A stretch of DNA of 64,000 nucleotides. Source: Cladocopium goreaui. Lineage: Eukaryota; Sar; Dinophyceae; Suessiales; Symbiodiniaceae. The first letter of the stretch is position 1, and each line of letters starts with the position of its first letter. The DNA is taken from contig CAMXCT020001112.1 in the NCBI GenBank assembly GCA_947184155.2, positions 642,001 to 706,000 on the forward strand, read 5' to 3'. A model generated the notes under the pieces. The model had not been told where the DNA came from. It saw nothing but the letters and a program-made list of their open reading frames with translations, and made no database searches. The translations under genes and the position numbers were made by a program. Shown here piece after piece: positions 1-64,000 of this stretch.

Positions 1-229
1 TAAACAATCGAGATATGAGCTATCACCGACTCAGACTTTCAGCTGGTCACCATACAACTGATGCAGCCATCTCAACCCGTTTGCATCAAGATCATGACTC
101 TGTGGAGTGCCCTTGCATTTAGGCAACTGTTCTAGGGGGTTCAGATGTATCAACCATGTTTATCCTATCAATTTCGGAATTTCGGATGTTTCAACCATGA
201 TTTTGCCCATGTGTCAACTCATGTTTAAT

Positions 230-332
230 CTGGTTGGTGGTTTCAACCTCTCTGAAAAATATGAAAGTCAGTTGGGATGATGACATTCCCAATATATGGA
301 AAGTCATAAAAGCCATGTTCCAAACCACCAGT
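230..332. mobile_element. MITE family A copy (CTGGTTGGTGGTTT ends)
   Basis: A ~103-115 bp non-coding unit whose ends read CTGGTTGGTGGTTT and AAACCACCAACCAG, with a conserved middle containing CTCTGAAAAATAT and GTTGGGATGATGACATTCCC. Other copies are at about 2855-2940 (truncated), 14876-14993, 15270-15363, 19714-19813, 37428-37542, 40252-40368 and 57875-57978. The terminal inverted repeats and lack of coding potential fit a non-autonomous DNA transposon. No autonomous partner is visible. Confidence 0.75.
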
Positions 333-568
333 AATTCTATGCTATGAAATCCAAGTACATAGAAAAAATAATCATACCAAGTATACCAATCATATATTAT
401 TATTATTATATATTGGTATATAATTACACAGTAACCATCATGCTGAATTGGGAATTTCGGAGTGACGGTGACGTCACCGGTTTCATCAGATTCCCCCCTG
501 GTCTCATCTTATGATTGGTTCAACCGAGGGGTTGAAAGGGGTTCACATCAGCAAATCACCATCCCAAC

Positions 569-849
569 TACCCTCTGGTAAACCTACAAAAAACTATGGA
601 AAATGGCCATAGAAATCGTTGATTTACCCATGAAAAATGGTGATGTGTCCATAGTTATGTTGAATTACCAAGGAGGGGACTTGATAAAAGCCACTGGATA
701 TCCGCCATGAGAATTGAGCCGTCTTCGAAAGCCTGGGTTATAGTCTTAGCATGTCTTGGCATGTACCCATAGGATCCCATAGGCAGAATCGAAACCGCCA
801 AAGGAAGCACATAGTGGGAATCCAAACAGAATGGGCAAGAATGAATGTG

Positions 850-881
<32 letters not shown>

Positions 882-1300
882 AAATCATCATGTTTAATGG
901 GTTAATCAACGATTTCTATGGCCATTTTCAATAGCTACGTAACAAATTACCAGAGTGTATAAATCCTGTGCGAACATGTGGATTGATCATCCAATCAGCG
1001 TTTTATAAACCAAGCCAAATCATGATATAATCATATAAACCAACCGTCATTTTTCTATTTTACCATTATATTTTGATAAAGAAAACCAACCATTATCATG
1101 GAACAATGATCTTATATTCATGTAAACATGCATATCGAATATGGGATCTTTTTCCAATCATGCTTGAGATTATGATCATAATAAACCAACCATACCCTCT
1201 GGTAAACTAACATAACTATGGAAAGATCCACCATTTTTAATGGAGAAATCCACTATTTCTATGGCCATTTTCAATAGCTATGTTAAATTACCAGAGGGTA
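569..1300. mobile_element. Three MITE family B copies (569-676, 850-959, 1193-1300)
   Basis: Family B units are ~105-120 bp. They begin TACCCTCTGGTAA and end TTACCAGAGGGTA, with inner arms CATAGCTATGGAAAAT and ATTTTCAATAGCTATG, so nearly the whole unit folds back on itself. A TA at each outer edge would fit a TA target duplication, as in Tc1/mariner-type MITEs. At least 27 copies or fragments occur in the window. Confidence 0.8.
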
Positions 1301-1699
1301 ACCGCATTATCAAAAAAAGAAAACAAACATCCGTTCTCGCCCTATTATAATTTATCCCATTGCATCCCATAGTATATTCCCATTTTTTGCTACCATTAAT
1401 GTTGCTTATATCATCATCTTCCTATGGCCTATGGTTTCCTATGGTTTCCTGTGGTTTTCATGATCATGGTATTATGATATAATAATCACAATACACCGAC
1501 CATTTTTTAAACCCTTATATTATCCATTTGGGGGGTTCCATTTGGAGGTAACATGTAAAACATTATAAACCCATAATTTTGGTTTGGGGTACCCCCATTT
1601 TAGGAAACCTCCGTTTATTATTCGCTATTAACCCTGTATTAACCAATCATTAACCGTTACAGTAATTGTTAATAATGGTTAAAGATGGTCAATAATGGT

Positions 1700-1935
1700 T
1701 AATGAAGAAAGAAGGAAGAAACCAAGAGGAAACCAAGAGGAACCAGATGAGAACCAGGGGAACCAGGAGGAACAGGAGGAACCAGGAGGAACCAGGAGGA
1801 ACAAGGAGGAACCATGAAACCTAGGAGGAACCACGAGAACCAGGAGGAACCAGGAGAACCACGAGGAACAGGGAGGAAACCAGGAGGAACCAGGATGAAC
1901 CAGGATGAACCAGGAGGAAACAGGAGGAACCAGGA
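1700..1935. repeat. Purine-rich minisatellite (GGAGGAACCA)n
   Basis: Imperfect tandem 10-13 bp units around AACCAGGAGG on the plus strand. The complementary strand is open for about 90 codons, which is a by-product of the repeat and not a gene. Confidence 0.85.
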
Positions 1936-1939
1936 GAAA

Positions 1940-2127
1940 CCAAGAGGAAACCATTATTAACCATTATTAACCATTATTAACCATTATTAACCATTATTAA
2001 TCATTATTAACCATTATTAACCATTATTAACCATTATTAACCATTATTAATCATTATTAACCATTATTAACCATTATTAACCATTATTAACCATTATTAA
2101 CCATTATTAACCATTATTAACCACTAT
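1940..2127. repeat. Microsatellite (CCATTATTAA)n
   Basis: About nineteen near-perfect 10-bp units, with two units carrying C to T changes (TCATTATTAA). It directly abuts the purine-rich minisatellite. Confidence 0.95.
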
Positions 2128-2167
2128 TCCAATCATTAACCCTTAATTCTTCTGTGAATCTCATTAC

Positions 2168-2248
2168 CCCAGCGTCCTGCATGTTGACAATGCGTCCCTC
2201 CCAAAGCTCCCACTCCACGGAATCTCCCTGGCGCCGGAGCGAAAACTG
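2168..2248 (-). CDS. Candidate internal exon, unknown protein
   Basis: On the minus strand, CACACCAG precedes and GTAATGA follows an 81-bp block open in phase 0 for 27 codons. The residues include QGDSVEWELWEGRIVN. The block is markedly more GC-rich than its AT-rich, repeat-filled surroundings, as other likely exons here are. I do not recognise the protein. The call rests on base composition, an open frame and plausible GT/AG borders. Confidence 0.42.
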
Positions 2249-2939
2249 CTGGTGTGAAACGTTTGGTGGCTTAACTGATCGTGGAACTTACCATGGAAAA
2301 ATGAGGCCAAATTTTGGTGCTTTAACCATGTAACTCACCAGTGAAAAATGAGGCCAAACATGTCATCGATGTGAAAACCCCTGCAATTTAATCAATCATG
2401 GTGATTTAAGATGGTGATTTGACAACTCAAGCATGGTGAACAATCCATCGATGGTTTGACCACCCGTGAAACACAGGGATTTTGAAGCTCGTGGCTGGTT
2501 ACTGATGATAGCCGCTAATGCCATTGAGTCCGGACAACCACAAGGTCAACGCGTCATCTGCGCACAAACGACCCACTTTTGACGTGCACAGACGAACCCT
2601 GAACCCAAAAACAAGACCATTGAGCCTTAGATCGCTGCTAGAAATCGCTAAGGTTAAATTGGGATTGCCCAACACCAAGCCATCTGTTGGCAGCTGGGCC
2701 TGATTTTTATGGGTGGGTCACAACGACAAAACTCCAAGGACTTAGGCGATTAATTTTTTTTCGCCACCGGCGCAAATTCAGTTACATGGCACCCTTACGT
2801 AGATCAAGCAAGTAGATCATTTGGGAGAGTTGCAAAACCAACCATAATTTATTACTGGTTGGTGGTTTTAACCATCTTGAAAAATATTTGTCAATGGGAA
2901 GGATTTTCCCATCACCGGGGGGGCCCATCCTGCATTTAT

Positions 2940-3040
2940 AACTGGCCTCACTGAGCCAGTCCGCCATCTCACCCATGACATCGCCAGAGACCGACTTGTC
3001 CTGGCAGCCATCGAGGATATCACTGGCAAAACATAGACGG
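2940..3040 (-). CDS. Weak coding-like island, unknown protein
   Basis: A GC-richer block next to a MITE. The minus strand is open in two frames, one reading ...GEMADWLSEASYKC. An AG acceptor (GGCTGCCAG) and a GTGAG donor lie inside it, so a real exon could be very short. Treat as a possible exon fragment only. Confidence 0.22.
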
Positions 3041-3175
3041 TAGTGCCCCCCCAGTGATGTTTGTTGGTTTATAGCCCCCATGAAAAGTAATGAAAAGTAT
3101 AGGTATATCTACCATAAACCCGAGTTATTGGAGTTATAAACTAACTTAGCTAACGAACTAGGGCACCACCTTGTA
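3041..3175. mobile_element. MITE family C, divergent copy
   Basis: Family C ends read TACAAGGTGGTGCCCC and GGGGCACCACCTTGTA, with an inner pair GTTGGTTTATAAACCCC and GGAGTTATAAACCAAC. This copy has a damaged left end. Better copies are at 40850-40977 and 47860-47985, and related fragments are near 17762-17920, 22735-22775 and 40590-40705. Confidence 0.7.
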
Positions 3176-3179
3176 GAGG

Positions 3180-4656
3180 AATTTAATGGTTTGATGCCAT
3201 TTTTTATGAGAGAATTGCATAAAGAACGGTGACTTGACCAACCAAACACATTGGATATTTTGGGCATGACAATTGATGGAGTTTATGCAGTCACCATTGA
3301 AAAGTTGTGGTTTGAGCATCAAAGATTGGGATGTTCTAGCATCAAGAATTGGGATTTGACATGATTTAACATGATTTTTTGGGCATCAAATAGTGGGGAT
3401 TCACGGACTAAACTTACTAAACTGTGATGGAGATTCGAGATTTACATAGATTTACCATCTTTCATCGAACATTGGCGACCTACCAAATTGGATTCAGCCC
3501 AAAAGTTGGCAAATCCCCGTAATTCGGGACGATTCGTCCCGAATCTCCCCATTTTCAACCACATTTTTTGTCAGCAGAAAAAATCAGCATAAACCGAACC
3601 GTCCTCGACTCATCATTTTTGCCAAAATCCTCGAAAAAGGGTGAATCCTCCCTTTTTTTCAGAGTTTTCATTGGTGTTACCGAGGTGAAGTTACCACAAC
3701 AGACATTTCACAACGGGGCGAACCTCAAAGGTTTCCATGTCCATCACGTGGTAGGAACCATCGTCGTCGTCTCTGTAGCTGAAGGTGCCAACTGAGCCAA
3801 GGATCAATTCTTGGAAGTGTTCCAATTAGAAGTGGATATGTAACAATAGTTATAGATATGTTGTAGTTATAGGGGTAAAACATGGTAAAACATTGTAAAA
3901 CATGGTAAAACATGGTCCCAACGTATGTCTGTTTACAACCATAAATCAATAATGTGGGTAAAACATGGTAAAGCAGCGCCCAAAACAGCGAAGGATTTGC
4001 CTTCCACGTCGCTCCGTGAATCTTTTTTACCACTTGACCAGGGGGAATTCAAATGGGGATGGGTCAATACCTATACATACCATTTTTAGTGGGATGAACA
4101 TCCATTTACCAGTTATTTTGATGTTCACCAGGGGTACAAGGTTTTGACACACTGCCAAATTGAGTTTGAAACAAATCTGCCCATTTTGGATTTAGGGCAT
4201 TTACAACCTGGATCAGGGGAAAAAGGACACCTTAATTCGACCGTCATGTTCCGCAATTCGGCGCAATTTTCAAAATCACGTAGTTTGACCCAAAGAAGTT
4301 GGTTTGAAACCTAAAAAATTGTGCCAAATTGTGGAAATATACAGTCATCACAGTCGGCTTGCGGAGAAGGGTGTGCAATTTGAATTTGTGCATCAGAATT
4401 CTCGAACAATTGCCGAAATTTGGCGAAGTGGGTTCATCTACGACTGGGCTGTTGGTTTGTGAGCACTCTACTCCACGTATGACCAACAAACCTGAATGAC
4501 CAACAATCATGCAGTCAATTTGTCAAGATGTTTTGGATCCGTATATTTTTGGGAAACGCAGGGAAAGTATCAGATCGCCTAGAAAAAAAACGTACCATCA
4601 AGAAGAGATACAAGTGGTTGTCCAGGATTCTATATTCTAATATATTATATGCTATG

Positions 4657-4691
<35 letters not shown>

Positions 4692-5040
4692 TATGTTATA
4701 AATACATATTATATATACTGGGTACTGATGAGTTAGGGCTTGTGGCCCCGGATGAGTCAGGACTTGCTGGGGTCTAGTCCTATCTCTTGTGTCCACTGTT
4801 TGAAGCGCTTATGGGGAATTGGCTAGAATAGCCACATGAGTTAGGAGTTTTGGTACCTGGGATTTGCCAAAACTCCCAACTCATGTGCGCTGAACCCGCT
4901 CTGAGACCTGAATGCAAGTCTGAAAAAAAACACCTTGATAAATGATCGGGACTTCATGTTTTGTCACAGCAGCAAGGGCTGATGAGATAGAAAATTACAA
5001 TGGTTCTAGAAAAAACAAGTCCTATCTCACATGCGTTCAG
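3180..5040. other. Non-coding interval with MITE E and a foldback
   Basis: No supported exon. It contains a family E element (about 4041-4160; core AGTGGGATGAACATCCATTT, with copies near 36365-36465, 48588-48700 and 55398-55485), a TA/TG microsatellite (4655-4692) and a short inverted repeat (about 4838-4890) around ACATGAGTTAGGAGTTTTGG. The phrase AAGTCCTATCTCA, which is the core of the adjoining satellite, first appears near 5018. Confidence 0.55.
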
Positions 5041-8000
5041 TGGTCCATCTTTTTGCCTAGTTACACCCATGTGCCATTAGATTTCCCGGATCAACCCCCA
5101 CAAGTCCTATCTCACCTGCTTTTAGTTGTGACTATTTTTCCCTTGCTGCACCCATGTGCCATTAGATTTCCCAGGTCAAATCGTCAAATCCCCACAAGTC
5201 CTATCTCATCTGCTTTTAGTGGTCAATAGCTTTCCCTTGCTGCACCCATGTGCCAGTTAAACTTTCGAGGTCAAATCCCCACAAGTCCTATTTCATCTGC
5301 TTTAGCCTTTTAGTGGTCGTTATTTTTTTCCCTTGCCGCACCCATGCGCCACTAGATTTCCCAGGTCAAATCCCCACAAGTCCTACCTCACCTGCTTTTA
5401 GTGGTAACTATTTTTCCCTTGCTGCACCCATGTGCCATTAGATTTCCCAGGTCAAATCGTCAAATCCCCACAAGTCCTATCTCATCTGCTTTTAGTGGTC
5501 ACTAGCTTTCCCTTGCTGCACCCATGTGCCAGTTAGACTTTCGAGGTCAAACCCCCACAAGTCCTATCTCATCTGCTTTAGCCTTTTAGTGGTCGTTATT
5601 TTTCCCATGCCACACCCATGCGCCACTAGATTTCCCAGGTCAAATCTCCACAAGTCCTACCTCACGTGCTTTTAGTGGTGACCATTTTTTTCTCTTGCTG
5701 CACCCATGTGCCAGTAGATTTCCCACAAGTCCTATCTCATCTGCATTTATTGGTCAAGAGCTTTCCCTTGCTGCACCCATGTGCCAGTTAGACTTTCGAG
5801 GTCAAATCCCCACAAGTCCTACCTCATCTGCTTTTAGTCGTCGTTATTTCTCCCTTGTCGCACCATGCGCCGGTCGATTTCCCAAGTCAAATCTCCACAA
5901 GTCCTATCTCATCTGCTTTGTAGTGGTCGCTATTCAGTTTTTTTCATTTTACATTATTTTCCTGTTGTGTCTCCCATTATGTCTCTCCGTTGTGTCTCCC
6001 CGGGGAGGCGTTTGCAACTGCTGACCGTCCAGACCGCTCTGAGCAGTGAAGCTGTGGGTGCGAGCAGTTCCAAGCGCCTCCCCGGTGAGACACAACGGGT
6101 GCCATAGATTTCCCAAGTCAAGTCGTCAAATCTCCACAAATCCTATCTCGTCTGCTTTTAATGGTCGCTATTTTTCCCTTCCCATGTGCCATTAGATTTC
6201 CCAAGTCAAATCGTCAAATCTCCACAAGTCCTATCTAATCTGCTTTTAGTGGTCCCTATATGTCGCTATTTTTCCCTTGCCACACACATGTATTCAGCTT
6301 TTTCTCATTTTACATCATTTTCCTGTTGTGTCTCCCGTTGTGCCTCTCCGTTGTGTCTCCCCGGGGAGGCGTTTGCAACTGCTGACCGTCCAGACCGTTC
6401 TGAGCAGTGAAGCTGTGGGGATGAGCAGTTCCAAGCGCCTTCCCGGTGAGACACAACGGGCGCCATAGATTTCCCAAGTCAAATCGTCAAATCTCCACAA
6501 ATCCTATCTCATCTGCTTTTAGTGGTCGCTATTTTTTCCCTTGCCGCACCCATGCTCCATTACATTTCCCAAGTCAAATCGTTCAACCCCCACAAGTCCT
6601 ATCTCATCTGCTTTGCAGTGCTCGCTATTCATGTTTTTCTCATTTTACATCATTTTCCTGTTGTGTCTCCCGTTGTGCCTCTCCGTTGTGTCTCCCCGGG
6701 GAGGCGTTTGCAACTGCTGACCGTCCAGCCCGTTCTGAGCAGTGAAGCTGTGGGGGCGAGCAGTTCCAAGCGCCTCCCCGGTGAGACACAACTGGTGCCA
6801 TAGATTTCCCAAGTCAAATCGTCAAATCTCCACAAATCCTATCTCATCTGCTTTTAGTGGTCGCTATTTTTCCCTTGCCGCGCCCATGTGCCATTAGATT
6901 TCCCAGGCCAAATCCCCACAAGTCCTATCTCATCTGCTTTGCAGTGGTCGCTATTCATGTTTTTCTCATTTTACATCATTTTCCTGTTGTGTCTCCCGTT
7001 GTGCCTCTCCGTTGTGTCTCCCCGGGGAGGCGTTTGCAACTGCTGACCGTCCAGCCCGTTCTGAGCAGTGAAGCTTTGGGGGCGAGCAGTTCCAAGCGCC
7101 TCCCCGGTGAGACACAACGGGTGCCATAGATTTCCTAAGTCAAATCGTCAAACCTCCACAAGTCCTATCTCATCTGCTTTTAGTGGTCGCTATTTTTTCC
7201 CTGGCCGCGCCCATGTGCCATTAGATTTCCCAGGCCAAATCCCCACAAGTCCTACCTCATCTGCTTTGCAATGGTCCCTATTCATGTTTTCCTCATTTTA
7301 CATCATTTTCCTGTTGTGTCTCCCGTTGTGTCTCTCTGTTTTGCCTCCCCAGGGAGGCGTTTGCAACTGCTGACCGTCCAGCCCGTTCTGAGCAGTGAAG
7401 CTGTGGGGGCGAGCAGTTCCAAGCGCCTCCCCGGTGAGACAACACGGCTGCCATAGATTTCCCAAGCCAAATCGTCAAATCTCCACAAGTCCTATCTCAT
7501 CTGCTTTCAGTGGTCGCTATTTTTCCGTTGCCACACCCATGTGCCATTAGATTTCCCAAGTCAAATCGTCAAACCCACACAAGTCCTATCTCATCTGCTT
7601 TGCAGTGGTCGCTATTCAGCTTTATCTTAGTTTACATCATTTTCCTGTTGTGTCTCCCGTTGTGCCTCTCCGTTGTGTCTCCCGGGGAGGCGTTTGCAAC
7701 TGCTGACCGTCCAGCCCGTTCTGAGCAGTGAAGCTTTGGGGGCGAGCAGTTCCAAGCGCCTCCCCGGTGAGACACAACGGGTGCCATAGATTTCCCAAGT
7801 CAAATCGTCAAACCCCCACGTGTCCTATCTAATCTGCTTTGTAGTGGTCGCTATTCAGCTTTTTCTCATTTTATATCATTTTCCTGTTGTGTCTCCCGTT
7901 GTGCCTCTCCGTTGTGTCTCTCCGTTGTGTCTCCCCGGGGAGGCGTTTGCAACTGCTGACCGTCTAGCCCGTTCTGAGCAGTGAAGCTGTGGGGGCGAGC

Positions 8001-9060
8001 AGTTCCAAGCGCCTCCCCGGTGAGACACAACTGGTGCCATAGATTTCCCAAGTCAAATCGTCAAATCTCCACAAATCCTATCTCATCTGCTTTTAGTGGT
8101 CGCTATTTTTTCCCTGGCCGCGCCCATGTGCCATTAGATTTCCCAGGCCAAATCCCCACAAGTCCTATCTCATCTGCTTTGCAGTGGCGCTATTCATGTT
8201 TTTCTCAGTTTACATCATTTTCCTGTTGTGTCTCCCGTTGTGCCTCTCCGTTGTGTCTCCCCAGGGAGGCGTTTGCAACTGCTGACCGTCCAGCCCGTTC
8301 TGAGCAGTGAAGCTTTGGGGGCGAGCAGTTCCAAGCCCCCGGTGAGACACAACGGGTGCCATAGATTTCCCAAGTCAAATCGTCAAATCTCCACAAGTCC
8401 TATCTCATCTGCTTTCAGTGGTCGCTATTTTTCCCTTGCCACACCCATGTGCCATTAGATTTCCCAAGTCAAATCGTCAAACCCACACAAGTCCTATCTC
8501 ATCTGCTTTGCAGTGGTCGCTATTTTTTTCCCCGCGCCCATGTGCCATTAGATTTCCCAGGCAAAATCTCCACAAGTCCTATCTCATCTGCTTTTAGTGG
8601 TCGCTATTTTTCCCTTGCCGCACCCACGTGCCATTAGATTTCCCAGGTCAAATCGTCAAATCCCCACAAGTCCTATTTCATTTGCTTTTAGTGGTCGCTA
8701 TTTTTCCCTTGCCGCCCCCACGTCCCATTAGATTTCTCAGGTCGAATCGTCAAATCTCCAAAGTCCTATATCTTATCTGCTTTTAGAGGTCGCTATTTTT
8801 CCCGTGCCGCGCCCATGTGCCATCAGATTTCCCAGGTCAAATCGTCAAATCTCCAAAAGTCCTATCTCAGCTGCTTTTAGTGGTAGCTATTTTTCCCTTG
8901 CCGCGCCCATGTGGCATCAGATTTCCCAGGTCAAATCGGCAAATCTCCAAAAGTCCTATATCTCATCTGCTTTTAGAGGTCGCTATTTTCCCCGTGCCGC
9001 GCCCATGTGCCATTAGATTTCTCTGGTCAAATCGTCAAATCCCCACAAGTCCTATCCCAT
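5040..9060. repeat. ~4-kb satellite, ~95-bp monomers
   Basis: Tandem, diverged monomers of about 92-95 bp. Each contains CACAAGTCCTATCTCATCTG, then a CTTTTAGTGGTCGCTATTTT segment, CCCTTGCCGCACCCATGTGC and CATTAGATTTCCCAGGTCAA. Monomers differ mainly by small deletions and by whether the AATCGTCA linker is present. Several open frames of 60-150 codons cross the array in every direction and look like repeat artefacts. From about 5940 to 8350 the simple monomers alternate with a longer hairpin-bearing insert, giving a higher-order period of about 330 bp. From 8350 to 9060 the array returns to simple monomers. Confidence 0.93.
5940..8355. repeat. Higher-order repeat with eight GC-rich hairpin units
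   Basis: Eight copies of a ~110-bp insert start near 5990, 6350, 6684, 7013, 7340, 7672, 7920 and 8248. Each begins GTTGTGTCTCCCCGGGGAGG and ends with the near-complement CCTCCCCGGTGAGACACAAC. The arms are about 30 bp, and the loop carries CTGACCGTCCAGCCCGTTCT. A TTTACATCATTTTCCTGTTG segment precedes each copy. Spacing is about 325-360 bp except one 250-bp unit. The strong arms suggest a foldback element that inserted once and was then amplified with the satellite. A hairpin RNA is possible but not shown. Confidence 0.85.
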
Positions 9061-9076
9061 CTGCTTTTACACGGGG

Positions 9077-9300
9077 AAGGGCATCCTGGCTCCCACTCCC
9101 CATTCTTATTTTTAACGGAAGCTACCGGAGGCCATGTGGGAAACTGCGGAGGTGCACAGCGAGACCGGTGACAGGCAACAACAGGGAGACACGCGGCCCG
9201 CGAGCCGTGTCGCTTCCCGTTAGAGATAAAAACAGGGAGACACGTGGCCGTCCGTTCTCCGCGAGCCGTGTCGCTGCCCGTTATTAAAGCTAACAACAGT
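9077..9300. repeat. GC-rich block with a direct duplication
   Basis: Two direct copies of a ~55-60 bp segment (about 9180-9225 and 9232-9285), both running ACAGGGAGACACG to GCGAGCCGTGTCGCT, border the satellite. Composition differs sharply from both flanks. Both strands are open for 80-150 codons but no family is recognisable. Confidence 0.6.
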
Positions 9301-11160
9301 AGAGAAACAACGAGAAAATGAAAAAAAAATACGTTCAGTAGTTTTTTACCATATTGCCAAATGGCTCAGGATGAAACCCATGAGATGGGAATTCTTCATG
9401 GGATATAGATGCTACAGTCCCAACACATGGGTTATGTGAACATGCCCCAAATCAGCCCTAAGTCCTATCTCATGTGTCCAAACTGTAGCCTGTAGCATTA
9501 AAAAACAAACCGTGGGAATGTAAAAACTTGATGCAGGTATCCTTCAAATGACTACTAGAACCACATGAGATGGGAGTTTGGCACTTTCAAAGGGCAAAAA
9601 CAATACTTTACTCATGAGATGGGAAATCAAAAAAACTGGACCCTCCGACAACTCCTATCTCATCCGTACCTAGTATACGTATTAATAAAAATTACTATAT
9701 AACATATAAAATATTATATTATTACATGTTGTAAACTTACATATTATATAATAATATATCATATAAAATGATGGTATTGGGACCGGATCATCCGCAAATA
9801 GGTTTGTTCTATGTCCCAACTCATGAGCCAACCTGCTGCAGGGTATTTTCTTCATTGCTTCATTTTTGGCTCCAAAGTCCCATTATTCTTTCTCGGATCA
9901 TTAATACATATTAATACCGCACTCCAACATTGGAATCATTTACGAAAAAAAAATGTGAGGCTACCCTCCGGTAAACTAACATAACTATGGAACATCACCA
10001 TTTTTTATGGGAAAATCCACTATAAATTGCTATTTTCAATAGCTATGTTAAATTACCAGAAGGTACTTTTTTTCAATAATCATTTTCACTACGTCATGGT
10101 CATCCCAGGTCATATTATCTATGTCTTTAGATCATGATTTTTGGGCTTGTCTGAAAATAACCAACCCAAATCCAATGGCTGGCTTGATTTTTTCAGGCTT
10201 TCCCAGTTTTTATTTTTGATATTTTGAGTCAATGGATTGGTTCCAGGGAAAATTTACAGGAAAGCCCCATATTTCATTGGGAAATCCATGGTTTCCTGCA
10301 AATTGTCCCTTAAACCAATCCATGGATTGAGGTTTTTTCTCCATGTTCAGACCTGAAAAAAAAACAGGAGGCCTTCCCAGACGGTCTCCACTTCAGGGAA
10401 CCTTGCCCCGCTGCTCAACCTGGACATCGCTCCAGAACTCGACACTTGGGAGGGTTTGTGGTAAATATATAATATAGCAATAATCTATAGATGTTGATAG
10501 AATTCATATATTGAATATATTATAGATATCTAATGAATGGTTGATCGAACTCCAATTTCATGGTAGATATATAATAACTCTAATGATAATGATATATATA
10601 TATATAATTATATATGTAATAAAAGTGGTGATGGGTCAAAACCTACTATGACTGCATTTGAGGGGACTATTACCATCCATGAACACCCTATAATGACTTT
10701 GGGTTCAACAGGGTGGGTTTTGACTCACAGCCAAGTGATAAAAACATGTTTTATGTGGAATGAAAACCACCAACATAAGTGGATGTGAGTCAAACTTTGA
10801 AAGTATACATCAATAATTATTATTACACTTCCCTGAGTTGATGTATACTTTCTTAAGTGGGAAAAAAATGTTTCAGCCACACTATAGATACTATAGATGA
10901 TCATATGGGCACGGGTCGAAACCCTGACACCCTGCAGTTCGCATAGTTGCTGTCCATGTCCCACCCATGTTAGGGAGAGTTGTAGGTGCATGACCTATAT
11001 GTCTTACTAAAATGATTCTCAGATTTATGTTGTTAAAATAGAAAAATGTTTCAATGTTTCAATGTTTCAATGTTTCTACCCTCCAGTCAACTCAAAAAAT
11101 AAACTCACATAGTAATATGGAAAATCCACCATGTCTAGATATGGAAAACGATGATCTACC
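9300..11160. other. AT-rich interval, no gene seen
   Basis: Contains a family B MITE (9962-10065), several isolated CATGAGATGGGA phrases (9384, 9563, 9613) that are the reverse complement of the satellite core, and AT microsatellite (10480-10620). No exon-like block stands out. Confidence 0.5.
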
Positions 11161-11173
11161 ATGATTTACTCAC

Positions 11174-11286
11174 TCCAATTGCTGATCGTCCATGGCATAG
11201 TTCCTAACATCGAGGCACGTCTTTTCGATGATCGCCCCGGTGAGGAGGTTCTTGAGCTTGGCTTTGGTAATGGCCACACCTTTCCC
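11174..11286 (-). CDS. Exon of elongation factor P-like protein
   Basis: A 113-bp minus-strand block preceded by CACCCCAG and followed by GTGAGT, a canonical donor. It encodes GKGVAITKAKLKNLLTGAII followed by EKT and an acidic tail. This matches the segment of bacterial and plastid-type EF-P between domains I and II: the conserved PGKG loop, KLKnLxTG, then (I/V)EKT. EF-P binds between the P and E sites of the ribosome and relieves stalling at polyproline. The acceptor falls just inside the PGKG loop. The rest of the gene would be in other exons, which I could not find. eIF5A is less likely because its equivalent loop carries the hypusine lysine and a different downstream sequence. The reading frame upstream of the AG is also open, so the exact 5' border is uncertain. 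Confidence 0.62.
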
Positions 11287-11389
11287 CTGGGGTGACACCA
11301 GCGGGACCGCGTACCCCAGGTACCCCGATAACCCCGGTAGGAACTTCAGCAAGATTTGGGACATGACACATAAATTGGAGATTTCAAGA

Positions 11390-12065
11390 TTGGGAGTATG
11401 AAATATTGGGAACTTGATTAACTTGATATTGAGAATTGTGAATTAAAGATTGGGGATTTTAGATGATTTTAGTGTGTTTATCCTTTCAGCCACCAGGCTG
11501 GAACATCCTCTCTGAGACATGGGAACTCTCGTTTTTGTCAGACCAATTATGATATCTTTTTGAATTGGAAATGGTGGTTTCATGGAAAATGTCCAATGTA
11601 TCTCAACCTAGCTTAAATGAAATTGTCATTGGAATCTTCTATCTGCCTCTAATCGCTGTGGGTGTTTTGTTATAAACTGACGATCTTAATCCAAACCTGA
11701 GGGATCCCCATGGCCAGATCCCCAGCGCGCCTGTTTCTTGGATTGGTGGGACATCAGCATGAAGGGCTGTTCTGCCGTCCCGGTGATGGGCCGTGTTCGT
11801 CATGCCGCTACAAGAGATCGGGATCAACGGGGCCACGAAAGTGTGGAAAGACCCATGGTTGAAGAAGCTAAATTCTGTAAAAGCCCCAAACTTGGCAATT
11901 GGGAAACAAAAACCGGTTTTTCTTTTGTGCCGCAAAAAAAAAGGGGGTTGTGGATCGGTCTTTGTTGTTGTTCAATCAACCAGCAAGTGGACAAAGGGCA
12001 TCTTCGACTGCAAATGCCCATTGTTTGGCTACGACTACAGCTACAAATGTTTCATGCGTTGCCAT
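11390..12065. other. Interval without a supported gene
   Basis: Open frames of about 98-152 codons occur on both strands at 11639-12060, but none shows a recognisable motif or bordering splice sites. It could hold an exon near 11700-11860, where GC content rises. Confidence 0.35.
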
Positions 12066-12070
12066 TACCA

Positions 12071-12425
12071 GATGACATTAATATATATATATAATGATAT
12101 ATATATATATATTGATATTGATATATATATATATATTGATATTGATATATATATATATATTGATATATATATATATATATTGATATATATATATATATTG
12201 ATATTGATATATATATATATTGATATTGATATCAATATATATATATATTGATATATATATATATATTGATATATATATATATATATTGATATATTTGATA
12301 TATATATATATATTGATATATATATATATATATTGATATATATATATATATATTGATATATATATATTGATATATATATATATTGATATATATATATATA
12401 TATTGATATATATATATATATGTTC
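12071..12425. repeat. TATATA/TTGATA microsatellite
   Basis: About 350 bp of (TA)n interrupted at regular steps by TTGATA. The frames encoding Tyr/Ile runs on both strands are artefacts of this repeat. Confidence 0.97.
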
Positions 12426-12501
12426 ATGATCATTATTATTATCATTATTCTACACACATATATGTACATATACAATCATATGCATATCCCCAGTCATATC
12501 T

Positions 12502-12587
12502 CGTGGCCCAATCCCCGTTGCAGGCCATCCATCACCATCTTCACGCCATTCTTCAGTCCACCGGGAACTTCCACCGTGCCCGCAGGT
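12502..12587 (-). CDS. Candidate exon, unknown protein
   Basis: After GGTCCAG on the minus strand, a GC-richer block reads TVEVPGGLKNGVKMVMDGLQ and continues RGLGH. Other frames are open for part of the block. No GT donor sits at the end, so a GC or GA donor, which dinoflagellates do use, would be needed. Unrecognised. Confidence 0.33.
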
Positions 12588-12771
12588 CTGGACCAGGTTT
12601 AGGGCGTCAACAAAATGGACCCACAACGAACCATCAACAACCAGGTTGATGGGGGGTTGATGATCCATCTTACCTAAGCCTACAATAGTTGTTGAAAAAT
12701 CAAACTACGTTTTTTGTTGATATCTAGTCCCTTTTTATAGTTACAAAAATCGAACTATGTTTTTGGTCATT

Positions 12772-14555
12772 TACCCTCTGGTAAACCTACAAATAACTAT
12801 GGAAAGATCCACCATTGTATAGCTGGGTAAATCAACGATTTCGACTGGGCCATTTTCAATAGCGAACTGTAAACGTTTACCAGGCCGGGTACCCATGGTT
12901 TTGGTGGTTTGGGACGATTACTTGGAAAAAAAAAGTGAACTCTGGGAGTCTTAGAAGCTGAACAGTACTTTTGTTCAATGCCGGAACTGCGGAACTGCGT
13001 CCATCTTCAGGAAATCCAAGGATATCCAAGGTACCTACCCAAGAACTGACATGTATAGCAAAACTCACTGGTGGTTTCAATCCATCTCAAAACGATTCGT
13101 CAGTTGAGTTAGGATCATGATCCTGGAATTGAACATCAAATATGTACATATATGTACATATATTGAAATCACCAATCAGGTAGTGGAGGGTATCCCCATT
13201 ATCATTACTATCTCCACTATTGCTGGTAAACCATGCCGATTCTTGTTGGGTTTAACACGCTTAAACCATGTTAAACCATCAACCAAATAGTTCCAAGCCC
13301 AGCAAAATCGTATTCTGTTTAAGTATTGAACCATGATTTATCGTTCAACCAAAGTTACCCTTTGGTAAGCTAACATAGCTATCGAAAATCACCATCTTAA
13401 ATAGGTAAGTCAACTATCAATGGGCCATTTTCAATCGCGAACTGTTAGTCATTACCAGAGGGTAAGTTGATATTTGGATATGACTTTCACGTTGAGTTTT
13501 TAAGCACCCTCCAGTTTGCCGCAGTGGATTCTGATCAACCCCCTTTAACTGATCAAGGTATCCAAAAATGGTAGGTTTATGTCGGTTTATCATGGAAAAT
13601 GCCGTTTCTATAGATGGATGATGACTGGGGGTACCCCCATGACTTCGGAAACCTCCATATATGGAATTAAATATATCCACCATAAACATCCATATAAACC
13701 ATCCTAATAGTATCATAGATATACTATAGATATACTATGGTATGAATACACATCCATGATATGAATTTCATTGATACAGGGTGTCACTTTTTGGAGTCTT
13801 TGAAACCACCGTCGCGTCGCGTCGCGTCGCGTCGTTGAAAAAAGACATCCCCACCTTGGGATGAGCGTGTCGTTCTCTCCGCGGCTGCGGAAGGCTTTCC
13901 TCAGTGACTTTTTTTTGGCTGTGGTTTTCTGTGCAACATGAAATCATGTGAAATCATGTGAAATCATATGTCACAAAAATATGGAAAAATATGAAAAATC
14001 GGTGACTGTCGGATCATTCTTGAATGAACCCAACAAAAAACATCAAAACTGTTCGGAGGTTTCCCGCTTGAAATCGCTCATTTGTGGGGATGTCAGTAGT
14101 ATTGCCCATTTTTAGACATGTTTTCACTTGGATATGGTGTGGGTGAAAAAAAAATAGGGGTACGGATCATGTTGGATCGAACATGATGGAAACAGAACTT
14201 CATCCAAGTTGGAAGTGTTGGTATTGGATCAACCAAATTTCGGATCATTTGGGACCTATCTAACAAGCTTATCTGGTAATATCAATGGTAACCATACCAT
14301 CCAGTTGTTGGTATTGGATAAACCATACCCATCTGGTTTTCTGTTTCATTTTCCTATATGTTTTCCTTCACAGCCTGCTGACCTATGCTGACACTATGAT
14401 CGCTGTTTGTACTAAGGACTGACCTGTGCATTGCCATATTCATTGACTTACCCTCTGGTAATTTAACATAGCTATTGAAAATTGCAAATTTATAGTTGAT
14501 TTCCCAACTATTAAAAATGGTGATTTTGAGAGCTATGTTAGTTTACCAGAGGGTA
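12772..14555. mobile_element. Three MITE family B copies (12772-12891, 13356-13464, 14449-14555)
   Basis: The first copy is diverged, with its right end changed to CCAGGCCGGGTA. The other two have nearly intact terminal repeats. Between them, 13625-13740 carries a ~110-bp family F fragment (GGGGGTACCCCCATGACTTC, then CATATATGGAATTAAATATA) that is almost identical to 38505-38620. Confidence 0.75.
13812..13836. repeat. (GTCGC)n microsatellite
   Basis: Five tandem GTCGC units in otherwise AT-rich DNA. Confidence 0.85.
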
Positions 14556-14989
14556 ACATGTGTTGACAGATTCCTTGACATGCAGCATGCACCGTGAGAA
14601 AAGGGTCAAATCCCCACGTTCATCCACTTTTGGTTGATCAAATTCCAGTTTTCAACACATTTGAGCAATGCCTCAAACCCTTCTTGCTTCATGGATGTTG
14701 ACATGATGTTGATGGCGAAAAATTGCGGCTGCATGTGGTGCTGCGATTAAACCCTTCTTCGCTTCTCATACGAACTGCTTTGACGTGAATCATCAGAATC
14801 CCACGTCGAACCCCTATGGTTTTCCCTCAATTTCCCAAAATCATCACTGAAATCCATTGAAATCCCATTCTTTGCCTGGTTGCTGGTGCGCCCATCTTGA
14901 AAAATATGAGGAGTTCGTCAATTTTGTAAGGATGACATCCCAGATATGAAATGGAAAATAAAAAAAAAAACATGTTTGAAACCACCAAG

Positions 14990-15170
14990 CAGTTGCTGAC
15001 TTCAACTCTTCCCGTTGGATCCCGAAGATCTTGTCGTCTGGGCTGCCCTGACAGCTGTGGGGCCACAAAACAGCCACCTCCCAGCAGCACCGCAACCAGG
15101 CGCAAGAATCGGACGCCTCCACGGGAGGCGTCAAGTTTCGAGGTGAACATGTCGCCCAAGAATCAGGATG
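14990..15170 (-). CDS. Coding-like island, unknown protein
   Basis: A GC-rich block between two family A MITEs. Two minus-strand frames are open, one containing GSPDDKIFGIQREELKSA and the other GGVRFLRLVAVLLGGGCFV. I cannot decide which is used or place its borders. Confidence 0.28.
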
Positions 15171-15529
15171 TTGGTTGAACAATGTTGAACGATGTTGGTT
15201 GAAAATCCCATGCAAATCCCAGAAAATCCCATAACATCTCCAAGACATCCCATCAAATCCCATACTGGGAAGGTGATTTCAAGCCCTCTGAAAAATATGA
15301 AAGTGAGTTGGGATGATTCTTCCCAAGATATGGAAAAGTAGAAAATGTTCCAAACCACCAACCAGACAATGTTGAACATCCTCTTTTTCGGGGGTCCATA
15401 TTTCTGTAGTTTGTTGATGCTTGCCCGACCCAAATGGATCCAAATGGAGATATTACCTACAAGCGTGGAGTTTAGAAAGTGACAGTTTCTTTGGTAGGGG
15501 TCATACCCTCACCCCTGACAACTGACAAC

Positions 15530-15683
15530 CCTGACAATGGCGACAGCGACAGCGACAGCAACAGCCCAACAACGGCGACGGCGACGACGACCACCACCAC
15601 CACCACCATCACAACAACAACAACAACAACAACAACAGCAGCAGCAACAACAACAACAACAACACCAACTGCAACAGCAACAA

Positions 15684-15722
<39 letters not shown>

Positions 15723-15960
15723 TAACAAGAAAAACAACAACAACGGAAACAAGCATAAGAAGAAGAAGAAGAACAACAACAACAAGAAGAAGAAGAACAA
15801 GAACAAGGCCAAGAGCAAGAGCAAGAAGAAGAAGAAGAAGAAAAAAGAGGAGAAGAAGAAGAACGACAACAGCAACAACAACAAAAAGAAGAAGGATAAG
15901 AATAGCAAAAACAAAGACAAGAAAGAACAAACACATAAAAACCAGAAGAGAAGAAGGACA
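15530..15960. repeat. Long imperfect trinucleotide tract (GAC, CAC, CAA, CAG, AAG)
   Basis: About 420 bp in which nearly every triplet is one of GAC, CAC, CAA, CAG, AAG or GAA, changing in blocks from 5' to 3'. The plus strand could encode poly-Gln, poly-Thr and Lys/Arg-rich runs. The minus strand could encode poly-Val, poly-Leu and poly-Cys runs of up to 244 codons. Because all three frames stay open on both strands, this is best read as repeat expansion and not as a gene. Confidence 0.9.
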
Positions 15961-16219
15961 ACAACAAGGACGAGAACGAATAACACACCAGGAGAGCAAG
16001 TCCCGAAAAGAGGCGGAACATCCTGGCTGAGTCATGTGGCCACAATCTTTTCGGTGGCCACTGTTACTTGACCGTCCCCAAAAGGGAACGAAAATCACTC
16101 CCTTCCCAACATACAGAACCCCCAGACCTGCCAAACTTTCAACCATGTCCATGTATATTCGCTGCAGCAAAGGTCCAGATTTTCTGCATTTCTTGTTAGT
16201 TCCCATATTTCATCTCTGG

Positions 16220-16345
16220 TACCCTCTGGTAAACATACAAAAAACTATGGAAAATCACCATGTTTCATGGGTAAATCACCATTTTCCATGGGTAAATCAC
16301 CATTTATAGCTGGGTACATCACCATTTTTCATGGCTAAATCGTGA
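16220..16345. mobile_element. MITE family B fragment
   Basis: The left end TACCCTCTGGTAAACATACA and the inner AACTATGGAAAATCACCATG are present. The unit then repeats GGGTAAATCACCATTT and has lost its right end. Confidence 0.65.
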
Positions 16346-16369
16346 TCCCAAAAAAATCTACGAATCGCT

Positions 16370-16460
16370 TGTGACCCATTGGCCGCTGGCACGTCCCCAC
16401 CAGCTCGAGGTGCCATGGATGCCATTTGGGCGGATCACGGGGAAGACGGTGCAACGGTGC
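16370..16460 (-). CDS. Coding-like island, unknown protein
   Basis: GC-rich block open in two minus-strand frames; one reads TVFPVIRPNGIHGTSSWWGR. Borders and frame are unresolved. Confidence 0.27.
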
Positions 16461-16989
16461 AAGTGGTGTTTTTCAGTGTGAAATCCATTGGAAATCTGAT
16501 GATCCATTGGAAGATTCCATGGATCATCCGGATTTCTGTGGAAATTCTGTGAAGATTCTGATGATCCATTTGCCTTTCTTGTTTTCTTGTTCAGGCTCTT
16601 CAGTTTTGTTGTTTGTTGCGCATGTCCAACCAACGCAGCTGTTCACAACATGAGTCATGAGCCAAAGATGAACAGATCCGTTTTTCGGTCAGCTACTGAA
16701 GTTACCAGGAAGCCAGTTGTTCTTGGAGAGTTTTGGGGTATCAGTCAGTAGCCAAAACTAAGATTCGCCCCTGAAAATTAACATGGAACATAAAAATGGT
16801 TGCGTTCAAAAAGAAAATCATCTTCCAAACTCATATTATGCTATTAGAACATAATCTGTCATATCTTTCTAAGAATGACACCACAAGCAGTTGAACTGAT
16901 GTAACTTGAACTGATCTTGAAAGATGACAGTCAATCTTTGGTATTAGCTATTAATGGTAACCATCCATACAATGACAGTACAAGCTCAG

Positions 16990-17105
16990 TTCAAGCTGCA
17001 GCAGTTGCCTCAATGCCATTGACGCTGTTCGCTTTCAGCACATCGGGCACCACATCCTACCCCAAGCGGCGTGGCGTGCCCCAGTCCGGAATCCCTCAGT
17101 TGATG
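16990..17105 (-). CDS. Coding-like island, unknown protein
   Basis: After GGGGTAG on the minus strand a frame reads DVVPDVLKANSVNGIEATA. The plus strand is also open here. GC content is higher than the flanks. A second similar island is at 17330-17440. Neither is recognisable. Confidence 0.25.
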
Positions 17106-17444
17106 CATCAAACTCCAGTGAATCAATAATCAAGATACCCTCTGGTAGTCAAACATGCTTTGCTGATTTTCTTCCCAGTTACTTCGATGAATTCCCAAAA
17201 AATATTCAAAACCCATGCCATTTAGTTCGATGATTTTACTATATTCAAATCCATAATTTTTTTGTTGATGATTTTGCCATTAAGAAAAAAATACACCATG
17301 TGTAGAGCTTTATCCATGACTTTCCCATGTGATGTCAACTTGACGCCACAACGCCGGGACAAACCTCGAGATTCGGCAACGTGGAAGCTTCTTTCGAGAT
17401 TGGAAGCTCCTGAGGCAGAGGCAGGTGACGAAAACCTGGAAGAA

Positions 17445-18434
17445 AACCGTGGAAAAATGGTGAGTTGGTGCCTGAAAAAACATGCGGAAACCAGGTGGTT
17501 TGAAAAACCATGAAACATACTAGTAGTCATTTAACGATCAACAATGCTGAAACCAGTATTTTTCACAATAAAATTCTTATGGCATGTTGGATTACGGTCG
17601 TTCAATCGTGGCAATGGTGATGATTGGACTTGATCATCATTCCTTGAGACTTGGCCATGGCTACTTGATCAACATTCCTTGAGGCAAGTCGATGGCATGG
17701 CTATACGAGATGTTTCTCAAGGTAAACGGCGTCCCAAATCCCAACAATCAAGATTACCACAATGTGGGGCCCCCAAACGATAGCTAAGTTGGGGTTCACA
17801 TAACTCAAATTTCACTATGGTTTATTGTACGCAAATAACTATAGTATTCATGGGGCGAATCTAAACCAACTAACATCTATCTGGGGGGCCCAGATAGGGC
17901 CCCACATTGCACCATCACCACCCATCATCTCCGTCACTAGTCTCATGAACCCTGATGACAACAGCCTGGTGCCAAAAAAAACCAACAACCTATGGCGCCC
18001 TTAAATAGATCATAGAAGCAACCAAAGCAACAGTTATAGAGGCTTGACATGGTTTGACCACCTATAGATTGATCTTGATTGTCTGTATCACTTTCTGAAT
18101 GTTGCTCCGTCAGATACTAGTGCGGAACCCCCGAGTTCCATCTTGGAAAATGATCAGACTTCCGAACTGGGTCGGCCACAGGTTGCAACATCATTTCAAT
18201 GGGCCATGGCTTCCATAGCTTCTGTCAAAATAATGATCATGATGAGTAATTCAATCCCATTAAATCCCATTAAATGTTCCTTTAAATCCCATCAATCCCA
18301 TTAAAACATTGAATACCAATGGGATTCAATGGGATTTAGTGGGATTTCATACTAAAAATACTTTGAAATCCTATTAAATCCCACAATGATTGGGAGAAAA
18401 AAAGCCCCCAGAGGCTGCTTCGCCACTTCAAAAC
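17445..18434. other. Interval with a MITE C relative, no gene seen
   Basis: 17762-17920 is a diverged family C unit starting GTGGGGCCCCC and ending GGGCCCCACATT. The remainder is AT-rich, including several AAATCCCATTAAATCCCATT phrases at 18255-18380. No exon stands out. Confidence 0.45.
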
Positions 18435-18519
18435 CTTCCTGGGAGCCGATCACCAGAGACAAATCGCTCTTGCCACGACCCAGCGCGGCACCTGACGCAC
18501 AGGGAGGCGGCTTTTCAAG
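18435..18519 (-). CDS. Candidate internal exon, unknown protein
   Basis: Acceptor GTTGCCTCAG and donor GTTTTG bracket an 85-bp block with one long open frame encoding LEKPPPCASGAALGRGKSDL then SLVIGSQE. Of the three minus-strand frames this is the only one open throughout. The protein is not recognised. Confidence 0.42.
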
Positions 18520-18867
18520 CTGAGGCAACACCGCATTGGAAGTGGGGCACCCCAATACATGTCAAAAAAAAAGGTGAAAAATGGTGAACATGTTGCAGTT
18601 TAAGCGTCAAAAATTAGGACTTGATGATGTTTGATTTCCAATATACAAGTAGGGATATTTCTGGGGATGTAACTGGTTTTTTTAGCCTATTCAGAGGCAC
18701 CCAAAATGACACCATTCGTTTCCAGTATCTACCCGTTTTGACTATCCCAATAGATCCAAATGGTGGCCAGTTGGACACAACTTGGACCTAGCGGCCCTAG
18801 CGTCGGCCGGTTTTCTTATGATGGCCATGAGGGTCAACCGACGACCTTCTTGGCTAAAATGAACCTT

Positions 18868-19430
18868 CACCCTCTGGTTATGACTAACAGGGCTAGCCAT
18901 GGTATGTCGATGGCCCTAATCGAAAGTTCGATGCTTTACCGAACTAAAAAATGCATGGTGGATCTTTCCAGTTCGCTAACTGTTAGTCATAACCAGATGG
19001 TAATTTCATTAATCATCATTAGTCATCCATCAATTACCATTATTAACCAATATTAACCATTATTATTGGCTTATGGCGAACTGTGAATGTCATGACCAGG
19101 CCGGGTACCTTCTGGTAATCAGCTCCATGGCTGGAAAATGCTTCAGCAACAGTTCGATGATTTGCCCCGAAAAAAACGTCGATTTCAACAGCATGGATGG
19201 GGTTTTAACCTACGATGGCACCCGAAAATGGATGGTTTATAATAGAAAATCCATGAACTTCCGACCAAAATATACTATCAAATGGATGATTTGGGGGTAC
19301 CCCATTTCAGTTACCCTCTGGTAAACCTACAAAAAGCTATGGAAAATCACAATCTTTAAAAACGGGACATCAACTGATTATAAATGGGCCACTTTCAATC
19401 GCAAACTGTTAAACTCATGACCAGAGGGTA
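18868..19430. mobile_element. Two family B-like foldbacks (18868-19003, 19312-19430)
   Basis: The first is a diverged member whose ends read CCCTCTGGTTATGACTAACA and TGTTAGTCATAACCAGATGG. The second has standard ends. A solo half of MITE family G (see 46742-46904) follows at 19433-19530. Confidence 0.65.
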
Positions 19431-19574
19431 TTGAGCCATGGTCAATACTCACTATATGGTTGATGGTCATCCCATCCATAATGGTTGGATCCCCTATTAA
19501 TGGTTATTATAAATCCCATTAAATCACCAGAGGGTAGTTTCGTCCGATCATTTTCCAGCCATGTTTGATGACAC

Positions 19575-19641
19575 CATCTTTGAGGCATCGCTGAAGCGGA
19601 AGGCATCGCTCTGCTCATGTGCGGCCGTCGAGAGCAACGAC
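19575..19641 (-). CDS. Candidate internal exon, unknown protein
   Basis: CTATAG precedes and GTGTCA follows a 67-bp minus-strand block that reads SLLSTAAHEQSDAFRFSDAS. It lies in line with the DUF4116-like exons further upstream but does not itself show that pattern. Confidence 0.38.
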
Positions 19642-19713
19642 CTATAGCTGGGTGGCCATGGAAATTGCTTGGGAAGTTGGGTTTATATGGCAAGCCCAAC
19701 AAAAAAATGCAGA

Positions 19714-19813
19714 CTGGTTGGTGGCTTTACCCATCTTGAAAAATATTAGTCACTTGGGGTGATTATTCCCAATAGATGGGGGAAAATCAAAAATGATCCA
19801 AACCACCAACCAG
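19714..19813. mobile_element. MITE family A copy
   Basis: Both ends are intact (CTGGTTGGTGGCTTT and AAACCACCAACCAG); the middle is diverged. Confidence 0.8.
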
Positions 19814-20519
19814 CAGAAAAGTGGGAAACCTAGAAATATGCATTAAATATCATCTATCTATAACAACCACCTGGCTACACTTTTCGACAGTATCTTTTTG
19901 GGGATCACTTTTTGAGCTTGTGATAGTCAAATATGTACTTTCAAAGGCGAGAAAAAATGAGAAAAACCATTTGAATCAAGAGTTGAAGAGTTGGAAAAGC
20001 CTTTGAAAGGAGGGGAGTTGTCATAATTTCCATTGCCAATGTTAGTCTGCTAGAGGGCATCATCAAAAGCCCCGTTTCTGCTGGTCATTTAGCCACCCTC
20101 CCCCCAAAAACATGAAAAAATAGGGATGATAACAAAACAATTCTTAAGAAGTAAATAGGAATCCTAAAAATGGGGATTGGCATTAGCCTAAAAAAAAACA
20201 ACACCAAATTCTTACATACCTTTGTTTTTTGGGCTGTACGATGTGATCCTGGAGCCTGGGCTGCTAAAACTACCACTTCCATAATTCTCTCAAAATGCTG
20301 GATACCTCCAATTCATGGCTATTTCATGGGGGAAAATGATCTTATCGACCATCAAATTTGCTTTTTTGTTGCCCCTAAATCGGTGCCTTCAACCCGTCTA
20401 GCAAAACTCCCAGTTCTTGATCCCGTTCCCGGTTTGTTGCTGAAAAGGTCCAAAAACCAGGATGAAAACTCCCAACTTTGGTGCTAAGATCGGATCATCC
20501 ACCCTTTCAGCTGGGTCAC

Positions 20520-20602
20520 TTGAAGTATTGCAAGCCTCCTGCGCCACGGATGCGCACCCCCATGCGCGCGGCCAGCAGTGCTTCAGGATCTTCTCGCACC
20601 TC
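20520..20602 (-). CDS. Exon of DUF4116-like repeat protein
   Basis: On the minus strand, a polypyrimidine-containing acceptor (GTTGCCACCAG) is followed by 83 bp starting in phase 0 and ending at GTGACC. It encodes EVREDPEALLAARMGVRIRG and then AGGLQYFK. The next exon upstream (21494-21538) starts in the same phase and reads EMLKDEEALQAAAMGIRI, so the two look like duplicated repeat exons. The D-x-E-A-L-x-A-A pattern loosely resembles DUF4116, a helical repeat of unknown function common in protists. The plus strand of this block also has GT/AG-like borders, but its translation is less protein-like. Confidence 0.55.
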
Positions 20603-20889
20603 CTGGTGGCAACGGTAAGTCAAGCTGCCAGGAACTGGTTATGACTAACATAGCCATGGTATAGATGGCCCATAGAAATAGATGGTTTACCGAACTTAAA
20701 AATGGTGGATCTTTCCATGGCGAACTGTTAAATAAGCAGATGCTAAACCATACTGGCTTTTGGGCCCCTAGTCGATTGGTAAGTTGGGTTATAACTGGCT
20801 TAAGTGTTGGTCTTATGGTTATGGGATTCTGACAAAGCACCATACTGAACTGGGGGATCCCAATGGGTTTCAATGCTAAGCATATTGAC

Positions 20890-21434
20890 TACCCTCTGGT
20901 TATTTAACATAGCCATGGAAAATAGCCCATTTATAGATGATTTTCCCATTAAAACCTCCATTTATAAGGGATTTTCCATGGCTATGTTAAATAACCAGAT
21001 GGTAATTTTGAAGGACTTTGGGATCCCCCCATGTTCAGAAACCTCTAAAAGGAAGAAATCTTGATCTGGAGGTGAAAGGACAGTTCTGGTTAAGGCATCA
21101 CAAATTGGATACATTGGGGCATATAACCAACAAGATTTTGAAATATCACGTGCATAGCTTGGAAATTCGGTCAAAAAACAGAACGCAACCGCTTTCAGTG
21201 CACAGAATTAAGATGAATTAAGTCTATCTGCAATTACCGTAACCAGGATCCGGACTGAAACCGCCGAGATGGAGATCTCAAGCGGTTGATGTTGGGCTGA
21301 TCTAACAGAAAGGATAGCCTCTGGTAATCATGGCCATGGCCAGTGAAAATCCCCAAAAACCAGTTACGGAAAGACCATGGAACATCATCTTGAGCTGGGA
21401 CTTGTCCATTGCCATGTTTGATGATCAGAGGGTA
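20890..21434. mobile_element. MITE family B copies (20890-21004; diverged 21311-21434)
   Basis: The first is nearly symmetrical. The second keeps AGCCTCTGGTAATCATGGCC and GATCAGAGGGTA ends but a changed middle. Confidence 0.65.
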
Positions 21435-21493
21435 TGGATAAAGAATGGATAAACCCCTTAGAGTCCTGGATATCAGCAAGATTGAATTCGAAT

Positions 21494-21538
21494 GCCCATA
21501 GCAGCAGCCTGTAGCGCTTCTTCATCCTTCAGCATCTC
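21494..21538 (-). CDS. Exon of DUF4116-like repeat protein
   Basis: CTAAACAG precedes a phase-0 frame EMLKDEEALQAAAMGIRIQS, which ends with TGA a few codons later. A GC donor before that stop (TCTT|GCTGAT) is the most likely border. It aligns residue by residue with the exon at 20520-20602, sharing the starting phase and the MG(I/V)RI end, and so indicates exon duplication within one gene. Its short length and missing GT donor keep the border uncertain. Confidence 0.5.
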
Positions 21539-22014
21539 CTGTTTAGAGAATGAATCTATTTATTGATCCTTCAATCCTTCAGAGAAGATGCCTTTTTTCC
21601 CACAAAAACTTGGAGGATCATCCCACTTAGGAACTGGCGAACTGTTTCATAACTCTGGCTAAGGCAAGTCCCCAACCAATCAGGGTATCCCATGTATTTT
21701 CATGCCGATTGCGGCTTAGTTGTTTGGTAGCTGCTGGTAGTTGAATGATTTTGAATTTATCTACCCAAAATTCAGTAGGTCAGTAGTTTATCATACTCCT
21801 GAGGGGTCACATTCCCTCAGCACAACACGAAACAGCGACCAATCCCCGTGTCTACCAGGAATCATAAACCGTCGCTATGGCATTGAATAAATGGATTAGT
21901 TTAGGGAAGATCTTACAGGAAACCTGGTTGTGGCTCGTTATTTGCCCAACTACGCATTTACATCATTGATAGGTAATGCTATCATCTATCTCTCTGTCTA
22001 TGTATATTTACTAT

Positions 22015-22163
22015 ATGTATAAATCAAATATACATATGTATATATATATATAGTGTACATGTGTATACGTATAAACATATATGTATATATGTATATGTGT
22101 ATAGTGTATATATGTATATGTGTATATGTATATGTATGTATATGTATGTATATATATATATAC

Positions 22164-22195
<32 letters not shown>
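22015..22195. repeat. AT/ATGT microsatellite
   Basis: Mixed (TA)n and (TATG)n. Tyr/Ile-rich frames on both strands are artefacts. Confidence 0.95.
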
Positions 22196-22289
22196 CATTT
22201 CTGCATCTGTCCATACCTCTCCTAGTTATATCAATATATATATATATGTTATTCAATGTGATTCCCTGCAGCTTCCGCAACGTCCCCGC

Positions 22290-22351
22290 CCTTCCTGCGG
22301 CATATATCTCAGGGCTTCGGCGTTGCTGCGCAGGGCAATCAGCATCAACTC
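22290..22351 (-). CDS. Exon of DUF4116-like repeat protein
   Basis: TTTTTTTAG, a strong acceptor, precedes a phase-0 frame [20 protein letters not shown]. The pattern of an aliphatic run, A-L-R-x-N, then A-L-x-Y is the signature step of DUF4116 repeats. No clear GT donor follows; GC donors are available near 22287-22292, so the 3' border is approximate. It is the last exon-like block before the 12-kb retroelement insertion. Confidence 0.5.
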
Positions 22352-23202
22352 CTAAAAAAATGCGCGGAGCCCGAGGACAAATGGTGGATTTGGAGAGGGA
22401 AAATGGTTGGTTAATATAGTTATCATGGAATAGACTGGATAGCTAATATCGTTAACATAGCTAATATCATCAATATAGTTGATATAGTTGCTGTAATATA
22501 GTTAAACATCGGAAAATGGTGGTGAGTTTTATCGATCAACTCACTTTTTTCCCACCCAAAAATTACGCTTAGATAATAGTTGTCCAAGCGATATGTTTGA
22601 TAAAAATGTGGTTAAAATTAAAAGATATGGATATCAACCATCCGTATTGGAACCTAGATAAACCTGGGGAAAAAAAAAACGTCACAGATAAGTTGGACAT
22701 CCAGGTGACGAACCGCTTCGGACATCCAGGTGAGACGAAGTAAAGTGATGTTTGTTGGTTTGTAAACCCCATGGATAATATAGCTATAATGTATATATAC
22801 ATATATATGTATATATATGTATATATCCCCCAAAAACATCCAAAAAAACATACTTAACCAAGTTGTGTGCGTCAACTTAGATATCTATGGGGCCTATGGT
22901 TTCTGGCGGGTGTTTCATGTGAATGGGGAAAAGGATTTGCATAAGGAATCCCGGAAAAAGAAAAGATATTCCCAACAAAGGTTCCCCAAGTAGTGCATTT
23001 CCCATTGGGAAAAAAACAGAAACTTAAACAAACCCAGATTGGGGTTCCCCTATTTCCAGACAAACCCGCTTCAATGCTCCAATGCAACACATGATTTTGT
23101 TTTGCAGGGGCTGTATAAAACAATCAAAGGTGTATTTCAGGTTTCTTTTAAGACCTTGTTCATGCATTTGAGGGTGTATATCTATGTGTGTGTGTATATA
23201 TA

Positions 23203-23312
23203 TCTGGGCAAATTATAATAATTCACAAACCTGAAATAAGGCCATTTGGGGATGATTCCCCTTATTACCCATGATTCCAGTGAGGTCGCAGTGAGGTCGT
23301 TATAATTTACCC
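23203..23312. mobile_element. MITE family D, left 110 bp of an interrupted copy
   Basis: It begins TCTGGGCAAATTATAATAAT and ends GAGGTCGTTATAATTTACCC, and aligns end to end with the uninterrupted copy at 49097-49211 except that the final AGA is missing here. Those three bases follow the retroelement at 35491-35493. The MITE was therefore in place before the retroelement inserted. Confidence 0.9.
23301..23312. repeat. Target-site duplication, 3' copy
   Basis: TATAATTTACCC, identical to 35479-35490. Perfect 12-bp repeats bound the 12,166-bp insertion and lie at the same place in the MITE, as expected of target-primed reverse transcription. Confidence 0.92.
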
Positions 23313-23405
23313 TTTTCCCCCCGTCAAAAGATCCGAAGCCCGAACAAAGTTGAGACTCCGGCCTGGTGCCGATCTCCGAAGAATGTGAAACTGGCCATGG
23401 ACTCC
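23313..23405 (-). other. 3' UTR and A-tail of the 12-kb retroelement
   Basis: On the minus strand, 93 bp follow the last stop and end in TTTTGACGGGGGGAAAA directly against the target repeat. The tail is only four A. A CGGGCTTCGG palindrome sits about 35 nt before the end and could help reverse-transcriptase recognition. Confidence 0.7.
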
Positions 23406-25175
23406 TCAGTGGAAGACCAGACCTTGCAGCGGTCGTTTTCGCCACTCTCGTACTGTTGCAAATCCTTTCATCACCTCTTTCAGCGATTTCTTCCAACATT
23501 TTGTCAAATTCAATCCTGCAGGAATTGTCAAGGAAACTTCAGGCATCACTGGCAGCGTATCAAAGGTTTGGCTATTCAGGACATACTGTTGCATGTAAGC
23601 AGTGACTTCTGGTTGCATCGGTATGACTGGTCTTTGCAAGTACCCATAACTCTGCGTGGTTGCACCAAGGATATACAGGCTTTTGCAGAAGCCCTTTTGT
23701 TTCTCTGGCCAAGGGTCCCATGTGCACAGTTTTCGCACTTGTTGCAGCAGGATGGTAAAAGTGTTTGACGCTTCACCCAACCCCACTGTAAATTTCGCCA
23801 CATCAGACCAATCAGCAAAAGTTTGTAGATATATATCTCCATTCTGCAGTTGACGTCTTAGTGGTAAAAGAAAACGTGTGTACATGGTAAAGGACACAAA
23901 AAGCTCCATCCATGTCATACCCGGGTCTTGCTGGTGAACCTCCTCTTCACGGTTCCACTGTACTTGCATCATCCATGCAAGGACGATGTCACAAGCTACC
24001 TTCCCCCAAGGTGAAAACTGAAAAAAGCAAACACCTGGCTGTGGTCCCTGCTAACAATTTTCCACCCTCCAAGAGGACAGTCTGTCCTTGGGGGTAATGT
24101 CAGCAGGTTTACGCAAGGCATCATGTACCTCCTGCTCTTTCCTGTTAGCCTGGAGAAGTGCAAAGCGCGTCCTTAAGGCCAAAAGGTACCGAAAAAAATC
24201 CTCCAAGTACTGTCTGTCCATCTGTATGTCTCTATGCATCTGGTCGGCAAGCTGAAGAACCTGTGGCTGCATGTATTTAAGGGCATGTCCTGCTGCTTCA
24301 TCCGCAAGGCGATTCCCCAAAATATCATACACTTGCAAGCTGGAATGATGGCTACCAATTTCTTGATGTGCTTTTACCTTACAAACATGTCGCTGTCCTG
24401 TGCGAAGGGCTCGCCACAGGCGCTGAATCAAGTCAAGTTCAGGCATATCATTAAGTTGAAACAAGAAATGAGCTTCTGCACAACGCTGGAAAGCATGGAC
24501 CACTGCAGCATTGTCTGTCTTGACACATGTGTTGATGGTCCATTCACAGAGGCACACCACCGCTGACAACTCTGCACGATATATCGACTGATTCCCTGTG
24601 AGTCTGGCTGTGGCACAAATCATGAGGGAGGCGGGTATCATTCCAGTCCGTCTCCAAACTTCGGCATGAAAAGTACGCTGCTCATCAGAAGTGCATGTAT
24701 CCATGATGATTGCATATGATCCGTATCGACAAGTGGCTGACGCAGGATATTGGAGCGCACCATCTGTGTAAAAAGTTGGCACAAAGCTCTGAGGCAGGTG
24801 CTGCAGCTTATCTCGCATCTCATCCGATATCATCGCTTCAGGCTGGATGTGGTGTAGGTGTTCAAGTAACTGCTGGTTTTCATGCTGAAGCAAAAAGGGC
24901 AGTTCGTGAAACTCCGACCCAGTTTCCATCATCCAGTCCAAGGTGGGCTGGAACTGTTGACGCACTTCACTGGCAACGGGGCAGTCATATATTCTATGGG
25001 CTCTAGAGTCAGGTTCTCCACAGTAGAGGCATAAACCTGTGGCGTCTGCTGCCCATCTACTTTTTTGCACTTCCGTCTGAAAAGAAAGAGTCATATCTTG
25101 AGCAAGATGACGCTGTTCTGTGGCATTGAATTTCGCAACAACCTGTTTGGTATCCCAAACGTTGAGTCGCAACAT
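23406..25175 (-). pseudogene. Retroelement ORF2, CCHC + RNase H + C-terminal domain
   Basis: A frame different from the upstream reverse transcriptase, entered by a frameshift near 25180 within a GGAAAACC run. Counting from 25175: a CCHC knuckle at C49, C52, H60 and C65 (C-x2-C-x7-H-x4-C, the same spacing as in the second LINE); RNase H from about 132 to 300 with YTDGA (D138), YRAELSAV (E202), KTDNAAV (D221), KAHQ (H270) and NRLADEAA (D292), so the catalytic acidic set is complete. RNase H removes RNA from the cDNA hybrid. A TAG at 24051 then interrupts the frame, which stays open for a further 215 codons to a TGA at 23406. That extension includes QVQWN and FADWSDVAKF and corresponds in position to the C-terminal domain of the second LINE. 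The TAG could derive from TGG (Trp) or CAG. Confidence 0.85.
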
Positions 25176-26151
25176 TCAAGGTTTTCCTATCGGCATGGTG
25201 GAGCAAAACATCATGTCCCCAGGTATAGTTGGCCCATTTGGCAAAAACCGGCAAACTCGTGGTGGCCAGAGACAAAAAAAAAATTGCTTCTACTTGAATG
25301 GTGCCGGCAGCAGTAAAAGACCATCCTAATTTTGACAAGTAGTAGATCATGCATCCAATAGGTCCTTTGCACTGGGTGTGCAATCCAGTGTGTCTGCTGG
25401 CAACACACAAGAATTCCTTCTGGCAAGCGGGGCTTAAGGAAAGAAAGAGTTTTCTCATGGCTCTAAGGGACCTTAGGACTATGTCTAACATGGGGTCTTG
25501 CATCTTAGGGATGGCCAAAAGTGCCAGGGCAGCATTTCTTGTCTGGGAATGTCCCAGCAAGGCATTGGAGATCGCTGAGCGGAGCTTGCGTATGTGAACT
25601 TCTCCCAAAGGGATAACCTCAGTGCCATAAAGGGCCACTGGTAGCACTGAGCCTCGTGTCAATTGGGTTTTGGTGTCAAGTGGCAAGGTCAAAGCTTCTA
25701 TCCTGGCAAGTCGCTGCGTGGCTTTGTCAAGACGTTGTTTAAACTTTCCCAGGTGAGGCACACCTTGGTACGTCATGACTGCACCTAGATCCATTGCGGA
25801 CAATCTACGTTGGAGCTCATGGGCATACGGCTTAGTGGCTAAGGCTTGCGCCAAAATCGCATGCATTTCTGGGGAGGTGGCCCATGTCCAGCTCTTGCGC
25901 CAATCGATGATCATATCCGTCATGGTGGCAAATCTAGTGGTGCTATCAAGGATATGATGGTGCTCAGGTCCTGTTGTGGCGGCCCAGGACCAGTTATCAG
26001 CATAGGCCGATACAAATGCTTGGGGTGCTTGGGATCGCACCAGCAGGCTCCAAGCATGGGCCAGGGCCAGAATTCCTACTACGCTCCAGCTGTCGCCCTC
26101 AGGCATGCCATGGTTTGTGGGGATCTCAGGTGAACATTGGCGGTCAAGTTT
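25057..26151 (-). pseudogene. Retroelement ORF2, reverse transcriptase second half
   Basis: It continues in frame after the TAG at 26152. Motif B reads GMPEGDSWSVV, the equivalent of GxPQGxxxS. Motif C reads YADNW, where the usual YADDW has its second aspartate replaced by asparagine; the second LINE keeps YVDDW. Downstream are the thumb region and conserved TRGSVLPVALYGTEV. The frame is lost near 25180, beyond which the last ~40 residues of this ORF are out of frame. The RT copies element RNA at the nicked target. The D to N change and the stop between motifs A and B suggest that this copy is inactive. Confidence 0.85.
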
Positions 26152-28881
26152 CTAAATCCTAGTCAGGCCTTGCAGGGACTGAAACCACTGGCGGGTGAGT
26201 TGTGGGGGTATGCCAAGCCACTCTAGGGTCTTTCGCACCGCCCAGGGGGCAATAGTGTTAAAGCATTTGAGCAGGTCTATGGATAGCCCAGCAAATGGTG
26301 TGGCACGCCAATGGCATAGTTCTATGGCAAGTTGTTGACGCAGATACGCTTCAGCAGGCCCACGGCCTTTGAGAAAACCTGTCATATCTGGGGGCATGTG
26401 CATGGCAAAGTGTGCAAGGATTTGGTGTGTACATACTTTAGCCCACAAACGATACAACTGGGGTAGCACTGTGATTGGTCGGATTTGTCCCGCCGCAGGT
26501 GTTGTCATGACTTTGGCAATGGGAACCGTTATGGCAAGCATGGCATCAGCCGGAAAACCATCTGTCATTGCCAACAGGATACACTTAAGGCTTTGGACTG
26601 CAAGAGGTGGCAATTGTTGAAGTTCACTAGATGAAATTGCGTCCACTCCTCTGGCAGAGGGGACTTTTAATGTAGCTATTGCACGCTTCCAAAGGGCATC
26701 ATCATCTAGATTCAGTGCTGGCGCAGGCATGTGTTGTGGGAGTTGTTGCAAAAAGTCATCAAATTCTTGTTGGGCCCCCATCCTCTCTCCATCGCTGTTC
26801 CAAAAAGGATACCAGTAGTTAGTAAGTTGATCTAACATCTGTCCTGGGTCTGCCTGGATCTTATCCTGGGTTATAGTGACTGTCTCAGGCAAGTCTGGCA
26901 GGGGTTGGCATGGCTTCAAGGAAATGGAAAAGGGATCTGTTTTTACGATTTGGCAGGATACTTCATGCATCACTACTGGGCAGGCAACTGCAAACTGTTT
27001 GGGATTATCAAGAAAGGCTGTCACTGTTCCATCATCATTCGCAAGAACTATTGCATCTTCACAAAGTTTCGTACGGATTTCTGTGAGTGGTGGCATTGCC
27101 TGTTCACGGATGCTGGCATATGCCACTCTATGTCCTCCAAGGGTCTTGTCCAAGTGTCGTGCATATTTGGCCCTATCTGCATGGATCTGTTTATCCCTGA
27201 CAAGTTCACTTTGGGTGTGGTGCTTGAGCAATTGAAGCAAGGTGAAGAGATAGTCCTCCGTCGGGAGGAACATGGCTGGCGGCCCCAACTCTGGTTGGCA
27301 CTGGCACCATGCAACAAAATGCTTTCTAAAGGCATATGAACTCAAAATGGCCTGCCATTCAAGGTGCAAATCATGCCATTGATCAAAGTGGTCTTTCTTG
27401 TTGGCAGCTACAAGACGTCCATAGAGGGACTGAACTCTCCTGACCTGTTTTACCTTGCGCATGGTGGAATGGCGGGCAATTTCATTGCTGGCAGCAAAAT
27501 CTCCAGGCCTGGCAATTGTGGTCAGGAGGACCTTGTCAATTCGTTCGGGTTTCCTGGGTTTACGTCGACCTCTATAGGCCCTAGGAAGTGGTTGCAGTGC
27601 ATGAGTAGAAACACCTAAGGAAAGTTGAGTTTGCCTATAAACTTGATCAGCTGCACATTCTACTACTTTGGCCCACGTCTGAAGGTCTTTCGGTTGGCCC
27701 AACTTGGTCTCAGCCAGGTCATAAGCCTGAGGGAAAAAACTTTCATCCATGCGCAAGTCAATCCTTGTTTTTGGCAGTGGCAAATGATATGCATGCAAGT
27801 CGACTTCTGGGATACAGGTCTTGAAAAGTACAACCTGGTGAGTATCAAAGTCACCAGGAGGGCATACTCGGATATCCCGGATCCACTTGGCTACTGTTGG
27901 GCAGCACATCGCATTATCTGGCCAGGTGGTGGACCTGCAGGTTGGTGGCATCGGGGTACCTGTTTGCTGCAGGTGCAACATTTTTAAGTCAGTGAGTCTG
28001 CGACCTTCCGCTTCTTCCGCAAGGATGGCCAGTGGATTACAATTGAAGTCCCCTAAGATGAGATATGGCAGGGCATAGTGATCAACAGCCGCCAGGGCTT
28101 CTAGAAGCAGGGCATGATTGGCCTTGTCTGTATTGGATTGTGCCAGTCCGTATATTACGACACACTGCACCTGGACATGGTTGAGATCAAGCAACACATG
28201 AACTAACCTGGCAGAGGCTTGCGTGGGTTGCGAAATGGTATCATCCAGGTGTCGGATGGGCCACTTGGCAAACATTGCAACTCCGGAAGCCTTTCCTCGG
28301 AGAGACGGTTGCATATCTGTGCGCTCTACTCGGTCTGGCAATGCCATGGACCACTTGGCTCTGAAGCCATCCGTACGCATGGCAGAGGAGAACTGGCGTT
28401 GCACCACTTTGGTAGCTGCTGTTTCACTTGCAGTGATGACATCCAAATCATTTTGCCGGATCAGTTCCCTATATTGCAAGGTTTTGGAGACAATAGATGT
28501 CGGGCTGGTGATTGCCCAGTTCAATTGCAGGTCTGGTCCTGGGTTATCAGCCTCGCCTACGCGTGTGGCAGTGAAAGGATCATATGTGGCACATCTGGTT
28601 GGCAAAATGCCTAGGCCGCTGCATGACAATTCTGTACAAAAAGGTAGTGATCTATGCCTAGCAGGCAATGGCTCTATACATTTAAGGCTGCATGGCACAG
28701 TGTATGGCTTACATTGCGGACAATGTATCTTGGGAACACGAATCCAATGGATATATTTCCCCTGGACAGTTGAGAAACCATACAAGCAGTTGTACCTAGA
28801 CATGTGCTGCCATGCATTTGGCGTCTCAAGATAAACACAGAAACTCAAAATTGGCGGAGCACTACATATCTCGCACGGCAA
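26152..28881 (-). pseudogene. Retroelement ORF2, AP endonuclease and RT first half
   Basis: 909 codons read from a TTG; the first ATG is at residue 27, and the frame is open back to the TGA ending ORF1 in the same frame. A Cys-rich N-terminus (PCEIC, HCPQC, PCSLKC) precedes RVGEADNPGP at 108-116. The exonuclease-endonuclease-phosphatase fold spans about 120-355: ASET (E153), GDFN (D278, N280), WPDNA, and DTH (D346, H348) in place of SDH. The RT starts near 690, with IRPITVLPQLYRLW and motif A LSIDLLKCFN (D869). A TAG at 26152 ends the frame 40 residues after motif A, but motif B follows in the same frame, so the stop is a lesion or is read through. The endonuclease nicks target DNA to prime reverse transcription. 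Confidence 0.88.
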
Positions 28882-28914
28882 AATGCTGTGGTTGGCTCCG
28901 ACAGCAGTCGAATG

Positions 28915-29298
28915 TCAATCATCCATGGCATCATCGGCCGGTGCAGGCCGTTTCTGAGAAATGAGCAGATGTTTGAGCTCTGCCATTCTCTCATCCATCA
29001 TCTGAGTATTCTTTTGGAAAGAAACATCAAGCGATTTGGCTACTTCAATCTTGAGTGCATCCATGGTATGAGCGACTTGTTGAACATGCTGTTTCTCTCT
29101 AAGCTCTGCAGCTTGGAAACGTGCGTCTGTCTGTTTGATCATGGTCTCTTGGTTGATTGCAAGCTTCTCGAGCTGTTGCTCTATGGTTTTCAGCTTTTGA
29201 TCCTGCGCCTGAAGTCTGAGCTCAGTGGGGCCATCAACAGTGCGACCAGTACTTGCAGCAGCTTGTGATGCTTGAGGTCTTGTGCCTGACCATTTGGC
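28915..29298 (-). pseudogene. Coiled-coil C-terminal extension of retroelement ORF1
   Basis: The methyltransferase frame stays open for 127 codons past its TAG at 29299-29301, to a TGA at 28915. It starts AKWSGTRPQ, is rich in Gln, Glu and Lys with heptad-like spacing (LRLQAQDQKLKTIEQQLEKL), and ends KRPAPADDAMDD. A coiled coil at the end of ORF1 is common among LINEs, where it mediates trimerisation around RNA. The TAG may be a mutated Trp codon (GDP-stop-AKW). The next ORF begins in the same frame 33 bp further on with no ATG nearby, so ORF1 and ORF2 may once have been one polyprotein. Confidence 0.72.
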
Positions 29299-32200
29299 CT
29301 AAGGATCACCAATGTCAACAAATTCCCTGGTTTTGGTGGCTTTGGGGCCAACCAGCAATGGACCATTCTGCTGAGCACGTGGTGGAAGCCATCGGATCAA
29401 GATAGCCTGAGTGTTGAACATAAGCAAACCTTCTGGGGGTGCATTGTCAGATCGCATGAGCATGGATTGCGGTCCCAAAGCCCTGATTGGCTGTGCAGTC
29501 CATCCTATCTTGGCACGCCATTGGGTCATCATGGGAATGGTCACTCCAAACGGTAAACCATCAACTCGGTAAACATGTTCCCCTGCTTGTTTGATGGGCT
29601 GCGGCTGCTGTGGACACAGGAGCTGCCACGCTGCTGCAAAATCAGCTTCAGTGACTCGAATACCTAAGGTCTTACGTCCTTTCACCAGTCCCAGGGGGTT
29701 GGCAACTTTTGCACTGGACACTGCAGCTTGGCAAGAATCACAAGACAACCAAATGACTTGGTAGCCAGTGTCGAGACGACCAGCAGAGTTCTTTGGGGTA
29801 CAGAACAGCTTGTTGAACCCTGACTTGGCCAGCAGCTTATGCAACTTGTCTTTTGGGACCGAACAATGGACCTGAATCGTGGCAGCCTGATGTGGCGGAC
29901 AAGGGGATTTTCCCTGACGGAATGACCTGCCCCAAATGCTCAAAACGCAATCCGCAAGATTTTCCTGGTCCAAAACTTGCCGGATGAAAGGGACTGTTCG
30001 ATGCAGCGCTTCGGCCCATGGTTCAGGTTGAAAGTCATCCTTGTGCAAGGTGATGGCTACCAGTGAGCAATGATCCGCACTGATTTGTTTTGGGTCCCCC
30101 TTTTGATAAGTCACCAACTTGGTGCCAAGCTGATACAAGTGGCAATGCAACAAAACCATGTGTCCATCCAAGTTTCTGCATGGGACGACAACATCCTCCC
30201 CTGTCACAGTGGTGCTGGGAGATTTTCCAATCACGAGGAGTGCCAACTCATCACTGCTGATCTTGTCGGAGGTGGAGAGCCAAGGTTCTGCCTGGAGGCT
30301 GGAAAGCAAACAAACACCTGTGGCCTGAGGTCGGACGGCGGAAACTTGAGGACATGGTGTCCCATCCTCATTCTGGAAAAAGGTTTCCAAGATGTCAAAA
30401 TCTGCGGGATTAATGTCTCCTTCACCTTTCCGTCTTTTGGGCTGATTCCAAGGCAACCCTTGAGGCAATTTCTTGGTCTGCGGCTTAGGCAATTCTGGCA
30501 TGGCAAGGTTAACCTCCGTCAACAGTGTGCGCAAGGCTGTGGTTTTTTGTCCACCTGGTGGCATGGCCGAGAACTGTTGCAGCTTTTGCAGGCTAAGTTT
30601 GTTGGTGAGCGTTTCAACTGTTTGTGTGACCCAAGTCAGGTCAAAACCCATCTCCAAAAGGAATGAGGCAATAGCAGTTTGTGTCAGTATCTTGTGTTGG
30701 TTCTTCGCACCACCTCCTCCATGCATTTGTAGCACTACATGCAATACTACTGCCTGACGTCTTGATTGCATTTCCAAGTCACGGAGGTAGGCTTCAGGCA
30801 TGATCTGTTTGGCTTGATGGACAATCCTATGCTGGGCACTACCATTGGCTGGTGTCAATGCATGATGAAGGAGCTTGATGATCATGGCAATGGTAAAGTC
30901 ACCGGAGAGCTCAGCGTTAAACAGCGGTCTTGTGGTCCACTTGATCAAGACTGGCTTGCTACCTTCTTGGGGCAGAGTTTGATTGACTGCACAAACTATG
31001 GATCGGAATGCCAGTACCGAAAGCTGCACTGCAAAGGCATTCGGGGACATGACACCATGTGTGCGACATGGGACAAACTGGATCATGACTCCATCCGGAC
31101 AAGGGACACTTTGGACGGTGCGACCTAAAAAGCTCTGCATGTCCAGTGGCACAACTGCAGTCCAGAAGTCAGCAATGGTCTGCAAGCAAATAGGATCACC
31201 TTGATAGCAAAGGCAAAACGCATCATTGTCCGAGTTCCAGTGTGTCTGGACAGGGCAAAGTTCCAAGGCAGCAAGCAGTTGCAAAACTGGGCCACGAAAT
31301 TCACCATTGCAAATTGGTCTGGTCATGATAGCTGTGTGATCTGCTGTGCATTGATGTGGTTCCAGCCTCCCAAATTGGTCAAAAAGTTCATCAGCAATCA
31401 AAGAGACTTCCGGATGGTTTTGGATTGGAACTGCATGTTCCATCTTCATGAGTGTCATCTGATGATCCACCAAAATTTGTACAAGCACATCTCGGTACGG
31501 ATTGCCAAAATCTACCGGACACGGACGGGGACGCAAAATGGTGAGACCATCCAATGCATGCAAATCCGGAAACTCACTTGCAAATGCATGATTCCACGGT
31601 GTTTCAACTACAGCGGCTGGCAAATCGGATGCAAACCAAAATGACTGAAGGAAGGCCAAACCCTGGATCTTGGCTTGCAGGATCACATTGGGCGGGCATT
31701 CGGATGCATTTGAGGATGCAACTGAGATGGCACCAGAAACAGCACTGGCATCAAACTGTGTGTCGGGCAGGTCATCCAGTGTCGGCTGCACTGGTTGCAT
31801 GTCACGTGTACCTACCTGTGGAATCCATACCTGCAAGGGCTGTTGATCATCCATGTGGTGGAGCGAATTCAAGCTTTCAAGGAATGGCTGCACAGGTACG
31901 GTGTCAATCCGGGTATACAGCTCACCTTGTGGAACCTGAAACACTTGCATCTCATTGGCCTTGATTCGCCTCTGCAGGAAAGCAAGCACTGCATCATGAA
32001 TAGAAATTGTTTGTGTCAAATGTGGACCGAGCATCGCAACCAAAGGGATCATGGCATGAATGGGCAGTATGGAATTTCCAGCAGTGCGCCATGCATGTTT
32101 CAAGTCATGTGAGACGAACATCCAATCAATGACGCCATGAAGCAAGTTGACTTCAGCCGGATGGAAAAATCGTGCTCCTTGAGGCATGGTGTGATCGTGC

Positions 32201-33471
32201 AAGAAAAATCCCAGGTATGTGTGTTCATCCAAGTGTGCATTTGGCAATTCATGCTGACTACCATATTGGGCCATAAATGTGGGTAGGTGCATTTTATGTC
32301 CATAAATGCGGCTGCTCAAGACTTCCGTTGGTGTCTTGGTCCTACCATGTCTGCCAGCTTTGATTGGATCGGATGCCACTTTGTACACTGCTTCAGTGAT
32401 TGCCAATTGCTGTTTTGTGTCTTCATCCCATTGTCGAAGGAACACTGCATGATCTGTGTCAATAGTGGGAAGGCGCCATGTTGGAAATGGCACTTGTGGA
32501 AAACTGGAATGCACTCTAATTGCTAAGGCAAGCCATCTTGCTCTGGCAACACCTAGGCTGTTACGTACATCCACTGTTTTCTGCCACATGAGCCTATATC
32601 CTATCCACCTGATGGCCTTTTCGATGAAGTGCTTCTGATGGTGCATAGCAAAACCAGCAACATTCTCAATCGCTATGTAAGTCGGTCGCAAAAACCTACA
32701 CTTGAGAATGGCATGGAGCATGAGGTTTCCTTCATGTTTCTCAAGGCCCAATCCTGTAGAAGCAGAGGACCATGGTCCACATGGTGAGGAAATGGTCACC
32801 AAATCAACCTTGATGGTGGAAATTGCCCGGGTCCAAAAGTTGGAGCATACATCATCACAAATCACCCAGTTACCATCATAGTATGTCAGGATGTTTTCGG
32901 GGAGATCTTCTTTGGGGCAAACAAAGGCGGCACAATGATTAATGGCATATGTCTTGGCAATGGCACGGTCAATCTCTATCCCAATGGATCGGGATGGCAT
33001 TCGGATTTCGTTGGTGAGGAATCTCAAGGCTGAGGACCAACCTCCTACCCCTCCGCAGAAAAAATCCACATGTTGCAAGCTTCGTGGCAAGTTCCCTGGA
33101 TTGTCTGCAAAAAACCAACTGGAATGTTCATCATAGAAAAAAGTGCGCACATCCAGATCACTCTGAAAGACCTGGCACCCCCAGATCTTGACATGTGTTG
33201 GTGGCAAGGCTTTCTGCGTATCCCAAACCAGCATGAGGTCATCATCCCCTGGGGTGTCTGCTGGGACGGTCAGGAAATCATGCATAAAGGCAGTGACCCC
33301 AAATCCTTCTGGAAACATCTGTTGGAATCCTAATCGCAACTCATCATCTGCAAAATTCCTGGTGGTGACATCTATCAGAAGGTTGGTTCTCTGGAGAAAA
33401 GGATCTGACCCCTTGGCACCATCGCAATCAAACTCCTGTAGAGCTTCAAGCAGCAACTCCGGATATGCCAT
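29299..33471 (-). CDS. Retroelement ORF1 with C5 cytosine DNA methyltransferase domain
   Basis: 1390 aa from an ATG. The C5-methyltransferase core occupies about 132-475: motif I VDFFCGGVGG (135-144, S-adenosylmethionine binding), motif II GIEID (164-168), motif IV SSPCGPWSS with catalytic Cys231, motif VI AIENVAGF (E269), motif VIII LGVARARW (306-313), a presumed target-recognition region at about 320-430, motif IX HPAEVNLLHG and motif X RTAGNSI (G465, N466). All expected landmarks are present with no break. The remaining ~900 residues are not recognised; the last 110 contain YRVDGLPFGVTIPMMTQW and may bind nucleic acid. Methyltransferases carried by dinoflagellate retrotransposons are reported to methylate CG sites de novo, which could silence or protect the new copy. 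Expression may depend on re-initiation, because it is the third ORF from the 5' end. The ORF ends in TAG. Confidence 0.9.
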   Translation of the reverse strand: MAYPELLLEALQEFDCDGAKGSDPFLQRTNLLIDVTTRNFADDELRLGFQQMFPEGFGVTAFMHDFLTVPADTPGDDDLMLVWDTQKALPPTHVKIWGCQVFQSDLDVRTFFYDEHSSWFFADNPGNLPRSLQHVDFFCGGVGGWSSALRFLTNEIRMPSRSIGIEIDRAIAKTYAINHCAAFVCPKEDLPENILTYYDGNWVICDDVCSNFWTRAISTIKVDLVTISSPCGPWSSASTGLGLEKHEGNLMLHAILKCRFLRPTYIAIENVAGFAMHHQKHFIEKAIRWIGYRLMWQKTVDVRNSLGVARARWLALAIRVHSSFPQVPFPTWRLPTIDTDHAVFLRQWDEDTKQQLAITEAVYKVASDPIKAGRHGRTKTPTEVLSSRIYGHKMHLPTFMAQYGSQHELPNAHLDEHTYLGFFLHDHTMPQGARFFHPAEVNLLHGVIDWMFVSHDLKHAWRTAGNSILPIHAMIPLVAMLGPHLTQTISIHDAVLAFLQRRIKANEMQVFQVPQGELYTRIDTVPVQPFLESLNSLHHMDDQQPLQVWIPQVGTRDMQPVQPTLDDLPDTQFDASAVSGAISVASSNASECPPNVILQAKIQGLAFLQSFWFASDLPAAVVETPWNHAFASEFPDLHALDGLTILRPRPCPVDFGNPYRDVLVQILVDHQMTLMKMEHAVPIQNHPEVSLIADELFDQFGRLEPHQCTADHTAIMTRPICNGEFRGPVLQLLAALELCPVQTHWNSDNDAFCLCYQGDPICLQTIADFWTAVVPLDMQSFLGRTVQSVPCPDGVMIQFVPCRTHGVMSPNAFAVQLSVLAFRSIVCAVNQTLPQEGSKPVLIKWTTRPLFNAELSGDFTIAMIIKLLHHALTPANGSAQHRIVHQAKQIMPEAYLRDLEMQSRRQAVVLHVVLQMHGGGGAKNQHKILTQTAIASFLLEMGFDLTWVTQTVETLTNKLSLQKLQQFSAMPPGGQKTTALRTLLTEVNLAMPELPKPQTKKLPQGLPWNQPKRRKGEGDINPADFDILETFFQNEDGTPCPQVSAVRPQATGVCLLSSLQAEPWLSTSDKISSDELALLVIGKSPSTTVTGEDVVVPCRNLDGHMVLLHCHLYQLGTKLVTYQKGDPKQISADHCSLVAITLHKDDFQPEPWAEALHRTVPFIRQVLDQENLADCVLSIWGRSFRQGKSPCPPHQAATIQVHCSVPKDKLHKLLAKSGFNKLFCTPKNSAGRLDTGYQVIWLSCDSCQAAVSSAKVANPLGLVKGRKTLGIRVTEADFAAAWQLLCPQQPQPIKQAGEHVYRVDGLPFGVTIPMMTQWRAKIGWTAQPIRALGPQSMLMRSDNAPPEGLLMFNTQAILIRWLPPRAQQNGPLLVGPKATKTREFVDIGDP

Positions 33472-33810
33472 GGCTCATTCGAATCAGCGTTGAGCGCCGA
33501 CACCAAGCTCGGCCCGAGGAGCCTGAGCCGCAGAGCTTAAATTTAGAAAGCTCGTTACGCTCACCTGTTGACATGTTCTGAACACATGCTTACTTAGGTG
33601 TGTTACAGGCTGAAACTTTGCCTAACGTCCACCCGGAGACGCACTCTTTTCTCGGACTGACTCAACGAGAAATACAGGTGACCGCCAAGAGGTGCCCATG
33701 TCAATCAGTCTGTGATTGTGTACATACTACTAAACATTATTTGGTCTTGGCTTAGTCAATAGGCGCTATTTTGTTTCCAAACCTATGGACACCATCTTGA
33801 AATCTTGAAA
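33472..33810 (-). other. Spacer between the 407-aa ORF and methyltransferase ORF
   Basis: 339 bp without a long ORF in the sense direction. The half nearest the methyltransferase start is GC-rich and can form local stems (for example CTGCGGCTCAGGCTCCTCGG). It could be the original 5' UTR of the LINE, an internal translation-initiation region, or a template-switch junction. Nothing in the sequence decides among these. Confidence 0.4.
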
Positions 33811-35034
33811 CTACTGGATGATAGGAACATAGCCAGCGGCAATCTGTAGAGCCGCGGCCAATGTTAACATCAACCGATGATGATACTGTACTATACGTTC
33901 GGACACTTGAGATCCGATGATACACTCAGCCGTCTGCAAGCCCATCATCTGTAATGGCTGCAAACTTCGAGTGAACCTCCTCTCTTGAAAATTCTGGTCT
34001 CTGAAACGACGGATCACACGCATACCCCACGATAGGCTCTCAGCAACCTGCTCTTGTGTAAGTGCCAGGTAAGCATTTGCCATAGCAGGATCAAGCAACC
34101 GTTGTCCCAGAAAATACAAGTCAAACTGCAGGTTATTGATCTGTAAGCTTACCAACTTGCTCGGTGTTGCAGTCAATTGCTCCGAGTCCAGTGATACAAA
34201 CGAAACACCTACGTTCCTTGCTTCTCCAGAAAATCGTTCGATGATGACAGCAATGAGATTTGAATAAAAATTGATACCCAAAGCTGCGTTCAGATGGCTG
34301 TTCAAGAATGGACCCACCAGATCAAGTAGATTGTTGGGTATATAACTCGACAGTCGCACCCGAAACTGATCTTGATTCCCAGTCAGAAGCAGATTGTACG
34401 ATCGCGCTAGGCAGAAATACCTAACACGGTGAATACGAGAGCGTCTTTGACGATAGCCCCACACCAAAGTGATAGCCATTTCAACAATCTCTCGAAATGT
34501 AGGTTGCGGAGTTTGCACATAGCCCCACATCACAATCGCAACTTCTACTGGAAGCAGCGAGTACAAGCACAAGTAAATTGCTCGATTGTACACACCGCAA
34601 GGAGTGCATCTTCTTGACCACGTATTTCCACCTGCTGGTGTTAACAAGGTTCCAGGTTGTGAATCCTCGTAAAACAGCGGAAGTGGAGTATCCAAATAGC
34701 GTAAACCTTCAAACTCTAAAGAACCAGCAACCTGAGAATCCCAGGTGTTGATCGTTGAGCTCGAGAACGTTGGATACAACACTCTGAATCCACTGATCTC
34801 AGCAGGGAACATCTTCCATAATACATCCGGTATCTGAAGTACTTGTGGTAGAGGAATTTGATAATAGAAGGCCACGTTCTGATAGATACGTCTCAGCAGA
34901 GCTGCTGTCACATCAATGACTAGCAGTGGCAGAGGCATAACCGTCAGCTGCATGTATCGTGAAGCTTGCTCAACGACACTATTGACTCTAGTGCCCATGA
35001 CAAAGAATATGCCAATGGTGTTATGATCAACCAT
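33811..35034 (-). CDS. 407-aa ORF of unknown family inside the retroelement
   Basis: An intact ATG-to-TAG ORF. It is rich in Leu, Ile, Tyr and Arg, with hydrophobic stretches near 30-60 and 152-172 (SLLPVEVAIVMW), a RRCTPCG pair at 141-147, an Arg-rich patch YRQRRSRIHRVRYF at about 194-207, and a helical-looking C-terminus. I recognise no retroelement, methyltransferase or cellular family. The ORF lies 31 bp after the Lys/Glu-rich ORF in the +1 frame, and that frame is open upstream across the gap. Possibilities are an accessory ORF0-type protein, a capsid or membrane protein captured from an RNA virus of dinoflagellates, or a host protein. RNA-virus-derived insertions near retroelements are reported in dinoflagellate genomes, but I cannot show homology. 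Confidence 0.6.
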   Translation of the reverse strand: MVDHNTIGIFFVMGTRVNSVVEQASRYMQLTVMPLPLLVIDVTAALLRRIYQNVAFYYQIPLPQVLQIPDVLWKMFPAEISGFRVLYPTFSSSTINTWDSQVAGSLEFEGLRYLDTPLPLFYEDSQPGTLLTPAGGNTWSRRCTPCGVYNRAIYLCLYSLLPVEVAIVMWGYVQTPQPTFREIVEMAITLVWGYRQRRSRIHRVRYFCLARSYNLLLTGNQDQFRVRLSSYIPNNLLDLVGPFLNSHLNAALGINFYSNLIAVIIERFSGEARNVGVSFVSLDSEQLTATPSKLVSLQINNLQFDLYFLGQRLLDPAMANAYLALTQEQVAESLSWGMRVIRRFRDQNFQERRFTRSLQPLQMMGLQTAECIIGSQVSERIVQYHHRLMLTLAAALQIAAGYVPIIQ

Positions 35035-35065
35035 CTCACGATTTTCACCAAAACAAGCGGACCGG

Positions 35066-35446
35066 CTACAGCAAGGAGTTCTTTTCCCGCTTCAACGCGA
35101 TCTCCACTTCTTTGCTGACTGGCTTCTTCTTGCTCTTGGACTTCTTGCTTGGAGTGTCCATCTCTGCGGGCTCGACCACGAGGTCCTCCTCCTTTGGTTT
35201 TTCCTCTTCGGCGGTTTCTGTCGCCTTTGCCTCCTCTGTTTTCATGATCTCTTCCTTCTCTTTTGTTGACAGCATCTCCCAGTCTTCGTCCTCGACCGGT
35301 TTCTCTGCCTTCTTCTTTGGTTTCTGACTCGCTATTGTCAGGATCCCATTTCTGAGGATCTTTCTTCCCTTTTCCTCTTGACCCTTTTCTTTTGCCTTTG
35401 CCTTTTGACTTGCCCGATGCAGTTTTCGTAGCTGCTTCGGAGCCAT
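35066..35446 (-). CDS. 126-aa Lys/Glu-rich ORF directly behind the spliced leader
   Basis: The first ATG is 11 nt after the DinoSL, giving a 5' UTR of about 33 nt. The protein begins MAPKQLRKLHRASQKAKAKE and is dominated by Lys, Glu and Ala. An acidic middle (PVEDEDWEMLS) and a basic end (PSKKSKSKKKP) suggest a disordered, nucleic-acid-binding protein. It ends with TAG. A 221-codon frame on the same strand (34944-35609, Arg/Gly-rich) overlaps it but starts outside the element, so I prefer the 126-aa reading. Unrecognised. Confidence 0.6.
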   Translation of the reverse strand: MAPKQLRKLHRASQKAKAKEKGQEEKGRKILRNGILTIASQKPKKKAEKPVEDEDWEMLSTKEKEEIMKTEEAKATETAEEEKPKEEDLVVEPAEMDTPSKKSKSKKKPVSKEVEIALKREKNSLL

Positions 35447-35457
35447 TGCGGGCCAGG

Positions 35458-35479
35458 CTTGAGCCAAAATGGCTACGGT
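35458..35479 (-). other. Complete dinoflagellate spliced leader (DinoSL) at the element 5' end
   Basis: The minus strand reads A, then CCGTAGCC...GGCTCAAG: all 21 constant positions of DinoSL, plus A at the variable first position, which is also the first base of the target repeat. DinoSL is added to nuclear mRNAs by trans-splicing. Its position at the exact boundary of the insertion shows that the retrotransposed RNA had been trans-spliced. It is not followed by a splice donor, so this is not an SL RNA gene. Confidence 0.95.
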
Positions 35480-35490
35480 ATAATTTACCC
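35479..35490. repeat. Target-site duplication, 5' copy
   Basis: TATAATTTACCC, matching 23301-23312 exactly; followed by AGA, the missing end of the split MITE, and then (TA)n flanking DNA. Confidence 0.92.
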
Positions 35491-35493
35491 AGA

Positions 35494-36978
35494 TATATAT
35501 ATATATTATATATGTACATAGAGAGAGAGAGAGAGATACAAAAGACGGGGGTTAGACATCCACCCATAAATATGTGTTTTTTTTTTTCCGGGCGGTTTGT
35601 AGTTTGCACCCACCGTTTTTTTTGACGGTATGAACATCACCTAAGATTTGGCTAGAGGCTAGATGAACCCCGATTTTCCGCGAAGATTGTGGATATGAAC
35701 CACCACCAACGCAAATTGTGACCGTACCATGCCATACCCATGTTATGATATGAAACCAAGTTTTGACCATAGCACCTGCAGCTGTCTATGGCAAACTCAC
35801 AGGGCAGGTTCCTACATAAAAATCTGGAGAAGGTCGGCGAAGGTTCCATTGTTCTGCTTAAGGCTAGTTCGTCAGTGTCCAAAACGGGTGAACTTTGTTT
35901 GCCCTGTTTAGCCATATATAACCCATAATCTCCAAATGGCAAAACAGGAGTTTTGGATACTTTTGGGACACGTCCATCACTTAAATCTCTAAGTTTGACT
36001 GTCAGCAAGTTCTACCGCATTCTTAGCACGTCCGAGCTGTACCGCTGTACCGCTGGTGCCGAGCTTCTCGGTCGTGTTTCAAGGTCTCGTCCGCAAATTT
36101 GAAAGCTTGACCTGCTGGGACCCCCAGTCGGTAGCGCTCAGTTGCCTAACAAAAGTGGCTGAAAAAACTATAGTTTATGTCATGGTAGATATAACATGAT
36201 ATACTGCTATACTTAATGGATGTTCATGGGGTTTATAAACCAACTTATAACTTAACTACGGGGCCCCCAAAGACCTGCTACTTGGGGTGACCCAGGAATC
36301 GCAAGTGGCGACCATCTTGCCTTATCACGTAGGTCCACGAGTTGACCCGTCTCTACCAAGTTCCCTAAAGGCCCATTTACCCCTGTAGTTCACATCAAAA
36401 TAGCTGGGATTTATGGATGTTCATCCCCCTAAAAATGGTATTAATAGGTATTGATCCATACCCATATATATATATTGATTTCCAAGCTTAGGATTTCTGG
36501 GAATTTCCCTTCCAAGATGTGGGGATTTGTCCAATTTGGTCTATCACTTCGTGGCCTATATAAATTCAGAGCACAAAACATTGGAAAAACACAGTGTTGC
36601 GCGACTTTTCTACCTTTCTTCTGATTCTTTCTCTTTTGACTCTTTCTCTTCTCTGCCTCTGCTCACCTCTGCTTTTCCATCTGTCCGTATTGTCGGAAGT
36701 TTGACTTCTAAACTTCCTTCGATCATTTCCCCATTTGTGCCGTGTTCTAAATGTCTTACATCCTGGCACCAAATAAGGAAATGCTTGCGCCATTGCTTAC
36801 GTTTTGCTTATGCGCACACAAGTGTTGCTTACGCGCATATCTTGTCTTACGCGGAGCTTACGCTGGCTTACGCTCACCAGAGTTTTGCTTACGCCACACC
36901 CTTGCAAGGGTCCCCTTCCTAAACATGAACACATCAAAGTCACACAAGGATTTAGAACGTGGCTCATGTGGACCCCAC
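35494..36978. other. Interval between the retroelement and the next exon
   Basis: Starts with (TA)n and (GA)n microsatellite (35494-35540). It includes a family E element (36365-36465) and a pyrimidine-rich tract (36600-36700). At 36790-36900 a cluster of about seven GCTTACGC/GCTTATGC octamers occurs. No exon is supported. Confidence 0.5.
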
Positions 36979-37058
36979 CTTCTTGGGTGATCGCTTCTTT
37001 CACAATCTCCCGCTCCGCTTTCAGCTTCTCACCCAGCAGTTCGAGGGCCCAGCCATTC
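36979..37058 (-). CDS. Exon of DUF4116-like repeat protein
   Basis: Acceptor GCGTTCCAG and donor GTGGGG bracket 80 bp encoding NGWALELLGEKLKAEREIVK then EAITQEG. This is a close match to the DUF4116 consensus of N-G-x-A-L, then lysine/arginine- and glutamate-rich helix, then I-V-x-x-A. The function of the domain is unknown; it is expanded in protists. The next exon toward the 3' end of the gene lies beyond the 12-kb insertion. Confidence 0.65.
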
Positions 37059-37427
37059 CTGGAACGCCATGGTGGAGCCAACCCCATTGAAGTCAGGGAT
37101 TCAAAAATGAAAAAATCCCAGGCTGCAAAAGAAGAAATGTAGAGAAATGTTTGAAACCACCAGCTATAGTAAATAATGACATGGTTTATCACATCTTATG
37201 ACACACCAACTGAGATGCACATTGAAGTAGAGAACACATCGAGGAAAATCCGGGTTCACCAAGATGACACATCGCTGGTCGTTCGGGACGCTTCCAATGA
37301 CGAAAGCTGGCGCCAAAAAACGCCCCAAGAAGCCCCATAGAAACATATTAAAACCATGAAAATCCCGGAGGCAACCATAGAAAAACCCCATGGAAAATCC
37401 CCGACGATTTGAGGCAACACTGGTCTT

Positions 37428-37542
37428 CTGGTTGGTGGTTGACCAACCCCTCTGAAAAATGAGGGAGTTCGTCAGTTGGGATGATGAAATTCCCAACTGA
37501 ATGGAAAGTCATAAAATTCCATGGTTCCAAACCACCAACCAG
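37428..37542. mobile_element. MITE family A copy
   Basis: Complete ends, with the middle reading GAGGGAGTTCGTCAGTTGGG. The copy at 40252-40368 is nearly identical, so these two may be recent. Confidence 0.85.
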
Positions 37543-37602
37543 ACATCAATTGAGGTCTCCAAGAATTTTTCAAATCAATTTTCTGACACCCCAGTTGCGG
37601 AC

Positions 37603-37708
37603 CGTGCCAGCCAGGAGACTGTCTCACTGCCATAAGTCCCAGGTGTCGATCTCCCTTCTGCTCTTCCGTAGCGAAGCGGATGGCCAAACCATCACGTTTC
37701 AGCGCCGC
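37603..37708 (-). CDS. Exon of DUF4116-like repeat protein
   Basis: A CTCGCAG acceptor and a GTCCGC donor border 106 bp that read AALKRDGLAIRFATEEQKGD then RHLGLMAVRQSPGWH. The A-A-L-K-x-x-G-L-A-I pattern is a DUF4116 repeat. The frame is open for 60 more codons upstream of the acceptor, so the exon could begin earlier. Confidence 0.63.
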
Positions 37709-38202
37709 CTGCGAGACTTCGAACGGAAAATTCATTGGAAAATCCTCTCTGGAAATGATTTTATTGAAAGGTTCAAAAACATGTTCCAACATGAAGGCAT
37801 AAAATCCTGGACAATCCCGTGTGCATAGATGATGATTGTTGAGGGCTTCGGGCTCCTGGCCATTGAGCTCAAAAATCGGCTTTCGCCCAAAAATCGGCGA
37901 GAACGCCAATGTGAGTTTGTCTAAAACCTGGGTACATGATCTGGGGTGCTTCCCACATTTATGGACCAACCAAGTTCCATTCTTCATTCAATGGATTGGT
38001 TCAATGGAAAATTTACAGGAAACCATCGTATTTACCATGAAAACCAATGGGTTTTCCTGTAAATTTTCCACTAAACCAATCCATTGATTCATGGATTACA
38101 TCCCCATTCTTTGACGATGAACTCCTCATCTTTGGGGGCACCCAATTTCACAAAGAAAGTCACAGCTTTGACATCGATTTGTCGACCCAATTTCACCATG
38201 TT

Positions 38203-38308
38203 TACCCTCTGGTAATGACTAACATAGCTATTGAAAATGGCCATGTATAGTGAGTTTTCCCATTAAAAATGGTGATTTTCCATAGTTATGTTAAATTACC
38301 AGAGGGTA
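38203..38308. mobile_element. MITE family B copy
   Basis: Complete terminal repeats. It lies in the intron between the DUF4116-like exons at 37603 and 38862. Confidence 0.85.
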
Positions 38309-38589
38309 ATCCTTCCAAAGTCAACCCAAATCAAAGTTTTCACCGTTCTTCACTCGTGTTTCACCATCTTTTCAGCATTGTTTCACCATTGTTTTACCGT
38401 TTTCGCCATGGTTCACCATTTGGGGGTTTCCTGAAATGGGGCTACCCCAATAGCTGGATGGTTCTTTTCATGGAAAATCCCAATCGAAAATAGATGATTT
38501 GAGTGTACCCCCATGACTTCGGAAATCTCCATATATGGAATTAAATATATCCACTATTTTTACATCCATATAAACCATCCTAATAGTAT

Positions 38590-38800
38590 CATAGATATAC
38601 TATAGATATACGATAGATATCTACCCACATCCATATAGATACTATACTATAGATATACTATACTATAGATATACTATAGATATACTATAGATATACTATA
38701 GATATACCACAGATATACTATAGATATACTATAGATATACTATAGATATACTATAGATATACTATAGATATACTATAGATATACTATACTATAGATACTA
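38590..38800. repeat. (ATAGATATACT)n microsatellite
   Basis: About fifteen 11-bp units. A family F fragment (38505-38620) leads into it, and the same fragment at 13625-13740 ends in two units of the same repeat, so the repeat probably expanded from the element's tail. Confidence 0.9.
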
Positions 38801-38861
38801 TCCATATATATATAACGGCACCTCCAGAGCCTCCAGAATCACCTGATCCCTCAAATTGCAC

Positions 38862-38958
38862 CTCCAGGACCTTCGGATCCCTCCGCGCAATGCCCAGGGC
38901 ATGCTGCAGGGACCTGCCGTGCTGCTGCACGGCGGCCAAGACGATCTCGCTGTCCTGC
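38862..38958 (-). CDS. Exon of DUF4116-like repeat protein
   Basis: A TTAGTCCAG acceptor and a GTGCAA donor flank 97 bp. The translation is QDSEIVLAAVQQHGRSLQHA then LGIARRDPKVLE. D-x-E-I-V-L-A-A-V-x-x-x-G-x-x-L-Q is almost the DUF4116 consensus, the clearest of the series. Confidence 0.7.
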
Positions 38959-38989
38959 CTGGACTAACGATGTGACCGTGGTCACATCA

Positions 38990-40250
38990 ACAAGCCGAAG
39001 ATGTGGAAGATGTGTTTATCTATAGTTAAGAGTTAATATCCATTATATATATATAGTTAATGGTTAATATCCCATATCTTATACTTAACGGTTAGTATGT
39101 GTTGATGTCCCATGGTATTTAACTATATATTTAACTATAGTTTGGGAATATTTAACGGCTAATAGTGAGAATAGATATGGAACATATCCTATATCTATAG
39201 CTAATAGTTAATATATCATATCTATATAGTTAACATCCACATGATATTTAACATATTAATAGCAAGATATGGAAAAGATCAGCCATCTTATGATGGCCCA
39301 ATTGAACTTGGAAGGTCCCAGTCACATACATTGGGCAACAGTTGCAAGGTGGGGTCCCAAACCTTCGTTGGTTTATATGATGATTGCTTGGATGTGCATC
39401 CTACTTTGGATCCGTGGTTTATAACCCACATAGAAGCCATATAATCCCATGTATAAGTGTGGGCATTCCATATGTATATATATACATATATATATATTAA
39501 TATAATATATTAATATTATTGGAGTGTATAACCCAGTTTTAATAGCATTTTCCATTATAACCCATCCAGCTATTGGGGTACCCCCATTTTTGGAAAGCTC
39601 AAATATTTTTCTTAGGGAGTACTGCACCTGGAGGATCATCAGTGGTTAGGAACTGAGGTTCTAAGCCATGTGAGCAGATGGTATGTATAGTAACCCTCCA
39701 AAGAGATGTCAATCATAGGTTCCATCAGAATAGGGATGTGCCTTGGGAATGGCATGGGATGGTATGGTAGGTACATTTGGTATTTGGCCAAAATGGCGCC
39801 CAAATTCGGGTGAAAACAATGCCTGCAGCCTGGTGAGGACTCAGTGCACATTTCCGGATGGCGCGCAATACGTCAGTAGTTGGTTTCCATGCCAAACTTG
39901 ATCAATTGGGATATGGGACCCCTAGAATTATCTCGGTAAATTATGAAATTATCTCACAATTATTATAATTGTTTATTATAATCTGTTAGCTAATCATAAT
40001 TATTATATCCCTTATAACCATACTATCCCGAAAAAATCCGCTCACCATCTATACAATCTTCCCTTGGCCGGCCGCTTCTGAAATATATAAGGCCCTTATG
40101 GGGAGAATCCCCAAGCGTCCCGGGGTGGCTTCCTTGTTATCCGGGAACATCCCCATATCTGATGCTTGCTGCTGGTTGATATGTGGTTAATCTATTGTTA
40201 ATAATTGTTAATATGATGGTTATTATATGGTTAATGATGGTTAATAATAA
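38990..40250. other. AT-rich interval, no gene seen
   Basis: Mostly TTAATAT- and TATAGTTAA-rich DNA (39000-39240) with an AT microsatellite (39470-39520). No exon-like GC island. Likely intron of the DUF4116-like gene. Confidence 0.5.
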
Positions 40251-40251
40251 T

Positions 40252-40368
40252 CTGGTTGGTGGTTGGTATACCCACCCCTCTGAAAAATGATGGAGTTCGT
40301 CAGTTGGGATGATTTTTTTCCCAACTGAATGGAAAGTCATAAAATTCATGGTCCAAACCACCAACCAG
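40252..40368. mobile_element. MITE family A copy
   Basis: 117 bp with intact ends; closest to the copy at 37428-37542. Confidence 0.85.
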
Positions 40369-40741
40369 TGTTCTGTTACGCATGTATATCCGGCTGGTCC
40401 AGCTAGTTCATAACCCGATTCATCACCAAGCAATTCACCTAAAGATGGATGAAAAAGCAAGGATAGTCGCAGAGTTTTTAAAGGGGGTTCATTAAGTATT
40501 GGCAGAGGTCCCGGATTTTGCTAAACCATGGTAACCATGAATTAGGGGGTCATTCCCTCCAAGAGTCATTTCTGAGACTTTTTTATGGTACAATGTGGGG
40601 CCCTCCAGTGATGTTAGTTGGTTTATAAACCCCATGAATACTCTAGTTATAAGATGTTATTTGCGTACCATAAACCATAGTTATCTGAGTTATAAACCCC
40701 ATTAAAAAACAGCCGAACTTGGCGATGCTGCGCTGGGGCAC

Positions 40742-40803
40742 CGCAGCTCGGTGGACAGCAGGGGCAGCGTGGAGGGATCTCGCTGCACAGCAGCCAGGGC
40801 GAC
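40742..40803 (-). CDS. Exon of DUF4116-like repeat protein
   Basis: The acceptor is TTGGTCAG and a weak GTGCCC donor follows 62 bp. It encodes VALAAVQRDPSTLPLLSTEL, a DUF4116-type step (A-L-A-A-V-x-x-D, then L). The frame is open for another ~35 bp past the donor. It is the most upstream DUF4116-like exon that I can see. Confidence 0.58.
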
Positions 40804-40849
40804 CTGACCAACGATGGAGGAAAATGGCGGAAAAATGGAGGAAAAATGC

Positions 40850-40977
40850 TACAAGGTGGTGCCCCCAGTGATGTTAGCTGGTTTATAAGCCCCATTAACT
40901 ATAGATATATCTACCATAAACCATAGTGAAATTGGAGTTATAAACCAACTTAGCTAACTATGGGGCACCACCTTGTA
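40850..40977. mobile_element. MITE family C copy
   Basis: 128 bp with 16-bp perfect ends (TACAAGGTGGTGCCCC and complement). A related partial unit lies just upstream at about 40590-40705. Confidence 0.88.
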
Positions 40978-40979
40978 GG

Positions 40980-41739
40980 GTCATAGGTTCTATATGAATG
41001 GTAGCTTTAATGGTAGGTTCTATATGAATGGTAGGTTAAGCATGGGTTTTAATGGAGGTTTAATGGTAGGTTCTATATGAATGCTAGCTTAAGAATGGGT
41101 TTTATCATGGTTTTAATCTATGTTTTATGGTTCAAGACGGATAAGAATGAGATAATCATGGGGTTAACCAGTTAACCACCAACTTTATGGGGATTTGTAC
41201 CTATGAGTAGATATGATTTTCAGCTGTCCCAAAATGGCCGAGGACCACTCAGGGTGGCCTCTTGCCAGACGCACTTGCGCTGCCAGCCACATTCCACTCA
41301 CCATACGGATATCATTGCGATGATAGTTGGGGTAATGATAGGGAAAAATTCTTGGTGGTTTAAACTATAAAATATAGCAAATCATGTTTGGAGGATACTG
41401 GCAATTTTCCGAACTCAATGGAAGTTTTTTGCTGGCAAAACCATCCATAAATTGAGGATATTCTAGCCAGCCAATTTGAATTACCAGAGGGCACTAAGCC
41501 ACATCAACAACAAAATCTCCGATCAGAAGATTCATCTAACTAATTGGTACTCAAGCGACTAAAAATGGGATGTCCTTCCTTCAAAGATTTGGACATAGCC
41601 TGGGAAAAAGGTGGATAGAACCAACAAAAATGGAGCTATACCAAGAAAAGTTCGACCATCACCAAGGAAATTAGAGTGAGTCGACGAGTAGTGAGTATCA
41701 CCAAGAAAACGACCATGGGCCAATGGCAATGGAATTCAC
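40980..41739. other. Interval without a supported exon
   Basis: Begins with three imperfect repeats of GTAGGTTCTATATGAATGGT (40985-41080). A GC-richer patch at 41230-41300 carries GTGAGT on the minus strand but no convincing frame. Confidence 0.4.
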
Positions 41740-41918
41740 CACACAAGAAAAAAAGGCTGAGCATCGGCGACCCGATGGTTGGCAATCATCCATGTAGCTC
41801 CTAACAAGGAATGCTGATCCATCCGCAAGCTCTCCCAATAGCAATGAACTCGGGGCAACAAAATCAAGCATCATGATCAACTTTTCTCGATCGCACAGGT
41901 ACATAAGCTTGCCTGATT
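41740..41918 (-). CDS. Candidate exon, unknown protein
   Basis: AAGTTTCAG precedes, and GTGAAT follows, 179 bp open in one minus-strand frame. It contains KLMYLCDREKLIMMLDFVAP then SSLLLGELADG. The region differs from its neighbours in lacking MITEs. Unrecognised. Confidence 0.4.
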
Positions 41919-42141
41919 CTGAAACTTGCCACACTCATCTGATGGGCCGACAGGTGTCTATTCATGGGAGATCCTTTCGACCTCATAGATTTTGTTCGGA
42001 AAGCCTGAGGTCACTTTTGATTGATGATTTGTTCCACGGTATCTTAATCGTGATAGATGTTTGACCATACACAGTTGTGTATCTATATCTATATACGATA
42101 CAGTACATGCGATGATGATAATTCAACTGTCGTCATCACAC

Positions 42142-42279
42142 CCTGCCATTCTCCCAAGGAAGATCGGATGAGCCGTTAGGAATCTCCAGCCTGCGCAGCA
42201 TCCCAGAAAGCCGAAACGATGGGACTACTGCAACTACGACAGGGTCCTCTCCTCCTCCTGTTCCGCTGGAGGAAGGTAT
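42142..42279 (-). CDS. Candidate exon, unknown protein
   Basis: Acceptor AAACGGCAG and donor GTGTGA bracket exactly 46 codons in phase 0. The translation includes GGGEDPVVVAVVPSFRLSGM then LRRLEIPNGSSDLPWENG. The plus strand is also open and Ser/Pro/Arg-rich, so the strand is not certain. Neighbouring exon calls are all minus. Confidence 0.42.
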
Positions 42280-42567
42280 CTGCCGTTTCGTCGTCAAGCG
42301 GCGAAGTCAACCAAGTGAAAGTGTCACCAAAAAAGCGAAGTTTATTCGATGATCCGATTGGGGACTGATTTGGATTCGTGAACTCAGATACTTATTATAC
42401 AGAACAAAAATCATCGAAAGCTTCACAAACGACATGACTGTGGAATTGGAGGTGGCACAGAAATGCACACATAGATCATTCATCTACATGCTTGCAGCTT
42501 CTTCCAGCTATAAGCATCTTTTGCCACGAATATATATACATGTATATATATATATACATATGTATAG

Positions 42568-42668
42568 GGAGGTTTCCTGAAACAGGGGTACCCCGAAATC
42601 ATCCATGTTTATAAGATTTACATTCTAAACTACCTATTTTTGGGTACCCCCATTTATGGAAACCCCCA
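42568..42668. mobile_element. MITE family F copy
   Basis: ~101 bp with ends GGAGGTTTCCTGAAACAGGG and its near-complement ending TTTATGGAAACCCCC. Partial relatives occur at 13580-13650, 38425-38520 and 39570-39600. Confidence 0.75.
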
Positions 42669-42700
42669 TATATCATGTGTCATTTCCTCCAATAACATAC

Positions 42701-42861
42701 CTTGCTGCGTTCAAAGAGCGCAAAAACACTTCGTTGACCAACATCCCGCCGCTATCTTCAAATTCAACGAAGACACTCAACGGCCTATCAGAAGACTCCG
42801 AGGCATATAATAACAGGGGTTGGTAAATGTCCGGACGAAATGGTGATTTTAGTGCCATCAC
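42701..42861 (-). CDS. Probable internal exon, unknown protein
   Basis: Strong canonical borders: AATTGTGCAG before and GTATGTT after 161 bp with one open frame. The frame includes SPFRPDIYQPLLLYASESSD, then LSVFVEFEDSGG and EVFLRSLNAAR. The composition is that of a globular domain. I do not recognise the family. Confidence 0.55.
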
Positions 42862-42869
42862 CTGCACAA

Positions 42870-45432
42870 TTCTTGGAGACGACTCAATGATTAACCTAAT
42901 TCTTTCAGGTGCTGTTGCGAAACTCGCTACTTTCTAAGTGATTCTTGAAGGTAAGTCAATGTTCAGTCGAGGGTCGCTTGGGACATTTTACGACATCTTA
43001 TGACAGTTTATTGTGACGCTTTCTTATGACAAGTTATCACGTGTTCTTTCACAAATTACCGAGTTATCCCCACCAACTGGCATTCTATCTCAATCTGCCA
43101 TTCTTTATGGCATTCTATCTATTTCTATTTGACATATTTTCTGACATCCTATCTGCCATTCTATATGTGGCGTGTGTTCGGGTCCATGCGTGCCCAGCTC
43201 CGGTAGAAAAAAAAGGGGGGCGTGCCGTGCCGGTGCCGAGCTGGCGGCGAAGGTGAGATTCGTTGCACCTTTGTGTTAAAATCTCGAGACCCGAGACCGT
43301 GGCAGGTGCGGAGAAAAAGACAAAAAAAAGACAGGAAGAATGACTGGTAGTTTCTAAGTAGCTCTATTGATTTACACTAAGTAAGTGAGTGACTGGTTTC
43401 TAAGTGAGTTCTTGTAGCCATTTCACCAGCCCTGAAGAATGATACGCCTGAAACACATCGTGACCACGCGTGACGTAGCGGCTGACGCAGTAACGACGTA
43501 GCCACGGCACATTGGCCTTGCCGCATGGGGTGCAGCTCGCAGCAACCGATCTGGGTGAACACCAAGCTGTGGAAAGATGATGCAGCCATCAAATGGAATG
43601 GCTGAACAGGGGATTTAGCATCAAACATGCTGGTTTTAATATATATATATATATATATATGTTTTGATGGGTTCATCAACGATACGGATTTTTCCTGCAT
43701 CAAAATAGGGATGTGACATATGTGACAAAGTGCAATCTCCAGGAGTGCTTAGTACACTGGGGGCTCCGGGCATCTCAGGGGATTGATATCTTCAGATGCT
43801 GGTATGAAACCGAGAATCTAATCAGGATGGACACCACAATGAATGGGTGCCTGGAATTCACTCTCCAATCTATACAGTAATTCAGCCGGTTTTTTCGGCC
43901 GGTCGGGATATCGAGAAGGAGGCCTGTTCTAAAATGTCCAAGAAATGGATTGTTTGCCAGGAAAATTGGCCAAAAGATGGTTTGGTTGAAAGTAAGATCT
44001 ACAGGAAACACCAGTAGACCCAAACCACCAGATATAATCAGTTGTAGTCATACTTGGACGTGCAGTTGAGGTGACTTTTATGGGTATAACCGGTATAACC
44101 ATGGTATACCATGGTTATAAACCCCATAAGTATCCATAAGTTGGGATATAATCCCTTTAACTATAGTCATGTATCCACTTAATTGCAACTGGAACTGCAC
44201 TTGAAACTAGCCATGTCCGTTTTGAGGCTTCCGTTCAGCAGTTCCCAGCTTGGTGACGGAGCAAAAGCTCGGGTTCGCTCGGGTCGAACGAATCAACACT
44301 ATTGACAGTTGGCGCCGTGACAGCACAATTGTCTCAAGGATTTTAAGTCAATTGGCCTGAGAACAATCGCCAACCTGATGATGAGTGAAGGGTTCTTTGT
44401 TCCCTCATCACCAGGGGAAGGGAGGGGACCAAAAGTGGACGCCTAAACTGTGTGCAATGCTTCACAGGAGGGGATGTTGACTCCTAGAGACTTACCAGAA
44501 ACTGATTGTTGCTTGCTCTCTCCATACTCGATACTCTCCTCCGTTGAACACGAAGAACTAGGGTTCTAGACAAAAACAATACATTGCTATAACTATATAT
44601 GTCAATGTGTGGTTGTGTGGTTGTCTTGAGTGATTTACTATAGAGTTTTACCAAACATTTACATTCTGGGGTCCTATTTGGGTTCTGAAAATAAGTACCC
44701 CTAAAATAGATATAGATAGTTGTATCAGCATAATTCATGGTTAAATCAGCATTTGATTGCATGTCATTGCTGGAGAGCGTCAATCTTTGGTCCACGTTTG
44801 CCCAAGCTCAACGGGGCGCTTCGATAGGACTAGCAGCCCACGATGCGCTAAGTGTGGAAGGGGAGACCGAAGACCGGTACGACCAAACTGCTAAGGCAAC
44901 CATGTCTGGTTTCCAAGGTATCTTCTCTGAATATGTCATACGTGAACATGAGATATCCAATACACCCAATCAGGCAAGGATCGATTCCATATCGGGTCTC
45001 TTCTTCAAAACGAACAATCTACGCCCAAGGTTTCTCCTTTCTCAAAGATGTGGCCCAACTATTAGTCGATTCCGGTTCGTTAGGATGAAAAATTCTGATC
45101 TACCTTATAGTCTATAATAGTTCACATCATAAATAGCTGGCGAGCTGAACATGTCTTCCACCAGAAAAGCGATTCATCTCCATATCACCCAAAAAAGTCT
45201 GCCGCGACTCTGGTTGTACCCACATTTTTTTCGGGTCATCCATCCATTGGAACCGAAGTGCGCCGTCGTCGACACCACTGCATATTGCGACCCCAGCAGT
45301 GACAGGAAACGACCAGGAAACTGTCTACGCCACAAATGAAAGAAACTGACATGTTTCGCATCGTTTCAGCATGTTTCATCATGTTTCACCCTAGACTTCC
45401 CTCACAAAACAATAAAGAATTGAAAAATGCAC
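42870..45432. other. MITE-poor interval with unresolved ORFs
   Basis: Unusually free of the short elements common elsewhere. Open frames at 43377-43703 (minus) and 44737-45117 (plus, 126 codons, containing GETEDRYDQTAKATMSGFQG) lack splice sites and recognisable motifs. 42960-43160 repeats GGCATTCTATCT and TGACATCCTATCTGCC phrases. A short AT microsatellite is at 43640-43660. Confidence 0.35.
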
Positions 45433-45538
45433 CGTTTCCTCCATGTCTTCCACCGCTGGGTCACCGAAATTGTCCCAGGCGTCACTGCAACACGAAGGGC
45501 CGTTCGCCCCACATCGGCGATGAACTGGGAGAGCTGAC
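45433..45538 (-). CDS. Probable internal exon, unknown protein
   Basis: TTTGCCGCCAG precedes and GTGCAT follows 106 bp. Two frames are open. One reads SQFIADVGRTALRVAVTPGT and the other CCSDAWDNFGDPAVEDMEET. The borders are good but the frame is unresolved. Confidence 0.47.
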
Positions 45539-45578
45539 CTGGCGGCAAAGGATTCGGATGAGAATCAGGATTCTCAAA

Positions 45579-45910
45579 TACCCTCTGGTTATTTAACATA
45601 GCTATTGAACATGGCCCATTCATAGTTGATTTCTCTATTAAAATGGTGATTTTCCATAGTTATGTTTGTTTACCAGAGGGTATCTCAAATGGATTCTTAA
45701 ATGGCTTGATTGGTGTAAATAATTACAAGTCCGCTAGATCGATGTCTTTTTTTCCATGACTATATAATGGTTTTCAAACCCCCAAACCACAAGCTTTATG
45801 TTACCCTCTGGTAAACTAACATAACTTTGGAAAATCACCATTTTTAATATGGGTAAGTCCACTATTTCTATGGCCATATTCAATAGCAACTGTTAGTTTA
45901 CCAGAGGGTA
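45579..45910. mobile_element. Two MITE family B copies (45579-45682, 45802-45910)
   Basis: Both complete. The second, with ~180 bp of its right flank, is duplicated at 47346-47647. Confidence 0.85.
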
Positions 45911-46088
45911 AATGATCTGGGTCCATGTTCCACCTATTTCCTCGGATTTTAGTCCCGGAAGACCAAAATTATCTAATGACAAGCATAAATTCATAAGTTA
46001 GAAATATTTGGTAACAACAATCATAGTAGTAATAATTTTAACAATAGCATTAAATTAATAGTGATATCTCAGATAATATAACCATCAT
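45802..46088. repeat. Segmental duplicate (partner 47346-47647)
   Basis: Both copies start with a family B MITE, then share GATCTGGGTCCATGTTCCAC or CATCTGGGTCC, CTCGGATTTTAGTCCCGGAA, TCTAATGACAAGCATAAATT and a stretch ending GATATCTCAGATAATATAAC. They differ by point changes and a small AAT expansion in the second. The unit may be a larger non-autonomous element or a local duplication. Confidence 0.85.
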
Positions 46089-46212
46089 ACATATTCATAA
46101 ATCAGAAATAATCATCATATTCATATAGTGATATATCAGATTAATATGTGATATTAATAGTTATATATTAAGAAACATCATATTCATAGTGATATATCAG
46201 ATTCATATGTCG

Positions 46213-46361
46213 ATTCCATCCCCGCCCTCCCTGGCACCAGCCTCGCTCTCCGGCACGGAGACCGCCTTTCGCATCGTCAGCAGCGGCAGCGCAGCCGGGT
46301 AGACGGGGGTGGGCAGCGTCAAAGCGGGCGCGGTGCTGTGGACCTGGGGCGCCGTTAGGCG
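46213..46361 (-). CDS. Candidate exon, Pro/Ala-rich unknown protein
   Basis: After GTCCTCCCAG the minus strand is open for ~50 codons, reading LTAPQVHSTAPALTLPTPVY then PAALPLLTMRKAVSVPESEA. This is GC-rich within AT-rich flanks. No obvious donor was found. It may be a linker region of the same gene as the exons on either side. Confidence 0.4.
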
Positions 46362-46628
46362 CTGGGAGGACCATCCCAGAGATCAGTGGTGAATCACCCG
46401 GTTCAACGCTAAGTCCCCCACAAAAAAAGTGGGCTTATCATGGGTGATCCCATAGCCAGGTGATAAATATGGTACTGAACCGCGATTCGTGGGATGAGAT
46501 CCTCCAAGAAACCATTGAAAAGTATAGCTATAGCAACCCAAAAAGATGTAGAAAAGGTTGACTTGATCAATCTTTATCTCTTTGAATTGACATGTCCCCC
46601 CTTTTTGTGAGGTTAGTTAAATCCCTTT

Positions 46629-46738
46629 TACCCTCTGGTAATTTAACATAACTATTGGAAATCACCATTTCTGATGGGTAAATCAACTATTTCTATGGCC
46701 ATGTTCAAGTTCGCAAACTGTTAGTTTACCAGAGGGTA
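46629..46738. mobile_element. MITE family B copy
   Basis: Its right half (CATGTTCAAGTTCGCAAACT) matches the copy at 47346-47456, which indicates a recent common source. Confidence 0.85.
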
Positions 46739-46741
46739 AAT

Positions 46742-46904
46742 CATATGAGCCATGGTCAATACTCACTATATGGTTGATGGTCATCCCATCCATAATAAGG
46801 ATCCTTATATATAATGGTTATTATAAATCCCATTAAATCACCATTGGATGACTAGCCCCGTTTTTAATGGTTATTAACCATGAGTATTGACCATAGCTCA
46901 TATG
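46742..46904. mobile_element. MITE family G copy
   Basis: ~163 bp with terminal inverted repeats CATATGAGCCATGGTCAATA and TATTGACCATAGCTCATATG. The left half recurs alone at 19433-19530. It abuts the family B element at 46738. Confidence 0.8.
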
Positions 46905-46929
46905 AACCCCCTATGAAATCTCATGAAAT

Positions 46930-47092
46930 TCCCGAGGCCCGTCTCTCTCTCTTGCTGCGGCACCGAAGCCGCAAAGGCCAAGCCCAGTGCTCCAGAAGTG
47001 GCCACCGTGGAGGGCTGCATGGAGGGCGAAGGCATCGTCATGGGCATCTTAGGTGACCACTCCTCCTTCAGCTTTGCCAGGCCATGGCCTAC
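46930..47092 (-). CDS. Candidate exon, Met/Pro/Ser-rich unknown protein
   Basis: GGCTCCCAG precedes a minus-strand frame reading VGHGLAKLKEEWSPKMPMTM then PSPSMQPSTVATSGALGLAF. The plus strand is open across the same block (EVATVEGCMEGEGIVMGILG), so strand support comes mainly from neighbouring exons. The 3' border is approximate. Confidence 0.36.
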
Positions 47093-47345
47093 CTGGGAGC
47101 CGGAAGCCGTGGTTTTTTTTGGTTTTTTGGGGAAGTGGCCAGTGTTCCCATGTTTTTTGGGGAAAAAAAACAGCTCTGCTTTGTTTGATGGTTGTTAGAA
47201 TCTAGGGATGGATGTTTTTTTTCCCTTTGGGTCAGCCCTGGTTTTTGTTGATGGATCCTCTCAGTAGGTGGATGGGGGAAAACGACCTGTGGACCTTCAC
47301 CATGGAACATATAATCAAGACATTTCTCGGTGTTTCGACCATGCT

Positions 47346-47647
47346 TACCCTCTGGTAAACCTTTACAGAACTATGGAAAATCAGCATCTTTAATGGGAAA
47401 ACTCACTATTTCTATGGCCATGTTCAAGTTCGCAAACTGTTAGTTTACCAGAGGGTAAATCATCTGGGTCCATGTTCCACCTATTTCCTCGGATTTCAGT
47501 CCCGGAAGACCAAAATTATCTAATGACAAGCATAAATTCATAAGTTAGAAATAATTGATAACAACAATAATAGTAATAGTAATAATAATAATAATTAATA
47601 ACAATGGCATTAAATTAATAGTGATATCTCAGATAATATAACCATCA
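47346..47647. repeat. Segmental duplicate with MITE B (partner 45802-46088)
   Basis: The left 111 bp is a complete family B MITE (47346-47456). The shared flank ends at GATAATATAACCATCA. Confidence 0.85.
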
Positions 47648-47649
47648 AC

Positions 47650-47809
47650 TGCCTTCAAGCGCCTTGCATTTTTCTTCCATTCCAAGCCCAACGTTCCCAT
47701 CGTTCCCAGGTGCAGCTCCCAGGACGGCGCCAAAGCCCAAGAGTAGCAGATCTCGAAAGCCGCCCCAGCCCTCCCCGGCTTCGGTGGAAAGGTCCATGCC
47801 AGCGGCCTC
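47650..47809 (-). CDS. Candidate exon, unknown protein
   Basis: TTGCCCCAG precedes a phase-0 frame EAAGMDLSTEAGEGWGGFRD, then a hydrophobic LLLLGFGAVLGAAPG and LGMEEKCKALEG. It is open to about 47650. A membrane segment is possible. No strong donor seen. Confidence 0.38.
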
Positions 47810-47859
47810 CTGGGGCAAGCCGGGGTCCACCAGTTGGTAAATGGTTCATGGTTTATAGC

Positions 47860-47985
47860 TACAAGGTGGTGCTCCCCCAGTTATAAGTTGGTTTATAAAC
47901 CCCATTAACTATAGATATATCTACCATAAACCATAGTTATTGGAGTTATAAACCAACTTAGCTAACTATGGGGCACCACCTTGTA
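47860..47985. mobile_element. MITE family C copy
   Basis: 126 bp, with ends intact and nearly identical to 40850-40977. Confidence 0.88.
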
Positions 47986-47989
47986 TGGA

Positions 47990-48742
47990 ATATAGGCCAT
48001 AGCTATGGAATAATCTAGCATAATTTTTCACATGGCTATGGAATATAATGATTGGATGATTTGACATCATTTTTCACATAGCTATGGAAGCCCATGGACT
48101 TATAGTTGATTTACCTACTGTGGTTCACCTGCACCAGCTGGTAACTAGTGGGATCCCTATGAAACGTTGTAAACAATTGGACTTTTTTCGGGAGAAATCA
48201 TCTACCAACTGGCGATTTGGATTTCGTATCCTGTGGATGGAAATCCATGGTCATGGGGGGTGGGCCATTTCCCAACTTTGTGGGGGCCCCACCTGGATGA
48301 TTTACCTGTTGAAAATGGTCATGTTCCATGGCTGTGGATTGAATGAAGATCAAATTACCAGAGGAAAAAGTGAGAAATATGATGATATACCAGAGATGTT
48401 GATTGTTCACGATCTTTGGGGTGGGTAGGAGTTGAAGGGGCTCATAATATGCTGCAACCCGATTGGTGGTCAGTAGGAGACACTTCATTGTGTGTGAAGT
48501 CAGAGGTATGAACGACAAGAATCCCTTCACAAATGCCATCGGCTTTGCCATGAGAATAGCCAACATCGGTTAGTCCCAGCCCCAACATAGATGGGTATGG
48601 ATCAATACCTATAGATACAGTTTATTAGGGGATGAACATCCATTTACCAGCTATTTTGATGTGAACTACAGGGGTACAAGGTTTTGACACACTGCCAGAT
48701 GTTTAGTAAGCCTTCAATCAACTCAGTGGCGGCCAAGGTCAC
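47990..48742. other. Interval with MITE E, no supported exon
   Basis: 48588-48700 is a family E copy ending with the shared phrase GGGGTACAAGGTTTTGACAC. A plus-strand frame at 48084-48428 is open for 114 codons but has no recognisable feature. Confidence 0.4.
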
Positions 48743-48832
48743 CAAGGCCTTGGATTTTTTGGTTGAAGTCCAGGGCCCGCCCCAATTTCCGTCCTGCATG
48801 GCTCGCTTAACCTTTGCGGCCTGAAGATCCTC
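48743..48832 (-). CDS. Probable internal exon, unknown protein
   Basis: Acceptor CTCCGCCCCAG and donor GTGACC enclose exactly 30 codons in phase 0, reading EDLQAAKVKRAMQDGNWGGP then WTSTKKSKAL. The beginning is helical and continues the charged character of the coiled-coil exons upstream. Confidence 0.5.
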
Positions 48833-49096
48833 CTGGGGCGGAGAGGCTGAGAAGTGGTGCTAGAACCGCTACAAATCCCAGCAGACGTACCTCAAAGAGA
48901 AACCATGGCAGGATTTGGGTATGTCTTTGTGAGGTATGATCATGGCAGGTATATTTCTATATCATCTATGAACCATCGAAAACACCGGCTCGGTATACCT
49001 TCCAGAGATGAGGAGATGGGAAAGACCAGGTGATCAGCATGCCATCCAGAAATTTATCCGAAATCTCCATCCCCATCAACTTTTGTAAAACATACA

Positions 49097-49211
49097 TCTG
49101 GGTAAATTATAATATTTCACTAACCTGAATCTTGCGGCCATTTGGGGATGATTTCCCTTATTAACTATGATTCCAGTGAGGTCGCAGTGAGGTCGTTATA
49201 ATTTACCCAGA
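49097..49211. mobile_element. MITE family D, uninterrupted copy
   Basis: 115 bp with 16-bp terminal inverted repeats (TCTGGGTAAATTATAA and complement). It shows the empty-site sequence for the 12-kb insertion. Confidence 0.9.
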
Positions 49212-49355
49212 TATGTAACCCCATTCACATACCCTTTATGGGACTCGTCTTGGTGCTTCAAATCCCCCAATACCCTGGAATTTCATGGGTTTTTCATCCC
49301 ATTTAAGTCCACATGTTGTGGAGGGTTGTCCAACAAAGGGTATTTTTCATGCAGT

Positions 49356-49872
49356 TACCCTCTGGTAAACTAACATAGCTATGGAAAATCACCATTTTTA
49401 TATAATGGGAAAATCCACTATAAATCACCATTTTCAATAGCTACGTTAAATTACCAGAGGGTAAATCCTATTTTGTCATTGCTGATTCTATCCTCATTGT
49501 TTCAAGAAATGCCACTTGAGCCCGAGGTGTTGTTTGTTGGATTCCAACCTGTGAACGACACTGTTTACTCAATATCCAATGTTTGTCGGTTATATCAGCT
49601 GCCCTCCAGTATACCAACGTGGATATGGAAAATCCACGCTATCTCGCTCAGACAATTATCAGAAAACTCAAGGTGGATTGCCATATCTTTGTCAGGTTAG
49701 TGGAGGGTCAACTAACCTAGAATCCAACCGCATTCCAATCTGATTTCAATATCCAAGTAAATTCCATTACCCTCTGGTAAACTAACATAACTATGGAAAA
49801 TCACAATTTTTAGTGGGAAAATCCACTATAAATCACCATTTTCAATAGCTATTTTGACATAACCAGAGGGTA
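49356..49872. mobile_element. Two MITE family B copies (49356-49463, 49768-49872)
   Basis: Both carry the same AAAATCCACTATAAATCACC core, so they belong to one subgroup. Confidence 0.85.
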
Positions 49873-49985
49873 AAACCTCCAGATTCATCCATTTTCCAGT
49901 ATCTCCGTATCCCAGTCTCCCCATAGAACCAAGTCATATCACTATGAACATCTATGAACCCATGAAAATTTCGGTGACCTCATAC

Positions 49986-50078
49986 CGCCGGACACGTCTC
50001 CTCCAGGGTCTTCAGCTGCTCCGCCGCCTCAGAGAGCCGCAACTTCTCCTCTTTGATGCGACCCTCCAGCGCTTCCAG
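49986..50078 (-). CDS. Coiled-coil exon
   Basis: A GAGGTGCAG acceptor and a GTATGA donor enclose exactly 31 codons in phase 0. The translation is LEALEGRIKEEKLRLSEAAE then QLKTLEETCPA. Hydrophobic residues at heptad a/d positions and dense Glu/Lys mark a coiled coil. Together with exons at 50540, 51858 and 52890 it looks like one coiled-coil protein gene. The partner and function are unknown. The frame is also open 5' of the acceptor (GLEVQ), so an alternative acceptor is possible. Confidence 0.65.
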
Positions 50079-50126
50079 CTGCACCTCCAAGCCGGAAGTT
50101 TTTCCAAAACCGCTACACCATGAAGG

Positions 50127-50232
50127 TACCCTCTGGTAATTTGTTACATAGCTATTGAAAATGGCCATTTATAGTGGATTTTCCCATTAAAACTGGTGAT
50201 TTTCCATAGTTATGTTAAATTACCAGAGGGTA
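50127..50232. mobile_element. MITE family B copy
   Basis: Complete; 50 bp from the coiled-coil exon, inside an intron. Confidence 0.85.
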
Positions 50233-50539
50233 CACCATGAAGGTAGGAAAAGAAACATCCGGAAACATGGTGGGAAGTTCCGCAAAATTGTCTGGAGTCC
50301 GAAGAAAAAAGGATTGGTGGATTGGTTTTGTTGGGAAAATCTTCACCGGAAACCATGGATTTTTTCAGACATTTCATGTGGAGGCGTCCTGTAAGATTTT
50401 CCTTAAAACCAATCCATTGATGGGAGGTTTTTATCCCAAAAAATGCCATTCAAATATCCATAAATATCCATGACAATCATACATGACATGGTTTGAAAAT
50501 GGCACAGGTTTGAACTCAATCATCTACCAGGCCATCTAC

Positions 50540-50591
50540 GGCCGGGCCTCTTCTTCCGTCTCCACTTGCTTCACCGCGCTCGCCTGCGTAT
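50540..50591 (-). CDS. Small exon, probably coiled-coil protein
   Basis: TTTGAAAAG and GTAGATGG border 52 bp that read TQASAVKQVETEEEARP. It is charged and helical like the neighbouring exons. Its short length makes it less certain. Confidence 0.4.
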
Positions 50592-50939
50592 CTTTTCAAA
50601 GCGACTGGGTCAACCCATGTCAAGATAAATGGAGAAGTAAAATATGAAATACTTAGTAAGTTGGAAAAGTCAATTAATATGAACATATGAATATATATAT
50701 ATATAATATATATATATGAATATGATATGGAAAAAGTCAATGAATTAGTACATTTCCCATCATAAAATTCAGTTGATTCAGTTGCAAATCCAACCTTTTC
50801 TGCATCCTTTTGGATGCCACCCAGCAACACGAAAAAAATATCTAAAAGTTGAACACGAATGGTAGGCCATGAGGGGTTCACATCATCCATGGCATTCCGA
50901 GAAACTTGTTCTTATCCAAGTTCATCATCCCTTTATCGT

Positions 50940-51535
50940 TACCCTCTGGTGAACTAACATAGCTATTGAAAATGGCCATAGAAATAGTGGATTTTCCCAT
51001 TAAAAATTGTGATTTTCCATAGCTATGTTAGTTTACCAGAGGGTATGAAACATGGTTTGCGTTATTTGGTCGCTCCATGGTGTTGCATAGCATGGCCTTC
51101 ACTGCGCTTTGAAGGCCTGGCCTTCAAAGATGGGGAAGGTGGTTTCCTTTTTATGGAACACGCAACATCTTCGACAAACATCCGCATAGACCCCAAAAAC
51201 AACATCCGCACCCTCACCATACAACATCCGTACCCTCTGGTAAACTAACATAGCTGCAGAAAATACCCCATTTATAGTGGATTGACCCATTAAACATGGT
51301 GATTTTCTATAGTTATGTTAGTTTACCAGAGGGTATCTTGTAATTAGGTGGATACTTGGAGGATCATCCCACGGATCGCTAAAATGTCTGTGGTTTTCCT
51401 AACAGCGATCCGTCCCCATTTCGTCGTTTACCCTCTGGTTGTGTCAAAATAGCTATTGAAAATTGCCATTTATAGTGAGTTTTCCCATTAAAAATGGTGA
51501 TTTTCCATAGTTTTTTGTAGGTTTAGCAGAGGGTA
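50940..51535. mobile_element. Three MITE family B copies (50940-51045, 51231-51335, 51429-51535)
   Basis: Three complete copies within 600 bp, in the same intron. The first two are in opposite internal orientation to the third, judged by which arm carries TTAGTTTACC. Confidence 0.82.
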
Positions 51536-51857
51536 TCCCGTCTATAAATAGATGGTTTACCTATGGTTATGAAGTTATGACACGAGTTGTGGGATGATCC
51601 TCCACACACCGGAGGCGAATGGAACCATTACTATCCAAAAAAAATATCCCGAATATCCACCGTAAAAACCATATAAAACATGACAAAACCAGGTGAAACC
51701 AGGTTAAACTACCATTAAACCAATAAAACTACCTGGTTTGTACATTAAAACTACCATTAAACCAGGTGAGTACTATAATTAGTACATTAAAACCAGGTTA
51801 AACCATTCAATCTCCATGCATAGTATGCCACCAGTTGCTCCAGCAACCCCGTTGTAC

Positions 51858-51921
51858 CTCAACCTTCGCAGCGTCGCCTGCGGTCTGGTCATTCGCTGCC
51901 TGACGAGTGGTTTCAGAAGTG
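51858..51921 (-). CDS. Small exon, probably coiled-coil protein
   Basis: CAGTCCACAG and GTACAA border 64 bp. The frame in best agreement with its neighbours reads TSETTRQAANDQTAGDAAKV. A second frame is open and Arg/Leu-rich. Confidence 0.45.
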
Positions 51922-51954
51922 CTGTGGACTGGGTTGGTATGAATAAATACCATG

Positions 51955-52055
51955 TGGTATATATATATACATATATACATATATATATACATATACATAT
52001 ATACATATACATATATACATATATATACATATACATATATATATATATACAATAT
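51955..52055. repeat. (ATATAC)n microsatellite
   Basis: Alternating purine-pyrimidine TA/CA repeat. Confidence 0.95.
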
Positions 52056-52310
52056 ATGTTCATATACATATACAAGATACAGACTAGTTTCAAATCAATA
52101 CAACGTATTATAATATATCCACATACTGCGTCACATACTCGTGTAAATGTCGTGTTTGAATCTGGGATTTGCAACACCCAATGGACGGTTTTCACCAAGT
52201 TCACCCGATAATCGCGTGACCCGCAACGTGTCGCAACGTCTAAATGATCCTGGTTGATGGGATTCCCCGATTGTGAATGATTGTGATACAATAAACCCCA
52301 ATAGCATTCA

Positions 52311-52544
52311 TTATTCTCTGGTAAACGTTTGCATAACTATGGAAAATCATCATCATTTTTCATGGGTAAATCAACTCCTATTTCTATAAATGGGCCATTT
52401 TCCATTGCTTTTTGTTTACCAGAGGCTAATTTGAGTAGTATACCCTCTGGTAAACTAACATAGCTATGGAAAATCACCATTTTTAATGGGACAACTCACT
52501 ATAAATGGCCATTTTCAATAGCTACGTTAAATTACCAGAGGGTA
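52311..52544. mobile_element. Two MITE family B copies (52311-52427 diverged, 52441-52544)
   Basis: Arranged almost head to tail, 13 bp apart. Confidence 0.8.
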
Positions 52545-52889
52545 GTCCACGCAATGGTGGTTCCAGGCTTCTAGATGCGTAAAAATCAACTAATACCCCA
52601 GTTGAAACATCCAAAAACTCGCTTTGCATGGAAGCGAGTTTAGCAACCTGTTCAATTACCAGAGGGCAATCATCCATTATTGCTGGAAGAAAAAAAAACA
52701 TTAAATCCCGATAAATCTTACTATTTGCCATTAAATCTCATTATAACTAAATTATATGAGTGCAATTCCATATGGTCATCATTAATGGTCCTTGTATTTA
52801 AATTCCATTAAATCCCATGGAAAATCCCATAAAATAACCCATTTTATCTCACGAAAATCCCTGGAGAATCATAGTCCACAACCCAATCC

Positions 52890-52947
52890 TAGTCCATAGA
52901 TCCGCCTGAAGTGCATTGGCATCAGCCTCCCTTACGCGAACATCCGC
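52890..52947 (-). CDS. Exon of coiled-coil protein
   Basis: ACCTCCCAG precedes a phase-0 frame ADVRVREADANALQADLWTR. No GT follows; a GA donor (ACTAG|GATTGG) would fit dinoflagellate practice. The charge pattern suggests a helix contiguous with the downstream exons. Confidence 0.47.
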
Positions 52948-53009
52948 CTGGGAGGTCAAGAAGTTGTTTGGAATACTACATGATATTATGTATAGATAAT
53001 GTAGAATAA

Positions 53010-53135
53010 TATATATATAGGTAGATAGATAGATAGATAGATAGAGATAGAGATAGAGATATAGATAGAGATAGAGATAGAGATAGAGATAGAGATAGAT
53101 GGATATATATATATATAATATATATATATATATAG
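53010..53135. repeat. (GATA)n/(GATAGA)n microsatellite
   Basis: Starts as GATA tetramers, becomes GAGATA hexamers, then (TA)n. Confidence 0.96.
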
Positions 53136-53139
53136 ATAG

Positions 53140-54170
53140 CTATATTCTCTAGATTTTGTAACCATGCCAATATAGTTGATTCTGCTCATTTGTGGCTTGT
53201 TCACTGGGAGACCAGGGGTGGGACATTGATGATGAACCTATCCAGTCATGCCTCTGGGCAACTCCGTTGATACTATCGACATTGATGATGCACCTATCCT
53301 TATTTCACTAGACATGATGATGGCCATCATTTTTGTTGGGCCACTATGTCGCACTATCATCATTGCGGCTGAGTCGCAGGGGCTGACACCTGATGAACAT
53401 ATCCCGATTGCGCATCAAAGTCTTTCATCACCAGCTGTTGCTGCACTCCCTGGTAGTTCAGGGGCGCGTGCGCCGGCGCGTGGCCTAGGTCTAGCCAGAC
53501 CCAAAGGCGTTTTGTATAACCAGACTATACCCAGGTGTTAAGTGTCATATCTAATCCTATATATCTATATCTAACGTTGACATATCTTACAGAGGCTATA
53601 GACCACTAATGTTATATCTAATGTTGTTAATCAGTGGACATATGTTAACTAAGGCTATAAACCACTTGTCTGAGCAGACTGCATTCTTTTACAAAGCTGA
53701 AAACTTCGCCTTTTCTGGCGGTTCCTCTTCACCAAAGTGAAGAGAACAACGAACCAATTCAACTTTTTCCAAAACTTATTCCAAGTTCTGGCCTGGGGCT
53801 TTTCATCGAGAAAGATGTGGGTTTCACCCCGTTAATTGTTTCCCGTTTGGAAATTGGACACCTTGAAATGCTGGTGGAGTTTCCCACCTCGCCCAGAATC
53901 AGGCCACGTCAGGGATGGATTGGAACTTGGAACCACCAACCCCCAAAAAAATATTGGTAAAAATGGATCATCAATAGTTGGATATAGTGATTCATGGATC
54001 AATGATCAATAATTATATAGTTGGATATTATCTTGGGGATTCATGGCTTTGTCACATCAATAGTTGGATGTAGGTGGGGATTCAGAAGCTTTTTGTCGCG
54101 ACTGAAACTTGGGCATCACAGTTTTTGTTCGCCGAAAAACAGGCATTCTGATGATCTCCACGTTGGTATT
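53140..54170. other. Interval without a supported exon
   Basis: A plus-strand frame at 53248-53541 is open for 97 codons and GC-rich in its second half (SGARAPARGLGLARPKGVLY), but no splice sites or motifs support it. It is MITE-free. Confidence 0.35.
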
Positions 54171-54172
54171 GG

Positions 54173-54515
54173 TACCCTCTGGTTATGTCAAAATAGCTAT
54201 TGAAAATGGCCATAGAAATAGTGGATTTACCCGTTAAAAATTGTGATTTTCCATAGTTTTTTGTATGTTTACTAGAGGGTAACAGCTGATTTTTTCGTGG
54301 TTTTCCAGTTGCAAGATATGGCTATGGGTCAAAGCCGTGTACCTTCGTGAACCCCAACATCGCTAGGATCTATGGATCTTCATCGAAAAAGTGCCACAAA
54401 TTTGGGCTACCCTCTGGTAAACATACAAAAAACTATGGAAAATCACCATTTGCAATGGGTAAATCCACTATTTCTATGGCCATTTTCAATAGCTATGTTA
54501 AATTACCAGAGGGTA
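54173..54515. mobile_element. Two MITE family B copies (54173-54281, 54408-54515)
   Basis: The first has the ends GGTTATGTCAAAATAG and TTTTTTGTATGTTTACTAGA, as does 51429-51535. The second has AAACATACAAAAAACTATGG, as does 57742-57855. These define two sequence subgroups. Confidence 0.82.
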
Positions 54516-54577
54516 GATCCCCATATTCAGGTATCAAACCAGTATGACAAGGGGGCCATCATGACGGGGGCTTATAC

Positions 54578-54720
54578 CACAGGTGTCTCAGGCAGTCCCA
54601 GTGGCTGATTCGTTGTTCCATGGGTGCTGCTACCCCACCAGGGCTGGTGGCGTAGGCATTGGACAACGTGGAGGGATCCGCATTCACACCCTGAATTCCG
54701 CAGTTCATGAAGAAGGCAAC
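54578..54720 (-). CDS. Probable internal exon, unknown protein
   Basis: CTTGGCCCAG and GTATAAGC flank 143 bp, fully open in one frame: VAFFMNCGIQGVNADPSTLS, then NAYATSPGGVAAPMEQRISH and WDCLRHLW. The start is hydrophobic. The frame is also open 5' of the acceptor (FQCYVSLVHLAQ). Family not recognised. Confidence 0.58.
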
Positions 54721-55241
54721 CTGGGCCAAGTGCACCAGAGAAACGTAGCACTGGAACATCACCCATTGATGATTTTACGTTGAAAATTGGGATGTCTCAT
54801 TGCCCTCGCAGGTTGGATTGTTGCTGGAGAAAAAAATCGCTTCAGCAATATTGAGCCCCTACTTGTCTAGCACCTTGATACAAGTGAAAAATCCTGTAAA
54901 CATACGCACATGGATTTTTAGCTGAAAACTGTGAATCTGTGTTTGATACGAAACAGCAAGTTTGAGGCTCCGTCGATACTTGTATGCCGCGATTTCTGAA
55001 TTCATGAGCCAAAACCACCAACCATCACCCACCTCCCAGGTCATGCAGACCGTCATCATGTCTAGCCTTCATCCCTCGCCCTTCATTCTTTTCCATTCTT
55101 TTCCCACTTTGCACAGCTTTTCCCAAGTAATTAAGAATCAACCCCAACCAAGCCGGCTTCATCTTGGAGGTCCCAGGATTCCCAGGATCCCAGTGAGATT
55201 CCCCCAAGTCGTGCCATTGCATTGGGACCATGGCACCGCAC

Positions 55242-55305
55242 CAGCCACACTGGCCGTCTTGAACTGGTCCGCGAAGTCAGCGAATTGCTCGGAGAGGGAG
55301 GTGTC
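55242..55305 (-). CDS. Probable internal exon, unknown protein
   Basis: A GCGTTTCCAG acceptor with pyrimidines and a GTGCGG donor flank 64 bp, reading DTSLSEQFADFADQFKTASV. Amphipathic helix pattern. Confidence 0.53.
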
Positions 55306-55309
55306 CTGG

Positions 55310-56883
55310 AAACGCGAAAAACCCGCGTGAGAGCCGGGTGGGCCGACCAAAGCCCATTCGCCTCTAACTTTGACGTCATTTTTCACATGGGAATGGGTCA
55401 AAACCATGTAGCCCTGTAGTTCACATCAAAATAGCTGGTAAATAGCTGTTCATCCCACTAAAATTGATAGTAATAGGTTTTGACATCATTTTTCACATAG
55501 CTCTAGAATATCGCTCCCTTTGCTTCAAAAAGTTGGTTTAGCTATTCTGAATGGCTGCGAAATGCTGCACCAGGCAGGGTAACTATTGGAATTCCTATGA
55601 AACAGTGTGTTTTGAATGGGGATCACAGGAGAAACCACCTAGCAGGGTCAAATCCCACCTCCAAACCATGAATCCCCCTGGAAAGTAGTTCGATGATTTT
55701 CCCAGCCACGTTTATCGGAGGAAAAAACGTAGGGAAACTGCACGCTACACGCTGTTTTGCCACCATTTTTTTTGATGCAGAGCCAAATGATAGGTAGAGT
55801 CAGTGCATTTTAACTGTTGGCTGCACACTCGTGCTTTGAGCAAGCGGGCTGATTACTGGAGCTAAATCATGTCTACTATTTTGTTAGTTGACTTGCATGT
55901 CCGACATGTCCCTATTAATAGGGACAATTTGAAAACCATTTCCCTACTATGCGGTATCATGCCCAATAAGTTTGGTAGTAATAAGTCCCAACAAATCAAC
56001 CAATCAACCATCAGCATGTGTAAATGATGTGTAGTTCCATGTTATAACCACTAATATCACCAATCCAAGGTCTTTTTCACATGGTGAATCTGATAAAACC
56101 TGTAGTCAAAAGCTGGAAACTGTAACCCATCACACTAGTTCGTATCTAATGAGTCGTTCCCAGGTATGGCATCACACCATCAGCTTATCAACTATGTCCT
56201 CATGTGTAAATGATGTGTAGTTCCATGTTATAACCACTAATATCACCAATCAACCAAGGTCTTTTTCACATGGTGAATCTGATAAAACCTGTCGAAAAAA
56301 AAAAAGCTGGAAACTGTTTTTTAACCATTGACATCACAAAAGATGGATGTTGTACTAGTTACTAGTTCGTATCTAATGAGTCGTTCCCAGGTATGGCATC
56401 TTAAACACCCGAATTTTTCAACCCATGGTTTGGTAACGTCCACAGGTCCTGGGACACCGATGGGGATGTTTTTTCATATGGGACATGGGAATCATGAACA
56501 TGGTGAATCTCACAAAACCCCAAAAAAACGAACAAATTTCGAGAGAGATGTTGATGGTATTTTTCTTACTGGTGCTTAGTAGGGAATGGATGGGAATGGG
56601 ATTATTATGAATAGTTAATATATGGATGAAGATGGATCATTCCCTCATTCCCATGCGACTATATGATTCTATATGATTCAATATGATTCATATACGTAGT
56701 TTTCATGAATCGAGTACTTCAGTACTAATCATTACGAATGAGGTTTATTAGGATTATTATTGATAGTTAGCCAGTGGATCATTCCCAAAAACTCCCTACG
56801 TTTAGCACCAGTAAGTTTTGGATTTCTGGGCGAAACACCAACCTCAAAGGTGTCGGATTTCGATGGTACCATCCGCAGCCGAC
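55310..56883. other. Interval with a tandem duplication and MITE E
   Basis: 55398-55485 is a family E fragment. 56015-56175 and 56211-56403 are tandem copies of a ~190-bp segment (shared phrases: CATGTGTAAATGATGTGTAG, CATGGTGAATCTGATAAAAC, CGTATCTAATGAGTCGTTCC). No exon is evident. Confidence 0.6.
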
Positions 56884-56964
56884 CTTGGCCGCCTGCAACT
56901 TGAGGCGATAGGGGGAGCCCACGAAGGTCGGACAGGTGGCCGCCAAGGTCAGCACCGCCACCAC
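56884..56964 (-). CDS. Probable internal exon, unknown protein
   Basis: GCGTCCGCAG and GTCGGC flank exactly 27 codons: VVAVLTLAATCPTFVGSPYR then LKLQAAK. An alternative donor at 56845 (TTTGAG|GTTGGT) would extend it in frame. The hydrophobic start could be part of a membrane or core beta segment. It is the first host exon downstream of the second LINE. Confidence 0.5.
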
Positions 56965-56969
56965 CTGCG

Positions 56970-57740
56970 GACGCGTGGCTGGTGGTCTCAGCTGGTGGAA
57001 GGCTGGTGAAAAACCAAGAAACATGGTGATTTTTCATGAAAAACATGTGATGTCATGGGATTTAATGGAACTTAACACTCAACAATTGGGATACTGGGAA
57101 TATTATTGTTGTTGTTGTATTATGATTATTAATATTATATATATATATACATATATGATCTGAATAAGAATTGGATGATAATATTTTTTGGCTTCAATGC
57201 TGGTGGTCGTTTGGTATTGGTGATGGGAAATGTTGGATGGTAATAAGGATATGGGAGTATTATTGATATAAAATTGTGGTTTATAATATGGTGTCAACAA
57301 GTAAAATTGGGGGAATGTCACTGATAAATGATGACAAATGATGGTTAAATGATGTTGATTTATGTTGATAAATTCTACAGCCTGGCTTTGAATATCCCTT
57401 GCATTGTATTAGCTACAGTAGCTCTGTTCTAGATACGGACAAAGGAAGGTTCAACAGTTCAGCCATTTGGAGGAAACTCATCAACTAGCCATTTGGTGGG
57501 CTTTGATGAGGGGTGAGACTGATTGGACCCAGATTTTGGTCAGCAAAGTGTCTTCGCTAGCCAAAGATCTTGAAAGATATCAGATATCCCAAGTTTGAAG
57601 TAAGCATTTCCCAAAAAAAATGACTCATACCCTGCAAAATTAGAACCGTGTTCTTTGCTGAAAAACATTGGCGGCACGTGTGTCGTATGTTTAATCCATT
57701 GGCTTCCAACCCACTCAAAGTCTCCGACTGAAATTGATTG
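56970..57740. other. AT-rich interval, no gene seen
   Basis: Contains TTG and TA runs (57100-57150) and no exon-like block. Confidence 0.45.
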
Positions 57741-57741
57741 T

Positions 57742-57978
57742 TACCCGGCCTGGTAAACATACAAAAAACTATGGAAAATCACCATTTTTTATGGGGAAAT
57801 CAACTATTTCTATGGCAATGTTCAAGTTCGCAAACTGTTTGTTTACCAGAGGGTAATGGCTTTCCATTGTATATCTGGTTGGTGGTTGAGCCACCCCTCT
57901 GAAAAATATTAGTCATAGTCAGTTGGGATGATGACATTCCCAGTATATGGAAAAATAAAAGCCATGTTCCAAACCACC
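57742..57978. mobile_element. MITE family B (57742-57855) and truncated family A (57875-57978)
   Basis: The family A copy stops at CCAAACCACCA instead of ACCAACCAG. The second LINE's 3' end lies at that point, so the LINE probably inserted into this MITE. Confidence 0.7.
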
Positions 57979-58108
57979 ATTTTGACTCCCATTTTGACCA
58001 TCGCGTCACGTTGGTTCCGAACGTGACCCGTATTGGGTGGTTCATGTACCAATAGTGGTAACAATATGGGGTGGAAACAGCGGTGACCTACTAGCCAAAG
58101 GCAGATTG

Positions 58109-60109
58109 TCAATCGCGGCAGTCTGGCGTCTGAAAGTGTGGCCACCGTGACGCAACATCCAATCGTCGATCCATTGAAGCCGCTGTGGACACCACGGCAC
58201 AGCAACAACCCCAGTGAACATTAGGATACATTAGGACCATCTGAGAAGCCGGCCTTTTGTAGTCAAAGGAGAGCTTTATTTGCATGTGCCTTAATGTTTC
58301 CTTCAAAACTTTCGTGAACCATCTGGCTCGTTGGCGGAAGCTGTAATTGTGGAGGCTAAGAAAAGGAAAATCAGCACCATCATACCATCGGTCTTTCTTA
58401 ATGGGCCCGGGCATTCCTGTTGTGAGCATGAAGTCTATGTACAGTTGAAAGTGAGACACCCACTGAACTTCATGACAACTGGTTGAAACTGCGGCCCAAA
58501 ACCAACTAGTGATATGTCTGACCAACTTTTCTCCATACCATCGCATTGCCGCAGGTGAAAGAAACAGCGTAGGCAGAGGCGCCCAGTGAATCCGGGGTTT
58601 CTCCTGCATCAGCACATGGGTTATCGGCATTTCACTTGGGGGAGCTTCCTCACGGGTCACTTCTTTGCTGATTGCCAGCTGAACCTGCTGCACAGTTCGG
58701 TTGAACCATGCAATGCCATCACATGCAGTGGTATGTCGTTGCCAAAGAGCCCAAAAATCCTGACTGCGCGACAGGTTCGCGCGGACTGCTTGTTTATCTG
58801 CTATGCCATTGTGACGAAAACACCAATCTGTATAAATGTCTCCAACATCATCAGTGCACTGGTGCGCCGCCACTCTTGCAACAAACAATGGGGAAACACG
58901 CTCACGGACTAATGTTTGAATCTCCAGCCATAAATCAGAGTGCGAACTATTAACCCGTACATCATGGCCAGATATGATGCGCTTGAGTTTCTTAATCACA
59001 CTGTCACAATCAGACCAAAGAAACAATCTGTTGTCGGACCCCTGAGTAATACGTAGGGCCCTGAGCACAGCAAAAAGTTCAGCCCGGATTGCACTCTGCA
59101 GAATGCCTGGGAGGTGTCCTGAGTCCAGAATCCTACTATCCTGGCAGTCATACACACTGGTGCTTGAGGCTAAAACAACTGCGTACCCAGCAAACCGTTG
59201 GTTGCCAAATTGTTGGTTGAAACAACTTCCATCAGTGAAAATGTAGATGTCACCGTGAAAAGTGAAACTAGGCGTGGGAAGGGCCCGCAATCCAGCAAAA
59301 TAACAGTTCCACTCAAACATCGTGGTGGGCTGCAATGACCAGCCAGCACATGTGAGTGCCTCAGGGAGTTCACTAATGCAGCGGCGCAGGGCTGGAGTGA
59401 GCCCATCACGCAGAGTCTCAAATCTGGGGCATTCCCAAAACCTATGATATCTGCTGTCACTACATTCGCAAAAAAGGCACTCATCAGAAGAGGCTTCCTG
59501 GCAATACATCTTCCCATCCTGGGTGAAATGGGTGCCATTCAGCACCTTGCGAAACAAGGCTTGGTCGGCCGCATCCAATGATTGAAGCCAGTGTTTAGTT
59601 GCAGTCACGTCACAGTTCTCCAAACCATCAAAACATCGGCGGTGAGCTGTGGAAGCTGCAACCACCCTGGGCCACTGCAGGTCGAGCCGATATTGAAGCT
59701 CCGCCATCGAAGTTTCAAAAAGGGAAAAGGTTCCATACTGATCCACAATCATACCTTGGTCATTGATGTGCCAGCCCAGGAACTGTAGCCTGGTACACAG
59801 GGTGTGGGTGATACTGTTCCTGGGGAAAGCATTGGAGCCTGCAACAATATCAGCCAAAACCTGTTCAACCCTCTCTCGACTTCCACAATCACGTGTGAGA
59901 CGTATGGTTTGCTGTATGGCCCAGTTGTGCGGGTCCGTGGCAGATTTCTCAATTAGGCCCAACTGTACCATTGGATTTGCTCCCGCGGCATCAGCTCGGA
60001 GCCCACGCATTGCACCAGACCGCAGGGACTTGAACATCGTCAAACTGAGGGAAGTAGCAGGGATACCATGCAAAAACTTAGGCCAAGCAGCTACTCGAAT
60101 TGCTCGCAC
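58109..60109 (-). CDS. LINE ORF2 second part: CCHC, RNase H, C-terminal domain
   Basis: 666 codons, read from a GTG where this frame takes over from the one upstream. Residues about 1-190 are the RT thumb and linker. C211, C214, H222 and C227 form the CCHC knuckle. RNase H runs from about 285 to 445 with FTDGS (D293), RAELFAVL (E344), SDCDS (D367), AAHQ, and GIADKQ (D438). A C-terminal domain of ~220 residues with CHEVQWVSHFQLYIDFML follows, its counterpart in the 12-kb element lying after an amber codon. The frame overlaps the preceding ORF by 19 bp in a different phase. In related elements this is continuous, so a one-base frameshift near AGGTGCGAG is the likely cause, although programmed frameshifting cannot be excluded. 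Confidence 0.88.
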   Translation of the reverse strand: MRAIRVAAWPKFLHGIPATSLSLTMFKSLRSGAMRGLRADAAGANPMVQLGLIEKSATDPHNWAIQQTIRLTRDCGSRERVEQVLADIVAGSNAFPRNSITHTLCTRLQFLGWHINDQGMIVDQYGTFSLFETSMAELQYRLDLQWPRVVAASTAHRRCFDGLENCDVTATKHWLQSLDAADQALFRKVLNGTHFTQDGKMYCQEASSDECLFCECSDSRYHRFWECPRFETLRDGLTPALRRCISELPEALTCAGWSLQPTTMFEWNCYFAGLRALPTPSFTFHGDIYIFTDGSCFNQQFGNQRFAGYAVVLASSTSVYDCQDSRILDSGHLPGILQSAIRAELFAVLRALRITQGSDNRLFLWSDCDSVIKKLKRIISGHDVRVNSSHSDLWLEIQTLVRERVSPLFVARVAAHQCTDDVGDIYTDWCFRHNGIADKQAVRANLSRSQDFWALWQRHTTACDGIAWFNRTVQQVQLAISKEVTREEAPPSEMPITHVLMQEKPRIHWAPLPTLFLSPAAMRWYGEKLVRHITSWFWAAVSTSCHEVQWVSHFQLYIDFMLTTGMPGPIKKDRWYDGADFPFLSLHNYSFRQRARWFTKVLKETLRHMQIKLSFDYKRPASQMVLMYPNVHWGCCCAVVSTAASMDRRLDVASRWPHFQTPDCRD

Positions 60110-63087
60110 CTTGCAAAGTAGTTACAGGCCGAAAGTCTCAGTTTTACCCACAAATGTTGAGCTCCCTGAATACGGGCAACCAGGGTGCTGTTAGTGTGCA
60201 TCCTAGTGAATTGGACATGCGCGCCCAGGTTTCGCTCACAAGCAACCAAATCCAGTCCTTGCTCACGTATAAGCTGACGACCTTGAGCACAAACAGACCA
60301 GGTGTGAGTTTTGTTACGATCCAGTAGCAAGTCCATCGCCTGTGTGAAACGTTCAAGGCATTGCAAGGTAGGCCGAATGAGATCCGGGTTTGTCATCAAA
60401 ACCTGCCAATCATCAACATACGAAAGGGGCTGGCACATAGGGAAAAAGTGAGACATCCATGCATGATAAACCATGTCAATGACCATCATTCCCACACATG
60501 AAAGAGCACAACCCTCTGGCAGTCCACAATTACTGTAAGCGGGGGGGCTGAGGGCCCCATTGATTTGAAACCGCCGTGGCATGATGGTCAGGGCTCCTGC
60601 CCATGCACGCAGCACATGAAATGGGATGCCAACCAATGCACAACACTCAAAAACCACAAGGCGTGGTAAAAAGTTGAACGCTCTTTGAATGTCAGCTATG
60701 ATGCCACTCAATTGGATCTCCTGTTCGTATGCCTGCTCTATGGACCAAAGCAGCTGGGACCAGACCTGACCTGCAAATCTCTTCGGTCTGCTGCCAAAGA
60801 GCCCGGTGGGCAGGTGCACATCTAAACGCTGGATGATGTGTCTGGCTTGGAATGTACCCCAGCAACGGTACAAGAGCCCAAGCACAGTAATGGGGCGAAA
60901 ATCTAACGCTCGTTGTGGCTCCGGTTTCTTGGCAATACAGGCAACTCTCCCTGAAACTAATTGTGACGGCCAAAGGCCCGTCTCTTCCGCATGTGTAAAG
61001 ATGTCTACAAAATTGCACAGGGCCGCTGGTGGCATGGCCCGCAAGTCTGCCAGGGAAACACCATCCAGGCCACTGGCTGTGGCCGCCTTTTTGTGGGAAA
61101 GGCAGTGGCTCAATGCTTCCATAGTCATCTGCGGCATCGAAAACTGCACTCTGGGTAAGTGCTGTCTTGCAAACTCAAGAATCAACGTCCACCTCTGGGG
61201 CGGGACATGTGTATGGCGTTCCCACATTTCTTTCCATGCCGACAGGAAAGTGTGAAACAGGTCTTCATCCGTGCCAATCTGTTGGGTCTGCGTAACTGTG
61301 CCACCAACTTCAACCCCAGCAAGGGACTCAACCCACACACAATCATGTTCAGCATGGATGACAGGCAATCGTGCTGCATTACATACCACCGGCTGCAGGG
61401 GGTCAAATTGCATTGGACGATCAAGGACAATAGCCATTTCCTCAGGACGCACCTCAAGCACCCTGGCAGGTTTGGGTTGTAACAGAACATGAACTCCATG
61501 GTCTGAGTGTGTTTTCAAATCATGGAAAATGGCGTTTGGGTTGCTGTCACGTTTCAGTCTGGCATAGAGCCGGGACGACTTTTGCAGTTCAAGTTCAAAC
61601 TGTCGTAACGCAAGCAACATGGACTCATAGATGCTCGTGGCAATCCCCCACGCTGGTGGAATGAGTGGCACTTGTGCTGGTGCTCCATGCGTGTGTGTAG
61701 TGGCATGAGTCCACCATTGGGAAAACGTTGGGTTGAACCCTCTAGCCCTTACGATTGCCCCGCAGACTAAGCAGGCATGATTGGAAACTGCATCATTGCA
61801 CTTGACATACCTACAGTATGCTTGGAGTCTTCGCGCCTGGCGCAACCACTGGGTGTGCCTGAACGAGGAGCAGACAAATTGTGGTTGTATGTCACCCTTT
61901 CTGGCAAGGCGAGGTGCTGGCGTTTTACCAGCCACTACAGGTGAGGTAGTCATTGTCTTCGCCCTACCCCTGGCCTTTTTTGGGACAGGAAATGGCACCG
62001 CTCGGGCCGCATTTGACTCAATATGTTGCCAGAGAGCTACATACCGCTGTTCACATGTTCCAGGCGTGGATCGCCAGAACTGCTCATCAACCTCCCAGGT
62101 CACTGGCCACGGAAACTGAACAGGTGAAAACCAAATTTGTTTGGGAACAGAGGCTTTCATGGGGTGAAACACACCAAGAAGTACGGCATGGTCAGGAAAC
62201 ACATCCTGTTGAACTTCGACTGAATGCAGCAGCTGCTGGAGTTCAGGGGAAATGTAAAGATAATCCTTACGTGTGACCCCTTTACAAGTGGGCTGAATAG
62301 GGATCCCCCAGAAACGATTGGCTACATCTTGTATGTCCAAAAAACCTGCCGCTTCAAGTTGTGAGAAAACTGGAAGCTCATACTGTGACATATTCCAGTC
62401 GCCGGCAACGTACCTCGGACCTTTGGTGAGACAGCAAACATGATTGGCCACCTCCTGAAGGAGTCTCTCATTGTTGATCCTATGCTGTGGGTACGTACCA
62501 CTTTCTGGTTCTCCATAGACCACTCCCCCTGTGACCCAAGTGTCCTGTATGAGTGACGTGGTGACCAAGGCTCGTGAAGAACCAAGGACATCATCTGGCA
62601 AATGAGTGGGCACGGCTCGTGTAGGGTGTTTAGAAAGCACGGCAACACCTCTCCACGAAGCATGGAAGGTCCTGTCATTCTGTGCAGGGACTGGGTGCCC
62701 TCCAATCATGTACTTGTAGGGTCCTCTAGCAAAATGCATACTGGCCCGGAACTGACTCATGGCATTTTCACTCAAATGGGTTTCGGAAACAGCCCAAACA
62801 TCCCCTTGGGCAAATTGTGAAACAAGGTAAGGTGCTTTGCCAGGAAGACCTGACGGGTTGAAAGCGCCTAAGACAAAACTTGATTCAGGTCTGGGGCCAG
62901 GGTTAGCCGCTTCACCAATGCGACAGAGGAGTGCAAAGGCGGCAACATAAGGCCACAAACCAGATCTACATCTTACCGATGTAACACGGCACACAGCCGC
63001 TCCCCAACAAAAACCCCCAAACATAAGGCCCAGGACTCCATAATTGCCCGCCTTGCACTTCAGGACATCGACCAGGACATTGGACAT
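60091..63087 (-). CDS. LINE ORF2 first part: AP endonuclease and reverse transcriptase
   Basis: 998 aa. The N-terminus has two hydrophobic stretches (about 18-34 and 46-55), then RIGEAANPGP (56-65). The endonuclease spans about 72-305: GAFNPSG (N77), VSETHLS (E102), RGVAVLSK, AGDWN (D230, N232), RKDYLYIS (D275) and FPDHA (D299, H300), all as in active APE-type nucleases. The RT spans about 660-960: RPITVLGLLYRCW, motif A IIADIQRAFN (D799), motif B GLPEGCALS (855-863), motif C YVDDW (D892, D893), motif D and NLGAHVQF. The first codons are built from the adjoining minisatellite, so the true start may be elsewhere. It acts by nicking target DNA and copying its own RNA in the nucleus. The APE plus RNase H architecture places it with LINE clades such as I, Tad or R1, exact clade undetermined. 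Confidence 0.92.
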   Translation of the reverse strand: MSNVLVDVLKCKAGNYGVLGLMFGGFCWGAAVCRVTSVRCRSGLWPYVAAFALLCRIGEAANPGPRPESSFVLGAFNPSGLPGKAPYLVSQFAQGDVWAVSETHLSENAMSQFRASMHFARGPYKYMIGGHPVPAQNDRTFHASWRGVAVLSKHPTRAVPTHLPDDVLGSSRALVTTSLIQDTWVTGGVVYGEPESGTYPQHRINNERLLQEVANHVCCLTKGPRYVAGDWNMSQYELPVFSQLEAAGFLDIQDVANRFWGIPIQPTCKGVTRKDYLYISPELQQLLHSVEVQQDVFPDHAVLLGVFHPMKASVPKQIWFSPVQFPWPVTWEVDEQFWRSTPGTCEQRYVALWQHIESNAARAVPFPVPKKARGRAKTMTTSPVVAGKTPAPRLARKGDIQPQFVCSSFRHTQWLRQARRLQAYCRYVKCNDAVSNHACLVCGAIVRARGFNPTFSQWWTHATTHTHGAPAQVPLIPPAWGIATSIYESMLLALRQFELELQKSSRLYARLKRDSNPNAIFHDLKTHSDHGVHVLLQPKPARVLEVRPEEMAIVLDRPMQFDPLQPVVCNAARLPVIHAEHDCVWVESLAGVEVGGTVTQTQQIGTDEDLFHTFLSAWKEMWERHTHVPPQRWTLILEFARQHLPRVQFSMPQMTMEALSHCLSHKKAATASGLDGVSLADLRAMPPAALCNFVDIFTHAEETGLWPSQLVSGRVACIAKKPEPQRALDFRPITVLGLLYRCWGTFQARHIIQRLDVHLPTGLFGSRPKRFAGQVWSQLLWSIEQAYEQEIQLSGIIADIQRAFNFLPRLVVFECCALVGIPFHVLRAWAGALTIMPRRFQINGALSPPAYSNCGLPEGCALSCVGMMVIDMVYHAWMSHFFPMCQPLSYVDDWQVLMTNPDLIRPTLQCLERFTQAMDLLLDRNKTHTWSVCAQGRQLIREQGLDLVACERNLGAHVQFTRMHTNSTLVARIQGAQHLWVKLRLSACNYFARCEQFE

Positions 63088-63675
63088 TGACGTCCTCCAC
63101 GTCCTCTACGTCCTCTACGTCCTTGACGTCCCGTCCTCTATGTCCTTGACGTCCGCTACGTCCTTGACGTCCTCTACGTCCTTGACGTCTCCTTCTCCAT
63201 GCTCCGTCTTCGACATCCCGTCCTCTACGTCCTCTACGTCCTTCCCGTCCCGTCCTCTATGTCCTTGACGTCCGCTACGTCCTTCACGTCCTCTACGTCC
63301 TTGACGTCTCCTCCTCCCATGCTCCGTCTTCGACATCCCGTCCTCCACGTCCTCCACGTCCTCCGCGTCCTCTACGTCCTCTACGTCCTTGACGTCCTCT
63401 ACGTCCTTGACGTCCTTGACGTCCCGTCCTCTATGTCCTTGACGTCCGCTACGTCCTTGACGTCCTCTACGTCCTTGACGTCCCGTCCTCTATGTCCTTG
63501 GCGTCCGCTACGTCCTCTACGGACTCTTTGTCCTCTGCGTCCTTCACGTCCCGTCCGTGCTGTGTGTACTCTAAGTCCTTGCTATCTGCTCCTCTACGTT
63601 ATGTCTCTCCCGTCCTGTCTCTTCTACGTCCTGTGGGTGCTTCGCGTCCTTGACGTGCCGTCCTCTACGTCCTCC
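63068..63675. repeat. ~600-bp 9/18-bp minisatellite in front of the second LINE
   Basis: Tandem GTCCTCTAC and GTCCTTGAC nonamers, with variants TCCGCTAC and CCCGTCCTCTAT. Because the unit is a multiple of three, the LINE sense strand can encode (V-E-D-V-K-D)n. One such frame (63115-63357) ends in a stop 28 bp before the LINE start codon. It may be the 5' UTR or promoter array of the LINE, the end of an ORF1, or an unrelated satellite. The CG density is high. Confidence 0.9.
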
Positions 63676-64000
63676 ATGTCCCCTGCGTTCTCTGTATATG
63701 TCATCCAGCTCCTCCACATCTTTGCGGCTACATCCTTTACTTCACATGACTCTGGCCATCCGTTCCGCCGCTCTGCTTTGTTTATCAATGGGACAGCAGC
63801 GCCACTGCAGGGGTGCTGCTCGGCAATGCCCGTGCCGCAACACAAATGCAGGAGACTTATGGTCAGTAGTGGTCCTGCCATGGCATACATGACATCCTCT
63901 TCCTCCTTTACCATGATGTTCCCAAGAAATTTATTCCCATTGACCTCAAGCCATACCAGACAATATCGTTACATGGGCCCCTGCCAACCTGTCACAATAT
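63676..64000. other. Window end, unresolved
   Basis: A minus-strand frame (63624-63914) reads MAGPLLTISLLHLCCGTGIA and PLINKAERRNGWPESCEVKD before entering the minisatellite. It could be part of the LINE's ORF1 or host sequence. No SL, target repeat or splice signal is visible. Confidence 0.3.

Follow-up and report, generated by a model that had tools for sequence, protein, structure and literature searches.

Target-specific LINEs of the Tx1 kind are endonuclease-type elements whose target is one end of a repeat that has inverted termini. In a dinoflagellate genome, a LINE with a C5-methylase ORF upstream of the reverse transcriptase (RT) ORF has been described under the name SymbioLINE-Dnmt (PMC5890265, de Mendoza et al. 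2018). Dinoflagellate retrogenes that carry a relict of the spliced leader (SL) are known from Slamovits and Keeling (2008), whose cases are taken up in PMC3229502, PMC6050394 and PMC12014239, and endogenous dinoRNAV elements have an SL within 500 bp, with LINEs proposed as the agents (PMC10235124). Mammalian L1 makes chimeras with mRNA that are comparable to the one analysed here, and 5' transduction has been reported for human L1 (PMC13174262). The passages of the open-licence PMC literature covered here contain no statement of LINEs with an SL at their 5' ends; the SL relicts that they describe belong to host genes or lie close to endogenous viruses.

An SL-headed insertion in one end of a MITE-like repeat

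The locus lies in a stretch of 64,000 nucleotides (the window; contig C1112, positions 642001-706000) of assembly G000, which comprises 1,165,616,438 bases (1.17 Gb) in 6,202 contigs. The initial annotation had placed a full 22-nt DinoSL at the 5' boundary of a 12.2-kb insertion, directly adjoining the target-site duplication, and this holds to the base. The SL matches with 0 mismatches on the minus strand (35479-35458), is the only match in the window when up to 3 mismatches are allowed, and heads an insertion of 12,166 bp (23313-35478) that reads on the minus strand and is flanked by a 12-bp target-site duplication, TATAATTTACCC (Table 1). No DinoSL match arose in a control of shuffled sequences (0/100), and an exact search of the whole assembly with the 21-nt SL core returned 172 places (81+91), with 0 for the reversed control. 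Joining the flanks of the insertion reconstitutes a MITE-like repeat with inverted ends CTGGGTAAATTATAA, an uninterrupted 113-bp copy of which is found at 49098-49210 of the window; the insertion is placed in one end of this repeat. With an SL at the 5' boundary of an insertion that has a target-site duplication, the locus has the layout of an SL-marked retrocopy.

Table 1. Features of the insertion and its target in window coordinates, in the reading direction of the insertion.
Feature	Position	Strand	Remarks
Target-site duplication, copy adjoining the 5' end of the insertion	35479..35490	.	TATAATTTACCC; base 35479 belongs to the SL or to the duplication
Complete DinoSL heading the insertion	35458..35479	-	exact match to ACCGTAGCCATTTTGGCTCAAG
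Leader between the SL and the native LINE start, ~1.92 kb	33537..35457	-	absent from the relatives read
Leader ORF1, lysine-rich, 126 aa	35066..35446	-	ATG at 35446
Leader ORF2, 407 aa	33811..35034	-	no Pfam family above cut-off
Native LINE 5' end	33472..33536	-	placed by aligning relatives; the methylase ATG follows after 65 nt
Methylase ORF, PF00145	28915..33471	-	premature TAG at 29299
Endonuclease-RT ORF	25057..28914	-	premature TAG at 26152; frame lost near 25.1 kb
RNase H region, in a different frame	24051..25175	-	PF00075 0.0019, below cut-off
C-terminal open stretch (to 23406) and LINE 3' end	23313..24050	-	
Target-site duplication, copy adjoining the 3' end of the insertion	23301..23312	.	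TATAATTTACCC repeated
MITE-like target repeat split by the insertion	23204..23312, final bases at 35480-35492	.	flanks joined

The 113-bp repeat with CTGGGTAAATTATAA ends is a recurrent landing site, seen at 49098-49210 and at loci L013, L019 and L035; at L013 and L019 the SL stands at one identical second position within it.

Judged by its architecture, with a C5-methylase ORF (PF00145, E 1.8e-13) upstream of an endonuclease-RT ORF, the element in the insertion is a degraded SymbioLINE-Dnmt. The endonuclease is recognised above cut-off (PF03372, 3.6e-6) and the RT scores 29.3 bits against a cut-off of 29.6 (PF00078, 8.8e-7); the SL-headed element carries its own RT, as had been claimed, but its ORFs are interrupted. 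Comparison with uninterrupted relatives reveals two premature TAG codons (29299, 26152) and one frameshift near 25.1 kb in the window LINE, and shows that the TGA at 28915 matches the point where the methylase ORF of a relative stops; the copy looks dead. A DNA search of the assembly with the 3' 888 bp of the insertion returned the insertion itself and a 216-bp stretch at C14 that is 68% identical. A second LINE-type element, with endonuclease-RT and RNase H ORFs, lies at 58109-63087 on the minus strand of the window (PF00078, 3e-8; PF00075, 5e-8; PF03372, 3.9e-5, just below cut-off).

Native 5' ends of the methylase LINE family

We searched the assembly for relatives with the endonuclease-RT protein (50 scored matches among 1780 candidates) and with the methylase ORF (851 candidates, of which 34 were scored and gave 37 matches), and found relatives carrying both ORFs. 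Since a DNA search with the first 880 bp of the insertion returned no second copy in the assembly, only the insertion itself, the comparison with sister copies is limited to relatives with 46-60% protein identity, the nearest among the matches scored. The 5' regions of eight relatives were compared; the native end is readable in six, one is 5' truncated (C986), and in one no boundary was recognised at the approximate coordinates used (C631). An SL is found at none of the six readable ends (0/6). In C3470, C1768, C910, C1446 and C3702 the element begins right behind CTGGGTAAATTATAAC or a one-mismatch form of it, and the methylase ATG follows 65-68 nt after the native start; C1979 has 109 bp of its 5' end in common with C3702 (98%) at a different insertion site, likewise without SL. 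A search for the SL across the eight 5' regions reached 12-15 of 22 positions at best, never at a boundary. The C986 relative is truncated inside the ORF at a target that looks related by eye, and in C14, the ninth relative, the truncation falls within the endonuclease, here too directly behind the target.

When the window is aligned to these ends, the match runs from ~33,536 to the methylase ATG at 33,471, that is, over 65 nt; a native start at 33,555 was discarded in favour of this alignment. Because the native start lies inside the insertion, ~1.92 kb of sequence separate the SL from the LINE. That full-length copies start with DinoSL, the check set out in the initial annotation, finds no support in the six readable relatives or in this homologous point deep within the insertion. 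Taken over all junctions, 9 of 11 lie at CTGGGTAAATTATAAC or a close form (the window, C469, C3470, C1768, C910, C1446, C3702, C14 and, by eye, C986), and the remaining two are C1979, which lies elsewhere, and C631, where no boundary was seen. This repeated insertion into one target sequence makes the family a target-specific LINE.

A ribozyme search at the native 5' ends, from eight sources, gave no match at the gathering score and only 8 sub-threshold matches to microRNA or sRNA, with E-values up to 1. A conserved 5' hairpin was also considered and dropped, as the six native ends fold with z of only -0.13 to -2.10. At the native 5' ends of L073 and L074, the starting GGATTTGGGCTCAGG resembles the 3' part of the SL (11 of 15), and is perhaps an ancient SL relict or a chance likeness.

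Another SL-headed copy, which the proposal of a regular SL end leads one to look for, does exist: the pattern GGTAAATT-N(0-10)-SL occurs at two places in the whole assembly, the window and C469 (L022), the latter an independent SL-headed methylase LINE with a different leader. At C469 the SL is followed by ~0.19 kb of different sequence, next by a stretch resembling the C3470 native end, and then by the methylase ORF, in pieces that are 40-74% identical, the locus having been read at its 5' side. The two SLs both head methylase LINEs, and the two leaders are mutually unrelated. At L019, where the SL occupies the same second position of the MITE-like repeat as at L013, a piece of the methylase ORF lies ~0.73 kb downstream of the SL.

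The leader and the origin of the chimera

By comparison with the relatives, the leader is outside the usual body of the methylase LINE family. The SL is joined directly to coding sequence, the two leader ORFs have no intron interruption and match no Pfam family above cut-off, and the assembly yielded no intron-bearing source for them. Neither by DNA nor by protein did a search of this assembly, which may be incomplete, bring up a place where the leader precedes a LINE. The only matches to ORF2 are an 86-aa stretch with 43-44% identity at each of C2124 and C962, which are 99% alike over 2.4 kb and show no element-protein sequence at convincing E-values within the 3.2 kb read. In a public protein collection, ORF2 has one match, a 395-aa protein that is 99% identical; given this protein in a public assembly, the ORF1/ORF2 unit is not unique to the assembly studied here. 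The origin of ORF2 could be host or viral. The leader ORFs (33811-35455, minus strand) match the C2124/C962 relative in two different frames, and the leader coding sequence therefore seems frameshifted. The join between leader and LINE has no poly(A) run. Target-like letters, TAAATTTAA, stand just upstream of the internal native start; their score is equalled by 109 of 12,142 element windows and is reached somewhere in 263 of 500 shuffles of a 400-nt stretch. They would fit read-through, are not significantly target-like, and are suggestive only; nothing was found in a search for a target remnant 20 nt further upstream.

The account that we prefer, with a probability of about 0.7, is that the insertion arose as cDNA from a single chimeric RNA that had been SL-trans-spliced and that consisted of the SL, the 1.9-kb two-ORF leader and the SymbioLINE-Dnmt LINE over its whole length, from native start to 3' end. 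This RNA was probably formed by read-through (5' transduction) and was inserted at the usual target of the LINE. One duplication and one target repeat enclose SL, leader and LINE together, with the native LINE start inside. Since the three parts share one insertion, the template appears to have been an SL-trans-spliced RNA, and the initial annotation is supported in taking it for an SL-capped transcript. An SL is added to RNA only, so the template of the insertion was trans-spliced. A LINE copy downstream of a transcribed unit would have been read through, and the host would have added the SL at the acceptor of the upstream unit. The endonuclease-RT of the LINE, which is the likely agent because the insertion occupies the target of its family, would then have copied the chimeric RNA into the usual target, one end of a MITE-like repeat, and the inserted copy would have decayed afterwards. 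Read-through from an upstream unit that bears an acceptor would be the simplest account of the leader. In these terms the SL is best seen as the 5' end of the template RNA and not as the native end of the methylase LINE family, and the native LINE start, lying inside the insertion behind apparently foreign sequence, gives the locus the layout of a LINE 5' transduction. What counts against this account is that the assembly searches returned neither a donor locus for the leader nor a sister chimera.

The main rival, which we consider unlikely, is that the RNA of the LINE was joined to a separate SL-capped ORF1/ORF2 mRNA by a template jump in target-primed reverse transcription or by ligation. 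L1 chimeras formed by template switching or ligation have been described (PMC13174262), and the letters upstream of the internal native start, which are not significantly target-like, are compatible with such a joining; a mature mRNA 3' end, however, would often leave a poly(A) run between leader and LINE, where there is none, and the short leader of C469 resembles no complete mRNA. We give only a small chance to the idea that the two leader ORFs are true genes of the element, in a rare subfamily to which a new 5' module with a trans-splice acceptor has been added. The ORFs do share one insertion and one orientation with the LINE, and the nearly identical public protein agrees with this idea, but the relatives have neither ORF, and the C2124 and C962 places are without convincing element-protein sequence in the 3.2 kb read.

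The proposal that the SL is the regular 5' end of the methylase LINE family, with cap and boundary provided by host trans-splicing, would draw on the exact position of the SL at the boundary in both the window and C469, and on another, putative LINE family (L028, below) with an SL or its relicts at the 5' end of some copies. The SL-free native ends of the readable relatives, the poor and misplaced best SL matches in the eight regions and the unrelated leaders of the two SL-headed members leave it largely refuted and, in our estimate, slim. A chance match, an SL RNA gene or an assembly artefact has a negligible probability: SL genes and relicts are common in dinoflagellate genomes (PMC8045281), but these explanations are rejected by the shuffles, by the clean duplication and empty site, and by the SL running straight into coding sequence.

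Spliced leaders in other families and comparison with known systems

We read 31 SL loci with 1.5 kb downstream, namely the window and 30 of the 171 others, one of which breaks off where its contig ends. LINE or RT sequence can be recognised in five of the 31: the window, L022, L019, L010 and, via its family, L028. At L010 (1503-2627) the SL directly heads an open frame with RT (PF00078, 8.1e-8) and is in frame with it; among 20 ORFs chosen from the 30 loci, this RVT_1 is the one Pfam match above cut-off, next to one sub-threshold coiled coil. Exact tandem SL relicts gave 34 matches in the assembly (control 0), and at C1147, C2011 and C2083 the matches overlap, which corresponds to at least three SL units in a row. 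The protein families of L018/L021 (150 scored matches) and L027 (129) are of high copy number, and in both of them an SL heads more than one copy. Judged by coordinates, an L021-family member at C925 (118008) is preceded by an SL at a distance of 667 bp and an L027-family member at C820 (81390) by another at 485 bp, in both cases on the same strand; ~0.01 such pairs within 1 kb are expected per family. This coordinate cross-check used 100 SL places from the total of 172, 31 of 34 rows with tandem relicts (after merging of overlaps), 29 of 43 rows of the L028 family and 14 of 37 of the methylase family, and, on contigs shared with the SL lists only, 13 of 150 for L021 and 11 of 129 for L027.

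At L028 (C769) the SL is followed by a 16-nt relict and then by an ORF with 43 matches in the assembly. The 5' ends of seven copies were read (L028 and six more), and their upstream flanks are unrelated. The full SL is present in two, L028 and L080; L077 has two exact tandem SL relicts, and L078 has a 13-of-15 relict. In L079 and L075 there are degenerate repeats that close with GCTCAAG and match at no more than 10 of 15 positions. No SL or relict was seen at the 5' end read of L076. By coordinates, a distant copy at C2646 (26% identical) is preceded, at a distance of 369 bp and in the same orientation, by an exact tandem relict. The family seems to be a putative LINE, by the endonuclease coding sequence (PF14529, 1.4e-8; PF03372, 5.7e-8) found downstream of the ORF in one copy, at C3068. 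Among 44 public homologues of the ORF, some possibly from the same species and with names that include Effrenium, Symbiodinium and Cladocopium, four have an SL-like translation within the first 60 residues (0.16% in shuffles), and P0013 and P0021 have it in tandem. These names, together with the SL and the methylase LINEs, suggest that the genome is that of a dinoflagellate belonging to Symbiodiniaceae or close to it. Stacked SL relicts arise by splicing of a new SL at an AG inside the old one (PMC3229502), so the L028 and L077 copies would have passed through more than one SL-capped round. Against a strict SL rule in this family, three of the seven copies are without a clear SL, and host genes display the same relict ladders.

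The suggestion in the initial annotation that host trans-splicing defines the 5' end of the element must therefore be divided: it does not hold for the methylase LINE family, whose readable native ends are free of SL, and its general form finds support in the L028 family, for which an SL-supplied LINE end is plausible. We tentatively propose, at somewhat less than even odds, that in some LINE lineages of dinoflagellates the element itself does not fix where its 5' end lies, and that host trans-splicing renews this end in each generation, with transcription from any unit, an SL cap at its acceptor, insertion, and later trans-splicing inside the old SL; the window insertion would then be a one-off capture of an SL by a LINE family that is normally without it. 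In the L028 family, the ladder expected under such renewal sits at the 5' boundary and is also translated in public homologues.

If stacked SLs mark where the copies of a LINE family begin, a mobile element would owe its 5' end to RNA processing by the host, and the DNA would allow its rounds of retrotransposition to be counted. Such renewal, if true, would also account for the mobility of LINE copies that have no promoter, in a genome whose transcription units are long. The L028 family seems to be a second mobile family in the same genome that has acquired the SL repeatedly. As the maker of SL-tagged retrocopies in dinoflagellates, one review favours LTR elements (PMC6050394); in the window, SL-capped templates are tied to endonuclease-type LINE machinery, because the SL-capped RNA occupies the preferred target of that LINE.

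The window element shares with SymbioLINE-Dnmt the methylase ORF upstream of the RT ORF and differs from it in the SL head and the 1.9-kb leader (PMC5890265); the main text of that paper contains neither 'spliced leader' nor 'target site', and from the absence of the latter the MITE-end target seems undescribed there. As in the relict-SL retrogenes (PMC3229502, PMC6050394, PMC12014239), an SL-capped RNA was apparently reverse transcribed and inserted, and relict SLs may stack, but those retrogenes are host genes, whereas the SL-capped RNA of the window includes an RT-coding LINE in its own target. The dinoRNAV elements likewise have an SL beside retroposed sequence (PMC10235124); their cargo is an RNA virus, while in the window the insertion begins exactly at the SL and a LINE is part of the cargo. 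With the chimeras of human L1 5' transduction (PMC13174262) the locus has in common that RNA of another unit is fused 5' of a long LINE, with one duplication around both; unlike in those, the 5' part begins with a trans-spliced leader, and neither a source locus nor an exon junction was seen here. Finally, the window LINE resembles Tx1-kind LINEs in entering one end of a repeat with inverted termini, and is set apart from them by its methylase ORF.
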